A DNA stretch of 64,000 nt from Siniperca chuatsi (taxonomy: Eukaryota > Chordata > Actinopteri > Centrarchiformes > Sinipercidae), in the NCBI RefSeq assembly GCF_020085105.1, contig NC_058058.1, positions 552,001-616,000 of the forward strand. Reading direction: 5' to 3'. Each line of letters starts with the position of its first letter. Position 1 is the first letter of the stretch. Shown piece by piece: positions 1 to 64,000 of this stretch. Position numbers and translations under genes: made by a program. The notes under the pieces were generated by a model, which was given only the letters and a program-made list of their open reading frames with translations, made no database searches and was not told where the DNA came from.

Positions 1-2
1 TT

Positions 3-424
3 CTAAAACTGTTGGCTTCTTTCTCGAGTTCTTATCTTGTACACATTATTGTCTGCTCGTTGTTTTCGTCGTCTGTGAGATTCAAAGATTTCATGAACGT
101 TTGGTTTAGCCTCGTCATTCAGAGTGTCTGCACGGTCTCTCTGGAGCCTTTGCTCTCCAAGTCTCTTATCGTGAGACGTGATCGATATTATTTTCCCGCT
201 GATGAAAACTTTAAGTGCATCCCAAAGCACAGACGGAGTCATTCGGATCTAAGTACGTTTTTATTTTGTTCTTTAACTTTTCTTTGGTCTGCGGATCTCC
301 AAAGCGTAGATCTTGATTTACTTTTGAGAAACAGCGACATGTGTATGAAGGCCTCTGTTGAAAAGGAAAAAGTAAGTGCATGGGGCGAGGAGGAGCGAGC
401 GTAATCCCGACTAGATGGATCCAT
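3..424 (-). mobile_element. L1/Tx1-type LINE ORF2 fragment
   Basis: Read on the minus strand, the frame 242 to 3 contains TPSVLWDALKVFISGKIISI followed by a basic, Gln-rich stretch. This resembles the segment between endonuclease and reverse transcriptase in fish L1/Tx1-type ORF2 proteins (known pattern: WDALKxxxRGKIIS). The upstream part (424 to 239) lies in another frame, so at least one frameshift separates the pieces. No start, catalytic YADD box or poly(A) tail is visible, so this is an old internal scrap cut by the window edge. The family call is from recognition only. Confidence 0.5.
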
Positions 425-1600
425 TTCTATAACTTATCTTCTTACTGATACCTTTGGAATCTGAATTCCCACCAGACGAATCCCGTGGCTTTTTGTCGTC
501 GTGACCTCACATATTGGTCTGGAGGAACCTTTAACACGTTAAACCTCACCGAGGTTCTGACGCGTCGGTGCGGTCGGGCCACTCCCCTCGGGCGTCCTGA
601 CGAATGTACGAGTCTGAAGCCCATTTGGTTTCGCTCGGTGTGCTCAGTGTCACTGAGATGAGACTCTTGCAGGAAGTGTTTAACGACACGTGACAGTGTT
701 TAACGTGGACACACTCTTAAGTTATGTGCATCGACACAGTACGTAGTACGAGGATGTGTATGCAATTTGCAAACACAAGCACAAACAGCAGCATTTGTAT
801 AATTTAGACTTTTATTTGTAAATAATATAAATTAACAGCATCTGATTCAGTGATCTGTCTACTGCTAATTACTCACTGCGTCCAAACAATACTGTGATCA
901 CTGTACACAAGAACTACTACAAAACGATGTTAAAACTCAGACATACGAGTTGGTTTTGAACACAGAAATAAAAACTTTCAGGAACTTACAAAATGGTATG
1001 AATGAAAACAAACCCGTGTTTAGGGTTTAGTGAGGACACGCTGAAACCTGCGACTCCACATTCATAAGACTGTAGTGTTAACATGTTTAATGTGAATATT
1101 TAAAATAATACATTAAATGAGTTTGAATTAAACACATTTAATGGCCCTTTAAAACTAGAATGTAGAAGTTGAAATCCACATTAAACCTGACCGCTATAGT
1201 TGCAGGGGTCGTGACTAAAAACAGGGTCGAAGGTCAGAAAAGACCAACGATCAGTTTGTAAAAAAAAAAAAAAAAAAAAAAAGTGACTGTGGTTAAACCG
1301 AGTACCATTAATTGTTCACTGTTAAGTCGTCCAGAGTCCAAATAAACTCTTAGTTCGTGTGTTTTTATTGCAAGATTTAAAAAAAGGAGTTTGCCCTTTG
1401 ATAACTGTAAATACCAGTAAAGGTTTGTACGACGTAAACGTGTCTGACGTGTCCTTCAAAAAAAAACTGCAGGTGACAAACTCTTTAAAAAGCCATTTTC
1501 TTCCATTTTGCCTCTTTCACAAAACCTCAGAATGATGAGCTTTATCCACTACGTGCTCTTATTATAATATATATTATTAGACTTTATAATACAAAAGAAA
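425..1600. other. AT-rich intergenic stretch, A23 tract
   Basis: I see no gene in this stretch. It is AT-rich and contains a run of 23 A at 1260-1282, which could be the tail of an old retroposed sequence, but I could not match anything upstream of it. Short open frames here have no recognisable content. Confidence 0.5.
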
Positions 1601-1700
1601 AAAACTGCATACGCCACGTTTCTGCTGAGTTTAAAACGAGGCCGGAGACGTCACAAACAGTCAGTAAACAGCGAGAGAAGAAGAAGTGAAGCGGACAGAC

Positions 1701-1757
1701 CTGCTCCGTGCAGCCGAAGCTGAGGCTGGAAAACAGCGGCCAGCAGCTCCCGCTGTC
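1701..1757 (-). pseudogene. Detached tail of a zinc-finger first exon
   Basis: On the minus strand these 57 bases match the last third of the MCKVQML-type first exon (encoding the [20 protein letters not shown] region), ending at the same GT donor (AGCAG|GTCTGTCCGC). The following intron sequence, down to about 1600, resembles the intron of gene A around 2500-2760 (same GTTTAAAACGAGG and GACGTCAC blocks). It abuts the broken end of gene A's finger exon, so it is the remainder of a second gene copy joined to gene A by deletion or unequal exchange. Confidence 0.75.
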
Positions 1758-2960
1758 AGACGGAGCAGCTGAACGGTTTCTCTCCTGTGTGAATCCTCAT
1801 GTGTCTCTTCAGATTTGTCTTGCGGCCAAATCTTCTGCCACACTCAGAGCAGCTGAGCGATTTCCCGCCTTTATTACAACTCTTTTCACTTGCTGGTACG
1901 TTATTATTGTTCAAAGAGTTTAAACCTGACGGAGGGTATCTCGTCTCCTTCCAACCGTCATCACCGTTTTCAGTCTCAGGTTGTAAATGTGTATCTGGAT
2001 CCGAGTTCCTGGCTGGTCCTGGTCCTCCACAGTCCTCTCCATCAGCTCCTGTTTCCATCTGTTCAGTTTGGCTTTGATGAAGCTGTGAGGACTGAGGTTT
2101 CTCTTCATCTTCTTCACTCTTCACAGGGACAGGAGCGAATGGGAACTTGGTGATATCGGCCTCCTCCAGCCCTTGAAGCTGCTCTCCCTCCTGACTGGTC
2201 CAGAGCTCCTCCTGCTCCTCTTTAATGTGTGGGGGCTCTGGGTCCTGGTCCAGACTGGGGCTCCACTCCTGCTGCTCAGGGGGAACCTCTTCTTTCCTCA
2301 GCGACAGCTGCTGGACGTCTGCAGGACACACTGAAAGACAGAAACACATTGAGAAAAACTGATTTCATGCTAACTGGGGGTGGAACCGTATTGGGACCAG
2401 TTTCCTTTAACTCACTTTAATAGATTCATTAATTTAACCTGAAGCACTCAACACAAATGAAACCGGGTTACTTTTATTTTGAAATCCGGATGTAGTATAC
2501 ACCATGTTTCCGCTGAGGTTAAAACGAGGCTGAAGACGTCACAATGACGTCAGTAAACAGCGTGAGAGTCTGTTTACGGTAACAGCTGTTTGTTGAATGC
2601 GAGAAAAGAAGCGAAATAAAGTCACAAACGGAAACATTTAACCGTTTCAGCGCCGTTAAGTTACCGTAAAGCTGAGAATACGGCCGCCCTCCCGCTGCGC
2701 TGGCGGCGGGTGTGACGTCAGTATAAACAGCGCGAGAGCAGCGAGAGAAGAAGTGAAGCGGACAGACCTGCTCTGTGCAGCCGGAAGCTGAGGCTGGAAA
2801 ACAGCGGCCAGCAGCTCCGCTGTCGCTCGTTCTCCTCTTTTGAACGACGAAGCTCCTCCTCGTACTCTGCTATCGTCCTTTCAAACAGCCCAAATATCTC
2901 CTCAGCAGCCGCAGTTAGTCGCTGCTTCACCAGCGCTCTCAGCATCTGGACTTTACACAT
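1756..2960 (-). pseudogene. ZNF gene A: truncated C2H2 zinc-finger gene (one finger)
   Basis: Two-exon model on the minus strand: exon 1 2960-2768 (ATG at 2960, [10 protein letters not shown]..., phase 1, donor AGCAG|GT) and exon 2 2318-1756 (acceptor TGTCCTGCAG|ACGTC). The join is in frame and gives about 251 aa: a coiled-coil-like first exon, the acidic [17 protein letters not shown] ... KEEQEELW ... [17 protein letters not shown] region, then one complete finger ([17 protein letters not shown]...H). The second finger stops at its first Cys pair because the exon is broken at about 1757 and joined to the detached first-exon tail, giving an immediate TGA. Exon 1 carries two 1-base indels (about 2782 and 2818) that cancel each other. 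Genes of this type are presumed nuclear DNA-binding regulators, but one finger is unlikely to bind specifically. A degenerate gene is the likeliest reading. Confidence 0.8.
2545..2720. promoter_or_regulatory. Two palindromic CRE-like TGACGTCA sites
   Basis: TGACGTCA occurs at 2545-2552 and 2713-2720, in the short intron of gene A, each followed by CAGTAAACAGCG or a close variant. The octamer is the full CRE/ATF consensus. A decayed version (GACGTCAC) precedes the detached exon tail at about 1649, so the block was duplicated with the exon. Function is inferred from the motif alone. Confidence 0.35.
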
Positions 2961-3049
2961 TTTCACACAATGACGCCAACTTTTCCTCCACAAACTCCGT
3001 CAGAAACGCTGTTTGCTCTCCGTCAAATAGCCGCTCTGACCGGCGCTGC

Positions 3050-4165
3050 TGCCGTTGACCTCAACACCTTCCCGGCTGAGGAGGTACCACTTGCAATGTT
3101 CAGGGCAGATGTGTGCAGATCCTTCAAAAGGACTAATCCACGCAAGGCACCTGGACCTGATGGCGTCCCTGGCTGCGCTCTCAACTGGCAGATGTCTTCA
3201 GACATTTTCAACCTCTGACTGCTCCAGTCTGTAGTCCCCACGTTTCAAGGAGACCACCATTGTCCCTGTCCCCAGAAAGACTAAAACCCTCTGCCTGAAG
3301 GACTACCGCCCAGTAGCCGTCTCACCTCCGCCATCGTGAAGTGCTTCGAGCGGATAGTCAAAACCTTCATCACCTCCTCCCTGACTCACTGGACCCACTT
3401 TGGGTGTTGCATACAGACCAAACCGCCCTCTGTGATTGGATCCTGAACTTCCTGACAGGCAGAACCACATCCTCCACCCAGTTTCTCAACACCGGCGCCC
3501 CTCAGGGCTGCGTGCTCAGCCCTCTCCTGTGCCCCCTGTTCACGCTCGACTGTGTGGCCGCCCACAGCTCCAACACCATCATTAAGTTTGCTGACAACAC
3601 GACATCAGCTTGATCACCGGCGACGATGAGACGGCCTACAGAAGTCCGGGTCCTGATGTCTTGGTGCCAGGACAACAACCTCCATTTCAACGTCAGCAGA
3701 ACAAAGGAGCTGATTGCGGACTACAGGAAGCGACAGGGAGGAGGACACGCCCCCATCTCCATCAACAGGACCACAGTGGAGAGAGTCCGCAGCTTCAGGT
3801 TCCTCGGGGTTCACATCGTTGAGGACCTGACCTGGACTCACCACACCAACACCATCACAAAGACTCTTCTTCCTCCGCGTGCCGAGGGGGCGCAACGTGG
3901 ACTCCAGGATGCTCTGCAGAGTATCCGACTGGCTGGATCAGCGCCTGGTGTGGCATTATTACTGTACACCAGCCTACCTCACTATATATATAATATTTTC
4001 ATATTTAACTTCTGCACTATTTTATGTCTTAGATTCTCTTTTACTTGCGTGACTTTCTTTTTATACATATTGTTGGCGGGAGCCTGAGAATTAAGAATTT
4101 CCTTTCCAATGACTGCTTCACTGTAATTGTTGTTTATTAAATATTCAATATGGAATCAAATGCTG
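3050..4165 (+). mobile_element. CR1/L2-superfamily (Rex1-like) LINE, rearranged reverse transcriptase
   Basis: Plus-strand frames encode, in order, RTNPRKAPGPDGVPG (RT motif), CDWILNFLTGR, NTGAPQGCVLSPLL, SNTIIKFADNTTSA (the FADD box is FADN here), WCQDNNLHFNVSRTKEL and SFRFLGVHIVEDLTWTHH. These are the usual RT blocks of fish CR1/L2-superfamily LINEs. Frames change at least three times, the thumb is internally deleted and stops occur (for example after the FADN box at about 3613). The 3' part runs into an AT-rich tail near 4165. The insertion begins right after GGCGCTGCTGCCG, in the 5' UTR of gene A exon 1, so it separates that exon from its promoter block. Confidence 0.75.
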
Positions 4166-4184
4166 AGTAATGCGAAAGTGTCGC

Positions 4185-4310
4185 TCATAGTTGTGACTCC
4201 ACGCAGAATTGCAGCTTCTCTGCAGCTCTGCGGAGATTTTTTAATCCTCTTTTAGCTCCTAGTTTGGTTTTTCAGCACATTTTCTGTCTGGTTCAGTCTC
4301 AGCAGTTTTC
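4185..4310 (+). repeat. Dispersed repeat shared with 9347-9450
   Basis: The block CTCATAGTTGTGACTCCAC followed by a run containing CTTCTCTGCAGCTCTGCGG and TCTGGTTCAGTCT recurs at 9347-9450 with scattered differences. Both copies lie 5' of, or beside, a zinc-finger first-exon block, so they may be part of a duplicated segment rather than a transposon. Nothing further was recognised between here and the 3' end of gene B. Confidence 0.6.
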
Positions 4311-4319
4311 ATCAAACAA

Positions 4320-5149
4320 GCTGCAAGAACTCACTGTACAGGAGCTGCTCGAAATGTGGATCGTGTTCGTGGCGTGCGTTGAAAGGCCAGGCTGCAGGCC
4401 GTTACACTGAAGGCAGCGATCATACGTTTACAACAGGCTCCCTTACCCTTTAAAATTGGTGCAGATGTTGGTCCAGCAGTCCAGGGTTTGCAATGAAAAC
4501 GTCACTCAGGCTCCAAATGGAAGAAAATAATCTTTATTTAAGGTTCAGATGGTAAAAACACACGATTGTGATGGTTATGACGAGCACTTCACGCAGCATG
4601 GAGGGAAGCACACACACACAAGTGGTATCTGCACCTTTCTGCATCCTAACAGCAGGGATTTTACACGCGTTTGTCTGAGGCGAACAAAAGGCGAAATATA
4701 AGTGAGTTGTGTTCTTGGCTTTTTACACCTTAGTCTTACTTAAGTTGCTATTGTGATGACAAAAGACGAAAAGGGGAGTGGCTGAGATTCTGGCACGAGT
4801 TGAGTTTTCAGGTAAGTTAACATGTGACTCCCCACTCGGCTGGGCACACGACAGCTCACTACACAGGGGTCTATTAACCAATGTAAATAGTTTGTCTTAA
4901 CACAGACATTTCTGCCATACAGAAAGGCAGGCACTTAATCAGGACACACACAGACGACATCAAGATAAAATAAAACAAACTATTTTTCTTCTATACTAGC
5001 TTTCACTTTGTACTAGACCACCCGGCAACCTGCAAAATATGTCTGACAGTCGAACTATATCACCAAACAGGTCGCTGATAGTGGACGATGAGTGTGCCAT
5101 TATTGTTAATAAGGAAGTACTTAGGACAGGCTTGACAAGTGTCCGCTAA
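4320..5149. other. Intergenic, no gene seen
   Basis: This stretch between the repeat and the 3' end of gene B has only a short CA run near 4610 and no convincing open frame or element. It probably includes the 3' UTR of gene B (minus strand), but no polyadenylation signal was assigned. Confidence 0.4.
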
Positions 5150-8100
5150 TTAAATACACTTTGGGGTTTTGCCAGTACCATTTGTCACCTGTAATTTCTC
5201 TTCTGTATGAGTTCTCATGTGTTTCGTCATGCAGTACCTGTAGCGGAACTTTCTACCACACTCGGTGCAGCTAAATGTCTTGGCGGTTTGGTTTTGGTGG
5301 AACTGTATGGGGTCACAAACAGACTGGTGATTTTTGAGCTGATAAAGCCAAGTGAATCTTTCATCACAAGCGCTGCACCTGAATCGTTTCTCCTTTGTGT
5401 GGATCGCCGTGTGGTGACCCAACCATCTTTTGTCTGCAAATCTTTTATCGCAAACTGAGCAACTGAATGGTTTCTCTCCCGTGTGAATCCTCATGTGTAG
5501 CTGCAAATACGACTTCTGGTTGAATCTGCTACCACAAACTGAGCAACTGAACGGTTTCTCTCCCGTGTGAATTCTCATGTGTCTCTTCAGACTGCCTCTC
5601 ACATGAAATATTTTACCACACTCAGAGCAGATATCTGGTTTCGGGCCAGTATAACATCCTTCATCACTTACAGTGACGTTATTTTTCAGAGAGATAAAAC
5701 CTGGATGAGGTTCCCTGGTCTTTTTCCAACCATCGTCACTGACTTCCGCATCAGGTTCAGAAGATGCTAAAGTCATGTTCTTGAGTGGCTCTGATCCTTT
5801 GTCAGTGTTACCATTACTGTCGGTTACTTTTGTGTCAGTACCAGCACAGTGGACTGGTTTCTTCCGTGCGTGGATTTTCTTGTGTTTCAGAAATTGTTTT
5901 CTAAACCTAAAACGCTGCCCACAAACTGAACAGCTTAACGGCTTTTCTCCTGTGTGAGTTGTCATGTGACTAATTAATTGCGCCCTTTCCAAAAATCGTT
6001 TTCTGCAAACGGAGCAGCTAAATGGTTTCTCTCCCGTGTGACGTTTCTTGTGCACATTCAGACTGGACTTGGAGCAAAATGTTTTCCCACACTCAGAGCA
6101 GGTATTTGATTTGACAGCGATGTCATTATGTTTCACAGAGTTTAAACCTGACTGGCTTTTGCTGCGCTCGGTCCAGTCATCGCCACCGTCTTCAGTCTCA
6201 GGTTTAGAAGAGTCATCAGTGTCAGGTTGTAAATGTGTATCTGGATCTGAGTTCCTGGCTGGTCCTGGTCCTCCACAGTCCTCTCCATCAGCTCCTGTTT
6301 CCATCTGTCCAGCTGAGCTGCTGGCTGGAGGCTCTGCCTCTCTGTTCTCCTCAGTTTGGTTTTGATGAAGCTGTGAGGCCCGACGACCGACACACTTGTG
6401 TCTTTTGAATTGATGAAGCCAAGTGAATCCTTTGTCACAAACGCTGCAGCTGAACTGTTTCTCCCCCGTGTGGACCGCCATGTGTCCTACCAAATGTCCC
6501 TTTTGTGAAAATCCATTGCCACAAACTGAGCAACTAAAAGGCTTCTCTCCTGTGTGAGTCCTCATGTGTATTTTCACATGTACACTTTGAGTGAAAGTTT
6601 TACCACAAACTGAGCAACTGTAAGGTTTCTCTCCTGTATGAGTCCTCATGTGTTTCATCAGTTTTCCCTTGTAACAAAATCTTTTCCCACAATCGGAGCA
6701 GCTAAATGATTTTTTGCCGGTATTGTATCTCTCATCACTTACAGGGATTTCATTATTTTTCTGAGAGTTTAACTGTGAGGCCTGACGACCGACACACTTG
6801 TGTCTTCTGAGCTGCATATCCCAAGTGAATCTTTTGTCACAAACACTGCAACGGAATCTTTTCTCCCCTGTGTGACGTGCCATGTGTTGTTTCAGATTTC
6901 CCTTTTGACTAAATCTTCTGCCACAGTCAGAGCAGCTGAACGATTTCCCGCCTTTATTACATTTCATTCCACTCGCTGGTACGTTATTATTTTTCAGAGA
7001 GTTTAAACCTGACTGAGGGTCTCTGGTCTCCTCCCAGTCATCACTGTCTTCAGTCTCATCAGTCTCAGGTTGTAAATGTGTATCTGGATCAGAGTTCCTG
7101 GCTGGTCCTGGTCCTCCACAGTCCTCTCCATCAGCTCCTGTTTCCATCTGTTCAGTTTGGCTTTGATGAAGCTGTGAGGACTGAGGTTTCTCTTCATCTT
7201 CTTCACTCTTCACAGGGACAGGAGTGAATGGGAACTTGGTGATATCGGCCTCCTCCAGCCCTCGAAGCTGCTCTCCCTGCTGACTGGTCCAGAGCTCCTC
7301 CTGCTCCTCTTTAATGTGTGGGGGCTCTGGGTCCTGGTCCAGACTGGGGCTCCAGTCCTGCTGCTCAGGGGGAACCTCTTCTTTCCTCAGCGACAGCTGC
7401 TGGACGTCTGCAGGACACAGAGACGTGACAGAGAAATGCTACTGTTCACCTGTACGTACAGTATTTAGCCATCCTTCCCTCTAACGCTCCCTGTTCACTG
7501 CTGAATCCCAACAGACACAAATACATAAATACAATACACCAGCGGTAACGAGGTCATCAGCACACACGACAAAACAACAACCGGATGGCGTTTCTATCGT
7601 AGCTGCTGATTTTAACCAAACAGACCTCAGAACAGATTGTTTTTGTAGCGTTTATATGCAATTAGATCTTTTATGTCAACATCAAACTGTGATTATTTTC
7701 CATCAACCTGCACGTTCTCATCTTTGGGAAAACTCTTGGTCATGCCGGCAGCGGTGGAAAATAACTAAGTACATTTACTCAAATACTGTACTTATGCTAC
7801 CTTATACTAAAGTGTTTTTTACTCCATTTGCTGCACAAAACATGCGAACAACTTATGAAATATGATGCATTGTAATACATTAAAGGCCCCCGCACATCCA
7901 CACAGGTGTCTTCAGTTATCGTGTCTGATTACACCTGCTCAGGTTGGAGTTGTGTGGGGGAATGCTGACGGGCACCGGAGCCGGGCAGCCTCCCAGTGAA
8001 CACGGCCGGACCGGGACAGACGGAGGCCAGTGTGACGACAGGGAACACCGAGGTGGTTTACGGGCATCAGAGAGGCAGCGACAGCGTGGAGAGACAGAAT

Positions 8101-8955
8101 ATTTTTCACATCGAACTCTGTGAATTACGGATTTATTTCCACCGAACCAGAGCTGGTGCTAGTTGGAACAGTGGAAAGACGAACCAAGACGGTTTTGGTG
8201 AGTTTTCTTTGGTTTCTCTCGAGTTTGAATGAAGTGTGTTTTACGACGAGTTTACGCTGGTCTTAGTTTGATCAAAGAGAGAAACTTGAATTCAGAAGGT
8301 GTGAATATAAATATATATACTGTGATGGATTAATCGGCTTTCCATAGGTTTGCTCACTTTTCACATTCAGTCTGTCCCGGCACAGGGACCGGCAGAGGAG
8401 GTAGCACCCTGGAGCCCTGCTGGGCGTACCAGACAGGTACAGGGTTTCCTCCAGTAACAAACCCTGGGTGACACAGGTAACTGCGAATACTTACCTAAAA
8501 ACTGAAGCGACCACAGAGGTGATATTGCACCGCCACACTTCAACGGTGATGACAAGAACAGTCGGTATCTTTATTAGAGTTAATAAGCGATGAATCACCC
8601 TCACGCATAAATCATACGTCAACAGCCTGATTTAACGCAGATCCATGATGATGCAGATACAGAAAAACAAAAATGCATGAGAAAACATTTAATATTTTAG
8701 AGAAGCTCATGTCTGCAGGCAAAAGGCGACGAATAACGAGCTACTCGGCTTTCCATACAGACCTGCTCTGTGCAGCCGAAGCTGAGGCTGGAAAACAGCG
8801 GCCAGCAGCTCCCGCTGTCGCTCGTTCTCCTCTTTTGAACGACGAAGCTCCTCCTCGTACTCTGCTATCGTCCTTTCAAACAGCCCAAATATCTCCTCAG
8901 CAGCCGCAGTTAGTCGCTGCTTCACCAGCGCTCTCAGCATCTGGACTTTACACAT
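5150..8955 (-). CDS. ZNF gene B: 14-finger C2H2 zinc-finger protein
   Basis: Model: exon 1 8955-8763 ([13 protein letters not shown]..., ends LRLHRA in phase 1, donor AGCAG|GTCTGT) and exon 2 7407-5150 (acceptor TGTCCTGCAG|ACGTC), about 816 aa. Exon 2 encodes the [12 protein letters not shown] start, the acidic KEEQEELW and [17 protein letters not shown] modules, then 14 finger units. Fingers fall into arrays separated by acidic linkers; a second ETGADGED module follows finger 6. Units 2, 6 and 13 end in Cys instead of His (for example FTWLHQFKRHKC). The final unit is CTECGRKFRYRYCMTKHMRTH, followed by a short tail. This family is presumed nuclear and DNA-binding. No stop or frameshift interrupts it, so it may be functional. 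Exon 1 and promoter match gene E in inverted orientation. The large intron includes a common fish repeat. Confidence 0.88.
7745..7885 (+). repeat. Common teleost dispersed repeat fragment
   Basis: GGTGGAAAATAACTAAGTAC followed by ATTTACTCAAATACTGTACT is recognisable as an abundant, probably DNA-transposon-derived repeat of teleost genomes. It lies in the intron of gene B. Only one end is clear and no target duplication was found. Confidence 0.5.
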
Positions 8956-9300
8956 TTTCACACAATGACGCCAACTTTTCCTCCACAAACTCCGTCAGAA
9001 ACGCTGTTTGCTCTCCGTCAAACAGCCGCTCTGACCGGCGCTGCTGCAGCTAGCATGCTAAGCTAACTCCCGTCCCCGGCGCTCTGGCGGCAGCTAGCAT
9101 GCTAAGCTAACTCCCGTAGCTCTGTAGGCTACCGGGAGATGAGTCAGAGGTGAAACCTTCAGCACAGAGTCCGTTCAGACGGGTTTATCCGGACACACAG
9201 AGGCTCTTCCTCAACACAACAACGGGACTCGAGCGACTAGACGCCATCTTGTTCCAAGTTCGCCAGATTAAGGACAGTCATTTCCGGTGCGTGTACTTTT
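8956..9300 (-). promoter_or_regulatory. Promoter and 5' UTR block of gene B, duplicated at gene E
   Basis: From the ATG at 8955 outward to about 9210, the sequence is nearly identical, in reverse complement, to 27660-27912 upstream of gene E. It holds two copies of GCAGCTAGCATGCTAAGCTA (9047 and 9092 regions), a GC-rich stretch, and farther out GCCATCTTGTT (about 9243, YY1-like on the minus strand) and ATTTCCGG (ETS-like). No TATA box is placed near the ATG. This looks like a TATA-less promoter carried along with exon 1. The motif roles are inference. Confidence 0.55.
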
Positions 9301-9424
9301 TCTGGATTTAAAAATAAAAGCCCGAAGTTATCTGAAGCGCTCATAGTTGTGACTCCACAGAGAATTGTCACCTTCTCTGCAGCTCTGCGGGGATTTTAGC
9401 CTCTTTTGGCTCCTAGTTTTGATT

Positions 9425-9785
9425 TTGCTGTCTGGTTCAGTCTGTTCCCTGTTTATTGATATTGATATTTATTCATACCTCTATTACTGCTGTGCAATAT
9501 CCTCCGTCTCATTATAAATAAGCTGCACTTGACTCGGCAGTTCATGCACTATTACTTTATACTGTATTATTATCATCAACCGGTAAACCCACTTTGTACT
9601 TTACACTGATTTTACTTTATTTTATTTTATACTTATATCCACTTGGTCCTTAATTTATTTTCTGACCTGTATTATATTTTTGCTCAGTGCTTCTCTTCCT
9701 GTGTGCACTGACGTGACAGCGAGCTGCTGTAACGAAAGAGTTTCCCCTCGGGGATCAATAAAGTATTTCTGATTCTGATAAAGCC
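9425..9785 (+). mobile_element. Rex1/L2-like LINE 3' end
   Basis: A plus-oriented LINE tail ending GAGTTTCCCCTCGGGGATCA then ATAAAGTATTTCTGATTCTG. The same tail occurs in reverse orientation at 26110, 48107 and 56503. It includes the GTGCACTGACGTGACAGCGA block seen in those copies. It is 5' truncated with no coding part left. Confidence 0.75.
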
Positions 9786-9960
9786 GCTGAACTCTTCCTG
9801 CTCGGCAGCAGACAGCAGACAGACGCAGTCAGAGAGCAGCTGCTGAACATAGCGGAGCATCTAGCTGCTAAAGAGCCAGATGTTTCCCTCAGCAGCTGCT
9901 GGAGACCAAACACAGAGCTGACAGAGAGAAGACCGGACTGACGTCCATCAGGAGACACAG

Positions 9961-10085
9961 ACACGCCTCCTGATGAAGCGTCATGTGACTCTGACACGCC
10001 TCCTGACGAAGCGTCATGTGACTCTGACACGCCTCCTGACGAAGCGTCATGTGACTCTGACACGCCTCCTGATGAAGCGTCACGT
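9961..10085 (+). repeat. 33-bp minisatellite, about 3.8 copies
   Basis: The unit begins ACACGCCTCCTGATGAAGCG and ends ATGTGACTCTG; four successive copies differ by single changes (GATGAAG versus GACGAAG). The unit length is divisible by three, so open frames run through it on both strands, giving SESHDASSGGV repeats on the minus strand. There is no other sign that it is coding. Confidence 0.85.
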
Positions 10086-10459
10086 GAGTCTTTTGTCTGT
10101 CTTATGTCGAAGTCTGTCGAGGATTATTTTGCATTTGTTGTTTGTTAGAAATAGTTCTGAAATTCAATTGTTCCAACACTTTAGTCTGAAATTAATTTAA
10201 AAAAAAAAAATAGGAATTTATTTAAAAATCACAAATACTGAAAACAAACATCACACAAGTGAAAACGTATCTGTTTAATTTGCTTTGAAATGTCTTACTG
10301 TATAAAAACTTTCCACATTCATTTCTATTGTGGAATCAGCACGTTAGTAAAGAAGAGACAACAGGATCATCTCGAGATCATTAACTTTTGTCAGGCTTGA
10401 CCAGGCTGGTCATGTATCATATTTGGAGAAGACAGTTACAAAGACAAGTTTCTTGTGTT

Positions 10460-11225
10460 AAGGACATAGACTGTATAAACGAAGCGGACGAAGTCCCCGT
10501 GACGTCACCCATAAAGTATTTCTGATTCTGATTGGTTTGTGGACCGTTTTCAAGCCTCAAATTTAACATTTTGGCCGTCGCCATCTTGTTTTTTTGTAAA
10601 CAGGGATGTGACCATATTTGGACGAGGGGGTGGAGCTGGGGAGCATAGCAAACGCTAAGCTATCAGCTAGCGCTAGTTAGGTTAGCAAGGTGCATTCGTA
10701 ATTCATGTTAACTGATATCAATTGGGATGCTAATTTTGGCTAGCGAAAAACAGGCTTAAAACAAAATATACTTACTGGAAAAAAAAGAACAGCTGACTCC
10801 TCAGAGCGTCCTACTGTTTATCCAACAGCCTAAAAATCTGACAGGTGTAGGTGTGAGACTTGTTACTTTGTAACTAAACATTACATTGATGATGAAAGTG
10901 AGCTAACGTTAGCTTAACACAAACCATGAACTGTATGCTACCAATTAACTATTAGTACAGTTTAAATGAATGAAAACAAAAAACAAAATCTCAAGTACCG
11001 CACTAATTTGCATCCAGGCTGCTGTTTTCTGTTGAAATCATGGTAACTACGGTTGGTAAGAGCGCTCGCGAGGCGGCGTTCAGAGCGTCTGAAACGCAAA
11101 ACGTTTACTGCCTAGAGAATACAACTGCAAAAAGACGCCTCTCACTGCAAAAAGCGCGCTCTGTCTGATCGCAGCTTAAGGCACTGCGCACTGGCTTCAC
11201 TTTTCAGACCCGGAGCTTCCGCTTG
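10460..11225 (+). mobile_element. Teleost MITE-like repeat with insertions
   Basis: The left part (ACATAGACTGTATAAACGAA, GTGACGTCACCCA, TTGGTTTGTGGAC, GGCCGTCGCCATCTTG) and the right part (GGCTTCACTTTTCAGACCCG) are the two ends of an abundant fish repeat that I recognise, probably a non-autonomous DNA transposon. The interior is AT-rich and unfamiliar. A 20-nt LINE tail sits between GTGACGTCACCCA and TTGGTTTGTGG. No clear target duplication was found. Confidence 0.5.
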
Positions 11226-11344
11226 GTTAAATGGCTGCAGAGGAAGATGCGTACTCATCCAAGGAACCATGAACTCTAGGATTTTGTTTCTACAAAGAGG
11301 GAGTGGTGGTGCTGGTGTCTGAAATGTTTAAACAAACACTTGAA

Positions 11345-14293
11345 TCATTTCTCCCCTCGGTGGACTTCCAGGTGTGTTGTCAGACTTCCCTTTTGTCTAT
11401 ATCTTTTACCGCAAACTGAACAACTAAATGGTTTCTCTCCTGTGTGGATTCTCATGTGCACCTTCAGATTTCCACTTTCTATAAAACCTTTGCCACACAC
11501 CGAGCAGCTGAAAGGCTTCTCCCCTGTGTGGATTTTCATGTGTTTCTGCAAACATCCATTCCGTGAAAAACATTTCCTACAAACTGAGCACCTGTAAGGT
11601 CTTTCTCCTGTGTGAGACCTCAGGTGTCTCTTCAGAATTCCCCTGGAGCCAAATCTTTTCCCACATTCAGAGCAGCTGAATGGTTTCGTGCAAATATTAC
11701 GTCCCTTACGACTTGCAGGAACTTCATCATTGTTCAAAGAGTTTAAACCTGACTGAGGTTCTCGGGTCTCCTTCCAACCATCATCGCTGTCTTCAGTCTC
11801 AGAAGAGTCTTCAGTCTCAGAAGAGTCTTCAGTCTCGTCATCACTAAGTGGTCCTAAATGTTTATATGGATCTGAGTTCCTGGCTGGTCCTGGTCCTCCA
11901 CAGTCCTCTCCATCAGCTCCTGTTTCCATCTGTCCAGCTGAGCTGCTGGCTGGAGGCTCTGCCTCTCTGTTCTCCTCAGTTTGGTTTTGATGAAGCTGTG
12001 AGGACCGACGACCGACACACTGGTGGGTTTTGAGCTGATTAAGCCAAGTGAATCTGTTGTCACAAACGCTGCAGCTGAATGGTTTCTCTCCTCTGTGGAC
12101 GGACATGTGTTGTTTCAAATTTCCCCTTTGTGCATATCTTTTACCACAAACTGAACAACTAAATGGTTTCTCTCCTGTGTGGATTCTCATGTGCACCTTC
12201 AGATTTCCACTTTCTATAAAACCTTTGCCGCACACCGAGCAGCTGAAAGGTTTCTCCCCTGTGTGGATTTTCAAGTGTTTCTGTAAACGTCCGCTCCATG
12301 AAAAGCTTTTCCTACAAACTGAGCACCTGTAAGGTCTTTCTCCTGTATGAGACCTCATGTGTAACTTCAGATATCCCAAGGAGCCATATATTTTCCCACA
12401 CTCAGAACATCTAAATGATTTGCAATTATTGCATCCCATTCCACTTACAGAAACTTCATTATTTAAACCTGACTGAGGGTCTCTGGTCTCTGTACATTCA
12501 TCAACACCGACTTCAGTCTTTAGCTCAGAAGAGTCTGATGTCTTGTCATCAGTCTCAGGTTGTAAATGTGTATCTGGATCAGAGTTCCTGGCTGGTCCTG
12601 GTCCTCCACAGTCCTCTCCATCAGCTCCTGTTTCCATCTGTTCAGTTTGGCTTTGATGAAGCTGTGAGGACTGAGGTTTCTCTTCATCTTCTTCACTCTT
12701 CACAGGGACAGGAGTGAATGGGAACTTGGTGATATCGGCCTCCTCCAGCCCTCGGAGCTGCTCTCCCTCCTGACTGGTCCAGAGCTCCTCCTGCTCCTCT
12801 TTAATGTGTGGGGGCTCTGGGTCCTGGTCCAGACTGGGGCTCCAGTCCTGCAGCTCAGGGGGAACCTCTTCTCTACTCAGCGACAGCTGCTGGACGCCTG
12901 CAGGACACACTGAAAGACAGAAACACATTGAGGAAAACTGATTTTATGTTTAGTTCAAGCTTGATAACATTTTATATCAATGAGATAAATGAAAAACACA
13001 ATCAGGGACCTGACACCTTATAATAATGACACATTATCTCACAGACTGAGCAGGGATATGAATAGTTTTGATGCTCTGGAAAATAACCATTGACAGATTC
13101 AAAGTTTCACAGTTGATAAAGGATTTAAAAACAACAAGACTTGACAAACTGAAGCTTCGTTACGCACCAGAAAACCAAACTGCAACAGTATTTTCAGACA
13201 AGTAACGTAGATAATATCCTGCTCTGTATTCATCGCTGATGTGTGATGTGATCTGGACTTGAGGGGCTCAGCTGTCGTTCTGTCAGCATTACACGTTTAT
13301 GGTGAGACTGACCACCAGCCTGGATTTAACTAAAGCAGACTAATTAAAAATCTCCTCCTCAAAGTGAGAGACAGCGGAGGCGAGAAACAGGAAACAAGGT
13401 GGAGGTCGAGATTCACTTTGTTCGGTTCAAACATTCAAAGTCACGTTTTCCCCCTAATATTAGCCGTCGCATCACTCTTCAGACGCACTTCAGAACCAGG
13501 TTTAAAGAATCAAACATTATAAAGAACGTGTCCAGTATATGACGCTGGCAGCCCCGGCCCCTGGTGAGGTCTGGATGAACGAAGGGCCACCAGCTGACTG
13601 AGACGCTCCTGGTTTACCTGCCCTCACCTGGCTGGCACTTACAGAAACGTCCATACGTCATTATTGGCTCATGCTTTGGGTGGCTGATATATCGATGACT
13701 CAGCGCTGAGGATGAGCGTGTACTGCGTTGTAATGTGTTAGATACTCAACTGTCCGGAAACTATTGATCAATCTGACTGTGTTTTGTCCTGAAGGGTCAC
13801 ATGGCTGCTAATAAATAAGTCCCAACGCAGATGACCCGCTTGCACCTCCAACAACATGGCGGATTAGTCCCCCAAACACCCGTATGTGAGCTTAGCTTAG
13901 CTTAGCTAACGGAGCTAAAGCCTCCAGGACACCGCGCTGGCGTCCGGTTTGTCCGGAGCTCCGTGTGAACGGCAGCCGGGTTCAGGTCGTTTGAAGTCGG
14001 CCTGCCGTCTCCCGTGAAGCTGCTGCTCTTTAGCACGAGCTAGCTGCGGCTAACGGGCGGTTTAGCTAACGTTAGCTTAGCACGGGGCCCCCGCTAACAT
14101 TAGCAGCAAACCTGTTTCCAGCAGGAGAAAGAAAGAGAGCAAACACACCTGCTCTTCGCAGCTTTATTCGATGGCGGCGGTCCAGCTCCTCCTCATACTC
14201 GGTGATTGTTCTCTCAAAATGTCCGAATATCTCCTCGACAGCCGCAGTTAGCCGCTGGCTGACAAACACCTTCAGACTCTGGAGTCTCGACAT
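11345..14293 (-). CDS. ZNF gene C: 9-finger C2H2 protein with duplicated array
   Basis: Exon 1 14293-14149 encodes MSRLQSLKVFVSQRLTAAVE... and ends IKLRRA in phase 1 (donor AGCAG|GTGTG). Exon 2 12897-11345 starts after CTGCAG|GCGTC, so the junction residue is Gly ([12 protein letters not shown]). Total about 565 aa. After the acidic module come four C2H2 fingers and one C2HC unit (FTWLNQLKTHQC), then a second acidic linker (ETGADGED, with two SSETED repeats) and four more fingers. Finger 3 equals finger 8 in full, and fingers 1/6, 2/7 and 4/9 are clear pairs, so the second array is a copy of the first. The protein ends abruptly at HRGEK with TGA, without the usual terminal C2HC unit. The exon-2 frame is also open upstream through an ATG in the intron (MCFCLSV), which is not used if exon 1 is spliced. 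Presumed nuclear DNA-binding regulator; intact. Confidence 0.88.
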
Positions 14294-14420
14294 CTTCCTC
14301 TCGCAGCTCAGCGACTGAATACCGACGCGTTTCTGTAATGCTGAACCTTAATAACAATAAAAATAATGGCTTAATAATTTCTTCTTCTTCTTCTTCTTCT
14401 TCTTCTTCTTCTTCTTCTAA
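14294..14420. repeat. Gene C upstream region with CTT microsatellite
   Basis: A run of CTT triplets (about 13 copies, 14380-14418) lies about 90 bp upstream of the gene C start codon. Such a tract next to a first exon may vary in length between individuals. A similar purine triplet tract precedes exon H at 55200. Confidence 0.8.
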
Positions 14421-14714
14421 TGAATTTCCGGCAGGCTGTACACTGAAAAGCCTAATGCTGCCCTCCACAGACAAGTGTTGTCAGGACAATGTCTTTCTGT
14501 AGGTTGGAAATTGATTTCAGATGCAAAAACAGACTTGAAAGATCCGGATCTGACAGCTCCCTGAATAACTGTTGCCTTTCACTTCTGGATTTGTTGCATG
14601 AGAACATAACATGTTGGACTGTTTCCAAATGTCCACACTGACACAGACCGTCTGGATGTTAGTCTAAGACTTTAATAGCTGGCTCGACCACAAAGTCTCA
14701 GCCGAGTTAGAACA

Positions 14715-15800
14715 ACATTCAATTCAATTCAATTTTATTTATTTAGCGCCAAATCATAACAGAAGTTATCTCAGGGAGGCACAATGCAAAGACCACGTAG
14801 AATTATTATTATTATTATTTTAAATAAGTAGAATAGTAATTGTAGTGTTAATATTATTAAATTAGTAATAATAGGAATGACAGCTATAGGAAAAGTAATG
14901 TCAGTATTAGTAACAAAGCCAATAACAACAACTGTAGCAGCAGTTGTCGAGCAGGAACACGGGGCAGCAGGTGGCCCACAACCACAGATCCAGACTCTGC
15001 AGGAACACGGGGGCAGCAGGTGGCCCACAACCACAGATCCAGACTCTGCAGGAACACGGGGGCAGCAGGTGGCCCACAACCACAGATCCAGACTCTGCAG
15101 GAACACGGGGGCAGCAGGTGGCCCAATCCAGACTCTGCAGGAACACAGGGGCAGCAGGTGGCCCACAACCAGATCCAGACTCTGCAGGAACACGGGGCAG
15201 CAGGTGGCCCACAACCACAGATCCAGACTCTGCAGGAACACGGGGGCAGCAGGTGGCCCACAACCACAGATCCAGACTCTGCAGGAACACAGGGGCAGCA
15301 GGTGGCCCACAACCACAGATCCAGACTCTGCAGGAACACGGGGGCAGCAGGTGGCCAACAACCACAGATCCAGACTCTGCAGGAACACAGGGGCAGCAGG
15401 AGGCCCACAACCAGATCCAGACTCTGCAGCTCCGGAGGCAGAAATACCTGCTGAAAGCGACAGAAGGAGAGAGGAGAGAGACGAGAAAGCACAGAACTAC
15501 GGGAGAGAGAAGATGTCGAGTTAGTAACATGCAGTAATGGGATAAAAATACATACAGACGGAGAGGGAGAGGAGGAGAGAGGAGAGAGGTGCATCATGGG
15601 AAGTCTCCCAGCAGTCTAGGCCTATAGCAGCATAACTAAGGGATGGTTCAGGACTCACCTGAGCCAGCCCTAACTATAAGTTTTATCAAAGAGGAAAGTC
15701 TTAAGCCTACTCTTAAATGTGGAGATGGTGTCTGCCTCCCGAACCCAAACTGGGACCTGGTTTCACAGGAGAGGAGCTTGATAGCTGACATCATAACATA
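14715..15800 (-). mobile_element. L2-type LINE 3' region containing a minisatellite
   Basis: The left edge (CAATTCAATTCAATTTTATT then TATTTAGCGCCAAATCATAA) is the typical 3' terminus of fish L2-type LINEs in minus orientation. The right part (CAGTCTAGGCCTATAGCAGC onward) matches 18840-19030 almost base for base and is the antisense of the 3' end of the LINE coding region. Between them lies the 49-bp tandem array, so the array has expanded inside the LINE's 3' UTR. No reverse transcriptase motif remains in this copy. Confidence 0.65.
14952..15430 (+). repeat. 49-bp minisatellite, about 10 copies
   Basis: The unit contains AACACGGGGGCAGCAGGTGG, CCCACAACCACAGAT and CCAGACTCTGCAGG. Copies differ by one G in the G-run, ACGG versus ACAG, and loss of the CCACAACCACAGA part in one unit (about 15124). 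Long open frames on both strands arise from it, because the unit lacks stops in every frame and 49 is not divisible by three. I do not call it coding. Confidence 0.9.
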
Positions 15801-16300
15801 ACATCATCCCTTCTCCCAGATTCCTCCACCTCTAACTTAACAGGTGACTGCAGAGAGAAACAGCTTCGCTCTTCTTCCACTCTTTTTGCCACCGAAGCTC
15901 TAACTTTTCTTTGCGAATGCAAAAGAATTCACATTTTCCCAACTGAACTTTCAGATCAATAGTTTCCCTTCAGAGTCAGAATCAGCTTTCAGGTTCACAC
16001 AAACGAGGAATTTGCTTTGGTATTTTGGTGCAAAACAATAGACACAGTAGAAATATAAAGAAAGATAAAGCAAGTACTGCAAGGTCTTTCACCTTGAAAG
16101 ATTCCATCCTTCTACCTGTCCTCGAGCTCTTATATCAACAAAGTCACGTGACTGACCTTAGGAGGCTTGGCTCGCCGTCTATAAAAACACGCATCTTCCT
16201 CTTTGCCTTACTTTACCTCATCCGAGATCCTAAGTGTAATAACTGTGTTTCAGCAGCGGTGGTCCCTCGGGGATCGACCACTACAGAGGCGGCTTAACAG
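15801..16300. other. Repeat-derived intergenic stretch, no gene
   Basis: Around 15970-16070 is a short LINE-tail-like segment (GTCAGAATCAGCTTTCAGGT, then ACAATAGACACAGTAGAAAT). The rest has no recognisable gene. Confidence 0.35.
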
Positions 16301-16304
16301 GACA

Positions 16305-16720
16305 GACGAGTGAAGCTCCTGGTGACCCCTGGAAGGGTGAGAGCACTGGCCCTGGTGGCTTTTCTCCCCTTCATCGGGGGAAGACATGTCCTAATGGGAA
16401 CGGACAACTCTTCCACTGTGTGCCACGTAAATCTGCAGCGAGATCCCTTCGCTGTCTCTGGGCGGCCAGGAAGCTCTGGCTGTGGGCCTTGCTCGAACCG
16501 GGCAACAGATCTCCTGTCCAGGACGGGCCCCCTTCCAGGCGAGAGGTGGTAACTCTACTGATTCCCGATTTGGCAGAGCTCGGCCCAATCTGTTTGCGTT
16601 GGTGGAGATGACCCAGTGCGAGAGCTGGTTTCCCCTGACGGCTCAGGTCATGAGGTCACAGCGTGCTGTTAATAGCTCCCCGGTGGCCTTGAACCAATTA
16701 TCACTCTGTACTTAAACTCA
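16305..16720 (+). mobile_element. DIRS-like retrotransposon fragment (RNase H region)
   Basis: Three overlapping plus frames give GGRHVLMGTDNSSTVCHVN, then SLRCLWAARKLWLWAL, TDLLSRTGPLPGE and RPNLFALVEMTQCESWF. The series TDN..(T/S)V..HVN, RSLRCL, DLLSRTGP, LFA matches the RNase H to C-terminal stretch of fish DIRS-type retrotransposons as I know them. Frames change at least twice and the element is truncated at both ends. A fragment of another RNase H-bearing retroelement is possible. Confidence 0.55.
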
Positions 16721-16835
16721 TGGGGTATGACAATTAAATGCCAATAAAGCATTTAGTTGCAAAAGCAAGTGAGTAAAATCGAGTTTAAAAACGTTTAAAA
16801 CGCTCTACTTTTATTCTGAAGGCCAGAGGCGTTTA

Positions 16836-16843
16836 CCGGAAGT
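16836..16843 (+). promoter_or_regulatory. ETS-like motif upstream of gene D
   Basis: CCGGAAGT lies about 145 bp before the gene D start codon, and a second TTTCCGGGT follows at about 16854. There is no TATA box at a fitting distance. Core promoters of this kind often carry ETS sites; binding is not shown. Confidence 0.3.
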
Positions 16844-16987
16844 TGTATTTTTGTTTCCGGGTCTTGGCTTTTCCTTCTGGCGGAACACAGTTAGCATGTA
16901 TGGCTGTGCTAGCGTGTTGCAGGAGTTAACATGTTAGCCTAATCTATAAAGGGACAGAAACAGCGTCGGGTTCAGTTTTCGTGGAAA

Positions 16988-19900
16988 ATGTCCAGATTTC
17001 AGGAGTTTAAAGATTCAGTCAAACTGCGGCTGCGAACTGCGGCTCGCAAACATCTGGTTGAACATTTGGATACAAAAACATCCGGATATGAAAAGGAGCT
17101 CGATCGCCAACAAAGACTACCGGATCAGGTTTCAGACCCCGACCTGAAGCTGCGAAGAGCAGGTTTGTTTGTTTCTCCTGCTGGAAACGTGTTTACTGCT
17201 CTGCTGATGCCGCAGGGAGCTGGTGTGAAGCTAGCTTTAGCTAAACCGTCCTTACACAGCCTGTTAGCCGCAGCTAGCTCCGGCTAAAAAGTTTATTTTT
17301 GTCCTCTGGACTTTAAGGCCTTTTACTGCGTCTCGTGTGTTGATGATTCTGTGTAGTTTCGGCTTTTTAAGTTTGAACAGCTGGAAGTATTTTCCTTTTC
17401 CTCCGCAGGTTTCTGTTCTGACCATTTATCAGAAATCAGGTTTTTTCTTTTTGGTCTGGCCTGTGGTTTCTAAATACTACAATACCCATGAGCCTCAGCT
17501 GCCGTTGCTGCCATGCTGGAACCAGTCAGAGGTGACAGCTGTACAGGTTAAACCCGTCGCCATGGTTACTGAATTCATCACAAGCTGATCCAGGATCTGA
17601 AAGTGAACTGATGGGTGTGATCTTTAGCTTCAGCTCGCGGTGCTTTTGTACGACCATTAATAGATCAATTAAAAAGTGAAAGTAGTCGTTATGCAAGTTT
17701 CATATAATTATATTAATTAATGATGTACTATTATAGATTTCCACATAAACAGCAATTTAATGTTGTATCTGGCTGAACACATTTTACTTACAGCGTGTCG
17801 CTGGAGATAATTAATCAGCACCGGTTTGGATGATTAATTAATCATTTTAGTCTTTTTTTTTAACAAAATAAAATGCCAAAATTCTCTGGTTCCAGCTTCT
17901 CAGATATTAATTTGAGAAGATATTTGTTGGTTTTCTCAGTCTTCTGCGACTGTAAATGAAATATCTTTTGGTTAAAATACATTTGACAACGTCGCTGTGG
18001 ACTCGCTGGATAAACTTTTTTATTTATTTTTTTTACCATTTTCTGACCTTTTTATAGACCAAATGATGAATCGATTAATCAAGAAAACAATTCACAGATT
18101 AATAAAAATAAATGTTAGTTGCAGCCAACAATTATGCAAACAATTAAACATGAGTGTTACATGGCTAAAACTGTTCTGCCTGGTCTATCATGTCCGTCTT
18201 TGGGTGATTTCACACCTGCACTTTTTAGTCAAGTTAAATCGGACTCTGGTTCATTTCCCCCCCATGGTGCGGTTCGTTTGGGCAGGTGTGAACACAGTAA
18301 TCGCACCCTGGTGTGGACCAACAACTGCACTGAGACCCGTGAGTGGAGGTGGTCAATGGCATTTTCACATCTATAGTTGGTTTGCTCCGGTCCGAATCAG
18401 TAGATTAATTTGTAAACTTGGTTTGGTCTCTTTTCACACGGAAAAAATATTCAAGTGAACCAAAATGCATCACTGAAAACCACCTGAGAACGTTAACTCC
18501 GCTTATTGGTCAGATGTGACTGGGGCGGGAGCACGAGAGTAAATACAGGAAGAAGGTCCTGTGTTCTGGACTAGAGCATATTTCTGTGAGAGAAACATTG
18601 CTATGCAATTTTAACATAGAGCAACGGCACAGTTGGCGTTTGCTCATAGCTGTGGTAATTATCTGGGCGTTACACCGGCAGAAAACAGAATGCACTTCGA
18701 GGAAACATCTTGAAAATACTAGAGAGAGGAGAGAGATGAGAAAGCACAGAACTACAGGAGAGAGAAGATGTTGAGTTAGTAACATGCAGTAATGGGATAA
18801 AAATGCATACAGATGGAGAGGGAGAGGAGGAGAGAGGAAAGAGGTGCATCATGGGAAGTCTCCCGGCAGTCTAGGCCTATAGCAGCATAACTAAGGGATG
18901 GTTCAGGACTCACCTGAGCCAGCCCTAACTATAAGCTTTATCAAAGAGCAAAGTCTTAAGCCTGCTCTTAAATGTGGAGATGGTGTCTGCCTCCCGAACC
19001 CAAACTGGGACCTGGTTCCACAGGAGAGGAGCTTGATACCTGAAGGCTCTGGCTCCCGGTCTACTTTTGGAGACTCTAGGAACCACAAGTAACCCTGCAT
19101 CCTGGGAGCGCAGTGTTCTAGTCGGGTAATAAGGTATTATGAGATCTTTAAGATATGATGGTGCCAGACCATTAAGAGCTTTGTAGGTGAGGAGAAGGAT
19201 TTTAAATTCTATTCTGGATTTTACAGGGAGCCAGTGCAGAGAAGCTAATATTGGAGAGATATGATCTCTTTTCCTGGTTCTTGTCAGTGCATGTGCTGCA
19301 GCATTCTGGATCAACTGGAGAGTCTTAAGGGACTAATTCGGGCAGCCTGATAATAAGGAATTGCAGTAGTCAAACCTGGAAGTAACAAATGCATGGACTC
19401 ATTTTTCGGCATCATTTTGAGGCAGGATGTGCCTGATTTTTGCAATGTTGCGTAGGTGAAAGAAGGCAGTCCTTGAAGTTTGTTACATGTGGGAGTTAAA
19501 GGATAAATCCTGATCAAAGATAACTCCGAGGTTCCTTACGGTGGTGCTCGAGGCCAGGGCAATGCCATCTAGAGTAACTATATCTTTAGATAATGTGTCT
19601 TGAAGGTGTTTGGGTCCAAGTACAATAACTTCAGTTATTTCAGAGTTTAACATCAGAAAGTTGCAGGTCATCCAGGTCTTTATGTCCTTAAGGCATGCTT
19701 GAAGTTTAGCTAACTGGTTAGTTTCATCTGGCTTGATCGATAGATATAATTGGGTATCATCTGCATAGCAATGAAAGTTTATGGAGTGTTTCCTAATAAT
19801 ACTTACCAGAGGAAGCATATATAAAGTAAATGCTGCATATCGTAGAACCTGTAAAGTCTAGGCTCTCGGTTCTGCCTTATGCTTCCACAGTGTTTTACAA

Positions 19901-22900
19901 ACCAGAACGTTATGAATATACATCATTGAAAAGCAGACACAGCTACCTGGACAAACATACAACATTTGATATGCTGTTTGGTAGGCGAGTGTAATTCAGC
20001 TGAGGGACAGAAAACAATGGAAAATGTGGTGCTAATATTGACTCCATATCAGTCATACAATTTATGTTGGTTATAAGTGTGTGTTAAAGGGCCAACGACC
20101 AAGGGGGCTGACCGCTGTCTTACTGCGAAGCCTAAGCACTTATTGCCATATGTTACTATGATTAGATTTGATAATCTCTTATACATTATATAGAAATTCA
20201 AGTGAGAAACTGTTTATGGTTTACCTACAAAATTACTAACTGACAAATGAAGGCACTTCGATGCAAAAAAATCATATAAAACTCCAGTATCACCATATCA
20301 AGCTTAGCATCAACATTACCTCACAGTCTTCCTCAATGTGTTTCTGTCTTTCACTGTGTCCTGCAGACGTCCAGCAGCTGTCGCTGAGGAAAGAAGAGGT
20401 TCCCCCTGAGCAGCAGAACTGGAGCCCCAGTCTGGACCAGGACCCAGAGCCCCCACACATTAAAGAGGAGCAGGAGGAGCTCTGGATCAGTCAGGAGGGA
20501 GAGCTGCTTCGAGGGCTGGAGGAGGCCGATATCACCAAGTTCCCATTCACTCCTGTCCCTGTGAAGAGTGAAGAAGATGAAGAGAAACCTCAGTCCTCAC
20601 AGCTTCATCAAAGACTCACTGAACAGATGGAAACAGGAGCTGATGGAGAGGACTGTGGAGGACCAGGACCAGCCAGGAACTCAGATCCAGATACACATTT
20701 ACAACCTGAGACTGATGTCAAGACTTCAGAGTCTTCTGAGACTGAAGACAGTGATGATGGTTGGGAGGAGACCAGAGACCCTCAGTCAGGTTTAAACTCT
20801 CTGAAAAATGATTTAGTCTCTCAGAGTGAAACAACATGTGATACTGGCAGGAAACGATTCAGCTGCTCTGAGTGTGGTCAAACATTTCACAACAATCACC
20901 TTCTGAAGAACCACATAAGAAATCATACAGGAGAATACAGGGAGGCAAAGCAGGAGGACCCAGAGCCCCCACACATTAAAGAGGAACAGGAGGAGCTCTG
21001 GACCAGTCAGGAGGGAGAGCAGCTTCGAGGGCTGGAGGAGGCCGATATCACCAAGTTCCCATTCACTCCTGTGAAGAGTGAAGAAGATGAAGAGAAACCT
21101 CAGTCCTCACAGCTTCATCAAAGCCAAACTGAACTGATGGAAACAGGAGCTAATGGAGAGGACTGTGGAGGACCAGGACCAGCCAGGAACTCAGATCCAG
21201 ATACACATTTACAACCTGACACTGATGACAAGACGGAAGACTCTTCTGAGACTGAAACTGATGACAGTGATAAAAACTGGAGGGATCCTGACAGCAAACA
21301 ATTTCGCTGCTCTGTGTGCGGTAAAACATTTAAACATAGGGGAAATCTGAATATACACATGAGAACTCATACAGGAGTAAAACCTTTTAGTTGCTCAGTT
21401 TGTGGTAAAAGGTTTACTCAAAAAGCAGGTCTGGACTACCACTTGAGAACTCATACAGGAGAGAGACCGTTTATTTGCTCAGTTTGTGGTAAAACCTTTC
21501 GACACAAAGGAGCTCTAACATACCACATGGCGACCCACACAGGGGTGAAACCATTCAGCTGCAGTGACTGTGGTAAAAGGTTCAGGGGGACGTCACAGCT
21601 CAAAATCCATAAGTGTGTTGGAGAGTCATCACAGCTTCACAAAAGCCAAAGTGATAAACGCAAGAAACCACTGAGCTGTTCTGAATGTGATGCAACATTT
21701 CCTAACAATTACCTTCTGATGACCCACATGAGAATGCATAAAGGCAAGAAACTGTTTACTTGCACAGTTTGTGGTCAAAAACGGCAGTTTAGTTCTCATC
21801 TGGAGATACACATGAGAACCCATACAGGAGAGAAACCATACAGTTGCTCCGTTTGTGGTAAAAGATTTTCACAAAGAGGAATTATGACGCAACACATGGC
21901 AGTCCACTCAGGGGTGAAACCATTCGGCTGCAGTGACTGTGGCAAAAGATTCTTTTGGCAGTTTCAGATCAAAAAACACAAGTGTCTTGGTGAGTCCTCG
22001 CAGCAAAGAAGGACTGGCTTTAATGGACAGGACTGTGGAGGATCAGAATCAGTCAGGAACTTGGATCCAGATAAACATTTAAAACCTGACAGTGATAAAA
22101 AGACCAAACCGTCTTTTGAAACTGATGACAGTGTTGATATTGAATTTTGGAAAGAGACCAGGCAGCATCAGTCTGGTTTCACTTATCGGAGAAATAAAAA
22201 AGTCTCTGTAAAAACTGAACCCAAAACCGATGACAGTGTTGGCAGTGGTTTTTGCAAACAGACCAGGCAATGTCAGTCAGGTCTAAACGATCTGAAAAAT
22301 GAGGAAGTCTCTTTAAGTGATACAGGATATAATACTGACAAGAAACCATTCAGCTCCTCTGAGTGTCATAAAAGATCTAAAGGCAGTCACACTCTGCAGA
22401 CACACAAGAAATGTCATACAGGAGAGAAACCATTTAGTTGTTTATTTTGTGGGAAAGGATTTGCGACAGGAGGATATCTGACAAGACACACGTGTGTCCA
22501 TACAGGAGAGAAACTACTCAGTTGCATTGTTTGTGAGAAAAGATTCCCTTTGGAGTCAGAGCTCATAAGCCATGAATGTGTTGGTGAGTCCTCAAAGCTT
22601 CTTCAAAGCCGAACTGAGGAACAGATTACTGCCAACAAACTGTTTAGCTGCTCTCAGTGTGGTAAAGGATTTGGCCGTAAGCACCAGCTGCAGGTACACA
22701 TGAGAATTCACGCTAAAACATTTGCCAGGCGTGAAAATTTAAGTTTTCACATGACATGTCACACAGGGGAAAAGCCTTTCTGCTGTTCAGTTTGTAACAC
22801 AGGTTTTAGTGACAGTGAGTCTTTAGTTAAACACATGAGAATTCATACTGGACAAACACAATTTAGTTGCTCAATTTGTGGTAAAGAATTTGCATGGAGA

Positions 22901-24631
22901 AGATATCTGACAAAACATATGGAAGTCCACGCAAAGGAGAAAATCTACAGGTGCAGTGTTTGTGACAGAGGATTCACTCGGATTTATCAGCTCAACTACC
23001 ATGAGTGTGTTGGTGAGTCCTCACAGCTTCTTCAAAGCCGAACTGAGGAACATATTACTGCCAACAAATTGTTTAGATGCTCTCAGTGTGGTAAAGGATT
23101 TGGCCGCAAGTACCATTTGAAGGTACACATGAGAATCCACACAGGGGAGAAACCTTTCAGTTGCTCTTTGTGTGGGAAAGGCTTCATTGAAAGTGGAAAT
23201 CTGAAGGTGCACATGAGAGCTCACACAGGAAAGAAACAATTCAGCTGCAGTGTTTGTGACAAAAGATTCACTTTGCGTTCACAGTTAAAAATCCATCAGT
23301 GTGTTGGTCATCAGTCCTCGCAGCTTCATCAAAACCAAACTGAACAGATGGAAACAGGAGCTGATGGAGAGGGCTGTGGAGAACCAGGACCAGCCAGGAA
23401 CTCAGATCCAGATACATATTTACAACCTGACACTGATGACAAGACTTCAGAGTCTTCTGAGACTGAAGACAGTGATGATGGTTGGGAGGAGACCAGAGAC
23501 CCTCAGTCAGGTTTAAACTCTCTGAAAAATGATTTAGTCTCTCAGAGTGAAACAACATGTGATACTGGCAGGAAACGATTCAGCTGCTCTGAGTGTGGGG
23601 AAACATTTCACAACAATCACCTTCTGAAGATCCACATAAGAAATCATACAGGAGAATACAGGGAGGCAAAGCAGGAGGACCCAGAGCCCCCACACATTAA
23701 AGAGGAACAGGAGGAGCTCTGGACCAGTCAGGAGGGAGAGCAGCTTCGAGGGCTGGAGGAGGCCGATATCACCAAGTTCCCATTCACTCCTGTCCCTGTG
23801 AAGAGTGAAGAAGATGAAGAGAAACCTCAGTCCTCACAGCTTCATCAAAGCCAAACTGAACAGATGGAAACAGGAGCTGATGGAGAGGACTGTGGAGGAC
23901 CAGGACCAGCCAGGAACTCTGATCCAGATACACATTTACAACCTGAGACTGATGACAATCCTGGAATCTCTTTTAAAACTGATGACAGTGTAGACAGTGA
24001 TTTTTGGAAAGACAACAGGAAACCTCAGTTAGATTTAAACTCTTTGAAAAAGAATGAAATCTCTGAAAGTGTTATGGGTTGTGATTCTGGCAAGAAAGCA
24101 TTTAGCTGTTCTGATGACAAGGCTTCAGAGACTCTTGAACCTGAGAGTGATGACAGCGTTGACAGTGATTTTTGGAAAGACAACAGGAAACCTCAGTTAG
24201 ATTTAAACGTTTTGAAAAATAATGACGTTTCTGAAAGTGAAATGAGATCCAACACTCTCGGGAAACCATATAGCTGCTCTGAGTGTGGGAAAGGGTTTCT
24301 CAGCATTTGCAATATGAAGAACCACATGAAATTTCATACAGGAGAGAGAGCCTTTTTTTGTTCTGTTTGTGGTCAAAAATGTCTTTACAAGTCCCATCTG
24401 AAGATACACATGAGAACTCATACAGGAGAGAAACCATTCATTTGCCCAGTGTGTGGTAAAAAATACGCACATAAGGCAAGTATGCAATCGCACATGGTCG
24501 TCCACACGGTGGATAAACAATATACATGCAATGTCTGTGACAAGAGCTTTGCCTGGTATACAGAGCTTAAATACCATCATTGTGTTGGCGAGTCCTCACG
24601 TCAAACACCACACTGGGGAGAAACCATGTAG
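16988..24631 (+). CDS. ZNF gene D: giant ~24-finger zinc-finger protein with three N-terminal modules
   Basis: Exon 1 16988-17162 (MSRFQEFKDSVKLRLRTAAR..., ends LKLRRA in phase 1, AGCAG|GTTTG) and exon 2 20367-24631 (CCTGCAG|ACGTC) join in frame to about 1479 aa. Exon 2 begins [17 protein letters not shown], then the acidic module. The [15 protein letters not shown] module recurs twice more inside the exon, after finger 1 and after finger 20, each time following HTGEYREAKQ. I count about 24 finger units. Units 5, 9, 12, 16, 19 and 24 end in Cys (C2HC), each closing an array before CVGESS or CVGHQSS. Unit 10 has lost its first Cys (SSEC) and a partial unit AKTFARRENLSFH lacks the Cys pair. No stop interrupts 4.3 kb. 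Presumed nuclear DNA-binding. The intron carries an antisense LINE and MITEs. The C-terminus is frameshifted (SSRQTPHWGETM). Confidence 0.88.
17815..18130 (+). mobile_element. Degenerate hAT-type MITE in gene D intron
   Basis: AT-rich sequence with TTAATCATTTTAGTCT, GAATCGATTAATCAAGAAAA and TTAGTTGCAGCC at its right end, matching the family at 24733-24973 and 39590-39850. This family is common in fish and has ends reading AGCTGCAACTAACGA. The left end is eroded. Confidence 0.45.
18190..18460 (+). mobile_element. Second MITE-type repeat in gene D intron
   Basis: GGTGATTTCACACCTGCAC, GTGCGGTTCGTTTGGGCAGG and TGTGAACACAGTAATCGCAC are hallmark parts of an abundant teleost MITE. The right half (GTTTGGTCTCTTTTCACACG) reads as a partial inverted counterpart. 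The superfamily was not determined. Confidence 0.5.
18715..19870 (-). mobile_element. L2-type LINE, 3' half with decayed reverse transcriptase
   Basis: On the minus strand, from 19818 downward, frames read INFHCYADDTQLYLS (the YADD box of RT), LKDIKTWMTCNFLMLNSE, TVRNLGVIFDQDLSFNSHM, then after frame changes MIQNAAAHALTRTRKRDHIS, LHWLPVKSRIEFKILLLTYK and [10 protein letters not shown]. These are RT palm, thumb and C-terminal blocks of fish L2-type LINEs. Frames are broken at about 19483 and 19314. It lies antisense in the intron of gene D, so it does not interfere with splicing by coding sense. Confidence 0.75.
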
Positions 24632-24720
24632 TTGCACAAAGGAGAAATCTGAAACGCCACGTCATTTGTGAGAGAAGATTCACTCAGCTGCTCGGAAACA
24701 TACGTGTTGAGAGCAGGAAG
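24632..24720 (+). pseudogene. Decayed finger remnant after gene D stop
   Basis: Beyond the TAG, other frames still spell HTGEKPCSC (around 24609-24637), RRNLKRHV and ICERRFTQLLG, the parts of at least one more zinc-finger unit. The current reading frame left the finger frame at about 24600, so gene D lost its last finger(s) by frameshift and ends in a short unrelated tail. Confidence 0.65.
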
Positions 24721-24732
24721 TTAAGCTGTAGA

Positions 24733-24973
24733 GTTGAGCTGCAACTAACGAGTTTTTACATTACTGATTTAATATGCAGATTATTTTCAAACATGTTTTG
24801 GCTGACCAACAGTCCAAAGATGTTCAGTTTACTGTTATGAAATGACAAAATAAAGCAGCAAATCCTCACATGTAAGAAGCAGGTTTCAAATGACTGAAAC
24901 TATTAGTTGATTATCAAAATACTTGCTGAATATTTTTCTGTCTGTGGATTGATCGACTAACGGTTGCAGCTCT
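24733..24973. mobile_element. hAT-type MITE with 8-bp target duplication
   Basis: The ends read GAGCTGCAACTAACG and CTAACGGTTGCAGCTCT, an inverted pair. GCTGTAGA flanks both sides exactly (24725-24732 and 24974-24981), the 8-bp duplication expected for hAT elements. The interior contains the GACCAACAGTCCAAAGATGT block common to this fish family. There is no coding sequence. It inserted just downstream of gene D. Confidence 0.7.
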
Positions 24974-24989
24974 GCTGTAGAGCTGCTAG

Positions 24990-27480
24990 TTGAGCTGTGT
25001 TTCAGTCATGTATTGAAGCAATGAAAACGACAGGAAAACTTAATTTTGAGTGTTTTATTAGATAAAGAAGTGATTCTGTTTTCGAACACACTGAAGAGAT
25101 TTTATTTTTTGTAAGAAATGCTTTCTCTTTGCAGCAATACAACAACTTCCTGTTTATCTCTTCTTTATCCTGTTTCTAGCCACTATCGTACTGCATCATC
25201 AAGATGGATGATCTTTAGCGTCCACAGAGTCTTTTCTGAACTTTAAAAAATAGAATTTTCTCACTTTGGACCCTGGACTGGGACTCGCATACAAGATAAA
25301 CTTCATTTAGAAACGCAGCCTTCATATCAGACTTTCAAACATTCAGGAAATGTTTGATGAGAAGTGTTCAGATGTTTCTCCTTCAAGCCTCTCAGGTGTT
25401 ACTTTAGTGTGAGATACTGTATGTGAATGTTGTAAATTCATTGTGAACTTAAAGCAAATGGGGCTGAATTGTGGCAAAGACAAATATTTTATCAACATTT
25501 TATTTAACAGCTTCACAAACGTTAAAGTTGTAGCTAGAAGTGCCTCTAAAATGTAACATGATATTTTATGGATTCATGTTATTCACATTTTAATAAAATA
25601 TGAATTATATCTCAACATTAGCATCTTTGTTTTCCCATTCAAAGTTAATATTGTTGTCACAGACATTGAATATGAAGGTAAAATACTACACAGAATCTGA
25701 GGTACTTTTTATATTTATCAACTCCACAATTTGATCTCTTGTTTTTGTAAGTGTGTGTGCGTGGTTTGTTGTCGCGACAGGTCAGCAGCCGTAAATCTGT
25801 TTTAGTAATGTTTGTTTAGCTAGCACGCTCTACTTTCGTTTTAAAATAAAAAGGAACAAAAATACACTCTTTGCTATAAATGACTTCTATAGTAATTTAT
25901 TACAATAATGAAAAACAAATAATCCGTTTAATAAACCGTTTTGTGTTTGTTTTTCACTCCTTCCGTTGTGTGTATGTGCATGTTGTAGTGTGTTTGCCCT
26001 CGTCGGCCATCGTAGTTTCTACTGTACACTATTCTTCATACACTTACTATATAGCTAGCTAAACAGCGTGACTATAATGCAATTTAGTAGAGCACATAGA
26101 CAGTAAGTGTAAGTATCAGAATCAGAATCAGAAAGACTTTATTGATCCCTGAAGGGAAACTCTTTGTTACAGCAGCTCGCCTTTACGTCAGTGCACACAG
26201 GAGAAAGTACTAGCAAACAATATAATACACTATAAAACTATAAAAACAGGTCAGAAATAAATTATATCAGGTGGGTATAAGTGTAAGATAAACTAAGTGT
26301 GAAGTACCAAGTGGGTTTACCAGTTGATGATGATAATACAGTATAATAATACAATGTAATAAAATAAGTAATAAGTAATAAGCAGTGGTGCATGTACTGT
26401 CAAGAGTAATGAAGGTATATAATATCAATAACAATAAGAAAATCTAACATGGGAAAACTAAAAATAGTCAATGTAGTCCTCAAAACTAAACTTTTCATAT
26501 ATAAATATTGTGGGAAATGTTCTTAAAAAAACATATCTGGGGATCAATGTCTATACAACAGTTACACCCTTGAGTGGAGAGAAGAGTCATAAAGCACACT
26601 GCTTGTCTCTTCAGGGAAGTGGTTTCAAAATAAAGGCCCTTGTGAAAACCATCCCAGAATTACTTTTTACACTTATCCTAACTCTTTTCTCTCCGGTTCC
26701 CACCGGTCTACGCTAACAGATCATAGACTTACTCAGATCTAAAACATGATATATATTTTGGCTGCTCTTCAACTAACTTCAACGATTAATTCTTCTAAGC
26801 CATCAGCCTGCCTCTTCGACCCCATCCCAACTCACTGCTTAAAGACGTTTTACACTTAGTTGGTTACAGGATTTGATCCGTCGGTCTTTATTAGCAGGCT
26901 GTCTGCGCTCAAACAGTAAACAAAAAGTCTTTCCTGAAACACTTTTCCCTCGATGGAAAACGTCATGAGGTCAAGGAGAATTCATCAGAGCCCGACTGCA
27001 CTGGCGCTAGGCGGGTTTTTAAACCAGCTTTATTTATAACGCACGGCAGATGAGTACAGTGACAAACTCAGTGCTTTACAATCCAAGTTAAGGTTTTCTG
27101 TCCAAAACAGAGTCAAACCTCGTAAGAAAGGATGTTTTCCATTTATACACAGGAAGCAACAACAGAACAGAAAAACAAACAGGGTTGAAATGATATAATA
27201 ACATAAAAGGAATATACAAGTAGAGAAAGTTGAGCCATTTAAAATAATAATTAAATGAAAATAAGGAATTGAGCAAGTGCATTATATTCAGACAGGAAAC
27301 AGGTGCTCTGTTGTTTCTACACTTAGTGGGGAAACTACAATGGCGCGTCGCTGCCGCAAGGAATTGTGGGACGGCATTCTCTCCTTTGGTAAAGGATGGT
27401 CCGGCGTGTCCTGTCCTAAAGGAGATCTAAGAATGACTTTGGCTATGCAGTGAAGCAGCTTTCTTTGTGGCGTTTAGAGG
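24990..27480. other. Gene D-E intergenic region, no gene
   Basis: AT-rich spacer. Apart from the LINE tail at 26110 I see no gene; short frames show no family features. The segment 27000-27300 contains LINE-like text (TTTATTTATAACGCACGGCA, CAGTGCTTTACAATCC), probably a degraded L2-type tail. Confidence 0.45.
26110..26480 (-). mobile_element. Rex1/L2-like LINE 3' end
   Basis: This starts with TCAGAATCAGAATCAGAAAG then ACTTTATTGATCCCTGAAGG, the reverse complement of the LINE terminus at 9785, followed by CAGCAGCTCGCCTTTACGTC and the AT-rich 3' UTR. It is 5' truncated and non-coding. The doubled CAGAAT at the terminus reflects the short tandem repeats that end such LINEs. Confidence 0.75.
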
Positions 27481-27489
27481 ATTCGACCA

Positions 27490-27912
27490 GCTCTTATCAT
27501 GGCTGCCGCTGAGATACTTCCGGGTCATTTCACTCAGTCAGGAACCTTCCTGAGCCAAAGAGACTCACCCACCGCAACATGGCGGACCAGAACGACTTCC
27601 GGTTCAAGCGAGGATCGGGGAGCGAGGGGATTTACCTCATGTCGCATCTTTGGTGGCGTCAGAGCCTCTGTGTGTCCGGATAAACCCGTCTGAACGGACT
27701 CTGTGCTGAAGGTTTCACCTCTGACTCATCTCCCGGTAGCCTACAGAGCTACGGGAGTTAGCTTAGCATGCTAGCTGCCGCCACAGCGCCGGGGACGGGA
27801 GTTAGCTTAGCATGCTAGCTGCAGCAGCGCCGGTCAGAGCGGCTGTTTGACGGAGAGCAAACAGCGTTTCTGACGGAGTTTGTGGAGGAAAAGTTGGCGT
27901 CATTGTGTGAAA
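27490..27912 (+). promoter_or_regulatory. Promoter and 5' UTR of gene E
   Basis: CpG-rich block upstream of the gene E start. It contains ACTTCCGG twice (27516 and 27594 regions, ETS-like) and AACATGGCGGACC (about 27577, YY1-like). From 27660 to the ATG it is nearly identical to the inverted block at 8956-9210, including two copies of GTTAGCTTAGCATGCTAGCT. Functional assignment rests on the motifs and the position. Confidence 0.5.
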
Positions 27913-30900
27913 ATGTGTAAAGTCCAGATGCTGAGAGCGCTGGTGAAGCAGCGACTAACTGCGGCTGCTGAGGAGATATTTGGGCTGTTTGAAAGGACGA
28001 TAGCAGAGTACGAGGAGGAGCTTCGTCGTTCAAAAGAGGAGAACGAGCGACAGCGGGAGCTGCTGGCCGCTGTTTTCCAGCCTCAGCTTCGGCTGCACAG
28101 AGCAGGTCTGTCCGCTTCACTTCTTCTTCTCTCGCGGCCGTATTCTCAGCTTTACGGTAACTGTTTTTAATGGATCCTGCAATTTGTTGTCATGGTAACG
28201 CCTGCAAACAGCTGTCACGTATATCCGCTACACATCAGCGGTTTTTACCTTCAGGAGACATCATCAAGTAACAAAACAGCCATTATCATTATTATCAACA
28301 CACTTAACAGTAATTCCAAGCAGCAAATTACAAGACTAAATAAAAATACAAATTAAATTAAATCACTTCACTGGGGTTTAATCTATGTATAACCTAAGTA
28401 ATTCAAATGATTTTTAAATGCAACAAAAGTTGGAGTAACTTTTTAAAAATCTACATTTATGGATATAAAATTTACCCATAATCAAAATATTATTGCACAA
28501 AAATTCAGCGTAGGTCTGCGCGATGTGGCAAACGATGCTAACACAGTAATGTTCAGTCGTTATTGATTATATATCACAATATTAATCGAGTCAATATCTC
28601 TGCTCGGCTTCTTGTTGAGCTTCTGTGGGCTGCAACCATAATTTCCAAAAGTCCAAGGTGACGTATTAAAATAACTTGTTTTATTCAACAGACAGTCCAA
28701 AACCCAACAATCAAGCAAACTTTATTTCTACAGCACCTTCCAACAACCGAAACTGAACCAAAGTGCTGTACAACATTAAAAACAAGATGATAATAATAAT
28801 AATAATAATAATATAACAAATAATAATAAAAGTACAAACAGGTCAGCAGAGCACATTACAACATAAAGATAAAGAGAAGTGTCGCAGGGCCACTAAGTGT
28901 TAAAAGCTATTCTAAATAAGTGGGTTTTAAGTTTAAAGGTAGCTCAGTGATGAACGTAAGTCAAAGGGCAGAGAGTTCCAGAGTTTCGGACCGGCCACTG
29001 CAAAAGAACGGTCGCCCCACTGTTCGCACCGGGACCGGGGGACCTCCAGCAGATCGTAGAGCTCTGCCGGGTCACTGAGGGCTCAAGATATCATACAGAT
29101 AGGAAGGTGCAAGGCCATTAACTGCATTAAAAACAAATGTCCAAATTTTAAAATGAACTCTGAACTGGACAGGGAGCCAGTGCAGCGAGTACGGGACGGG
29201 CGTGATGTGCTCGCGTTTCCGACTGTTAGTGAGCAGGCGGGCCGCAGCATTTTGCACAAGCTGCAAACGGTGAAGACCGGCTCGGTTAACTCCCACACAG
29301 AGCGCATTACAGGAGTCTATGCGGGAACTAACATCCAGGTCACAACAGCTCAAGAAGGGTTTAACCTTTGCTAGAAGGCGGAGCTGAAAGAAGCTCGCCC
29401 TGACCACAGAATCAATTTGCTTATCAAATTTTAGACTGCCGTCTAATTTCACCCCAAAATTTTTCACAACATGGTTAAAATGGGGGGTCAACGCAACAAG
29501 ACCAGGAGCTGAAACGCTGGGCAGGTTGGATGTGCCAAAAACAATACATTCTGTTTTGTCCTCATTCAAACAGAGTAAGTTCTGAGACAGCCACAATTTG
29601 ATGTCATCTAAACATCTGTTTATGGATTCAAGACTGTCAGAAGAATTGGGGACAACCGGCAGATAGATTTGTAAGTCATCTGCATACAGATGGAAGGACA
29701 CATTGTGACTTGAAATAACTGAACCTAAAGGCAGCATGTACAGAGATAATAGAACAGGGCCCAAAATGGATCCCTGTGGCACACCAGAGGTCATAGGGGC
29801 TGAAGAGGAGGAAAGGTCATCAATCATAACAGAGAATGTCCTATCTGTTAAATATCACCTAAACCCAACTCAGTCTCCTGTCATATATGAAAAGTAAAAG
29901 CATCACATATCAGCGAATGTTTATTTGCTGTTGATCAGTTAATTTAGTTATTTCAGCTTTAGTTCAGAAGTTAAATTAAAGTTCCCTCCTGGTATACTTA
30001 GAATGTGAAAAGGACTAATAATTATAAGGGCTGCAAACAAAATCATTGTAGATGAATGAATTATATTAATACAAGATAGTAAAACGATTGTACAGATATA
30101 TAAACAACATTTTTCAGTCTTTAAATCCTGCAGGGTGAAATGTTTGCAGCTGCTCGTTACTTAGCTTCTATAATCATAACATGGTGTTTTATCACTGACG
30201 GCTAAAAGTGTAAATCTGATGATTTTTCTATATTTTCCTTCTTGTTATTAAACCTGATGTTCAGACTCAAACCATCATGAACGTATCTGCTAACAGGTGT
30301 TGTGTGTGAATCACAGCTGATGGATCTTCTTCCTCCGTCGTTGTCCAGAAACTGTTAAAACACATCAGAGAGCCGCTCTGCTGCACTGGGTGACATGTTG
30401 CTTCATCACCATGAAAACACACCGCCGCTGGAAATAGTCCCCAACAGACGCGCTGTTTCTTCCTGTTTGAATAACGTTTGGTGAAAACTCCTCATTTTTT
30501 CAGGAAGACTGATGAAAGAAATGCAGAATGAGGCATTGAATTACAGAAGCTAGACAGGAAGTGACATCATGACTTTGGCTCTCTATCCAACCAAGATATT
30601 TAAAACCCAAAGATTCAGTTTCAGTGTTATAAAAGAGAAAAGCAGCAACATCTGTCCAATTAAACCATAAAGTTCTCCAGCTTGGTTTTAACGGAAAGTG
30701 GAGGTTTTCCATAACGTCTGTCTTTTTGTTTACTGTGTCCTGCAGACGTCCAGCAGCTGTCGCTGAGTAGAGAAGAGGCTCCCCCCGAGCAGCAGGAGAG
30801 GAGCCCCAGTCTGGACCAGGACCCAGAACCCCCACACATTAAAGAGGAGCAGGAGGAGCTCTGGACCAGTCAGGAGGGAGAGCAGCTTCGAGGGCTGGAG

Positions 30901-32505
30901 GAGGCCGATATCACCAAGTTCCCATTCAGTCCTGTCCCTGTGAAGAGTGAAGAAGATGAAGAGAAACCTCAGTCCTCACAGCTTCATCAACGCCAAACTG
31001 AACAGATGGAAACAGGAGCTGATGGAGAGGACTGTGGAGGACCAGGACCAGCCAGGAACTCAGATCCAGATACACATTTACAACCTGACAAAACTGATGC
31101 TTCTGAACCTGAGACTGAAGACAGTGATGATGGTTGGAAGGAGACCAGAGACCCTCAGTCAGGTTTAAACTCTCTGAAAAATGATGGAGTCTCTAAAAGT
31201 GGTATGAGATGTAGTACAGGTGAGAAACCTTTTAGCTGCTCTGAGTGTGGGAAAATATTTGGTTTCAAGGGACATCTGAAGAGACACATGAGAATTCATA
31301 CAGGAGAGAAACCTTACAGTTGCTTAATGTGTGGTAAAACTTTCAGTGAAAGTGGACACGTGAAGGTACACATGAGAACTCATACAGGAGAGAAACCATT
31401 TAGTTGTTCAGTTTGCGGTAAAAGATTTATACAAAAGGTACACGTGACACTCCACATGGCACGTCACACGGGGGCGAAAAGATTGAGCTGCAGCGTTTGT
31501 GACAGAGGGTTCACTTGGTATAAACAGCTCAAAAGACACAAGTGTGTCGGTCGTCGGTCCTCACAGCTTCATCAAAACCAAACTGAGGAGAACAGAGAGG
31601 CAGAGCCTCCAGCCAGCAGCTCAGCTGGACAGATGGAAACAGGAGCTGATGGAGAGGACTGTGGAGGACCAGGACCAGCCACGAACTCTGATCCAGATAC
31701 ACATTTACAACCTGAGACTGATGACAAGACATCAGACTCTTCTGAACCTGAGACTGAAGACAGTGATGATGGTTGGACTGAGCGCAGCAAAAGCCAGTCA
31801 GGTTTAAACTCTGTGAAAAATAAAGAAGTCACTGTCAGTGATATGAGATGTAATACTGTTGAAAAATCAAATACCTGCTCTGAGTGTGGTAAAACATTTA
31901 GCTCCAAGTCAAGTCTGAATGTGCACAAGAAACGTCACACGGGAGAGAAACCATTTAGCTGCTCTGTTTGTGGTAGAGGATTCCCCTGCAAGGAATACTT
32001 AGTTCATCACATGAGATTTCATTCAGGAGAGAAACCCTTCAGCTGCTCAGTTTGTAAGAAACACTTCACACAGAGTGACCACATGGTGACACACATGAGA
32101 ATCCACACAGGAGAGAAACCCTTCAGCTGCTCAGTGTGTGGTAAAAGATTTAAAAGTAAACAAGGTCTGAAAGTTCACATGCCTCTTCACACAGGAGAGA
32201 AACCATTTAGTTGCTCAGTTTGTAGCAAAAGTTTTACACAAGCAGGAACTCTGACTCAACACATGAGCATCCACACAGGAGAGAAAAGGTACAGCTGTAG
32301 CGTTTGTGAAAAAAGATTCACTTGGTATAAAGAGGTCAGAACCCACAACTGTGTTGGTCGTCAGTCCTCACAGCTTCATCAAAACCAAACTGAACAGATG
32401 GAAACAGGAGCTGATGGAGAGGACTGTGGAGGACCAGGACCAGCTAGGAACTCTGATCAAGATACACATTTGCAACCTGAGACTGATGTCAAGACCGGAG
32501 ACTGA
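27913..32505 (+). CDS. ZNF gene E: 10-finger C2H2 zinc-finger protein
   Basis: Exon 1 27913-28105 ([20 protein letters not shown]..., ends LRLHRA, AGCAG|GTCTGT, phase 1) and exon 2 30746-32505 ([30 protein letters not shown]) give about 650 aa. Layout: acidic KEEQEELW and ETGADGED modules, fingers 1-4 (the fourth is C2[14 protein letters not shown]), a second ETGADGED linker, fingers 5-10 (the tenth is C2[14 protein letters not shown]), then a third linker that stops after [11 protein letters not shown] further array was evidently lost at that point, where repeat-like sequence (AGCCTGACCGATAT) begins. All other finger units have complete C2H2 ligands. The frame is intact, so it is probably functional as a nuclear DNA-binding protein. 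The intron holds an antisense LINE. Confidence 0.88.
28690..29880 (-). mobile_element. L2-type LINE with RT domain in gene E intron
   Basis: The minus frame 29827-29072 is open for about 250 residues: [36 protein letters not shown] (YADD catalytic box), [57 protein letters not shown] and VNGLAPSYL. The 3' end near 28710 has the AAACTTTATTTCTACAGCAC text common to fish LINE tails, and a TAA/ATA microsatellite follows (about 28790-28835). The RT 5' half is missing, so it is 5' truncated, but the retained frame has few lesions and the copy looks fairly young. Confidence 0.75.
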
Positions 32506-33240
32506 GCTAGAGCCTGACCGATATAGTGAATTTTTGAGCTGGAATGAAAATAGACCTTTTTTATGTGGGTTACCGGTTTTGCACCGATATACCTATGCAA
32601 AGGTACTCAGAAGGTTGCTTTCTTAAACAAATAACTCATATTTAACTTTATTAAAGTTAAGTTAAATATTCTTTAACATGTTAAAGATCTATAATATATG
32701 TTAAAGTATTTCACACACTAGTTAGCAATTTACTGTGAAGACACCGCTTGTCTCCGTCCGCACCACCGTCTGTTCAGTTGTGATGCACTCTGCTGCATGT
32801 GCTGCAGACAGTGCTGAGGGTATTGCTTACAATACCCTCAGCACGGTGCGAGCTCTGCTGGACAAACTGACACCATTTCACCTGCATTACATGTTCTGTA
32901 AAAAAACGTTTTCATATCGGAAAACATTCATGTTGAGTTATTAAAAAAGACTAAACACATGAAAAACAGGAAGAAATTAGATTTAACTGCAGGCATTAAT
33001 AAGACGACCGAGTTTCATTCTCACAATGTAGTCATGAAGTTAAAAAAAAGTTTTATTAGTGTGCTCTCACACTTTCGTTAATTTCGCTCTTTATTATTAT
33101 TATATATTATTTCGCCATTTTTTGCCGTCTAACTACTCTTGTACCGTTTGTCCTAGAAACTTCGTTTCAACTTCAAAGCGTACATATTCTTGACATTTAT
33201 GCTATTACTTTTTTTATTCTGACATGTTTGAGTGATTTTA
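32506..33240. other. Repeat-like sequence downstream of gene E
   Basis: AGCCTGACCGATATAGTGAA followed by ACCGGTTTTGCACCGATATA resembles an abundant fish repeat whose ends read 'CCGATAT'. It starts within 10 bp of the gene E stop. I did not resolve its other end. No gene was seen up to 33240. Confidence 0.35.
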
Positions 33241-33277
33241 TCAGTTTTTTTTAAAGTGTTAAAATGTATAATGGGAA

Positions 33278-33343
33278 GTCTATGTGCAATTCAGTCTTGG
33301 TAGCATTTGTCTCCATACAAATGCTACCAAGATTTACATAGAC
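33278..33343. repeat. Near-perfect hairpin, 15-bp inner stem
   Basis: CTTGGTAGCATTTGT (33296-33310) and ACAAATGCTACCAAG (33317-33331) pair perfectly around the loop CTCCAT. An outer 8-bp stem, GTCTATGT/ACATAGAC (33278-33285 and 33336-33343), extends it with a short asymmetric bulge. It may be the core of a palindromic MITE or a hairpin RNA precursor; neither is shown. Confidence 0.8.
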
Positions 33344-33659
33344 ATTCTCTAGATGGTAGTTGGTTGTTTTCAGATCGGACAAACGTTGAGTCCGCAGTGA
33401 TATTCAGTATCTTGCAGTAATTAGTACTATATATGCACAACATTTTCCTTTTTGCTCAGTGTTTGATCAAAAATCACCAAAAATATTTGACACCCGAAAC
33501 CAGCAGAATGAATTCTTTTCAGCGTTTTGATTGTCGTACGCGTTTTAGGTTTAAACAGACTAAGTACCCCGGTCTGGCACACGTGGTATCATTGCCTCAA
33601 CTTGTTAGAAGGTGTGTGGAATCCATGTCTCCCCAATATTTTGCTTTCTACTAACAGTG

Positions 33660-34225
33660 TATCTGAATAGCCAAGTGGATTAAGTTAAGTACCCCTTTTA
33701 GATCCAGAGGTTGGGGGTTTGAGCCCAGGGGCCGGCAACATGTTGTTAATTAAACTTAGATTCTCTCTTACTTTAAACACTTTGCACACACAGTGTACCT
33801 CCTCACGTTCTGCAAAACCTCCTGCCACTAATAATGCTCATATTTCTGACCTAACAGCTTAAGTTTAGACAAATAAATTTTTTATCAACAACGTGAATTT
33901 GTGCTCTGTGTCAGAGCTCCGTGTTTAAGCCCTGATACTGGCCAGTTTTCCTGAACCCAAAGTTCTGGGTTCAGTACTGCGTCAGGGCAGTCTTCCATAT
34001 ATTATTGCAATTAAAGTTGTTTTACACTGTATGTTTATCATGTACCATCATTAAGTTCAACCCCCTCACTCTTTAATATCAGTATTTAGCCTTTAGATTG
34101 AGAGGCATTTAAAAAAATAGTCATGTTATACTGTAATGTAGTACAGTGGTTTAAGCTATTGCCACATGTGTTCCCCTGTCAGATTCCAAGGTTGTGAATT
34201 TGAATCCTGTTAAGGGCATGTTAAC
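33660..34225 (+). repeat. tRNA-like (SINE-type) repeat cluster
   Basis: Around 33668-33745, AGCCAAGTGGATTAAG (box-A-like, as in Leu/Ser tRNAs) is followed by GGTTGGGGGTTTGAGCCC (box-B-like). Around 34142-34212, AGTGGTTTAAGC is followed by GTTGTGAATTTGAATCCTG. A weaker third version lies near 33910-33975 (TTCTGGGTTCAGTACTG). The acceptor stems do not pair well, so these are tRNA-derived repeats or pseudogenes, not working tRNAs. Confidence 0.4.
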
Positions 34226-35100
34226 CAAATTCAGTGTGGTTGTACAGATGGCAATGCTGAACAAGTCTGTAGCATTTTTAGGTGGCACTAAAGGATTTGA
34301 AAAATTGCTGCTAGAGCAGCAGTTTGCGGCCGTAGCAGGTGGACCAAACAGCTTCCAGCTCTCACACGTAATCTTACCAGAAATTGCCCATTCTAGTTAT
34401 GTTTTAGCATTTGTTCAGAATTTTAATGTCAGAGTCAAACGTAAAATAATTAATCCACATATTCAGTGTTTTTCAAAATGTTCAGGATGAAGATTCTTTC
34501 TTCGTTTTTAGATTGATAGTGAGGATGACAGTCGTGTTTTATGTTTTGAACTCTGGAAATAAAATGAACTGAATGAATTGAATTGTATTGTGCATCAATA
34601 GCAGATCATATGTTAGGAATTTAGATGAAGTGTGTGAGTTCAGATCACTGCGGATTAATGAACTGATCAAACAGCTACGGTCAACGTGTTTCATTTAAAG
34701 TCGTCTGTTAGTAGAACAAGTTGGCAAAGTGTGATTCTGAACCTATTTCATTGACCTTCTGCGGACCGACAATGTTTTCGTTTCTTTTCCTCTTTTGTCT
34801 CTTAACTTGTGGTCTCTATTATACACATAATCAACAAGTCAGCAGTTTCTGTCCTGATCAGTTCACACTGCCTGATAGAAGGTCATCAAAGTTGGGAGCA
34901 GCGTGTCACATTCATGAGATGATCGATCATACGGCCTGACGCGACTGCACCCAGCACAGAGAGCCGGTTAGAAAGTCCATCTTTACCTGCCGCGCTCCCT
35001 TCAGCTAGCTTACTTGGTGTGTTCTGGATGAAGAAATGTTGTATTAAAACACTCGGACAACTCCTGCTATGATATTATATTGTTATATACAGTGTATATA
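34226..35100. other. No gene seen
   Basis: A plus frame 34194-34490 is open for 98 codons but shows no family features and begins in the tRNA-like repeat. I do not call it a gene. The rest is AT-rich with no recognisable element. Confidence 0.35.
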
Positions 35101-35104
35101 TATA

Positions 35105-35625
35105 TCATATATAGTCATTGTGCACATGTTCTGTCACTGGAGGAAAGTGTGTGTGGAGGCTTTTGGCTGGTTGGAGTTCAGCAAGGTGACGGCTGAAGGG
35201 AAGAAGCTGTTCCTGAGCCTGCTGGTCCTGTAGCGCCTCCCAGAGGGAAGAAGGGCAACCGGTCTGTGGCCGGGGTGAGAGGTCTCCCTGACGATGCTGA
35301 GCGCCCTCTGCTGACACCTCTGGTGCTGGACAGCCTCAGTGGTGGGGAGTGGAGAACCGGTGATGCGTTTTCACCACCCTCCGCAGTGCTTTCTGGTCCG
35401 AGACAGAGCAGTCGTCACGCTGTGATGTGTTGGTTAGCTCTCGATGGTGCAGCGGTAGAAGTTTCGTCAGTCTCCTCAGGAAGACTCAGGAAGACGCTGG
35501 TGAGCCTTCTTGATCAGAGGCAAAGTGTTGAGGGCCCCCGGAGATGTGGACACCCAGAAACTTGAAGCTGGAGACACGTTCAACCTCCGTCCCATTGATA
35601 TGGATGGGCGTGTTGCACACCTAAT
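35105..35625 (-). mobile_element. CR1/L2-superfamily LINE fragment, minus strand
   Basis: Read on the minus strand, the region 35615-35440 resembles the INGTEVERVSSFKFLGVHIS block seen in the LINE at 3050-4165, with the downstream thumb and C-terminal text (ending near 35105) in broken frames. The plus strand shows the matching antisense: CTTGAAGCTGGAGACACGTT and GTTCCTGAGCCTGCTGGTCC. It is heavily decayed. Confidence 0.55.
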
Positions 35626-35849
35626 ATGTTGCTATTACTAATATTACACTATATTATGTTAATGTTATATTGTTTTATTAAATTATATACTATATTACAT
35701 CTATATTAATACAGACAAACACTAAGTAACATTACTTCATCATACTATATATTATTCTGGTTCTGGCTTTAATCACAAACTGTGTCACTTCACTTGAGAC
35801 AGTACTGCAGTATTAGTTTAAGTACAACACTGCTTGCCTTGTAATTCTG

Positions 35850-35990
35850 ACTTTAATGGCTCATGTATAGTTTATATGTTTATTTCTATTCTTATCTTTA
35901 TTTTTTTTACTTTTCTCTATTTATCTGAACTTTTTTCTCTTTGTGTTGCTGCAACACCTGGGGATCAATAAAGTTTGATCTTATCTGTAG
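35850..35990 (+). mobile_element. LINE 3' terminus, plus strand
   Basis: The tail TTGCTGCAACACCTGGGGAT then CAATAAAGTTTGATCTTATC is a variant of the LINE end seen at 9785. It is a short 5'-truncated copy preceded by T-rich sequence. Confidence 0.5.
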
Positions 35991-38490
35991 ACTTTTCCCT
36001 CAGGCACCAACTGAGTGACTGCAGCTAATCAGTGCTCGTTAGTCCTGCAGAGATCAGGAGGTGAAGAGACGAGAGAGCAGTAAAGAGCAGAAGGTTGCCG
36101 GACACGTTTAACCTTCCCTTTGGATTACCTGTGTGTGTGAACGGAGGAGGGTAAGTGCCTGCTTCACCTGCCTTTGTGTTGCATAATGCATCAATATATG
36201 ACCACATGTTAGGAGCAGCTTGTTAAGTTTGTAACAAGTGGATGAAACATTGAACTGTTTGCTCTTATTAGCAGTGATGTGAGGAACGTGGGCTTGAAAT
36301 AATAGTGAACTTATCACTCCTGATTAACTGCAACCTCTGACAGTCACTGGATCCTCTGTAGAAACCATCAGTAGTTAGATACACAGATATCTACTGAGGA
36401 AGTGAAATGAGTTTAATGATGCTTAAACTCTGGAGATGGTTTATGAGAATCTGGTGTAAAGTGTTTTATTCTTCCGCATGTGTCATGTGGAAATCTGGGT
36501 GTCAGGAATAAACTGGAATTGCAGAAAACAGTAAATCTAGCTGTAAAATTATAAATTATAGGAAAGCAAGTGAGAAATATGAATTAAATATAAAGCGTAA
36601 AGCTTCCTAAATCCTATGCACTTTGAGCATTTTCCCTCAGGGGGGCGCTACAGACAAGCAAAATGAGTCTTTCAGCCAAATGTAATTAGGATAGATGTTT
36701 CTAGCCCTTCTCCCATTTTATTTACTGTGCTTATGTATTTTAAATCATATTGTTTGTTGATACTGTGTATTATCTTTTGAGCCTTTATAAAACCTAAAAC
36801 CGAAGAACGAGGTGGTGAGAAAAATGAAGCTGAAACTGTTTATTGAAACAATTGTCGTTTAAAACAAAAAAACAAACAGAAAATGTTTTATAAAGTCACT
36901 GTCTCCTGTCTGGAGGTAAATTACAGAATAAAATAATCACATAACTGTATGTCAGTCCAGTTACAGTATAAAGTCACAGCGACTGTAAGCACAAGGTTAA
37001 ACATGAGGGCACTTTTTATTTTTGGTATAGCTTATAATCAATAATATGCAATTGGATTCTTAAAGTAATTTTATTTCTGAAAACAAGATAAAAAAATCCA
37101 GTGCAGTGACAGTATTTCAACATGTGTTGAGTATTTTCTAAAATCAAGTTTTAATTTTCTTGATTTAGAGCAGCAACCTTCCCTTATTACTGTTTCAAGA
37201 TACAGACACTTTTGAACAAGATGATTTCTGATGGAAGCACACTGAAATGTTCTTACTGCACTGGCAGGTTTAATAAAGTTTATAGGACTCCATTATGCTA
37301 TGACCTGAGGACAACTTTCTCCCAAAAAGTAACCAGCAGTCATCTGTCAGCTTTATCACAACTAAGAGCTGAAATTAACGTAACATCACCGATGACGTCT
37401 TATACTTTTCACTCACTGTTGTTTCAACACATTCGAAGGTCCAAATAACTCAACGCAGCAAAAACAAAGTACAAAAAGCATGAAAATTTTACTAAACAGG
37501 TAAAGACCTAAACATATATTTTACCAGAAATGAGAAACAGAAATGAAGTAAATATTGGACTGTGAAACAGAAGTGCACTCGCTCGTATTCAGAACAGTTG
37601 CATTCTGCTGTTCGGAGGGATCGTTTCTTTGCTGGTTTTCTGGTAAGTAAGTAAGTTACCCAGGTTATTTTATGCAAATACGACGCCAAAAATTAAATGC
37701 CTTAAATCTTAATATTTACCAATATGGAATTTGCATAGTAAATAAAATGTGTATATAAATTTAAAATGGTAAATAATTTCACTTGGCTGTATGAAATGAC
37801 TCCACTGTGCATTATCTGTAAAAGGTTTATCAGACATCAAAACGCTGCACAGAGGTTTCTAATACTACGAGACAGGATTTAACAACTCTGGAAAGTTATC
37901 ACAGAAACAATCACTTTATCTTTCGTCACGAAGATCGTGAGGTAAACAGCGTTCATGGTATAAAGTCCTCTACCAGGAATGTGCGCTTGCGTGTATTTCA
38001 TTGGGCAAGTGTTTGCGACAAAAATTGACCTGGTTCAACTACTTTGCCGAACGACCCTGAGTTTTTTTTTTTTTGTTTGTTTGTTTTTCCCAGAGCCCTC
38101 TGCGTTAGCGCTCCACTGCATCAGCGGACTGGCGTAATTCAAATGAATGAGGGAGTTGGGAGACAGCATGTGATCTCTTTTGCATACCGTACAAGGTCAG
38201 TAAAAAAACACCAAAAACATTTTTGTGACAACTGAAGCTCCCCTAAATGCTGACAGCGATACGAGGAACTTGTTTAATAAAATGCTTTCACTTCTACTCC
38301 TAAAAGTAGAGCTAAATATGCATCCCAACAGTTTTGGACAGTTACTCTGATGCTTGATAAATCCACCAGCAGCCACCCATGTTGTTCTCTAACTTTCCTC
38401 CTGAACAATCAGTTCTCAGTTTTGTTTTTGTTGAACAATTTGGCTCAACCAGCAGCTCTTCATTTACTGCTCGAAACAACACACTTATGG
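35991..38490. other. Gene-poor stretch, no gene seen
   Basis: I see no coding sequence. A possible 5' splice site (GGAGGAGG|GTAAGTG, about 36150) follows a purine-rich stretch and could end an untranslated exon, but nothing supports it. Other content is AT-rich and repeat-like. Confidence 0.35.
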
Positions 38491-39465
38491 TTTTTGATTT
38501 GTGAGTGAAATCTCAAATCTTTTCTGCAAATGTTGCAACTGAACACTTTCTCTCATGTGTGGACTCTCATGTGTTGAGTCAACTTTGATTTGGAACAAAA
38601 AGCTTTGCCACAGAGGGAGCAGTCAAATGGTTTCTCCCCCGTGTGGGTTCTCATGTGCTCCACGACGTACTGACTACATCTAAAACGCTTCAGACAAAAT
38701 GAACAGCTGAAAGGCTTTTCTCCTGTGTGACATCTCATGTGACGACTTAAACTTTCCCGCCTCGCAAATCTGTTACCACAGACTGAGCAACAGAATGGTT
38801 TCTCTCCAGTATGGATTCTCATGTGTTTCACAAGCTCTGAACTGCATCTGAAATGTTTTTCACAAACTGAACAGCTTAAAGGCTTTTCTTCTTCATGAGA
38901 CATCATGTGTCTCTGCACAGACCTCTTGTGGCCGAATTCTTTACCACACTTGAAGCAACTATATGGTTTGCTGCTACTATACCAAACCACACTACTGACA
39001 GAGTCTTTCTTTCCACATGGATTTATTTTCAGAGAGTTTAAACCTGACTGAGGTTCACTGGTCTCGTTCCAGTCATCACTGTCATCAGTCTCAGAAGAGT
39101 CTCCAGTCTTGTCATCAGTGTCAGGTTGTAAATGTGTATCTGGATCTGAGTTCCTGGCTGGTCCTGGTCCTCCACAGTCCTCTCCATCAGCTCCTGTTTC
39201 CATCTGTTCAGTTTGGCTTTGATGAAGCTGCGTGAGGACTGAGGTTTCTCTTCATCTTCTTCACTCTTCACAGGGACAGGAGCGAATGGGAACTTGGTGA
39301 TATCGGCCTCCTCCAGCCCTCGAAGCTGCTCTCCCTCCTGACTGGTCCAGAGCTCCTCCTGCTCCTCTTTAATGTGTGGGGGCTCTGGGTCCTGGTCCAG
39401 ACTGGGGCTCCACTCCTGCTGCTCTTCTTTAACAACAATTGTTTTTTTGTTGTTTGAGGGTAAAG
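38490..39465 (-). pseudogene. ZNF exon G: decayed 5-finger zinc-finger exon
   Basis: Minus-strand exon starting at 39465 after GTGTTTCAG|CTTTACC, phase 1. It encodes ALPSNNKKTIVVKEEQQEWS, then the standard KEEQEELW and acidic region. Two extra bases (39231-39232, CG) in the SSQLHQ segment break the frame; after them the frame from METGADGED (39203) is open to 38553 with five fingers (CFKCGKEF..., CSVCEKHF..., CSVCGNRF..., CSFCLKRF..., CSLCGKAF...). The stop is a TGA in the HTGEK linker (HT-stop-EK), and in the same frame a further C2HC unit follows (FSCNICRKDLRFHSQIKNHK, about 38540-38480). So one frameshift and one nonsense change are visible. No first exon lies nearby; the phase-1 acceptor matches the donors of F and of the transposase at 51706. 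Confidence 0.8.
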
Positions 39466-39589
39466 CTGAAACACAGACATACAGTTATTAAAGTATATTT
39501 GGAAACTTGAACATATACAGTTCCATGAGATATGGCAAACTCATTGATCTGCTTCAGGCAACTATTGTAATAATCTATTGAAGGTTCCA

Positions 39590-39850
39590 GACCTTCAAAA
39601 TTTAAGGATTTGCTTTTGTTTGTCTTAAATGACTGTAAAGTAAATAGCTTTGGGTTTTTAACTGTTGCTTAGACAAAACAAGCATTTTCAAGACATCACC
39701 TTGGACTCTGGAAGCTGGACATTTTCCACCACTTTATGACATTTAATAGACCAAACAATCCATTAATTGTCAAAGTATTAGCAGATTAATCAGTAGTTAA
39801 AATAACTAATAAATATATATAAATATAATAACTTGCAGCCCTATTCCCAG
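39590..39850 (-). mobile_element. Degenerate hAT-type MITE
   Basis: Its right edge TAACTTGCAGCCCTA and interior (AGACCAAACAATCCATTAAT, GCAGATTAATCAGTAG) belong to the family seen at 17815 and 24733. The left end is unclear. It lies just upstream of exon G on the minus strand, inside its presumed intron. Confidence 0.45.
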
Positions 39851-40331
39851 TCTCTTTCTATTAATGATCCACTGAATATCCAATATACTGAAACTATGTC
39901 TGTGTCAAGTATACTGACCGTTTTCAAAGTCAATTTAATAATCCTTGTAGATTAATATAATTAAATATTGCACAGTGAGTGAGGAGTAATGACTTCAATC
40001 ATTCCTTGGTGTGTATATCTGAACGCCATCCTGTATGGCGACTACAATGACAGAGTACGTCTGTATACGCCAGTGAAATTTAAGGAAATAGTTGGGTTTT
40101 GTTTTAAAACAACTTAATTAATCGAGACACCTACAGAGGTACAAGAAATAATGAAGTAACTGCCGATTGCAATCTGTCTGCAGCGCAAAATAAAGCTTCT
40201 CCTAGACACGTTCACACTGGATGTTGGCAGCTTGATGTTAGTGAGCTGCTGTCTTTGAGCAGGCTGTATTCTTTTCCTTCTATTGTCACAAAGCATCATG
40301 GGATATGGGAGGAGTGGGTGTGTTTTATTAC

Positions 40332-40621
40332 TGTGGAGGTGGGTATGGGTAGCTGTCAGCTGCAGAGGGAGAGGTGGTGGAGTGGCTCAGGTGAACTGCA
40401 TCAGGGAGAGGTAATTGGCACAGCTGGACCCGGTTAACTAATTATGCTCTCCTTAAATACAGTACCATTCTGGACACAAGGAGGGAGAAGCAGAGGCAGT
40501 CGGAGGAACGGCAGATGCTGACGGAAAGATTGTGTGGAGAAAAATAAAGAATATAAACTGGAAACGTGGTCTCGGCGTGTCTCAGGGCCAAGGGAACTCA
40601 CAGCAGCACGATTCTGCTACA
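40332..40621 (+). repeat. 5' LTR of the Gmr1-like element
   Basis: TG...CA boundaries (TGTGGAGG to CTGCTACA), 290 bp, with a poly(A) signal AATAAA at 40543-40548. The first 197 bp match the 3' LTR at about 90% by eye. Confidence 0.75.
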
Positions 40622-40657
40622 AATGGCGCCCAAGGTAACTTGGCTTCTGGGGTGAAC

Positions 40658-40870
40658 ATGACGGATCCACAGCAGGTGCAGCCGGTGGCGGTACTGGCCC
40701 AGATGCTGGGCGAAATCGCGGCGATGCACCAAGAGCAGGCAGCGGTGAATAGGCAGCAGCTGGAAAGGATGCAGGAACAGGCGGAAAAGCAGACCCAGCT
40801 GCTAGCAAGCCTGGTGTCCCGGCCGGGAGCCGCACTACCGCCATCCCCACCCCATGGGATTCTCCAGTGA
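40658..40870 (+). pseudogene. gag fragment of the Gmr1-like element
   Basis: Opens at ATG 40658 with MTDPQQVQPVAVLAQMLGEI and a helical Gln-rich stretch (HQEQAAVNRQQLERMQEQAE), a typical start of gag in this group. A TGA at 40870 ends it; later gag text (around 40940-41110) continues in other frames. Structural protein of the retrotransposon particle; non-functional here. Confidence 0.65.
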
Positions 40871-41333
40871 AGATCCCCACCGCCGATTCCAGAGCATGAG
40901 GCCGGGGCCTGCTGATCGCACTTACATCTACGCCCAGCAACTGAGGGATGCGGCAACGAGGTGGGTGCAGCCGGGCAAACCTCTGACGAGGGGCGGCTGA
41001 TGGACACAATCATTAGGGAGCAATTCGGAGGAGCTCCCTAACGGGGGTGAAGTGCCACCACCCCGTGGATCTGACGGCTGCGGTCACACTGGCAGAGGAT
41101 TAACTTGCGGTACACTCACGAAGCCAGACACCGCAGGACTGCCCCCTGGAGGCTGCCTGGCCAATACCAGCACCGCGGAGAAGTGGCATTGGGCCGCTGC
41201 AAGTGCCACCTGCACGTCCCAGCCCCTTACCACGCTCTAACCCTCTCTCTTTTCTCTCTCTCCCTCCCAGGGTCCAGCTGCTACAGGCGCTGCTCATGAC
41301 CTGCAGGGGGCTCCTCGAACGCTGGGGCAGGAG

Positions 41334-41640
41334 TGCTGGAGGTGTGGGCAGCCCGGACACTGCCGACGTGACTGCCCACTCGTGGAGGTCGGACAGGTGA
41401 TTCAGGTTGCCGGCTCTCCGACCCCCTTCCCCCGGCCCAGGGGCGACATACTGTTTCGGTAAGAATCCAAGGGGGTATACACTGGGCAATGGTGGATTTG
41501 GGCTGTACGCAGTCCATTATTCACCAGAACCTGGTTCGACCTGGGGCTTTGGTGAAGGCAGGTTGGGTGGATATTAAGTGTGTACATGGGGATGTTCAGA
41601 TACCCTGTAGTGCTGGTGGAAATTAGACATCAACGGAGAA
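41334..41640 (+). pseudogene. CCHC zinc knuckle and aspartic protease remnant
   Basis: CWRCGQPGHCRRDC (from 41334) is a nucleocapsid knuckle, C-x2-C-x4-H-x4-C. After a frame change, GIHWAMVDLGCTQSIIHQ (from about 41478) is the protease active-site region; the expected D-S/T-G triad reads D-L-G at about 41496-41504. Frames shift again near 41620 and resume as FCVMAAVSSRLTHPLILGTD. Confidence 0.65.
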
Positions 41641-41879
41641 AATTTTGTGTTATGGCAGCGGTTAGTTCCCGCCTGACGCACCCCCTGATTTTGGGTACAG
41701 ATTGGCTTGGGTTTGATAGGTTAGTGAGGCACTGCGTAGGGGTGCATGCACGTCCGTCAGGGACATGGGATGTGTGTGCTGTGCTCAGTGGCGACGCAAG
41801 GTTGTCCGATGCTGCGGATGGGGAGGGGCAACCGGCAGCGCCTCCACAGGAGATGCCGCAGGCTCCTGTGTTACCCTCC

Positions 41880-42625
41880 ATGGAAGATTTTCCACTGGAG
41901 CAGTCTCGTGACGACACTCTATGCTTTGCTTTTGACCAAGTGATAAAAATTGATGGTCATGTGGTGCATCCTGACGCAGCCCAGTCATATCCACACTTTT
42001 CAGTAATCAGGGACAGACTGTACACAGTGAGTCATGACACTCAGACAGGGAAAGAAGTAACACAATTGTTGGTACCAAAAAGCCGTCGGGAAACAGTTTT
42101 CCAGGCAGCTCATTACAACCCGATAGCCGGGCATATGGGGTGTAATAAAACACTAGACCAGATAATGGCCTGATTCTATTGGCCTGGGATTTGGGGAGAC
42201 GTTTGCCGTTGGCCCGAATGTCAGATGGTTAACCAACCAGCCATCCCGAGAGCGCCTTTGCGCCCATTACCATTGATGAGTGCATGTAGATATCTCTTTG
42301 TGTTAGTGGACTACGCAACCCGATATCCCGAAGCAGTGCCATTGCACACCATGTCTGCAAAGAGTGTGGCGCAGGCACAGTTTCAAGTCACCTCCCGAGT
42401 CGGGATCCCGAAAGAGATCCTGCCTGACCAGGGCACCTCATTCATGTCACGCACAATGAGAGAACTTTATGGATTATTGGGCATCAAGTTGATTCGAACC
42501 AGTGTATACCACCCTCAGACCGATGGGCTCATGGAGCGTCTGGAAAAAACTTTGAAGTCCATGATCCGTACATTTGTGCACGATTGGGATAGGTGGCTAG
42601 ACCCTCTGTTATTTGCAGTGCTCTG
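41880..42625 (+). pseudogene. Integrase of the Gmr1-like element
   Basis: PHFSVIRDRLYTVSHDTQTG leads into the zinc-binding domain (HYNPIAGHMGCNKTLDQIMA, then a TGA at 42172, FYWPGIWGDVCRW, CQ). The core follows: LFVLVDYATRYPEAVPLHTM (first Asp), LPDQGTSFMSRTMRELYGLL (second Asp), HPQTDGLMERLEKTL (Glu, with ME for the usual VE). The segment between HH-CC and the core is shortened (MVNQPAIPRAPLRPLPLMSA), so the usual GMDLVGPL block is missing. The C-terminal domain is deleted at about 42625. Confidence 0.75.
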
Positions 42626-42639
42626 GTGACAACGGTGAG

Positions 42640-44085
42640 TGAGAGAGATGAGTTTGGGCCGGAGGTTTCAAAATTGGCCAGTGCCGCCTCGCTCCCTTTT
42701 GACAACCATCGGACGCTGTCCCAGAGAACAGACGTTGCCGAGTTGCAACTGCGTTTTGCCAACGTGTTCTCCCCCCTTCCGGGTCACACCCACCTCATAG
42801 AGCATCACATTGCGACTCACCTGGGAGTGACGGAGGGTTCACAGCCCTACCGGTTGCCTGAGCTCCAGAAAAAATGGTTCAGGAAGAATTAAAGGCCATG
42901 CTGAAGATAGGGGTAATAGAAGAATCCAACAGTGCCTGGTGTAGGGGTCCCATCCTTCTTGCCTACAAGAAGGATGGGACCCCATACGGTTCGGTGTGGA
43001 CTACCGCAAAGTGAATGATGTGTCACGATTTGATGCCTATCCAATGCCTTGGGTCGATGGGCTCCTGGATCGGTTAGGCACCGCTCGTTTTTTCATGATG
43101 CTGGATTTGACCAAGGGCTACTGGCAGATTCCCTTGTCTCCAGAGTCTAAGGGAAAGATGGCCTTCTCTACTCCGTTCAGGTTGTACCAATTTACCACAC
43201 TTCCGTTCGGGTTGTTTGGGGTGCCGGCCACCTTCCAATGTCTCATGGACCGAGTGCTGCATCCGCACACTGTATATGCGGCCGCCTACCTAGATGACAT
43301 TATCATCCACAGAGACAGCTGGGCGGAGCATATGCGGCGGATAGCTGCGGTGCTTGGGTCATTGAGGCAGGCCGGTCTCACCGCCAACCCGAAGAAGTGT
43401 GCGGTTGGACGGAGGGAGGTACGGTATCTGGGGAGGGCAGGTGCACCCCCAGGTAGACAAGACGGCTGCGATTGCCGCCTGCCCTGAAGCACAAGTCAAA
43501 AAAAGAGGTGAGGTGGTTCCTGGGGCTTGCTGGCTATTACCGGTGGTTCATTCCCAACTTCGCAGAGCTGACCAGTCCCTTGACCGATCTCACCCGGAAA
43601 GATGCCTCAGATCCGGTCCAGTAGACGGAGTGGTACCAACTGGCATTCGAGACGGTAAAACAAGCCCTCTGTGGGGAGCCTCTCCTCCACACACCTAACT
43701 TTTCTCTCTTTTATTCTGCAGACTGACGCGTCGAAACAGAGGAGTGGGGGCCGTTTTGTCCCAGCAGGTGCAGGGTGTCGACCACTCGGTCGTATACATC
43801 AGCCGGAAGCTGTCAGAGAGGGGGCCAGGTACAGTACAATTTGGAAAAAGAGTGCCTGGCCATCCGGTGGGCGGTCGAGGCCCCGTGGTATTACCTGCTG
43901 GGGCGCCCATTCACCCTCTGTTCGGACCATGCCCCCCTCCAGTGGCTCCACCACATGAAGGATGCCAACGCCCGGATCACCCGGTGGTATCTGGCTCTCC
44001 AGCCTTTTAATTTCAAAGTGATCCATAGGCCGTGGCGCAGATGGCCGTGGCCGACTTCCTCTCCCGTTCCCATGGGGGGGGAGTA
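42640..44085 (+). pseudogene. Reverse transcriptase and RNase H of the Gmr1-like element
   Basis: RT text runs from HLIEHHIATHLGVTEGSQPY through MDYRKVNDVSRFDAYPMPWV, FFMMLDLTKGYWQIPLSPES, TLPFGLFGVPATFQCLMDRV and AAYLDDIIIHRDSWAEHM (YLDD catalytic box, 43287-43298). After a frameshift at about 43440 the connection and RNase H follow in pieces: FLGLAGYYRWF-like text, QTDAS (about 43720), YNLEKECLAIRWAVEAPWYY, LLGRPFTLCSDHAPLQWLHH and ARITRWYLALQPFNFKVIHR. At least four frame changes and an in-frame TAG at 43622 are seen. Known role: copying the element's RNA; inactive here. Confidence 0.8.
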
Positions 44086-44130
44086 GGTTACGCCGGATGG
44101 CTCCCCGGCCTAAGTTGGGCAGTGGGGCTA

Positions 44131-44297
44131 TGTGGAGGTGGGTATGGGTGGCTGTCAGCTGCAGAAGGAGAGGTGGTGGAGTGGCTCAGGTGAACCCATT
44201 TAACTAATTATGCTCTCCCTAAATACATTAGCATGCTGGACACAAGAAGGGAGAAGCAGAAGCAGTCGGAGGAATGGCGGATGCTGACAGAAAGATT
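44131..44297 (+). repeat. 3' LTR, truncated
   Basis: TGTGGAGGTGGGTATGGGTG start, then matches the 5' LTR until GAAAGATT, where the two diverge. The poly(A)-signal half is missing. An 18-bp segment (GCATCAGGGAGAGGTAAT area of the 5' LTR) is also deleted. Confidence 0.75.
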
Positions 44298-44344
44298 ACT
44301 GAAGGATATTTTTACAAAAACTAAAACCATATTTCCTTACATGT

Positions 44345-45236
44345 CACTGAGAAACAGATGGACACTGGCATTGTAGTTGCACGCAGTACAGGGAGGTGGT
44401 CAGATATAAACACCAACAAATAAATGGCAGCCAGCAGCAGGGGTCCTCTGCTGGTCATAGTGTCATAGAGCTGCGTTCACAAACACCAACTGCCGCTTAA
44501 CAAAGTTTATAAATGCCAGCTGGTGATATAAAATTATATTAAAAGAGGTATAAAGCATCGAACGGCAGGGGTAAAAAGAGACATTATGACCCAATCTGCT
44601 TTCCATACACGATAATGTCACGATAATTTATCAACTTATTGAGGTCAGCAAAGATCATCAAGGTTATGTCCATATATCGTACAATATTGCCCGTCGTGTT
44701 TACATGCGTGTTTATTTGAATAAGAATGTCACCAACATTTTAACCAACATGATGCCAGAATTAAACAGCAGGGTTTTCCCTACATTATAAGACGTGGACA
44801 CAACGCCCTAGAGTTTTTCACAGCTCCTAAACTGAATATAGCAGAAAAAAAACTGCTGAGTCTGAGACACATTTTTCTATCATTTCTGGTTGTACTGCTT
44901 CTGTCCTCTCGTCGTCTGCTCTCTTTGTCTGAGTTACACCATGGGCGGGGCTCAGGTGGCTTAAAAGTTCATTGCTCTTTGAAAGGGTATACTTGCATTA
45001 TTATCTGGGACAATATTATCGTCCAACAAAAGTACATAGTGACAGGCCTACGTACCGAAGGATAAAGACACGCAGGTGTCATAAAATAAAAACAAAACAA
45101 ATCTCCGATAGTCCGGATGTAAACATCAATGGCCATTCTGACTTTACAGCACAGTCAAACATCTCATAACGACCATCACATTCAGCTGCAGCCTCCAAAC
45201 TAAAAGATAAAAGAAACCTAAAACATGAACAAATCG
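44345..45236. repeat. Duplicated flank of the transposase exon, copy 1
   Basis: The blocks 44350-44630 and 45075-45240 match 51030-51300 and 51530-51710 in the same order and orientation (for example GTATAAAGCATCGAACGGCA and AGTCCGGATGTAAACATCAA). They lie 3' of the two transposase exons on the minus strand, so the downstream intron was duplicated together with the exon. No coding sequence here. Confidence 0.75.
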
Positions 45237-46906
45237 TCACATCTTACCTTGATGAATGAAACAGTGTAGTGACATGTGGTCACTATTCTCCTGCTCAAAG
45301 TCCTCCTCGTCATCATCATCATCAAGAAAAGCAAATTCATTGTTAAGTAGCTCCTCTTCATCTTCCTCCTCCTGGGCTGCTTCGCACCGGTTCTCCCGGC
45401 TCCGCTGTCGGAGCTGGGTGAGAGCCTCCCGTCCGGCGGCGCAGGGCTGTCCCTCCCTGAAGCAGAGGATGAGGTCGTCTTCGCTCCCGTCAGTTCTCAC
45501 AGACAGTCCACAAACTTTGAAAGACTGTCTGATCATATCCTTGTCCAGTTTGTCCCAGGCTGCGACCACCCAGTCCACCAGCAGGCGGCGGGCGGGGACT
45601 TTTAGGTTCCCTCCGGCTGTGTATTCCTTATCTGCGTCCCCAGCCGCCCACTGATCGTAGGCATCCTGCAGACTCTGCTTGAAGGGCTGGTTCCACATCA
45701 CAGCAGGAGGTTGGATATATTTAGTGCAGCCTCCCGGGATCACCGCTGTCGTGACGTTGTAGCCACATTTCAGTTCAGCTTTGGTGGCGACACCGGTGTG
45801 GCAGCGGTACGAGTCCCACACCAGGAGCCGCGGGTTGACGTTGAATTTTCCCACCACGGACTGCAGCCAGTCTGCGGTGAGAGCATCGTTCATCCAGCCG
45901 TTCACAGACGTGGAAATCACCGCGCTGGAGATCTGCTGCTGCAGCGCCTTCACTTCACCAGCAGCCTTTCTGAAGACGATATACGGCTTCAGTTTGGTGC
46001 CGTCGGCCTTGGCGGCGAGGACCACAGTAAGATGGCTGTCCTCGTATCTCGTGGTTTTCGGAGCCACACTCTTCGCACCTCGTGTATCAATAGCAGTGGG
46101 GGACACCATGTTAAACAAAACTGCAGTCTCATCCATTACAATGATGCCCCCCTCTAAAATCCTGTTAGAGCTGACCGCCTTGCCAACGTAGTCAACAAAC
46201 GAAACCAGTTTCTCAGTGGGAGGGGTTTCTTCCTGGCTCATGGGGGTGCGACGTCGAAGTGAGAGGTCGTTGCGCTGCAGAAATCTTTGTAGCCAACCCG
46301 TGCTAGCCACAAACATCTTGCCCCCATCGCTCACTGAAGGGTAGATCTCCAGCGCTTTCTTTTTAATCATATTTCTCGATACTCTGTTATGTTTGTCCAG
46401 CATTGAGTAGATCCACTGTGAGAGCCTCCTCTCCAGCTCCAGGCTCACTTTCTTCCTGCCCCCTCCAGTGAGCCGGGCTCTGCTCTTGTCAGCTAACAGC
46501 AGCTTGCCCCTCTGTTTCCTCCAGTCCCTGATTCTTTTTGAGTCAATGTTAAAATGCCGTGCAGTTTTCTCTGCTGAATGTGTCTCTGCATACTGCAAAA
46601 CTCTCTCTTTGAATTTGAAATCAAATTTACGTCTTTCTTTTTCCATCTGTTCAGTTTTACTTTGATGAAATTGCGAGGACTGAAGTTTCTCTTCATCATC
46701 TTCTTCACTCTTCACAGGGACAGGAGTGAATGGGAACTTGGTGATATCGGCCTCCTCCAGCCCTCGAAGCTGCTCTCCCTCCTGACTGGTCCAGAGTTCC
46801 TCCTGTTCCTCTTTAATGTGTGGGGGCTCTGGGTCCTGGTCCAGACTGGGGCTCCACTCCTGCTGCTCTTCTTTAACAATCAGTTTTTTGTCATTTGAGG
46901 GTAAAG
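45237..46906 (-). CDS. Exon F: ZNF N-terminal module fused to pogo-like transposase
   Basis: Minus-strand exon from 46906 (GTGTTTCAG|CTTTACC, phase 1), open to TGA at 45237, or to the strong donor CATCAAG|GTAAGA at 45248. It reads [37 protein letters not shown] and the [15 protein letters not shown] module of the cluster's zinc-finger genes, then at TEQMEK switches in frame to RRKFDFKFKERVLQYAETHS, a psq/CENP-B-type helix-turn-helix. A second HTH follows (WIYSMLDKHNRVSRNMIKKK ... TGWLQRFLQRNDLSLRRRT), then a DDE domain (IIVMDETAVLF, LLVWDSYRCHTG, GGCTKYIQPPAVMWNQPFK) and an acidic tail with DDDDDEEDFEQ. This matches pogo/Tigger-type transposases. The third catalytic residue, expected Asp in IQPxD, is Ala (45702-45704). 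No stop or frameshift in about 550 codons. Likely a DNA-binding, catalytically dead protein; its first exon was not identified. Confidence 0.85.
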
Positions 46907-47324
46907 CTGAAACACAGACATTAAGTTATTAATGTATATTTGGAAACTTGAACATATACAATTCCATGAGACATGACAAACTCATCATGTGAGCTGCTTT
47001 GGAAAATTAATAGGCAACAATTTTTATAATCTAGGCCAGAGTGCATCTGTATACGCCATTGAAATGTAAAGAGATACTTCGGATTTTTTGAAGTGGGGTT
47101 GTATGAGCTACTAATCCATAGTCAGTGTATTACCTGCTGTAGATGGCAGTCGGCACTCCCCCAGTGTGGAGAAGCAGAGAGTTGTACTGATACTCCTGTC
47201 TGCTTCTCCAAACTGGGGGCTATAATAACTGATTATAGCTGCGTTTCAACCGCAGGAACTATCCCCAGCTACTAGGAACCTTTGGAGGAACTGGGTACGT
47301 TTCCACTGCAGGGACCAGGGTCTA

Positions 47325-47667
47325 AATTAAGAAAGGATACAACAGATGGACTGATGACGAATTCCAGACCTTGTTGAGTATTTTTGCTGCGGACAAAATC
47401 CAGAGGGAATTGGAAACGGCGACCCGAAATAATAAGGTGTATGCAAAAATCTCCAGCAAGTTAAGCGAGCTGAACATTGTACACACCAGGGAACAGTGCC
47501 GGGAGAAGATTAAAAAAATCAAACAGGATTACAAGAAAATCAAGGACCACAACAACAGAAGCAGCTCTGACTGGCACACCAACAAGTGGTTCGACCGCCT
47601 GGATGCGTTGCTGGGTCACAGGCCGGCCTTCTCTGGCTCAGCAGCAACTGCATTGTTGGATCCATGA
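47325..47667 (+). pseudogene. Harbinger Myb/SANT-like protein, N-terminal exon
   Basis: GYNRWTDDEFQTLLSIFAAD opens a trihelix-type Myb/SANT domain: REQCREKIKKIKQDYKKIKD and NKWFDRLDALLGHRPAFSGS follow. In Harbinger transposons this accessory protein binds DNA and brings the transposase to the nucleus (known for the superfamily). One base is missing in LLDxMMDD (about 47660), shifting into a TGA after LLDP. No ATG was fixed; the frame is open from about 47325. Confidence 0.75.
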
Positions 47668-48106
47668 TGGACGATACGGAAACAGATGACCAGTGTGTTA
47701 ATTGCTATAAACATTACAGGTAACTGATGTTGTTGCCCTACACAAAAGCCTAACGTTAGCCACGTGCTAACGACAACCGCTAATGCTAACCGCTCATGGT
47801 GTAGAACTGCGGTGTTCGTAAGACAAAAGTTGGCTAAATTGGTCGTACAAAACTGTATTGTGCTAAGGTCACTGCAGTGAGGCAAAACCTAACATTTGTG
47901 TTTTTCACTGTATTCTTCAGATGAAATGCACAGTGAACTGCAGGCCGCCGAGACCAGCGTGTTTACTCCTGCGACCACCAGCAGCCCTCATCCGATGTCT
48001 CCAGCTGAAGCACACAAACGCCGAGGTATAAAGCATTTTGCTTTCTGTATCTTAACGTTACCTTAGTGCTGTTCTGTCTTTAATATTTATTCTTACTGTC
48101 TTATTT

Positions 48107-48590
48107 CAGAATCAGAAATACTTTATTGATCCCCGAGGGGAAACTCTTTCGTTACAGCAGCTCACTGTCACGTCAGTGCACACAGGAAGAGAAGTACTAA
48201 GTAAAAAGCAAAACATATAATACACTTTAATACAGGTCAGAAAATAAATTAAGTACCAAGTGGGTATAAGTATAAAATAAGTGTGAAGTACAAAGTGGGT
48301 TTACTGGTTAATGATAATAATACGGTATAAGGTAATAGTGCATGAACTGTCAAGTTAAGATAGCTTATTAACAGACGGAGGATATTGCACAGCAGTAATA
48401 GAGGTATGAGTAAATATCAATAAATAGGGAATTTTAAACTGAAAAGAGTATATTGCACAATTATGTCAAGTATTGCAGAGATGTAATGATCAATGTCCAG
48501 TTTAATGACTTAGTCATAGAGACTGACACTTAGAGGGAGGAGTGTGATGGCCACAGGCAGGAATGACTTCCTGTGGTGCTTTTTGGGGGG
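48107..48590 (-). mobile_element. Rex1/L2-like LINE 3' end inside Harbinger
   Basis: CAGAATCAGAAATACTTTAT then TGATCCCCGAGGGGAAACTC marks the LINE terminus in minus orientation. The far end (about 48540-48585) still encodes, on the minus strand, the KSFLPVAI segment of the LINE's C-terminus. It splits the intron of the Harbinger Myb gene and is thus the youngest of three nested insertions. Confidence 0.8.
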
Positions 48591-48650
48591 AAATGTATGG
48601 ATTTAATCCATAAACTGTGTTTGTGTATTTACTTATTGTGTTACATTTCA

Positions 48651-48948
48651 ACTTAGGAAAGAGGAAAAGGGATGCTGACTTCCTTGATGTGATGAAGGAC
48701 ATGGACGAAGCTAACCAGACCGTCCTGCAGCAAGGACAGGGACAGCGGGACCAGTACATGCAGCTGTTGCTTGAGAGCCAGGCAGAGGAAAGGGAGTTGA
48801 GGAGGCAAGAGTTGGCATTCCTCTAGTCAGAGGAGGAAGAAACCAGACGGCAGCAGGGAGACTTTCAGGACGAGTTTCTGTCTGTTCTTGGCCAGCTTGT
48901 ACAGTTGCTGAGCCAAAGAAGAAGCTACACTGCCACACCACTGGACTA
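48651..48948 (+). pseudogene. Harbinger Myb-like protein, C-terminal exon
   Basis: GKRKRDADFLDVMKDMDEAN and QLLLESQAEERELRRQELAF form the charged helical C-terminus of the Myb-like protein. A TAG (48823-48825) interrupts it; the frame continues as SEEEETRRQQGDFQDEFLSV to TAA at 48946-48948. Confidence 0.7.
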
Positions 48949-49313
48949 AAGACTGCTGCTTGCCCCTCTTGTTTTTGTTGTACCTGCTTACTTTACACTT
49001 ATTATATAAGTTACTAGAATTATGCAGCTGTGACAATTTTTATTGATAAATGGCAGCTACAATGCATACACTTTCACACATCAGCTCTGTAAACAGTAAT
49101 CTGACAGGCTACTACAATGTGTTCAGAAACCTCATTAGACCTGTACCTGCGTCTAGCCCCTCTGCCTCCACAGTGGATGGCAGTACACCGTCAGGCTGGT
49201 TTAACGTAGTGGCACCCCGTTCTTCTCTGTACTCATCACCCTTCATTTCAGAGGTTATGCAGAATACAACATGCTAGCAAAAAGGATTTGACCTTGTGTA
49301 TGTTGCAGTCATT

Positions 49314-50462
49314 TCATTTTAGCAAGCACCTCCATCTGCCCTTCAGTCTGCCAAAAGCGTTTTTAACCACCACCCTGGTTCTGCTTGTTTTGTGGTTGTA
49401 CACAAGTTGCTGGGGTGTCAATCGTCCATTGTCTGTGAAAGGTTTCATCAGCCAGCTCTTCAAAGGATCGGCTGCGTCACCAAGGATATAGTACCCCGCA
49501 TCATGTCCACAAATATTTTTTGTTTCATGAGGGAGCAGCAAACCCATGTCCACTACACCCCATAACCCCGACAAGCGCAGCACTCCCTGCCGCTCCGATA
49601 AAAACATTCCAAAAGAGACCACTTCCACCCACGACAGCCTGCAGGATGATCGAATGCCAGCCCTTGCGGTTGAAATACTCTGTGTGATATTCCTCTGGTC
49701 CAAGAATAGGGATGCGTGATCTATCAATTGCACCTACACACTGTGGTAACCCCCATCTTTGCTCAAAATATGCCACTATTTTCTTTAACTTTTCACTGTT
49801 TAACTTCTAACTTCTGCTATGAGTACCTTCTCAACAGAGGAGCAGAAATCGTGTACACGGTGGCACACCGTAGTAATGCCAACTCCAAATAAGTGAGAGA
49901 TGCTCCCGTACTCTGAGTTGGTCGCAAGTTTCCACAGTGCAATGGCGATTCTTTTTTGAATGGGTTCACAATAGCGATAGTTTGTGTCACGTCTTCACAG
50001 GTCTGACTGCAATCGACGGCAGAGGTACAGAAATGTGTCCTTAGACATTTGGAAATTCTGTATCCACTGGGCCTCGGTGAAAGTTGGAACCACGGTTTCC
50101 CACCACTCAGTTGCTCTATTGTGTACCCAAACAGTTGGTGAAACATGACGCATTCTGTAGTACTAGAAACACACACAAAGGTGCCAAAAATAAGTCGATG
50201 TACTATACAATAACTTATTCACAGTTGTGATTCAATTTACAGTATATATCAACAGCTTACCATTCTTGTTTTTTGTGCCCGATAGCGCCATCTCACGATC
50301 AATCTCCGGAATAGCTCGTGAAATCTGTTTGTTTACTTTACGTCTGGCATTTCCGCTGTTTAGAATCCGCTTTGCTACTACTGCTCGTCTCTTCTCCAGC
50401 ACTGACTCATCAACCCCATTTGCAAAGCAGTAAAACAGCAGCACGACTTGCATCTCCTCCAT
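49314..50462 (-). pseudogene. PIF/Harbinger transposase, broken
   Basis: Exon 1 (50462 to about 50265) starts MEEMQVVLLFYCFANGVDES and ends at a donor GAATG|GTAAGC. Exon 2 (from about 50164) contains YYRMRHVSPTVWVHNRATEW, WKLATNSEYGSISHLFGVGI (HTH region), GAIDRSRIPILGPEEYH (first Asp; the usual GAIDGTHIP), YFNRKGWHSIILQAVV, HDAGYYILGDAADPLKSWLM (second Asp) and NAFGRLKGRWRCLL (final acidic residue VEN reads VKN). Several frame changes (near 50000, 49800 and 49600) and the E-to-K change at VEN leave it inactive. Confidence 0.8.
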
Positions 50463-50799
50463 TGTTTACAGTTGTTGCAGTGTCGCACAAATAATGCCGC
50501 CGTCCGTTGCTTTATGTGGCATCACGTCTTCATGTTACCGCCACCCACTGGACTGGAGTATTGTTGTATAGTCGCGCGCAAAAATGACATGTAAAAACAG
50601 ACGTTGCTTTTTCATACGTAATTTGCCTAATCTTCGTGGGTCTTCAGACCTCGGTGGAAATGCAGACAACAGTGGGCTGAAGAAACTTTTTAGTTCTTGA
50701 AAAGAAGTTGCTGGGAAAAAAAGTTCTTGGTACTTTTGGTGGAAAAGCAGCTTATGGTACCGCATACAACCCCACTTCAAAAAACACAAACTATCCCTT

Positions 50800-51705
50800 T
50801 AAAATAATTTTGCTTCAAATTTTGCTCTGGCCTCTTCCTTAAGTTTATATTCAACATAATACCTTCTTATCTCAATGAAATGTACTGAAACAAATGTATA
50901 TGTGACACAAAAAGGCAATTTATTATTTGGCCAGTAAAAAAAAGGCTTGGCCGGTGGATTTTTTTCATCTAACAGTCCCCTTGGCCAGTGAGTCAAAAAG
51001 GTAATTTCGGACACTGTTTCACCGGCATGAACAGACGCACACTGGCGTTGTAGTTGCCGTACAGGAAGGCGGTCAGATGTACAAACCCAGGAATAAACAG
51101 CAGTCGGCAGCAGGGGTCCTGGCGCGCCTTCTGCCGGTCACAGTGTGCAGGCGCATAGAGCTGTATTCACAAACGCAAACTGCCGCTTTCAACGAGGTTT
51201 ATAAACGCCAGCTGGCGATATAAAACTATATTAAAAAAGAGGTATAAAGCATCGAACGGCAGGGAAAGAGACAAATTATGACCCAATCGGCTTTCCATAC
51301 AGAGTGTATCGGAATGAATGAATCCAGGTTTAAGCATCAGCACTGAAAGCCTATTTTCCTAAAACAAATTGTATTATAGTAGATTACAGTAGGCTTAAAG
51401 ATTGCATTTTAAAAGTGTATATAAGTGTATATGTATTATAAGTGAACTTGTCAAATGCCATGTCAAATTTACACACATGATTTAATTTGTGTGAAGTGTG
51501 AACAGTCACATAGGTAAATACCCCCAGGTGTCATAAGATAAAAACAAATCTCAGATAGTCCGGATGTAAACATCAATGGCCATTCTGACTTTACAGCACA
51601 GTCAAACATCTCATAACGACCATCACATTCAGCTGCAGACTCCAAACTAAAAGATAAAATAAGATTGGATATTGTCTAAAACATGAACAAATCATCACAT
51701 CTTAC
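50800..51705. repeat. Duplicated flank of the transposase exon, copy 2
   Basis: 51030-51300 and 51530-51710 match the flank of exon F (44350-44630 and 45075-45240). Between them is unmatched AT-rich sequence (about 51300-51530), and 50800-51030 shows no gene. Confidence 0.7.
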
Positions 51706-53085
51706 CTTGATGAATGAAACGGTGCAGTGACATGTGGTCACAATCCTCCTGCTCAAAGTCCTCCTCATCATCATCAAAAACAACAAATTCATTGTTAAGT
51801 AGCTCCTCTTCATCTCCCTCCTCCTGGGCTGCTTCGCACCGGTTCTCCCGGCTCCGCTGTCGGAGCTGGGTGAGAGCCTCCCGTCCGGCGGCGCAGGGCT
51901 GTCCCTCCCTGAAGCAGAGGATGAGGTCGTCTTCGCTCCCGTCAGTTCTCACAGACAGTCCACAAACTTTGAAAGACTGTCTGATCATATCCTTGTCCAG
52001 TTTGTCCCAGGCTGCGACCACCCAGTCCACCAGCAGGCGGCGGGCGGGGACTTTTAGGTTCCCTCCGGCTGTGTATTCCTTATCTGCGTCCCCAGCCGCC
52101 CACTGATCGTAGGCATCCTGCAGACTCTGCTTGAAGGGCTGGTTCCACATCACAGCAGGAGGTTGGATATATTTAGTGCAGCCTCCCGGGATCACCGCTG
52201 TCGTGACGTTGTAGCCACATTTCAGTTCAGCTTTGGTGGCGACACCGGTGTGGCAGCGTACGAGTCCCACACCAGGAGCCGCGGGTTGGCGTTGAATTTT
52301 CCCACCACGGACTGCAGCCAGTCTGCGGTGAGAGCATCGTTCATCCAGCCGTTCACAGACGTGGAAATCACCGCGCTGGAGATCTGCTGCTGCAGCGCCT
52401 TCACTTCACCAGCAGCCTTTCTGAAGACGATATACGGCTTCAGTTTGGTGCCGTCGGCCTTGGCGGCGAGGACCACAGTAAGGTGGCTGTCCTCATACCT
52501 CATGGTTTTCGGAGCCACACTCTTCGCACCTCGTGTATCAGTTGACACCATGTCAAACAAAACTGCAGTCTCATCCATTACAATGATGCCCCCCTCTAAA
52601 ATCCTGTTAGAGCTGACCGCCTTGCCAACGTAGTCAACAAACGAAACCAGTTTCTCAGTGGGAGGGGTTTCTTCCTGGCTCATGGGGGTGCGACGTCGAA
52701 GTGAGAGGTCGTTGCGCTGCAGAAATCGTTGCAGCCAACCCCTGCTGGCCACAAACATCTTGCCCCCATCGCTCACTGAAGGGTAGATCTCCAGCGCTTT
52801 CTCTTTAATCATGTTTCTCGACACTCGGTTCTGCTTGTCCCGCATTGAGTAGATCCACTGTGAGAGCCTCCTCTCCAGCTGCAGGCTCACTTTCTTCCTG
52901 CCCCCTCCAGTGAGCCGGGCTCTGCTGGTGTCGGCCGACCGCAGCTGGCCCCTCTGGTTCCTCCAGTACCGGATTCTCTTCGTGTCGATGTTGAAGTGCC
53001 GCGCAGTTTTCTCTGCGGAGTGTGTCTCCGCATACTGCAAAACTCTCTCTTTGAATTTGAAATCAAATTTCCGCCTGGGTGCCAT
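51695..53085 (-). pseudogene. Pogo-like transposase exon, copy 2 (frameshifted)
   Basis: Starts with its own ATG (53085; MAPRRKFDFKFKERVLQYAE) and runs through the same two HTH regions and DDE domain as exon F. One base is missing at about 52258 (GGCAGCGTACGAG versus GGCAGCGGTACGAG in exon F), right after the second catalytic Asp (LLVWDSY), so the frame leaves into VSPPKLN. The rest (CHTGVATKAELKCGYNVTTA onward) stays open in the next frame to TGA at 51695. Ala also replaces the third Asp here (52154-52156). A donor CATCAAG|GTAAGA at 51706 is kept, phase 1, as in exon F. GC-rich promoter-like sequence lies just upstream. It could be a natural first exon disabled by one deletion; a sequencing error at this base would restore it. 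Confidence 0.8.
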
Positions 53086-53440
53086 GCTCCTCGAGTCCGG
53101 ATCAACAAAGTCCTGCTCCCGTCAGTGACTCGCACGGTCCCCGTGCGGCGTTTGGAGAGCCGTCAACATGTTTCATGCAGGTCCGGGTCCGGAACTTCAC
53201 ACTAAACGGGTTTATTCCGCTGGCGTCAGCAAAACACTTAGTTACTTCCCGGAAGTAATTGCTCACATGACACACGAACAGTCCGCGAACCGGGTCCGCG
53301 AACCGGCTCAGAGGTGAAACAAAGACACGGAGCCGGTGTTTGACCGAGCTGAACCAAACCGAAACAACAGGCCAGTTCGGCTGTTTGTTTCCGTTTGAAC
53401 AAAGACATTTAGGGAAGCGAGACAGGTGACCCGGAAGTAA
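53086..53440 (-). promoter_or_regulatory. GC-rich upstream region of transposase copy 2
   Basis: The sequence just upstream of the ATG at 53085 is GC- and CpG-rich and includes CTTCCCGGAAGT (53246 region, an ETS-type palindrome). Exon F has no such sequence next to its transposase part. This supports copy 2 as a first exon with its own promoter, by inference from composition. Confidence 0.4.
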
Positions 53441-53455
53441 AAGTAACTGTATAAC
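53398..53455 (+). repeat. 55-bp direct repeat, copy 1 (copy 2 at 54281-54337)
   Basis: GAACAAAGACATTTAGGGAA then GCGAGACAGGTGACCCGGAA and GTAAAAGTAAC recurs at 54281-54337 with few changes. It marks a local duplication upstream of exon H; the second copy is the site where the LINE at 54338 inserted. The interval 53456-54280 shows a T-run (53632-53648) but no gene. Confidence 0.75.
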
Positions 53456-54337
53456 AAAATAAAAGCTTGAATGGCCATGCAGACACAACGCTGCGTACTG
53501 ATCCGCGGACAGGACCCGAGTCCTGCATCAGGCACCTTCACCTTCAGAAACTGCATCCTCTTCCTGCAGGTCTGGGGGGTTCGGGGCCCCTCGTGAGCGC
53601 TCCCACCAGGCTGATGAGGAAGACCAGGACAGTGTTTTTTTTTTTTTGATTTTGTGAGCGCTTTTATTTTGCTGCAACACTTGCAGCTCCTGGTGCTACA
53701 TGCATTGTACAGATTCAATTTCAAAGATAGTCTATAATAATTTTTGTTGTAGTATTGACACACAGTAAATGCTACTTACACACTCAAGGTTCAATTAAGC
53801 TCAATCCAACAGAAGCTGTAGATGTGTTCAAATGGAGGGAAACTTGTGTTATGAAGAGGTCAAACCAAAACTAAGAAAAGAGGTTTTAGGAGAGCAGGAT
53901 TATTTCTCTTAACACTCGATGAGCTGTTTGTCAGTATTGATGACATGATGTGATATAATCGGAGGTTTGTGATTCATGAGGAAATGTTTTCTTCTTGCAC
54001 AACACACCTACACACATCAGCTGTTTGAAAAACATCCAATAAGCACACGCGGTGCAGCAAAGCAAAGCCCGGGCAGAGAGCGACACTTCATGCTACTGAA
54101 TCTTTTGAAGGAGTAAAAATTGTGACGAGGACCGTGTTCACTCTGAAGAGTTTAAATCCGCAGACCAGAGTCTGGGTTCGAGTCAGCGAGGCCTTTGAAC
54201 GCCCCCTTACTGAGCGGCAACACAGTCCCGGACTGTGAAGTTAAGCTTGAATTGTCTAAACTCACTTCTTTTGTTTTTTCCTTTTGAACAAAGACATTAA
54301 GAGACGCGAGACAGGTGACCCGGAAGTAAAAGTACCT

Positions 54338-55146
54338 TTTTTTTTAAATTTGTTTACATTTTTTTTAAATTTTTTATTAATATTTATTTCAAAAAGCATA
54401 CAGGCTTATTAAACATTCAATATTTCAAGAAGAGCAGGTCGAACATTTGAACAGAAATGAAACCAAGAACAAAGAAAGCCGTAATTACAGAGTCTCAGGG
54501 TTCAGAGAAAGAGCTTCCAGATTATCACAGACATTCAAAGACTCTTTAAAGATGACATATCATGAATAAAAACATTAAATAAAGGTTCAGTGTTGCCAAA
54601 TTTACATTTGTGAATGAAAAAAATTGCCATAACAATCATGCTATTAATTGTTAAATCTTTTGATTTGTCCTCCAGTGAAAAGCCAAATTTAACATCACTG
54701 TAATCGAAAGATCGGACACCAGAGTTGTTTTGATAAACCCGAATACAGAAACTATCCCATAATATCTCTGAATAAACACACGAGAAACAGAGAAGCTCGT
54801 CTGTTTCAGTGTTCGCTAAACAAAAAGTACAAACATTGTCTTCAATATTAAATTTTGAATGTAAAAATTCTTTGCATGGATAAACATTATTTAACAATTT
54901 GAAACGTAGCTCTTTAGCTTTGGGTAGGACAGGAAGTTTTAAACAGTTACATCTGAACTTTTTTATATTTTGACTGCTGAAACCTTTCATAATATTTCAT
55001 CTTCTTAAAGGAAAACATTCATTGGACAAAACGGATCTTAAGAACTTGTTGTTACATTTTTTGTCTGTTTTGAACAGTTAAGGGAAACAGTTGGGGAACA
55101 GAGTGTGTTCACATCAAAAAACTTTAACAGAACCAATAATAGCTTG
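54338..55146 (-). mobile_element. L1/Tx1-type LINE, 5'-truncated, 13-bp target duplication
   Basis: AGTAAAAGTACCT flanks the insert exactly (54325-54337 and 55147-55159). The plus-strand left edge is T-rich (the poly(A) tail on the minus strand). The minus frame 54990-54535 encodes the C-terminus of ORF2: ELRFKLLNNVYPCKEFLHSK, NVCTFCLANTETDELLCFSC (the CTFC...H/C region, with the usual His altered), DVKFGFSLEDKSKDLTINSM and FFIHKCKFGN. A 5'-truncated copy made by target-primed reverse transcription. Confidence 0.85.
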
Positions 55147-55197
55147 AGTAAAAGTACCTGTATGAGCGCTGCAGCATTGTGGCTGCCAAGAACAGGA

Positions 55198-55252
55198 AGT
55201 AGAAGAAGAAGAAGAAGACGTAGAAGAAGAAGAAGAAGAACAGGAAGCAGGA
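55198..55252 (+). repeat. AGA/GAA microsatellite upstream of exon H
   Basis: Two runs of AGA triplets (55200-55219 and 55222-55240) separated by CGT, about 100 bp before the exon H start codon. Its complement gives Phe-rich frames that are not real genes. Confidence 0.85.
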
Positions 55253-55342
55253 AGCAGCGCCGGTCAGAGCGGCTGTTTGACGGAGAGCAAACAGCGTTTC
55301 TGACGGAGTTTGTGGAGGAAAAGTTGGCGTCATTGTGTGAAA

Positions 55343-55535
55343 ATGTGTAAAGTCCAGATGCTGAGAGCGCTGGTGAAGCAGCGACTAACTGCGGCTGCTG
55401 AGGAGATATTTGGGCTGTTTGAAAGGACGATAGCAGAGTACGAGGAGGAGCTTCGTCGTTCAAAAGAGGAGAACGAGCGACAGCGGGAGCTGCTGGCCGC
55501 TGTTTTCCAGCCTCAGCTTCGGCTGCACAGAGCAG
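55343..55535 (+). CDS. Exon H: orphan first exon of a zinc-finger gene
   Basis: ATG at 55343, [20 protein letters not shown] ... [20 protein letters not shown] then RA, ending in phase 1 at AGCAG|GTCTGTCCGC (55535). It is identical in protein to the first exons of genes B and E. The predicted stretch is helical and heptad-like, perhaps a dimerising coiled coil. No DVQQLSL exon follows on the plus strand to the end of the window, so it is either an isolated duplicate or belongs to a gene whose second exon lies beyond 64 kb across the big minisatellite. Only the block from GCAGCGCCGGTCAGAGCGGC onward is shared; its upstream promoter differs from B and E. Confidence 0.75.
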
Positions 55536-55559
55536 GTCTGTCCGCTTCACTTCTCCTTC

Positions 55560-56075
55560 TCTCCCGCAGATGTAAAGAAACTAACGTTAGTCCCGCATAG
55601 AGACATTTTAGCTCCCCAAAGGAAAATCTACGGAGTCCCCTGAAGGTCACGCCGGGAATGTTTTTGAGGACTTCTGCGTTGCCTCGCAGTAGTTTTCTTC
55701 TTCCGGTCCTTCAGAGCCACGTCTGCTTCCGCTCAGCTGCTGCGGCGCAACACTTTATCAGCCGGCTGAACTTCGCTGTGAGCCGGGCCTGAAGCCTGCT
55801 GGTGTAGTGCTGCGGCTCCACAGCAGGCGCGGCTGTCTAACTAGTGGAAGTAAAGTTAAAGTAATTCTTAGATCGAGAGGTCTCTGCAGAAGAAAGCAGG
55901 ACGCTGATCTGCTTCATCATGAACACTTCCTGTCCTCTGTCCTCTGGACTGTGCTGGACCCAGAGGGGTTCACTGAGGAAGAGGAGGAGTTACAGATGTG
56001 CAGCTGAATCTGCTTCATAAAGCTCATGTGCTGTATTCAAAAAAAGCAACAGACAAGAAGGCGGCTGAAATGCTG
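55560..56075. other. Region after exon H, no gene recognised
   Basis: No finger exon. A short plus frame 55807-56007 has no family features. A minisatellite follows. Confidence 0.35.
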
Positions 56076-56077
56076 CA

Positions 56078-56412
56078 GACAGGCTGTGGTTCTGGTTCTG
56101 TCCCCGACAGAGTCTGTGGTTCTGGTTCTGTCCCCGACACAGGCTGTGGTTCTGGTTCTGTCCCCGACACAGTCTGTGGTTCTGGTTCTGTCCCAGACAC
56201 AGGCTGTGGTTCTGGTTCTGTCCCCGACACAGTCTGTGGTTCTGGTTCTGTCCCAGACAGAGTCTGTGGTTCTGGTTCTGTCCCCGACACAGGCTGTGGT
56301 TCTGGTTCTGTCCCAGACACAGGCTGTGGTTCTGGTTCTGTCCCCGACACAGTCTGTGGTTCTGGTTCTGTCCCAGACAGAGTCTGTGGTTCTGGTTCTG
56401 TCCCCGACAGAG
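56078..56412 (+). repeat. 30-bp minisatellite, about 11 copies
   Basis: The unit reads ACAGTCTGTGGTTCTGGTTC then TGTCCCCGAC, with variants CCCAGAC and ACAGGCTG. As 30 is divisible by three, each frame gives a 10-residue repeat (for example VVLVLSPTQS on plus, SGTEPEPQPV on minus). The variants alternate in a higher-order pattern. Whether any frame is used is unknown. Confidence 0.9.
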
Positions 56413-56502
56413 ACAGCGCTGAACCGCCTGCAGAGACACATCAGGGCCCTCTGTCCTCTGCTCAAAGCAAATTAAAGGAAGCTTCAGTGCTGAAACAGGT
56501 TT

Positions 56503-57030
56503 TCAGAGTCAGAAAGACTTCATTGATCCCCGAGGGGAAACGGTTTGTTACAGCAGCTCGTCTTTACGTCAGCGCACACAGGAAGAGAAGCACTGAGCAA
56601 ATAAAATATAATACACTATAATACAGGTCAGATGCAGTAAGTACCAAGTGGGTTTACCAGTTGATGATAATAATATGGTATAAAGTAATAGTGCATGAAC
56701 TGTCAAGTTAAGTGCAGCTTATTAAGATTATAATGAGACGGAGGATATTGCTCAGCAGGAATAGAGGGATGAATAAATCAATAAATAGGAAAAACTAAAT
56801 ATTGCCCAGAAGTATTAACACAGAATATTGCACAGTTATTCAAGTATTGCAGAGATGTTAATGATCAATGTCCAGTTTAGTGACTTCGGGTCAAACAGAC
56901 TGACACTTAGAGGGAGGAGTTAAAGAGTCTGATGGCCACAGGCAGGAAGGACTTCCTGTGGCGCTCTGTGGCAGAGGGCCTGTCGCTGTAAGTGTGGAGC
57001 AGTAGCTGATGTTCCTTATGGACATCACAT
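56503..57030 (-). mobile_element. Rex1/L2-like LINE 3' end with C-terminal coding remnant
   Basis: TCAGAGTCAGAAAGACTTCA then TTGATCCCCGAGGGGAAACG is the terminus in minus orientation. At 56905-57030 the minus strand encodes the LINE's ERHRKSFLPVAIRLF segment. It is the longest of the three minus-oriented tails in this window and keeps the stop and full 3' UTR. Confidence 0.8.
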
Positions 57031-57660
57031 AAGGTGAGGAGTCCATAAACGATGCTAAATGCATTAACTAGAGAATCTCCACACTACCTTCCATTACAAA
57101 TAGACATACAGCTCAGAAGGACTGGAAGAGCAAAAGTAGTCCTCCATGAAAACTCTCGCCATGACCTTCAGGGGCCAGGGGCCAAACCGGCACCGAAATG
57201 ATCGAAAAGAATTGATTAAAAAATCAATAGCAAGTCAAATCCTCTCCGAATGTATTTCATCAGCAATTTATCAAACAACTGTCGAACAAGTAGAACGTAA
57301 ACTTAAATATGACGTGTTTGGACTTCCCCTCTCACCCACAGCTGCTGTATTTTACCGCACGCGGTCGGCGCTGGAAGCGCTGAGCTGCAGTGTTTTCACC
57401 TGGCCTGAATGCTAATAGCGCTAATGGTAGAGAGGACTTCCTGTGGTTTCTCATAAAATAAAAGCTGTTTTATTTCACCCCTCGTCTAAACCAAACGGAG
57501 TATTTCCAGTAGGTCAGAACGCATCTGACACAGAGAAATAAAAAGTCTGTGCTCAGCGTTGTGTGTGTCTCGCTGTGGCGGAAAAAAATCACAAGAGAAA
57601 ACGTGATCCAGCTTCCAGCTCCGCAGCGAGTGACTCAGAGATCGAAAAGGGTAATGTTAG
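57031..57660. other. No gene assigned
   Basis: A plus frame 57146-57415 (SIASQILSECISSAIYQTTV in its middle) is open for 89 codons and has balanced composition, but I do not recognise it and see no splice or promoter signals. Otherwise no feature. Confidence 0.3.
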
Positions 57661-60600
57661 CAGCATACCACTCAAGGCCAGCAGCACTGAGATCCTCCCA
57701 GTCCTGGCTCTCTGTGGCAGCTAGTGGCAGCTAGTGGCTCTCTGTGGCAGCTAGTGGCTCTCTGTGGCAGCTAGTGGCTCTCTGTGGCAGCTAGTGGCTC
57801 TCTGTGGCAGCTAGTGGCTCTCTGTGGCAGCTAGTGGCTCTCTGTGGCAGCTAGTGGCTCTCTGTGGCAGCTAGTGGCTCTCTGTGGTAGCTAGGGGCAG
57901 CTAGTGGCTCTCTGTGGCAGCTAGGGGCTCTCTGTGGTAGCTAGTGGCTCTCTGTGGCAGCTAGTGGCTCTCTGTGGTAGCTAGGGGCAGCTAGTGGCTC
58001 TCTGTGGCAGCTAGTGGCTCTCTGTGGCAGCTAGTGGCTCTCTGTGGCAGCTAGTGGCTCTCTGTGGCAGCTAGGGGCAGCTAGTGGCTCTCTGTGGCAG
58101 CTCTGTGGCAGGGGCAGCTAGTGGCTCTCTGTGGCAGCTAGGGGCAGCTAGTGGCTCTCTGTGGCAGCTAGTGGCAGCTAGGGGCTCTCTGTGGCAGCTA
58201 GTGGCAGCTAGGGGCTCTCTGTGGCAGCTAGTGGCAGCTAGGGGCTCTCTGTGGCAGCTAGTGGCAGCTAGGGGCTCTCTGTGGCAGCTAGTGGCAGCTA
58301 GGGGCTCTCTGTGGCAGCTAGTGGCTCTCTGTGGCAGCTAGTGGCTCTCTGTGGCAGCTAGTGGCTCTCTGTGGCAGCTAGGGGCTCTCTGTGGCAGCTA
58401 GGGGCTCTCTGTGGCAGCTAGGGGCTCTCTGTGGCAGCTAGTGGCTCTCTGTGGCAGCTAGTGGCGCTCTGTGGCAGCTAGGGGCTCTCTGTGGCAGCTA
58501 GTGGCTCTCTGTGGCAGCTAGTGGCTCTCTGTGGCAGCTAGTGGCAGCTAGTGGCTCTCTGTGGCAGTTAGTGGCTCTCTGTGGCAGCTAGTGGCTCTCT
58601 GTGGCAGCTAGTGGCTCTCTGTGGCAGTTAGTGGCTCTCTGTGGCAGCTAGTGGCAGCTAGTGGCTCTCTGTGGCAGTTAGTGGCTCTCTGTGGCAGCTA
58701 GTGGCTCTCTGTGGCAGCTAGTGGCAGCTAGTGGCTCTCTGTGGCAGCTAGTGGCAGCTAGTGGCTCTCTGTGGCAGTTAATGGCTCTCTGTGGCAGCTA
58801 GCTAGGGGCTCTCTGTGGCAGCTAGTGGCTCTCTGTGGCAGCTAGTGGCTCTCTGTGGCAGCTAGGGGCTCTCTGTGGCAGCTAGTGGCTCTCTGTGGCA
58901 GCTAGTGGCTCTCTGTGGCAGCTAGTGGCTCTCTGTGGCAGCTAGGGGCTCTCTGTGGCAGCTAGGGGCTCTCTGTGGCAGCTAGGGGCTCTCTGTGGCA
59001 GCTAGTGGCTCTCTGTGGCAGCTAGGGGCTCTCTGTGGCAGCTAGTGGCTCTCTGTGGCAGCTAGGGGCTCTCTGTGGCAGCTAGGGGCTCTCTGTGGCA
59101 GCTAGTGGCTCTCTGTGGCAGCTAGTGGCTCTCTGTGGCAGCTAGGGGGCTCTCTGTGGCAGCTAGGGGCTCTCTGTGGCAGCTAGTGGCTCTCTGTGCG
59201 CAGCTAGTGGCTCTCTGTGGCAGCTAGTGGCAGCTAGTGGCTCTCTGTGGCAGCTAGTGGCTCTCTGTGGCAGCTAGTGGCTCTCTGTGGCAGCTAGTGG
59301 CAGCTAGGGGCTCTCTGTGGCAGCTAGGGGCAGCTAGGGGCTCTCTGTGGCAGCTAGGGGCAGCTAGGGGCTCTCTGTGGCAGCTAGTGGCTCTCTGTGG
59401 CAGCTAGGGGCAGCTAGGGGCTCTCTGTGGCAGCTAGGGGCAGCTAGGGGCTCTCTGTGGCAGCTAGGGGCTCTCTGTGGCAGCTAGGGGCTCTCTGTGG
59501 CAGCTAGTGGCTCTCTGAGGCAGCTAGTGGCAGCTAGGGGCTCTCTGTGGCAGCTAGGGGCTCTCTGTGGCAGCTAGGGGCTCTCTGTGGCAGCTAGTGG
59601 CTCTCTGAGGCAGCTAGTGGCAGCTAGGGGCTCTCTGTGGCAGCTAGGGGCTCTCTGTGGCAGCTAGTGGCTCTCTGTGGCAGCTAGGGGCTCTCTGTGG
59701 CAGCTAGGGGCTCTCTGTGGCAGCTAGTGGCAGCTAGGGGCTCTCTGTGGCAGCTAGGGGCAGCTAGTGGCTCTCTGTGGCAGCTAGTGGCTCTCTGTGG
59801 CAGCTAGGGGCAGCTAGGGGCTCTCTGTGGCAGCTAGGGGCTCTCTGTGGCAGCTAGGGGCAGCTAGTGGCAGCTAGGGGCTCTCTGTGGCAGCTAGTGG
59901 CAGCTAGTGGCTCTCTGTGGCAGCTAGGGGCAGCTAGGGGCTCTCTGTGGCAGCTAGTGGCTCTCTGTGGCAGCTAGGGGCAGCTAGGGGCTCTCTGTGG
60001 CAGCTAGGGGCAGCTAGGGGCTCTCTGTGGCAGCTAGGGGCTCTCTGTGGCAGCTAGGGGCTCTCTGTGGCAGCTAGTGGCTCTCTGAGGCAGCTAGTGG
60101 CAGCTAGGGGCTCTCTGTGGCAGCTAGTGGCAGCTAGGGGCTCTCTGTGGCAGCTAGGGGCAGCTAGGGGCTCTCTGTGGCAGCTAGTGGCTCTCTGTGG
60201 CAGCTAGTGGCTCTCTGTGGCAGCTAGGGGCTCTCTGTGGCAGCTAGGGGCTCTCTGTGGCAGCTAGGGGCTCTCTGTGGCAGCTAGGGGCAGCTAGGGG
60301 CTCTCTCTGTGGCAGCTAGGGGCAGCTAGGGGCTCTCTGTGGCAGCTAGTGGCTCTCTGTGGCAGCTAGGGGCTCTCTGTGGCAGCTAGGGGCAGCTAGG
60401 GGCTCTCTGTGGCAGCTAGGGGCAGCTAGTGGCTCTCTGAGGCAGCTAGTGGCTCTCTGTGGCAGCTAGTGGCTCTCTGTGGCAGCTAGTGGCTCTCTGT
60501 GGCAGCTAGTGGCTCTCTGTGGCAGCTAGGGGCAGCTAGGGGCTCTCTGTGGCAGCTAGTGGCTCTCTGTGGCAGCTAGTGGCTCTCTGTGGCAGCTAGT

Positions 60601-61610
60601 GGCTCTCTGTGGCAGCTAGGGGCTCTCTGTGGCAGCTAGGGGCTCTCTGTGGCAGCTAGGGGCTCTCTGTGGCAGCTAGGGGCTCTCTGTGGCAGCTAGT
60701 GGCTCTCTGTGGCAGCTAGTGGCTCTCTGTGGCAGCTAGGGGCTCTCTGTGGCAGCTAGGGGCTCTCTGTGGCAGCTAGGGGCTCTCTGTGGCAGCTAGT
60801 GGCAGCTAGGGGCTCTCTGTGGCAGCTAGGGGCTCTGTGGCAGCTAGTGGCTCTCTGTGGCAGCTAGGGGCAGCTAGGGGCTCTCTGTGGCAGCTAGTGG
60901 CAGCTAGGGGCTCTCTGTGGCAGCTAGGGGCTCTCTGTGGCAGCTAGGGGCTCTCTGTGGCAGCTAGGGGCTCTCTGTGGCAGCTAGTGGCAGCTAGGGG
61001 CTCTCTGTGGCAGCTAGTGGCAGCTAGGGGCTCTCTGTGGCAGCTAGGGGCAGCTAGGGGCTCTCTGTGGCAGCTAGTGGCTCTCTGTGGCAGCTAGGGG
61101 CAGCTAGGGGCTCTCTGTGGCAGCTAGTGGCTCTCTGTGGCAGCTAGTGGCTCTCTGTGGCAGCTAGTGGCTCTCTGTGGCAGCTAGTGGCAGCTAGGGG
61201 CTCTCTGTGGCAGCTAGTGGCTCTCTGTGGCAGCTAGTGGCTCTCTGTGGCAGCTAGTGTCCGTTGTCACTCTGCTGCTGCTTATGTTACGAATAAGTGG
61301 AAAACAAACAGTAAACAGTGAAAAACAAGTTTGTAAATAAAAATGTAACGTAATTTTTCTCATATTTTTATTTTATATTAAGTAGCCTACATGTTTGTGA
61401 CCTGTCGTGATAACAAACCACGCACACGCCCCGCCCAGTTGACAGCGAGTCGAGGGAGGCGTCTCTCAACTCCTGAACGAGCGCCGCTCGCCTGCCACAG
61501 GCTGCCATTAGCTGCCAGTGCCACTGCCACTGGGAGGATCTCGCTGTCTCTCCTCTAGGGACTGGCATATGCTGCTGAACCACTAGTGGCATACCATCGA
61601 CCCATCTCGG
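57660..61610. mobile_element. Possible DNA element with inverted ends enclosing the minisatellite
   Basis: The left flank holds AGCAGCATA (57661 region) and GAGATCCTCCCAGT (57690-57703). The right flank holds their reverse complements, ACTGGGAGGATCTC (61528-61541) and TATGCTGCT (61568-61576), in the mirrored order. A decayed TGCCATTAGCTGCCAG stretch next to the right copy resembles B modules read in reverse. This suggests subterminal inverted repeats of one element that expanded internally. No target duplication was identified. Confidence 0.4.
57705..61258 (+). repeat. 3.5-kb minisatellite of 10-bp modules
   Basis: The array is built from two decamers: A = GGCTCTCTGT and B = GGCAGCTAGT or GGCAGCTAGG. 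They mostly alternate (20-bp AB unit), with frequent extra B modules (ABB, 30 bp). T and G at the end of B vary from unit to unit; rare variants include GGCAGTTAGT and CTCTCTGAGG. Units near the left edge are rich in the T form and those in the middle in the G form. There are stops in the CTAG-containing frames, so it is not coding. Confidence 0.95.
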
Positions 61611-61744
61611 CGCTACTGCCCACCTCTGGTTTTAGGCTATTTTAATTGACATTAGCCTGACTCGTAGCTGGTAACTAGCTAGCTTCAGCTTTGCTACAAG
61701 AAGACGCCGTAGTAACAAACAGGGACTTTGTCTTTATTTTCTGC

Positions 61745-61960
61745 AGCAAACACAACACACAGCCTTTCAGTAACTATTATACGGCAACCTGAGCGTATCT
61801 GGACCCTCGTATGGCTATAACTACCCGACACCGGGAAAGACTCACCCCCCACACCAAACCAGCTACTCCATCACATACACTGGTCACCCACAACAGGCCA
61901 CCTTCCTTAAAGGGGAAGGCTCGGATGGTAACACACAGGTGCAGTTAGACTGTGTGTTTA
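61745..61960 (+). other. Short Tyr/Pro/Thr-rich open frame, unassigned
   Basis: After TTTATTTTCTGCAG (a plausible acceptor at 61746) and a second CCTTTCAG, one frame reads SYGYNYPTPGKTHPPHQTSY then SITYTGHPQQATFLKGEGSD. Composition looks protein-like, but a TAA precedes it in the same frame and no downstream donor or partner exon was found. It may be a pseudoexon or part of an unrecognised element. Confidence 0.2.
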
Positions 61961-62102
61961 AGGTTGAGCTCATTTTAACTACTTGATATACTGTTAATCT
62001 ACAGCAATGCATCATGGTCTATAAGATCATCATATGTTTGCACTGTTGGAGAATATACGATATGTTATTCTAGAGAAAATGTGTATATCGTGGCATATTA
62101 GC

Positions 62103-62735
62103 TAGGGATGCCCTGATCACATTTTTTGCTGCCAATCGTCTTTGAGCCATATCGGCCGATACTGATCGATATTTTTATTTTTCATTTAAACTTTATTTTT
62201 TATAGCAGCTGGTTTAGCGATTATAAAAAAAAAAAAAAAAATCAAGTACTGGAATACCTTGAAAATAGCCCCCTTTTTTAACAAAGTGCTTAAAATCCTT
62301 GAAATTAAATGAGTCTTATATTTTGACCAAAGTCATTATTATTAAATTGCTCAGAATCAGAAATAGCTCAGCTTTTTCTTTTTTAAATTCTGACGTGTCT
62401 CAGTCTCTCGCCTTGATGAGCCCAAATACTGAAAACTAAGTATGCCAGGGAGGTGTAACTTTAATCCATCATGGCTGGAAATTGATCTTTATAGTGTTTG
62501 GCTTTTGACTGCTCTGGGGTTTTTTTTTGGACTGGAAGGGATCCTGCTGTATGTCGCTGCTATGCGTCTGCGCGGTCGCCGTATTGGAGAGGTCAAGATC
62601 TGCTAGTAAACAAATCCAATGTGTGTCCTCGATTGGTTTTCGCGATCTGCAACTAGAAAACATTAATCCTGATCGCATATTTTTACTGAATATTGTCCGA
62701 TAACAATCTGCAGCCGATCAATCTGGACATCCCTA
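62103..62735. mobile_element. hAT MITE with Ac-like ends and 8-bp target duplication
   Basis: The ends are TAGGGATGCCCTGATCA and the inverse of TAGGGATGTCCAGATTGATC. The first 8 bp are perfectly inverted and equal the TAGGGATG end of the Ac element. ATATTAGC flanks both sides exactly (62095-62102 and 62736-62743), the hAT hallmark. The 633-bp interior is non-coding and includes an A17 tract at about 62225. Confidence 0.85.
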
Positions 62736-62743
62736 ATATTAGC

Positions 62744-64000
62744 CTAAAAATATCAGTATTATTTCTAAGTATATGATGTGTCATTAGCACACCACTCTTA
62801 TTGCTAAGAGTAATAAGTACTATTCGGCCCGGTTCTTTTATAAATACTCATATGGTTCTTTTTCATTACTATTGAATTGGGTTTCTTTTAATGAATAAGT
62901 TCAGAACAGAATTAGAATTTAATATTTTAAATATAACAAAATGTTGTTTCTAGAGCAGCAACAGTAAAGTCACTATATAAACTTAATATCTCAGTGGAAA
63001 CAAATCTAACATGTCAGTAAAATAAACCATATTCCTGACATCAAAACACTGAGTGAAGTCTGTTCTTCATTCGGTCTGAACATCCGTCAGTATCAGTGCT
63101 TCCTCCTGTCTGTCCGCCTCCCTCTGCTGCTGCCGTGACTCACTGCAGGTAAGTTACCTGGCAGAGGGGGGAGGGGCTTGTGTAAAACAGCAGACTAGGG
63201 CAGATTAAAATACCACTTTCTACATGTTTTACATGTTTATGCTTGTTGAATAGTTGTATTGTTAAAGTATTGACTTTTTTACTCGCGAAGGTTTTATTGC
63301 ACTTACTTACAGTAACGAGCGTAGTTGTCGTCAGTCGAGTAATCTTTGAGTTATCTTCATTGCGGCCTCTTTGCTCTGCGGTCCGCTGTGTGTGGAGGAC
63401 CTGACGCAGAGAGCAGGGCAGAGGCTGCAGCCTGATAGTAAATTACATCAAAACATTAAAAAGTACAGATAAAAGAACCAGTAACGTCGGAGCTTATCAA
63501 GGTTCTTTTTTTTTTTTTACAGCGAGGTTTCTTTATTTTTATGATTTCAACATGAATTTGTTGTTCAGGAGAAAAACAGAGTGCGTTGATTAGTGAGTTT
63601 ACTGCGTCCTTCCGGATTTTAATGCGTCAGAGACGCAGGACGGGTACCTGGCAACATCGCTGTATTAATACATTTATTTAAATGTATATTTTTGGGGCAT
63701 CAGAAAATGGTTTGACTTCCCGGGGTGAGAGAGAATGTTATACGTAACATTGTGTAGCAAATCAGATACCTTTTTAAAATAAAATCATTAGTTAAACTAA
63801 GTGAGTTAAACTCGTTCGTGGCACCAGGGAAAACAAATAAACCAAATGATTTAACAGCTCAACCATTAAATTGATCAGTCTCTTAAGAAGGAATTGAATT
63901 ATTTTCAAAAGATTAACCTTGTCTTCTACTTCAAAGACAACTTCTTACTGATAAATGATGACATTTATTTATAGCTAAATGTCTAATAATAAATGAAGGA
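62744..64000. other. Right end of window, no gene recognised
   Basis: AT-rich. A consensus 5' splice site, CTGCAG|GTAAGTTACC at 63148/63149, follows a pyrimidine-rich, GC-richer stretch (63075-63148) and could end an untranslated first exon on the plus strand. No coding frame supports it. Confidence 0.3.

Follow-up and report, generated by a model that had tools for sequence, protein, structure and literature searches.

The closest described systems are host–transposase fusions of the pogo type. POGK and POGZ are Passer-derived chimeras that arose in monotremes and lobe-finned fish, as far as the available portions of two studies describe them (PMC7386202, PMC9976928), and the Passer family itself is defined, in the available text of the first, by BrkDBD and HTH_Tnp_Tc5 followed by DDE_1 (PMC7386202). 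A further source, consulted in part and citing Cosby et al, 2021, describes fusions that arose from transposons in introns with use of splice sites and gives 106 of them in tetrapods (PMC8290160). The titles listed by our literature search, which left subscription journals mostly outside its coverage, included no paper on a Passer plus zinc-finger fusion in fish, and a paper on metazoan zinc-finger genes (PMC10547256) mentions neither transposase, pogo nor fusion.

We analyzed 64,000 nucleotides of the mandarin fish Siniperca chuatsi (contig NC_058058.1; hereafter the window), where a cluster of zinc-finger exons includes one, exon F, that joins a zinc-finger N-terminal segment to a transposase. 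Judged by its sequence, the locus is a host–transposase fusion of the known kind, but it places the transposase in front, belongs to a ray-finned fish and also has a secondary fused exon. The reading we favor, with a probability of roughly 0.7, is that F was produced when a deletion joined two tandem copies of a gene that was fused beforehand, its first exon being a captured transposase with predicted splicing to a zinc-finger exon; the product of F would bind DNA without transposing.

F resembles POGK in being Passer-derived, in combining BrkDBD, HTH_Tnp_Tc5 and DDE_1 behind a host regulatory segment, and in having lost one catalytic residue (PMC7386202, PMC9976928; available portions). It differs in that POGK carries KRAB, whereas a Pfam scan of the F reading frame detected no such domain; in that the acid missing from POGK is the second (DN35D) and from F the third; and in that the fish gene is also predicted to splice the transposase before zinc fingers. 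With POGZ the fish fusions have in common a Passer-derived transposase and zinc fingers within one protein (same sources, same portions). In POGZ, as described there, the fingers precede the transposase, the triad is intact and there is a single DNA-binding motif, whereas F has two motifs and no finger, and the spliced fish genes place the fingers after the transposase. As in the fusion genes covered by the accessible parts of PMC8290160 and PMC12062965, transposase DNA-binding domains are spliced to a host protein associated with gene regulation; those cases are from tetrapods, whereas here the host is a fish and the transposase forms the first exon, and the secondary fused exon is probably the product of a tandem-copy deletion. 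Finally, fish Passer transposons have the same domains, and other fish proteins of this type are 55–83% identical to F, but around F no convincing terminal repeats were found, a splice donor ends the coding part and the third catalytic residue is Ala.

Results

Exon F joins a zinc-finger segment to a Passer-type transposase

On the minus strand, 45237–46925 forms a stop-to-stop open frame of 562 codons, in keeping with the intact frame of about 550 codons reported in a preliminary description of this DNA. The acceptor TTTCAG lies directly before the exon start at 46906, in phase 1, and the donor AAG/GTAAGA, which follows base 45248, is the one used in NCBI's model. Given this donor and its use in that model, the protein probably does not terminate at the stop codon at 45237. 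Because F has phase 1 on both sides, it could be skipped or included without changing the frame. Exon F and a second transposase copy, E1, end alike (CATCAAG/GTAAGATGTGA). Coordinates are collected in Table 1.

Table 1. Features of the fused exon and its neighborhood (window positions).
Feature	Position	Strand	Remarks
Exon F	45248..46906	minus	1659 bases; acceptor and donor read; zinc-finger N-terminal segment fused in frame to Passer-type transposase
Zinc-finger N-terminal segment (E2N) of F	46637..46906	minus	Homology to cluster finger exons; C2H2 finger absent (Pfam)
Transposase part of F	45248..46634	minus	BrkDBD, HTH_Tnp_Tc5, DDE_1, acidic tail
Third catalytic codon of F, Ala for Asp	45702..45704	minus	ORF position 401, alignment A1
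Intron end before F, resembling intron end before E2b	46907..46999	minus	Acceptors aligned by eye
Start of intron after F, partly like intron after E1	44353..45247	minus	Matches from 45063 and 44353–44609 to E1 flank
E1, the other transposase copy and probably the first coding exon	51706..53085	minus	Own ATG at 53085; F's donor; frameshift near 52257; 94% to F
Putative promoter, CpG-rich flank at 5′ end of E1	53077..53377	minus	CpG observed/expected 1.10
E2b, zinc-finger exon after F in NCBI's model	39041..39465	minus	Acceptor; P0001 residues 702–843 at 39466–39041

The zinc-finger segment covers about 90 codons, after which the frame enters the transposase at TEQM. Down to 46637 it is homologous to the N-terminal segments encoded by the finger exons of the cluster (eight longest matches, 91–95% DNA identity), and together with the TTTCAG acceptor this bears out the earlier observation that F begins like those exons. 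Counted by pattern, C2H2 fingers number 0 in exon F and in the mandarin fish model protein P0001, 5 in P0003 and 8 in P0007. The transposase part has BrkDBD and HTH_Tnp_Tc5, then DDE_1 (Pfam), which is the Passer-type order, and matches E1 (94%) up to 46634. The two matches that flank the junction are far above chance, with E values of 0.0 and 2.6e-145. Because one homology reaches 46637 and the other 46634, the switch is localized to about 3 bases, and its placement inside a single exon at the Met of METGADGED is thereby upheld. Both ATG sites, that of METGADGED in E2 and the start of E1, have ATGG in common, and the join is in frame; codons 2–4 past the junction ATG (EKE versus AP) fit either parent poorly.

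For comparison with other proteins we used 234 listed matches, the best 120 at most from each of 7994, 1401 and 1207 scored candidates. Among these 234, F's own junction occurs in none besides P0001.

E1 lies upstream of F and appears in the predicted gene

The copy that contains E1 spans 51.5–53.1 kb, 4.8 kb upstream of F. It was absent from the preliminary description and explains exon F. CpG observed/expected is 1.10 in the E1 flank versus 0.52 for the window and 0.19 and 0.25 around the start of F. P0001 (LOC122864529, Siniperca chuatsi) is the top match of the F reading frame, at 100% identity, and all 552 whole codons of F recur without a change in this database gene model, which possibly comes from the same assembly as the window. 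P0001 (843 residues) consists of the end of E1 (residues 1–148), then F, then E2b, with the joints HRFIHQ/ALPSNDKK and HCFIHQ/ALPSNNKK; the model begins within E1. The host and transposase coding parts thus stand in one frame in F, or are connected by phase-matched splicing in the E1–F–E2b model. The E2b fingers (frame at 38553–39251) are out of frame with the E2b start.

The introns around F have two affinities. Positions 46637–46999 match 39194–39554 at 91%, covering both the exon start and the intron end, while the intron after F agrees with that after E1 at 196 of 233 aligned bases and in a further block at 79%. Because its intron ends match those of E2b and E1, F can be read as the front of an E2 exon plus nearly the whole E1 coding part, each with its own flank.

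We also considered the cluster's coiled-coil first exon as a partner for F and rejected it: it has five matches in the window, none of them upstream of F on F's strand. Both introns contain other repeats. The one between E1 and F is widened by an element with inverted ends (47158–50801), which is Harbinger-like since it encodes a DDE_Tnp_4 piece (49317–49733). Broken retroelement pieces occupy 41556–43487 in the F–E2b intron, with an integrase core at 42174–42626 and a reverse transcriptase at 42945–43484. Long frames on both strands with repeated peptides at 14771–15615 and 55977–56621 are probably tandem repeats and not genes.

Related fusions in other fishes mostly place the transposase first

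Eight of the 234 listed proteins, from six species, combine a transposase part with a zinc-finger N-terminal or coiled-coil part (P0001, P0003, P0005, P0007, P0111, P0121, P0122 and P0123). In Dicentrarchus labrax (P0003) and Scatophagus argus (P0007, P0121 and P0122), a whole transposase starts with MAPRRKFDF and ends with HMSWHCFIHQ, after which come ALPSN(D/N) and a zinc-finger protein. LPSN(D/N) occurs in 5 of the 234 (3 species), always directly after this transposase end. In Epinephelus lanceolatus P0123, the transposase ends in HTSLHCITHQ; behind it lie a zinc-finger segment and, further on, a piggyBac domain (DDE_Tnp_1_7, E 2.9e-78). The transposase stands at the start in all five listed proteins of these three genera that have both parts. 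Since these predicted proteins join it to the zinc-finger segment at a matching place, the common form would begin with the transposase (E1), to be followed by the zinc-finger exon (E2). The window's E1 agrees with a place at the front, having an ATG of its own and the CpG-rich 5′ flank. We infer from the splice sites in the window that the joints in the other species, where proteins were compared, are splice joints. The three Scatophagus isoforms X1 to X3, presumably from one gene to judge by their entry names, have at least the first 477 residues in common and differ in their later parts.

Two further proteins resemble F in order but not in junction. Xyrichtys novacula P0005 has a transposase start, a zinc-finger segment, a transposase and zinc-finger segments, which is the order of F but with a different junction. 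The two transposase starts in it resemble each other at 88% and the mandarin fish start at 63%, so this doubling looks independent of that in mandarin fish. In Thunnus maccoyii P0111, fingers precede a transposase start at its Met, with a junction unlike that of F. The preliminary description had proposed a transposase capture by this fish zinc-finger family and suggested looking for the fusion in a second species. This proposal is borne out in part: predicted proteins that carry a fusion do occur in three further genera, Dicentrarchus, Scatophagus and Epinephelus, but they run from transposase to zinc fingers, and F's junction is confined to Siniperca among the 234.

The spliced fusions occupy three separate positions in a 30-transposase tree, one for Siniperca, one for Epinephelus, and one for Dicentrarchus together with Scatophagus. 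A single clade of six named rows, including P0016 (exon end present, piggyBac part, no zinc-finger segment), was rejected (p-AU 0.00025), as was one of seven rows without Epinephelus (p-AU 0.024); nine rows, which add P0011, P0013 and P0018 with the same exon end, were not rejected as one clade (p-AU 0.076). These sets were chosen after the tree had been seen, and for that reason a single origin is neither shown nor excluded by the tests. The common exon end argues for one origin of the spliced fusions, while the tree gives no such clade.

Other combinations were seen in the same list. In the groupers' P0123 and P0016, a Passer transposase is joined to a piggyBac domain, with the zinc-finger segment between them in P0123, giving two transposases per predicted protein. 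A related Passer transposase is fused to a different zinc-finger protein (HLQCPLCGHF...) in P0002, P0004, P0012, P0017 and P0035, from Siniperca, Enoplosus, Sebastes, Epinephelus and Cebidichthys; the third Asp is retained in each of the five. The arrangement is reminiscent of CHAMP1, and the fusion is possibly a second, separately kept gene. Passer-type parts followed by C2H2 arrays with other linkers in the eel Conger conger (P0053) and the cyprinid Pseudorasbora parva (P0027) may be either further independent captures or gene-model mergers.

F lacks the third catalytic acid and is a mosaic with E1

F does not have the DD35D triad of Passer elements: the residues are D258, D364 and A401, the last within the motif QPPAVMW (45693–45713), with 36 residues between the second and third. 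Pfam recovered the two helix-turn-helix domains and the DDE domain of the full pogo transposase described earlier, and the acidic tail is present as well, but the catalytic site is thus incomplete. The third acid is missing in 9 of 10 listed proteins with this exon end versus 1 of 94 without it, a count that ignores kinship; P0018 has the exon end and keeps the third Asp. We consider it likely from these features that the gene makes, or once made, a DNA-binding regulator and not a working transposase.

Between F and E1, dN is 0.023 and dS 0.081, a ratio of 0.28 for a comparison of paralogues, not orthologues (453 codons; 7 skipped for gaps or frame). Silent changes are significantly in excess over the whole comparison (p 2e-5) and over its first 200 codons (p 2e-6); the excess is strongest in the DNA-binding half and is not significant in the last 53 codons, which show no sign of constraint (7 of 8 changes nonsynonymous). 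Among the 24 residue differences, 6 look derived in F and 10 in E1, with 8 open. The divergence is a mosaic across 45248–46634 versus 51706–53076: 34 differences fall in the first 375 bases and 2 in bases 620–1290, and one run of 474 bases has no substitution, a length reached in 0 of 10,000 shuffles. This clustering and the unbroken run suggest gene conversion between F and E1, by which the Ala codon may have spread between them. The E1 frameshift lies in a nearly identical stretch, and is therefore either recent or an assembly error.

Because of the frameshifts in E1 and E2b, the local gene may be decaying, and present use of F appears doubtful; the odds that it yields no useful protein in mandarin fish seem about even. 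A tentative reading that we rate slightly below an even chance, and that is compatible with a tandem-copy deletion, is that F is a relic: the recombination was real and the gene is dead, its frame open by chance, through recency or by gene conversion. The frameshifted E1, the out-of-frame E2b fingers, the start of NCBI's model inside E1 and the substitution-free run common to F and E1 are all in line with this, but 553 codons of F remain open, silent changes are in excess most strongly in the DNA-binding half, and inclusion or skipping of F leaves the frame unchanged.

Discussion

We propose that F formed from a gene that was already fused. A Passer-type transposase would first have become a first exon (E1) upstream of E2, with a phase-1 donor and a presumed promoter, the order seen in predicted proteins of three other genera. 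The E1–E2 unit would then have been duplicated in tandem, and a deletion running from the METGADGED ATG of one E2 exon to the initiation codon of the following E1 would have left E1–F–E2b. The breakpoints, the intron types and the ATGG at both sites point to this deletion; no tandem E1–E2 pair was seen. F and E1 would afterwards have exchanged sequence, probably by gene conversion as the clustered differences indicate, and the product, to judge by its two helix-turn-helix domains, might act as a DNA-binding chromatin or transcription factor.

The preliminary description had read F as a primary capture, a pogo transposon having inserted into a zinc-finger exon where its coding region was taken up in frame. 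In favor of this, the exon is uninterrupted, and this kind of transposase has active fish relatives according to the available portion of PMC9976928. However, no transposon 5′ end separates the two parts, the zinc-finger homology coming within 3 bases of transposase coding sequence; the sequence that follows F is the one that follows E1, splice donor included; and neither E1 nor F is surrounded by convincing terminal repeats of the Passer kind, which are short, inverted and bordered by TA target duplications. The best pair of 24-mers around E1 had 8 mismatches versus 6–9 in shuffled controls, in a search that repeats under 30 bases can escape. With no convincing terminal repeats seen in that search and E1-like sequence following F, we reject insertion as the primary event and regard it as very unlikely; F looks instead like the outcome of recombination between tandem copies.

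It is also improbable that F is an artefact of assembly or annotation. The region is repetitive with near-identical blocks, and NCBI's protein, if from the same assembly, gives no independent check, but the join is in frame with the right splice signals on both flanks, and Xyrichtys P0005 has the same order. That the fused exon is ancestral, with E1 and the spliced genes derived by loss of the zinc-finger segment, would accord with the similar orders in Xyrichtys and Thunnus but is hardly credible given the five transposase-first proteins of Dicentrarchus, Scatophagus and Epinephelus and a CpG-rich flank at E1 only.

Fusions of this kind had been described in tetrapods, with POGK and POGZ as pogo examples, in those portions of the literature available; here, a transposase exon stands in a fish zinc-finger cluster. 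Through deletion between tandem copies of a gene with an earlier capture, the window exhibits a route to a fused exon that needs no new insertion. If this is correct, there is a set of living species in which to test how fusions arise, reshuffle and lose enzyme activity. More speculatively, and with rather less than even confidence, a domesticated Passer transposase may serve perch-like fishes as a first exon that can be used again and again, equipped with a promoter and a phase-1 donor of its own and spliced to alternative zinc-finger exons and even, in Epinephelus, to zinc-finger plus piggyBac. In Siniperca, Xyrichtys and Thunnus, tandem copies would have recombined repeatedly into alternating transposase–finger proteins, so that the system would keep generating new DNA-binding proteins. 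The single transposase part common to the three Scatophagus isoforms is consistent with such reuse.
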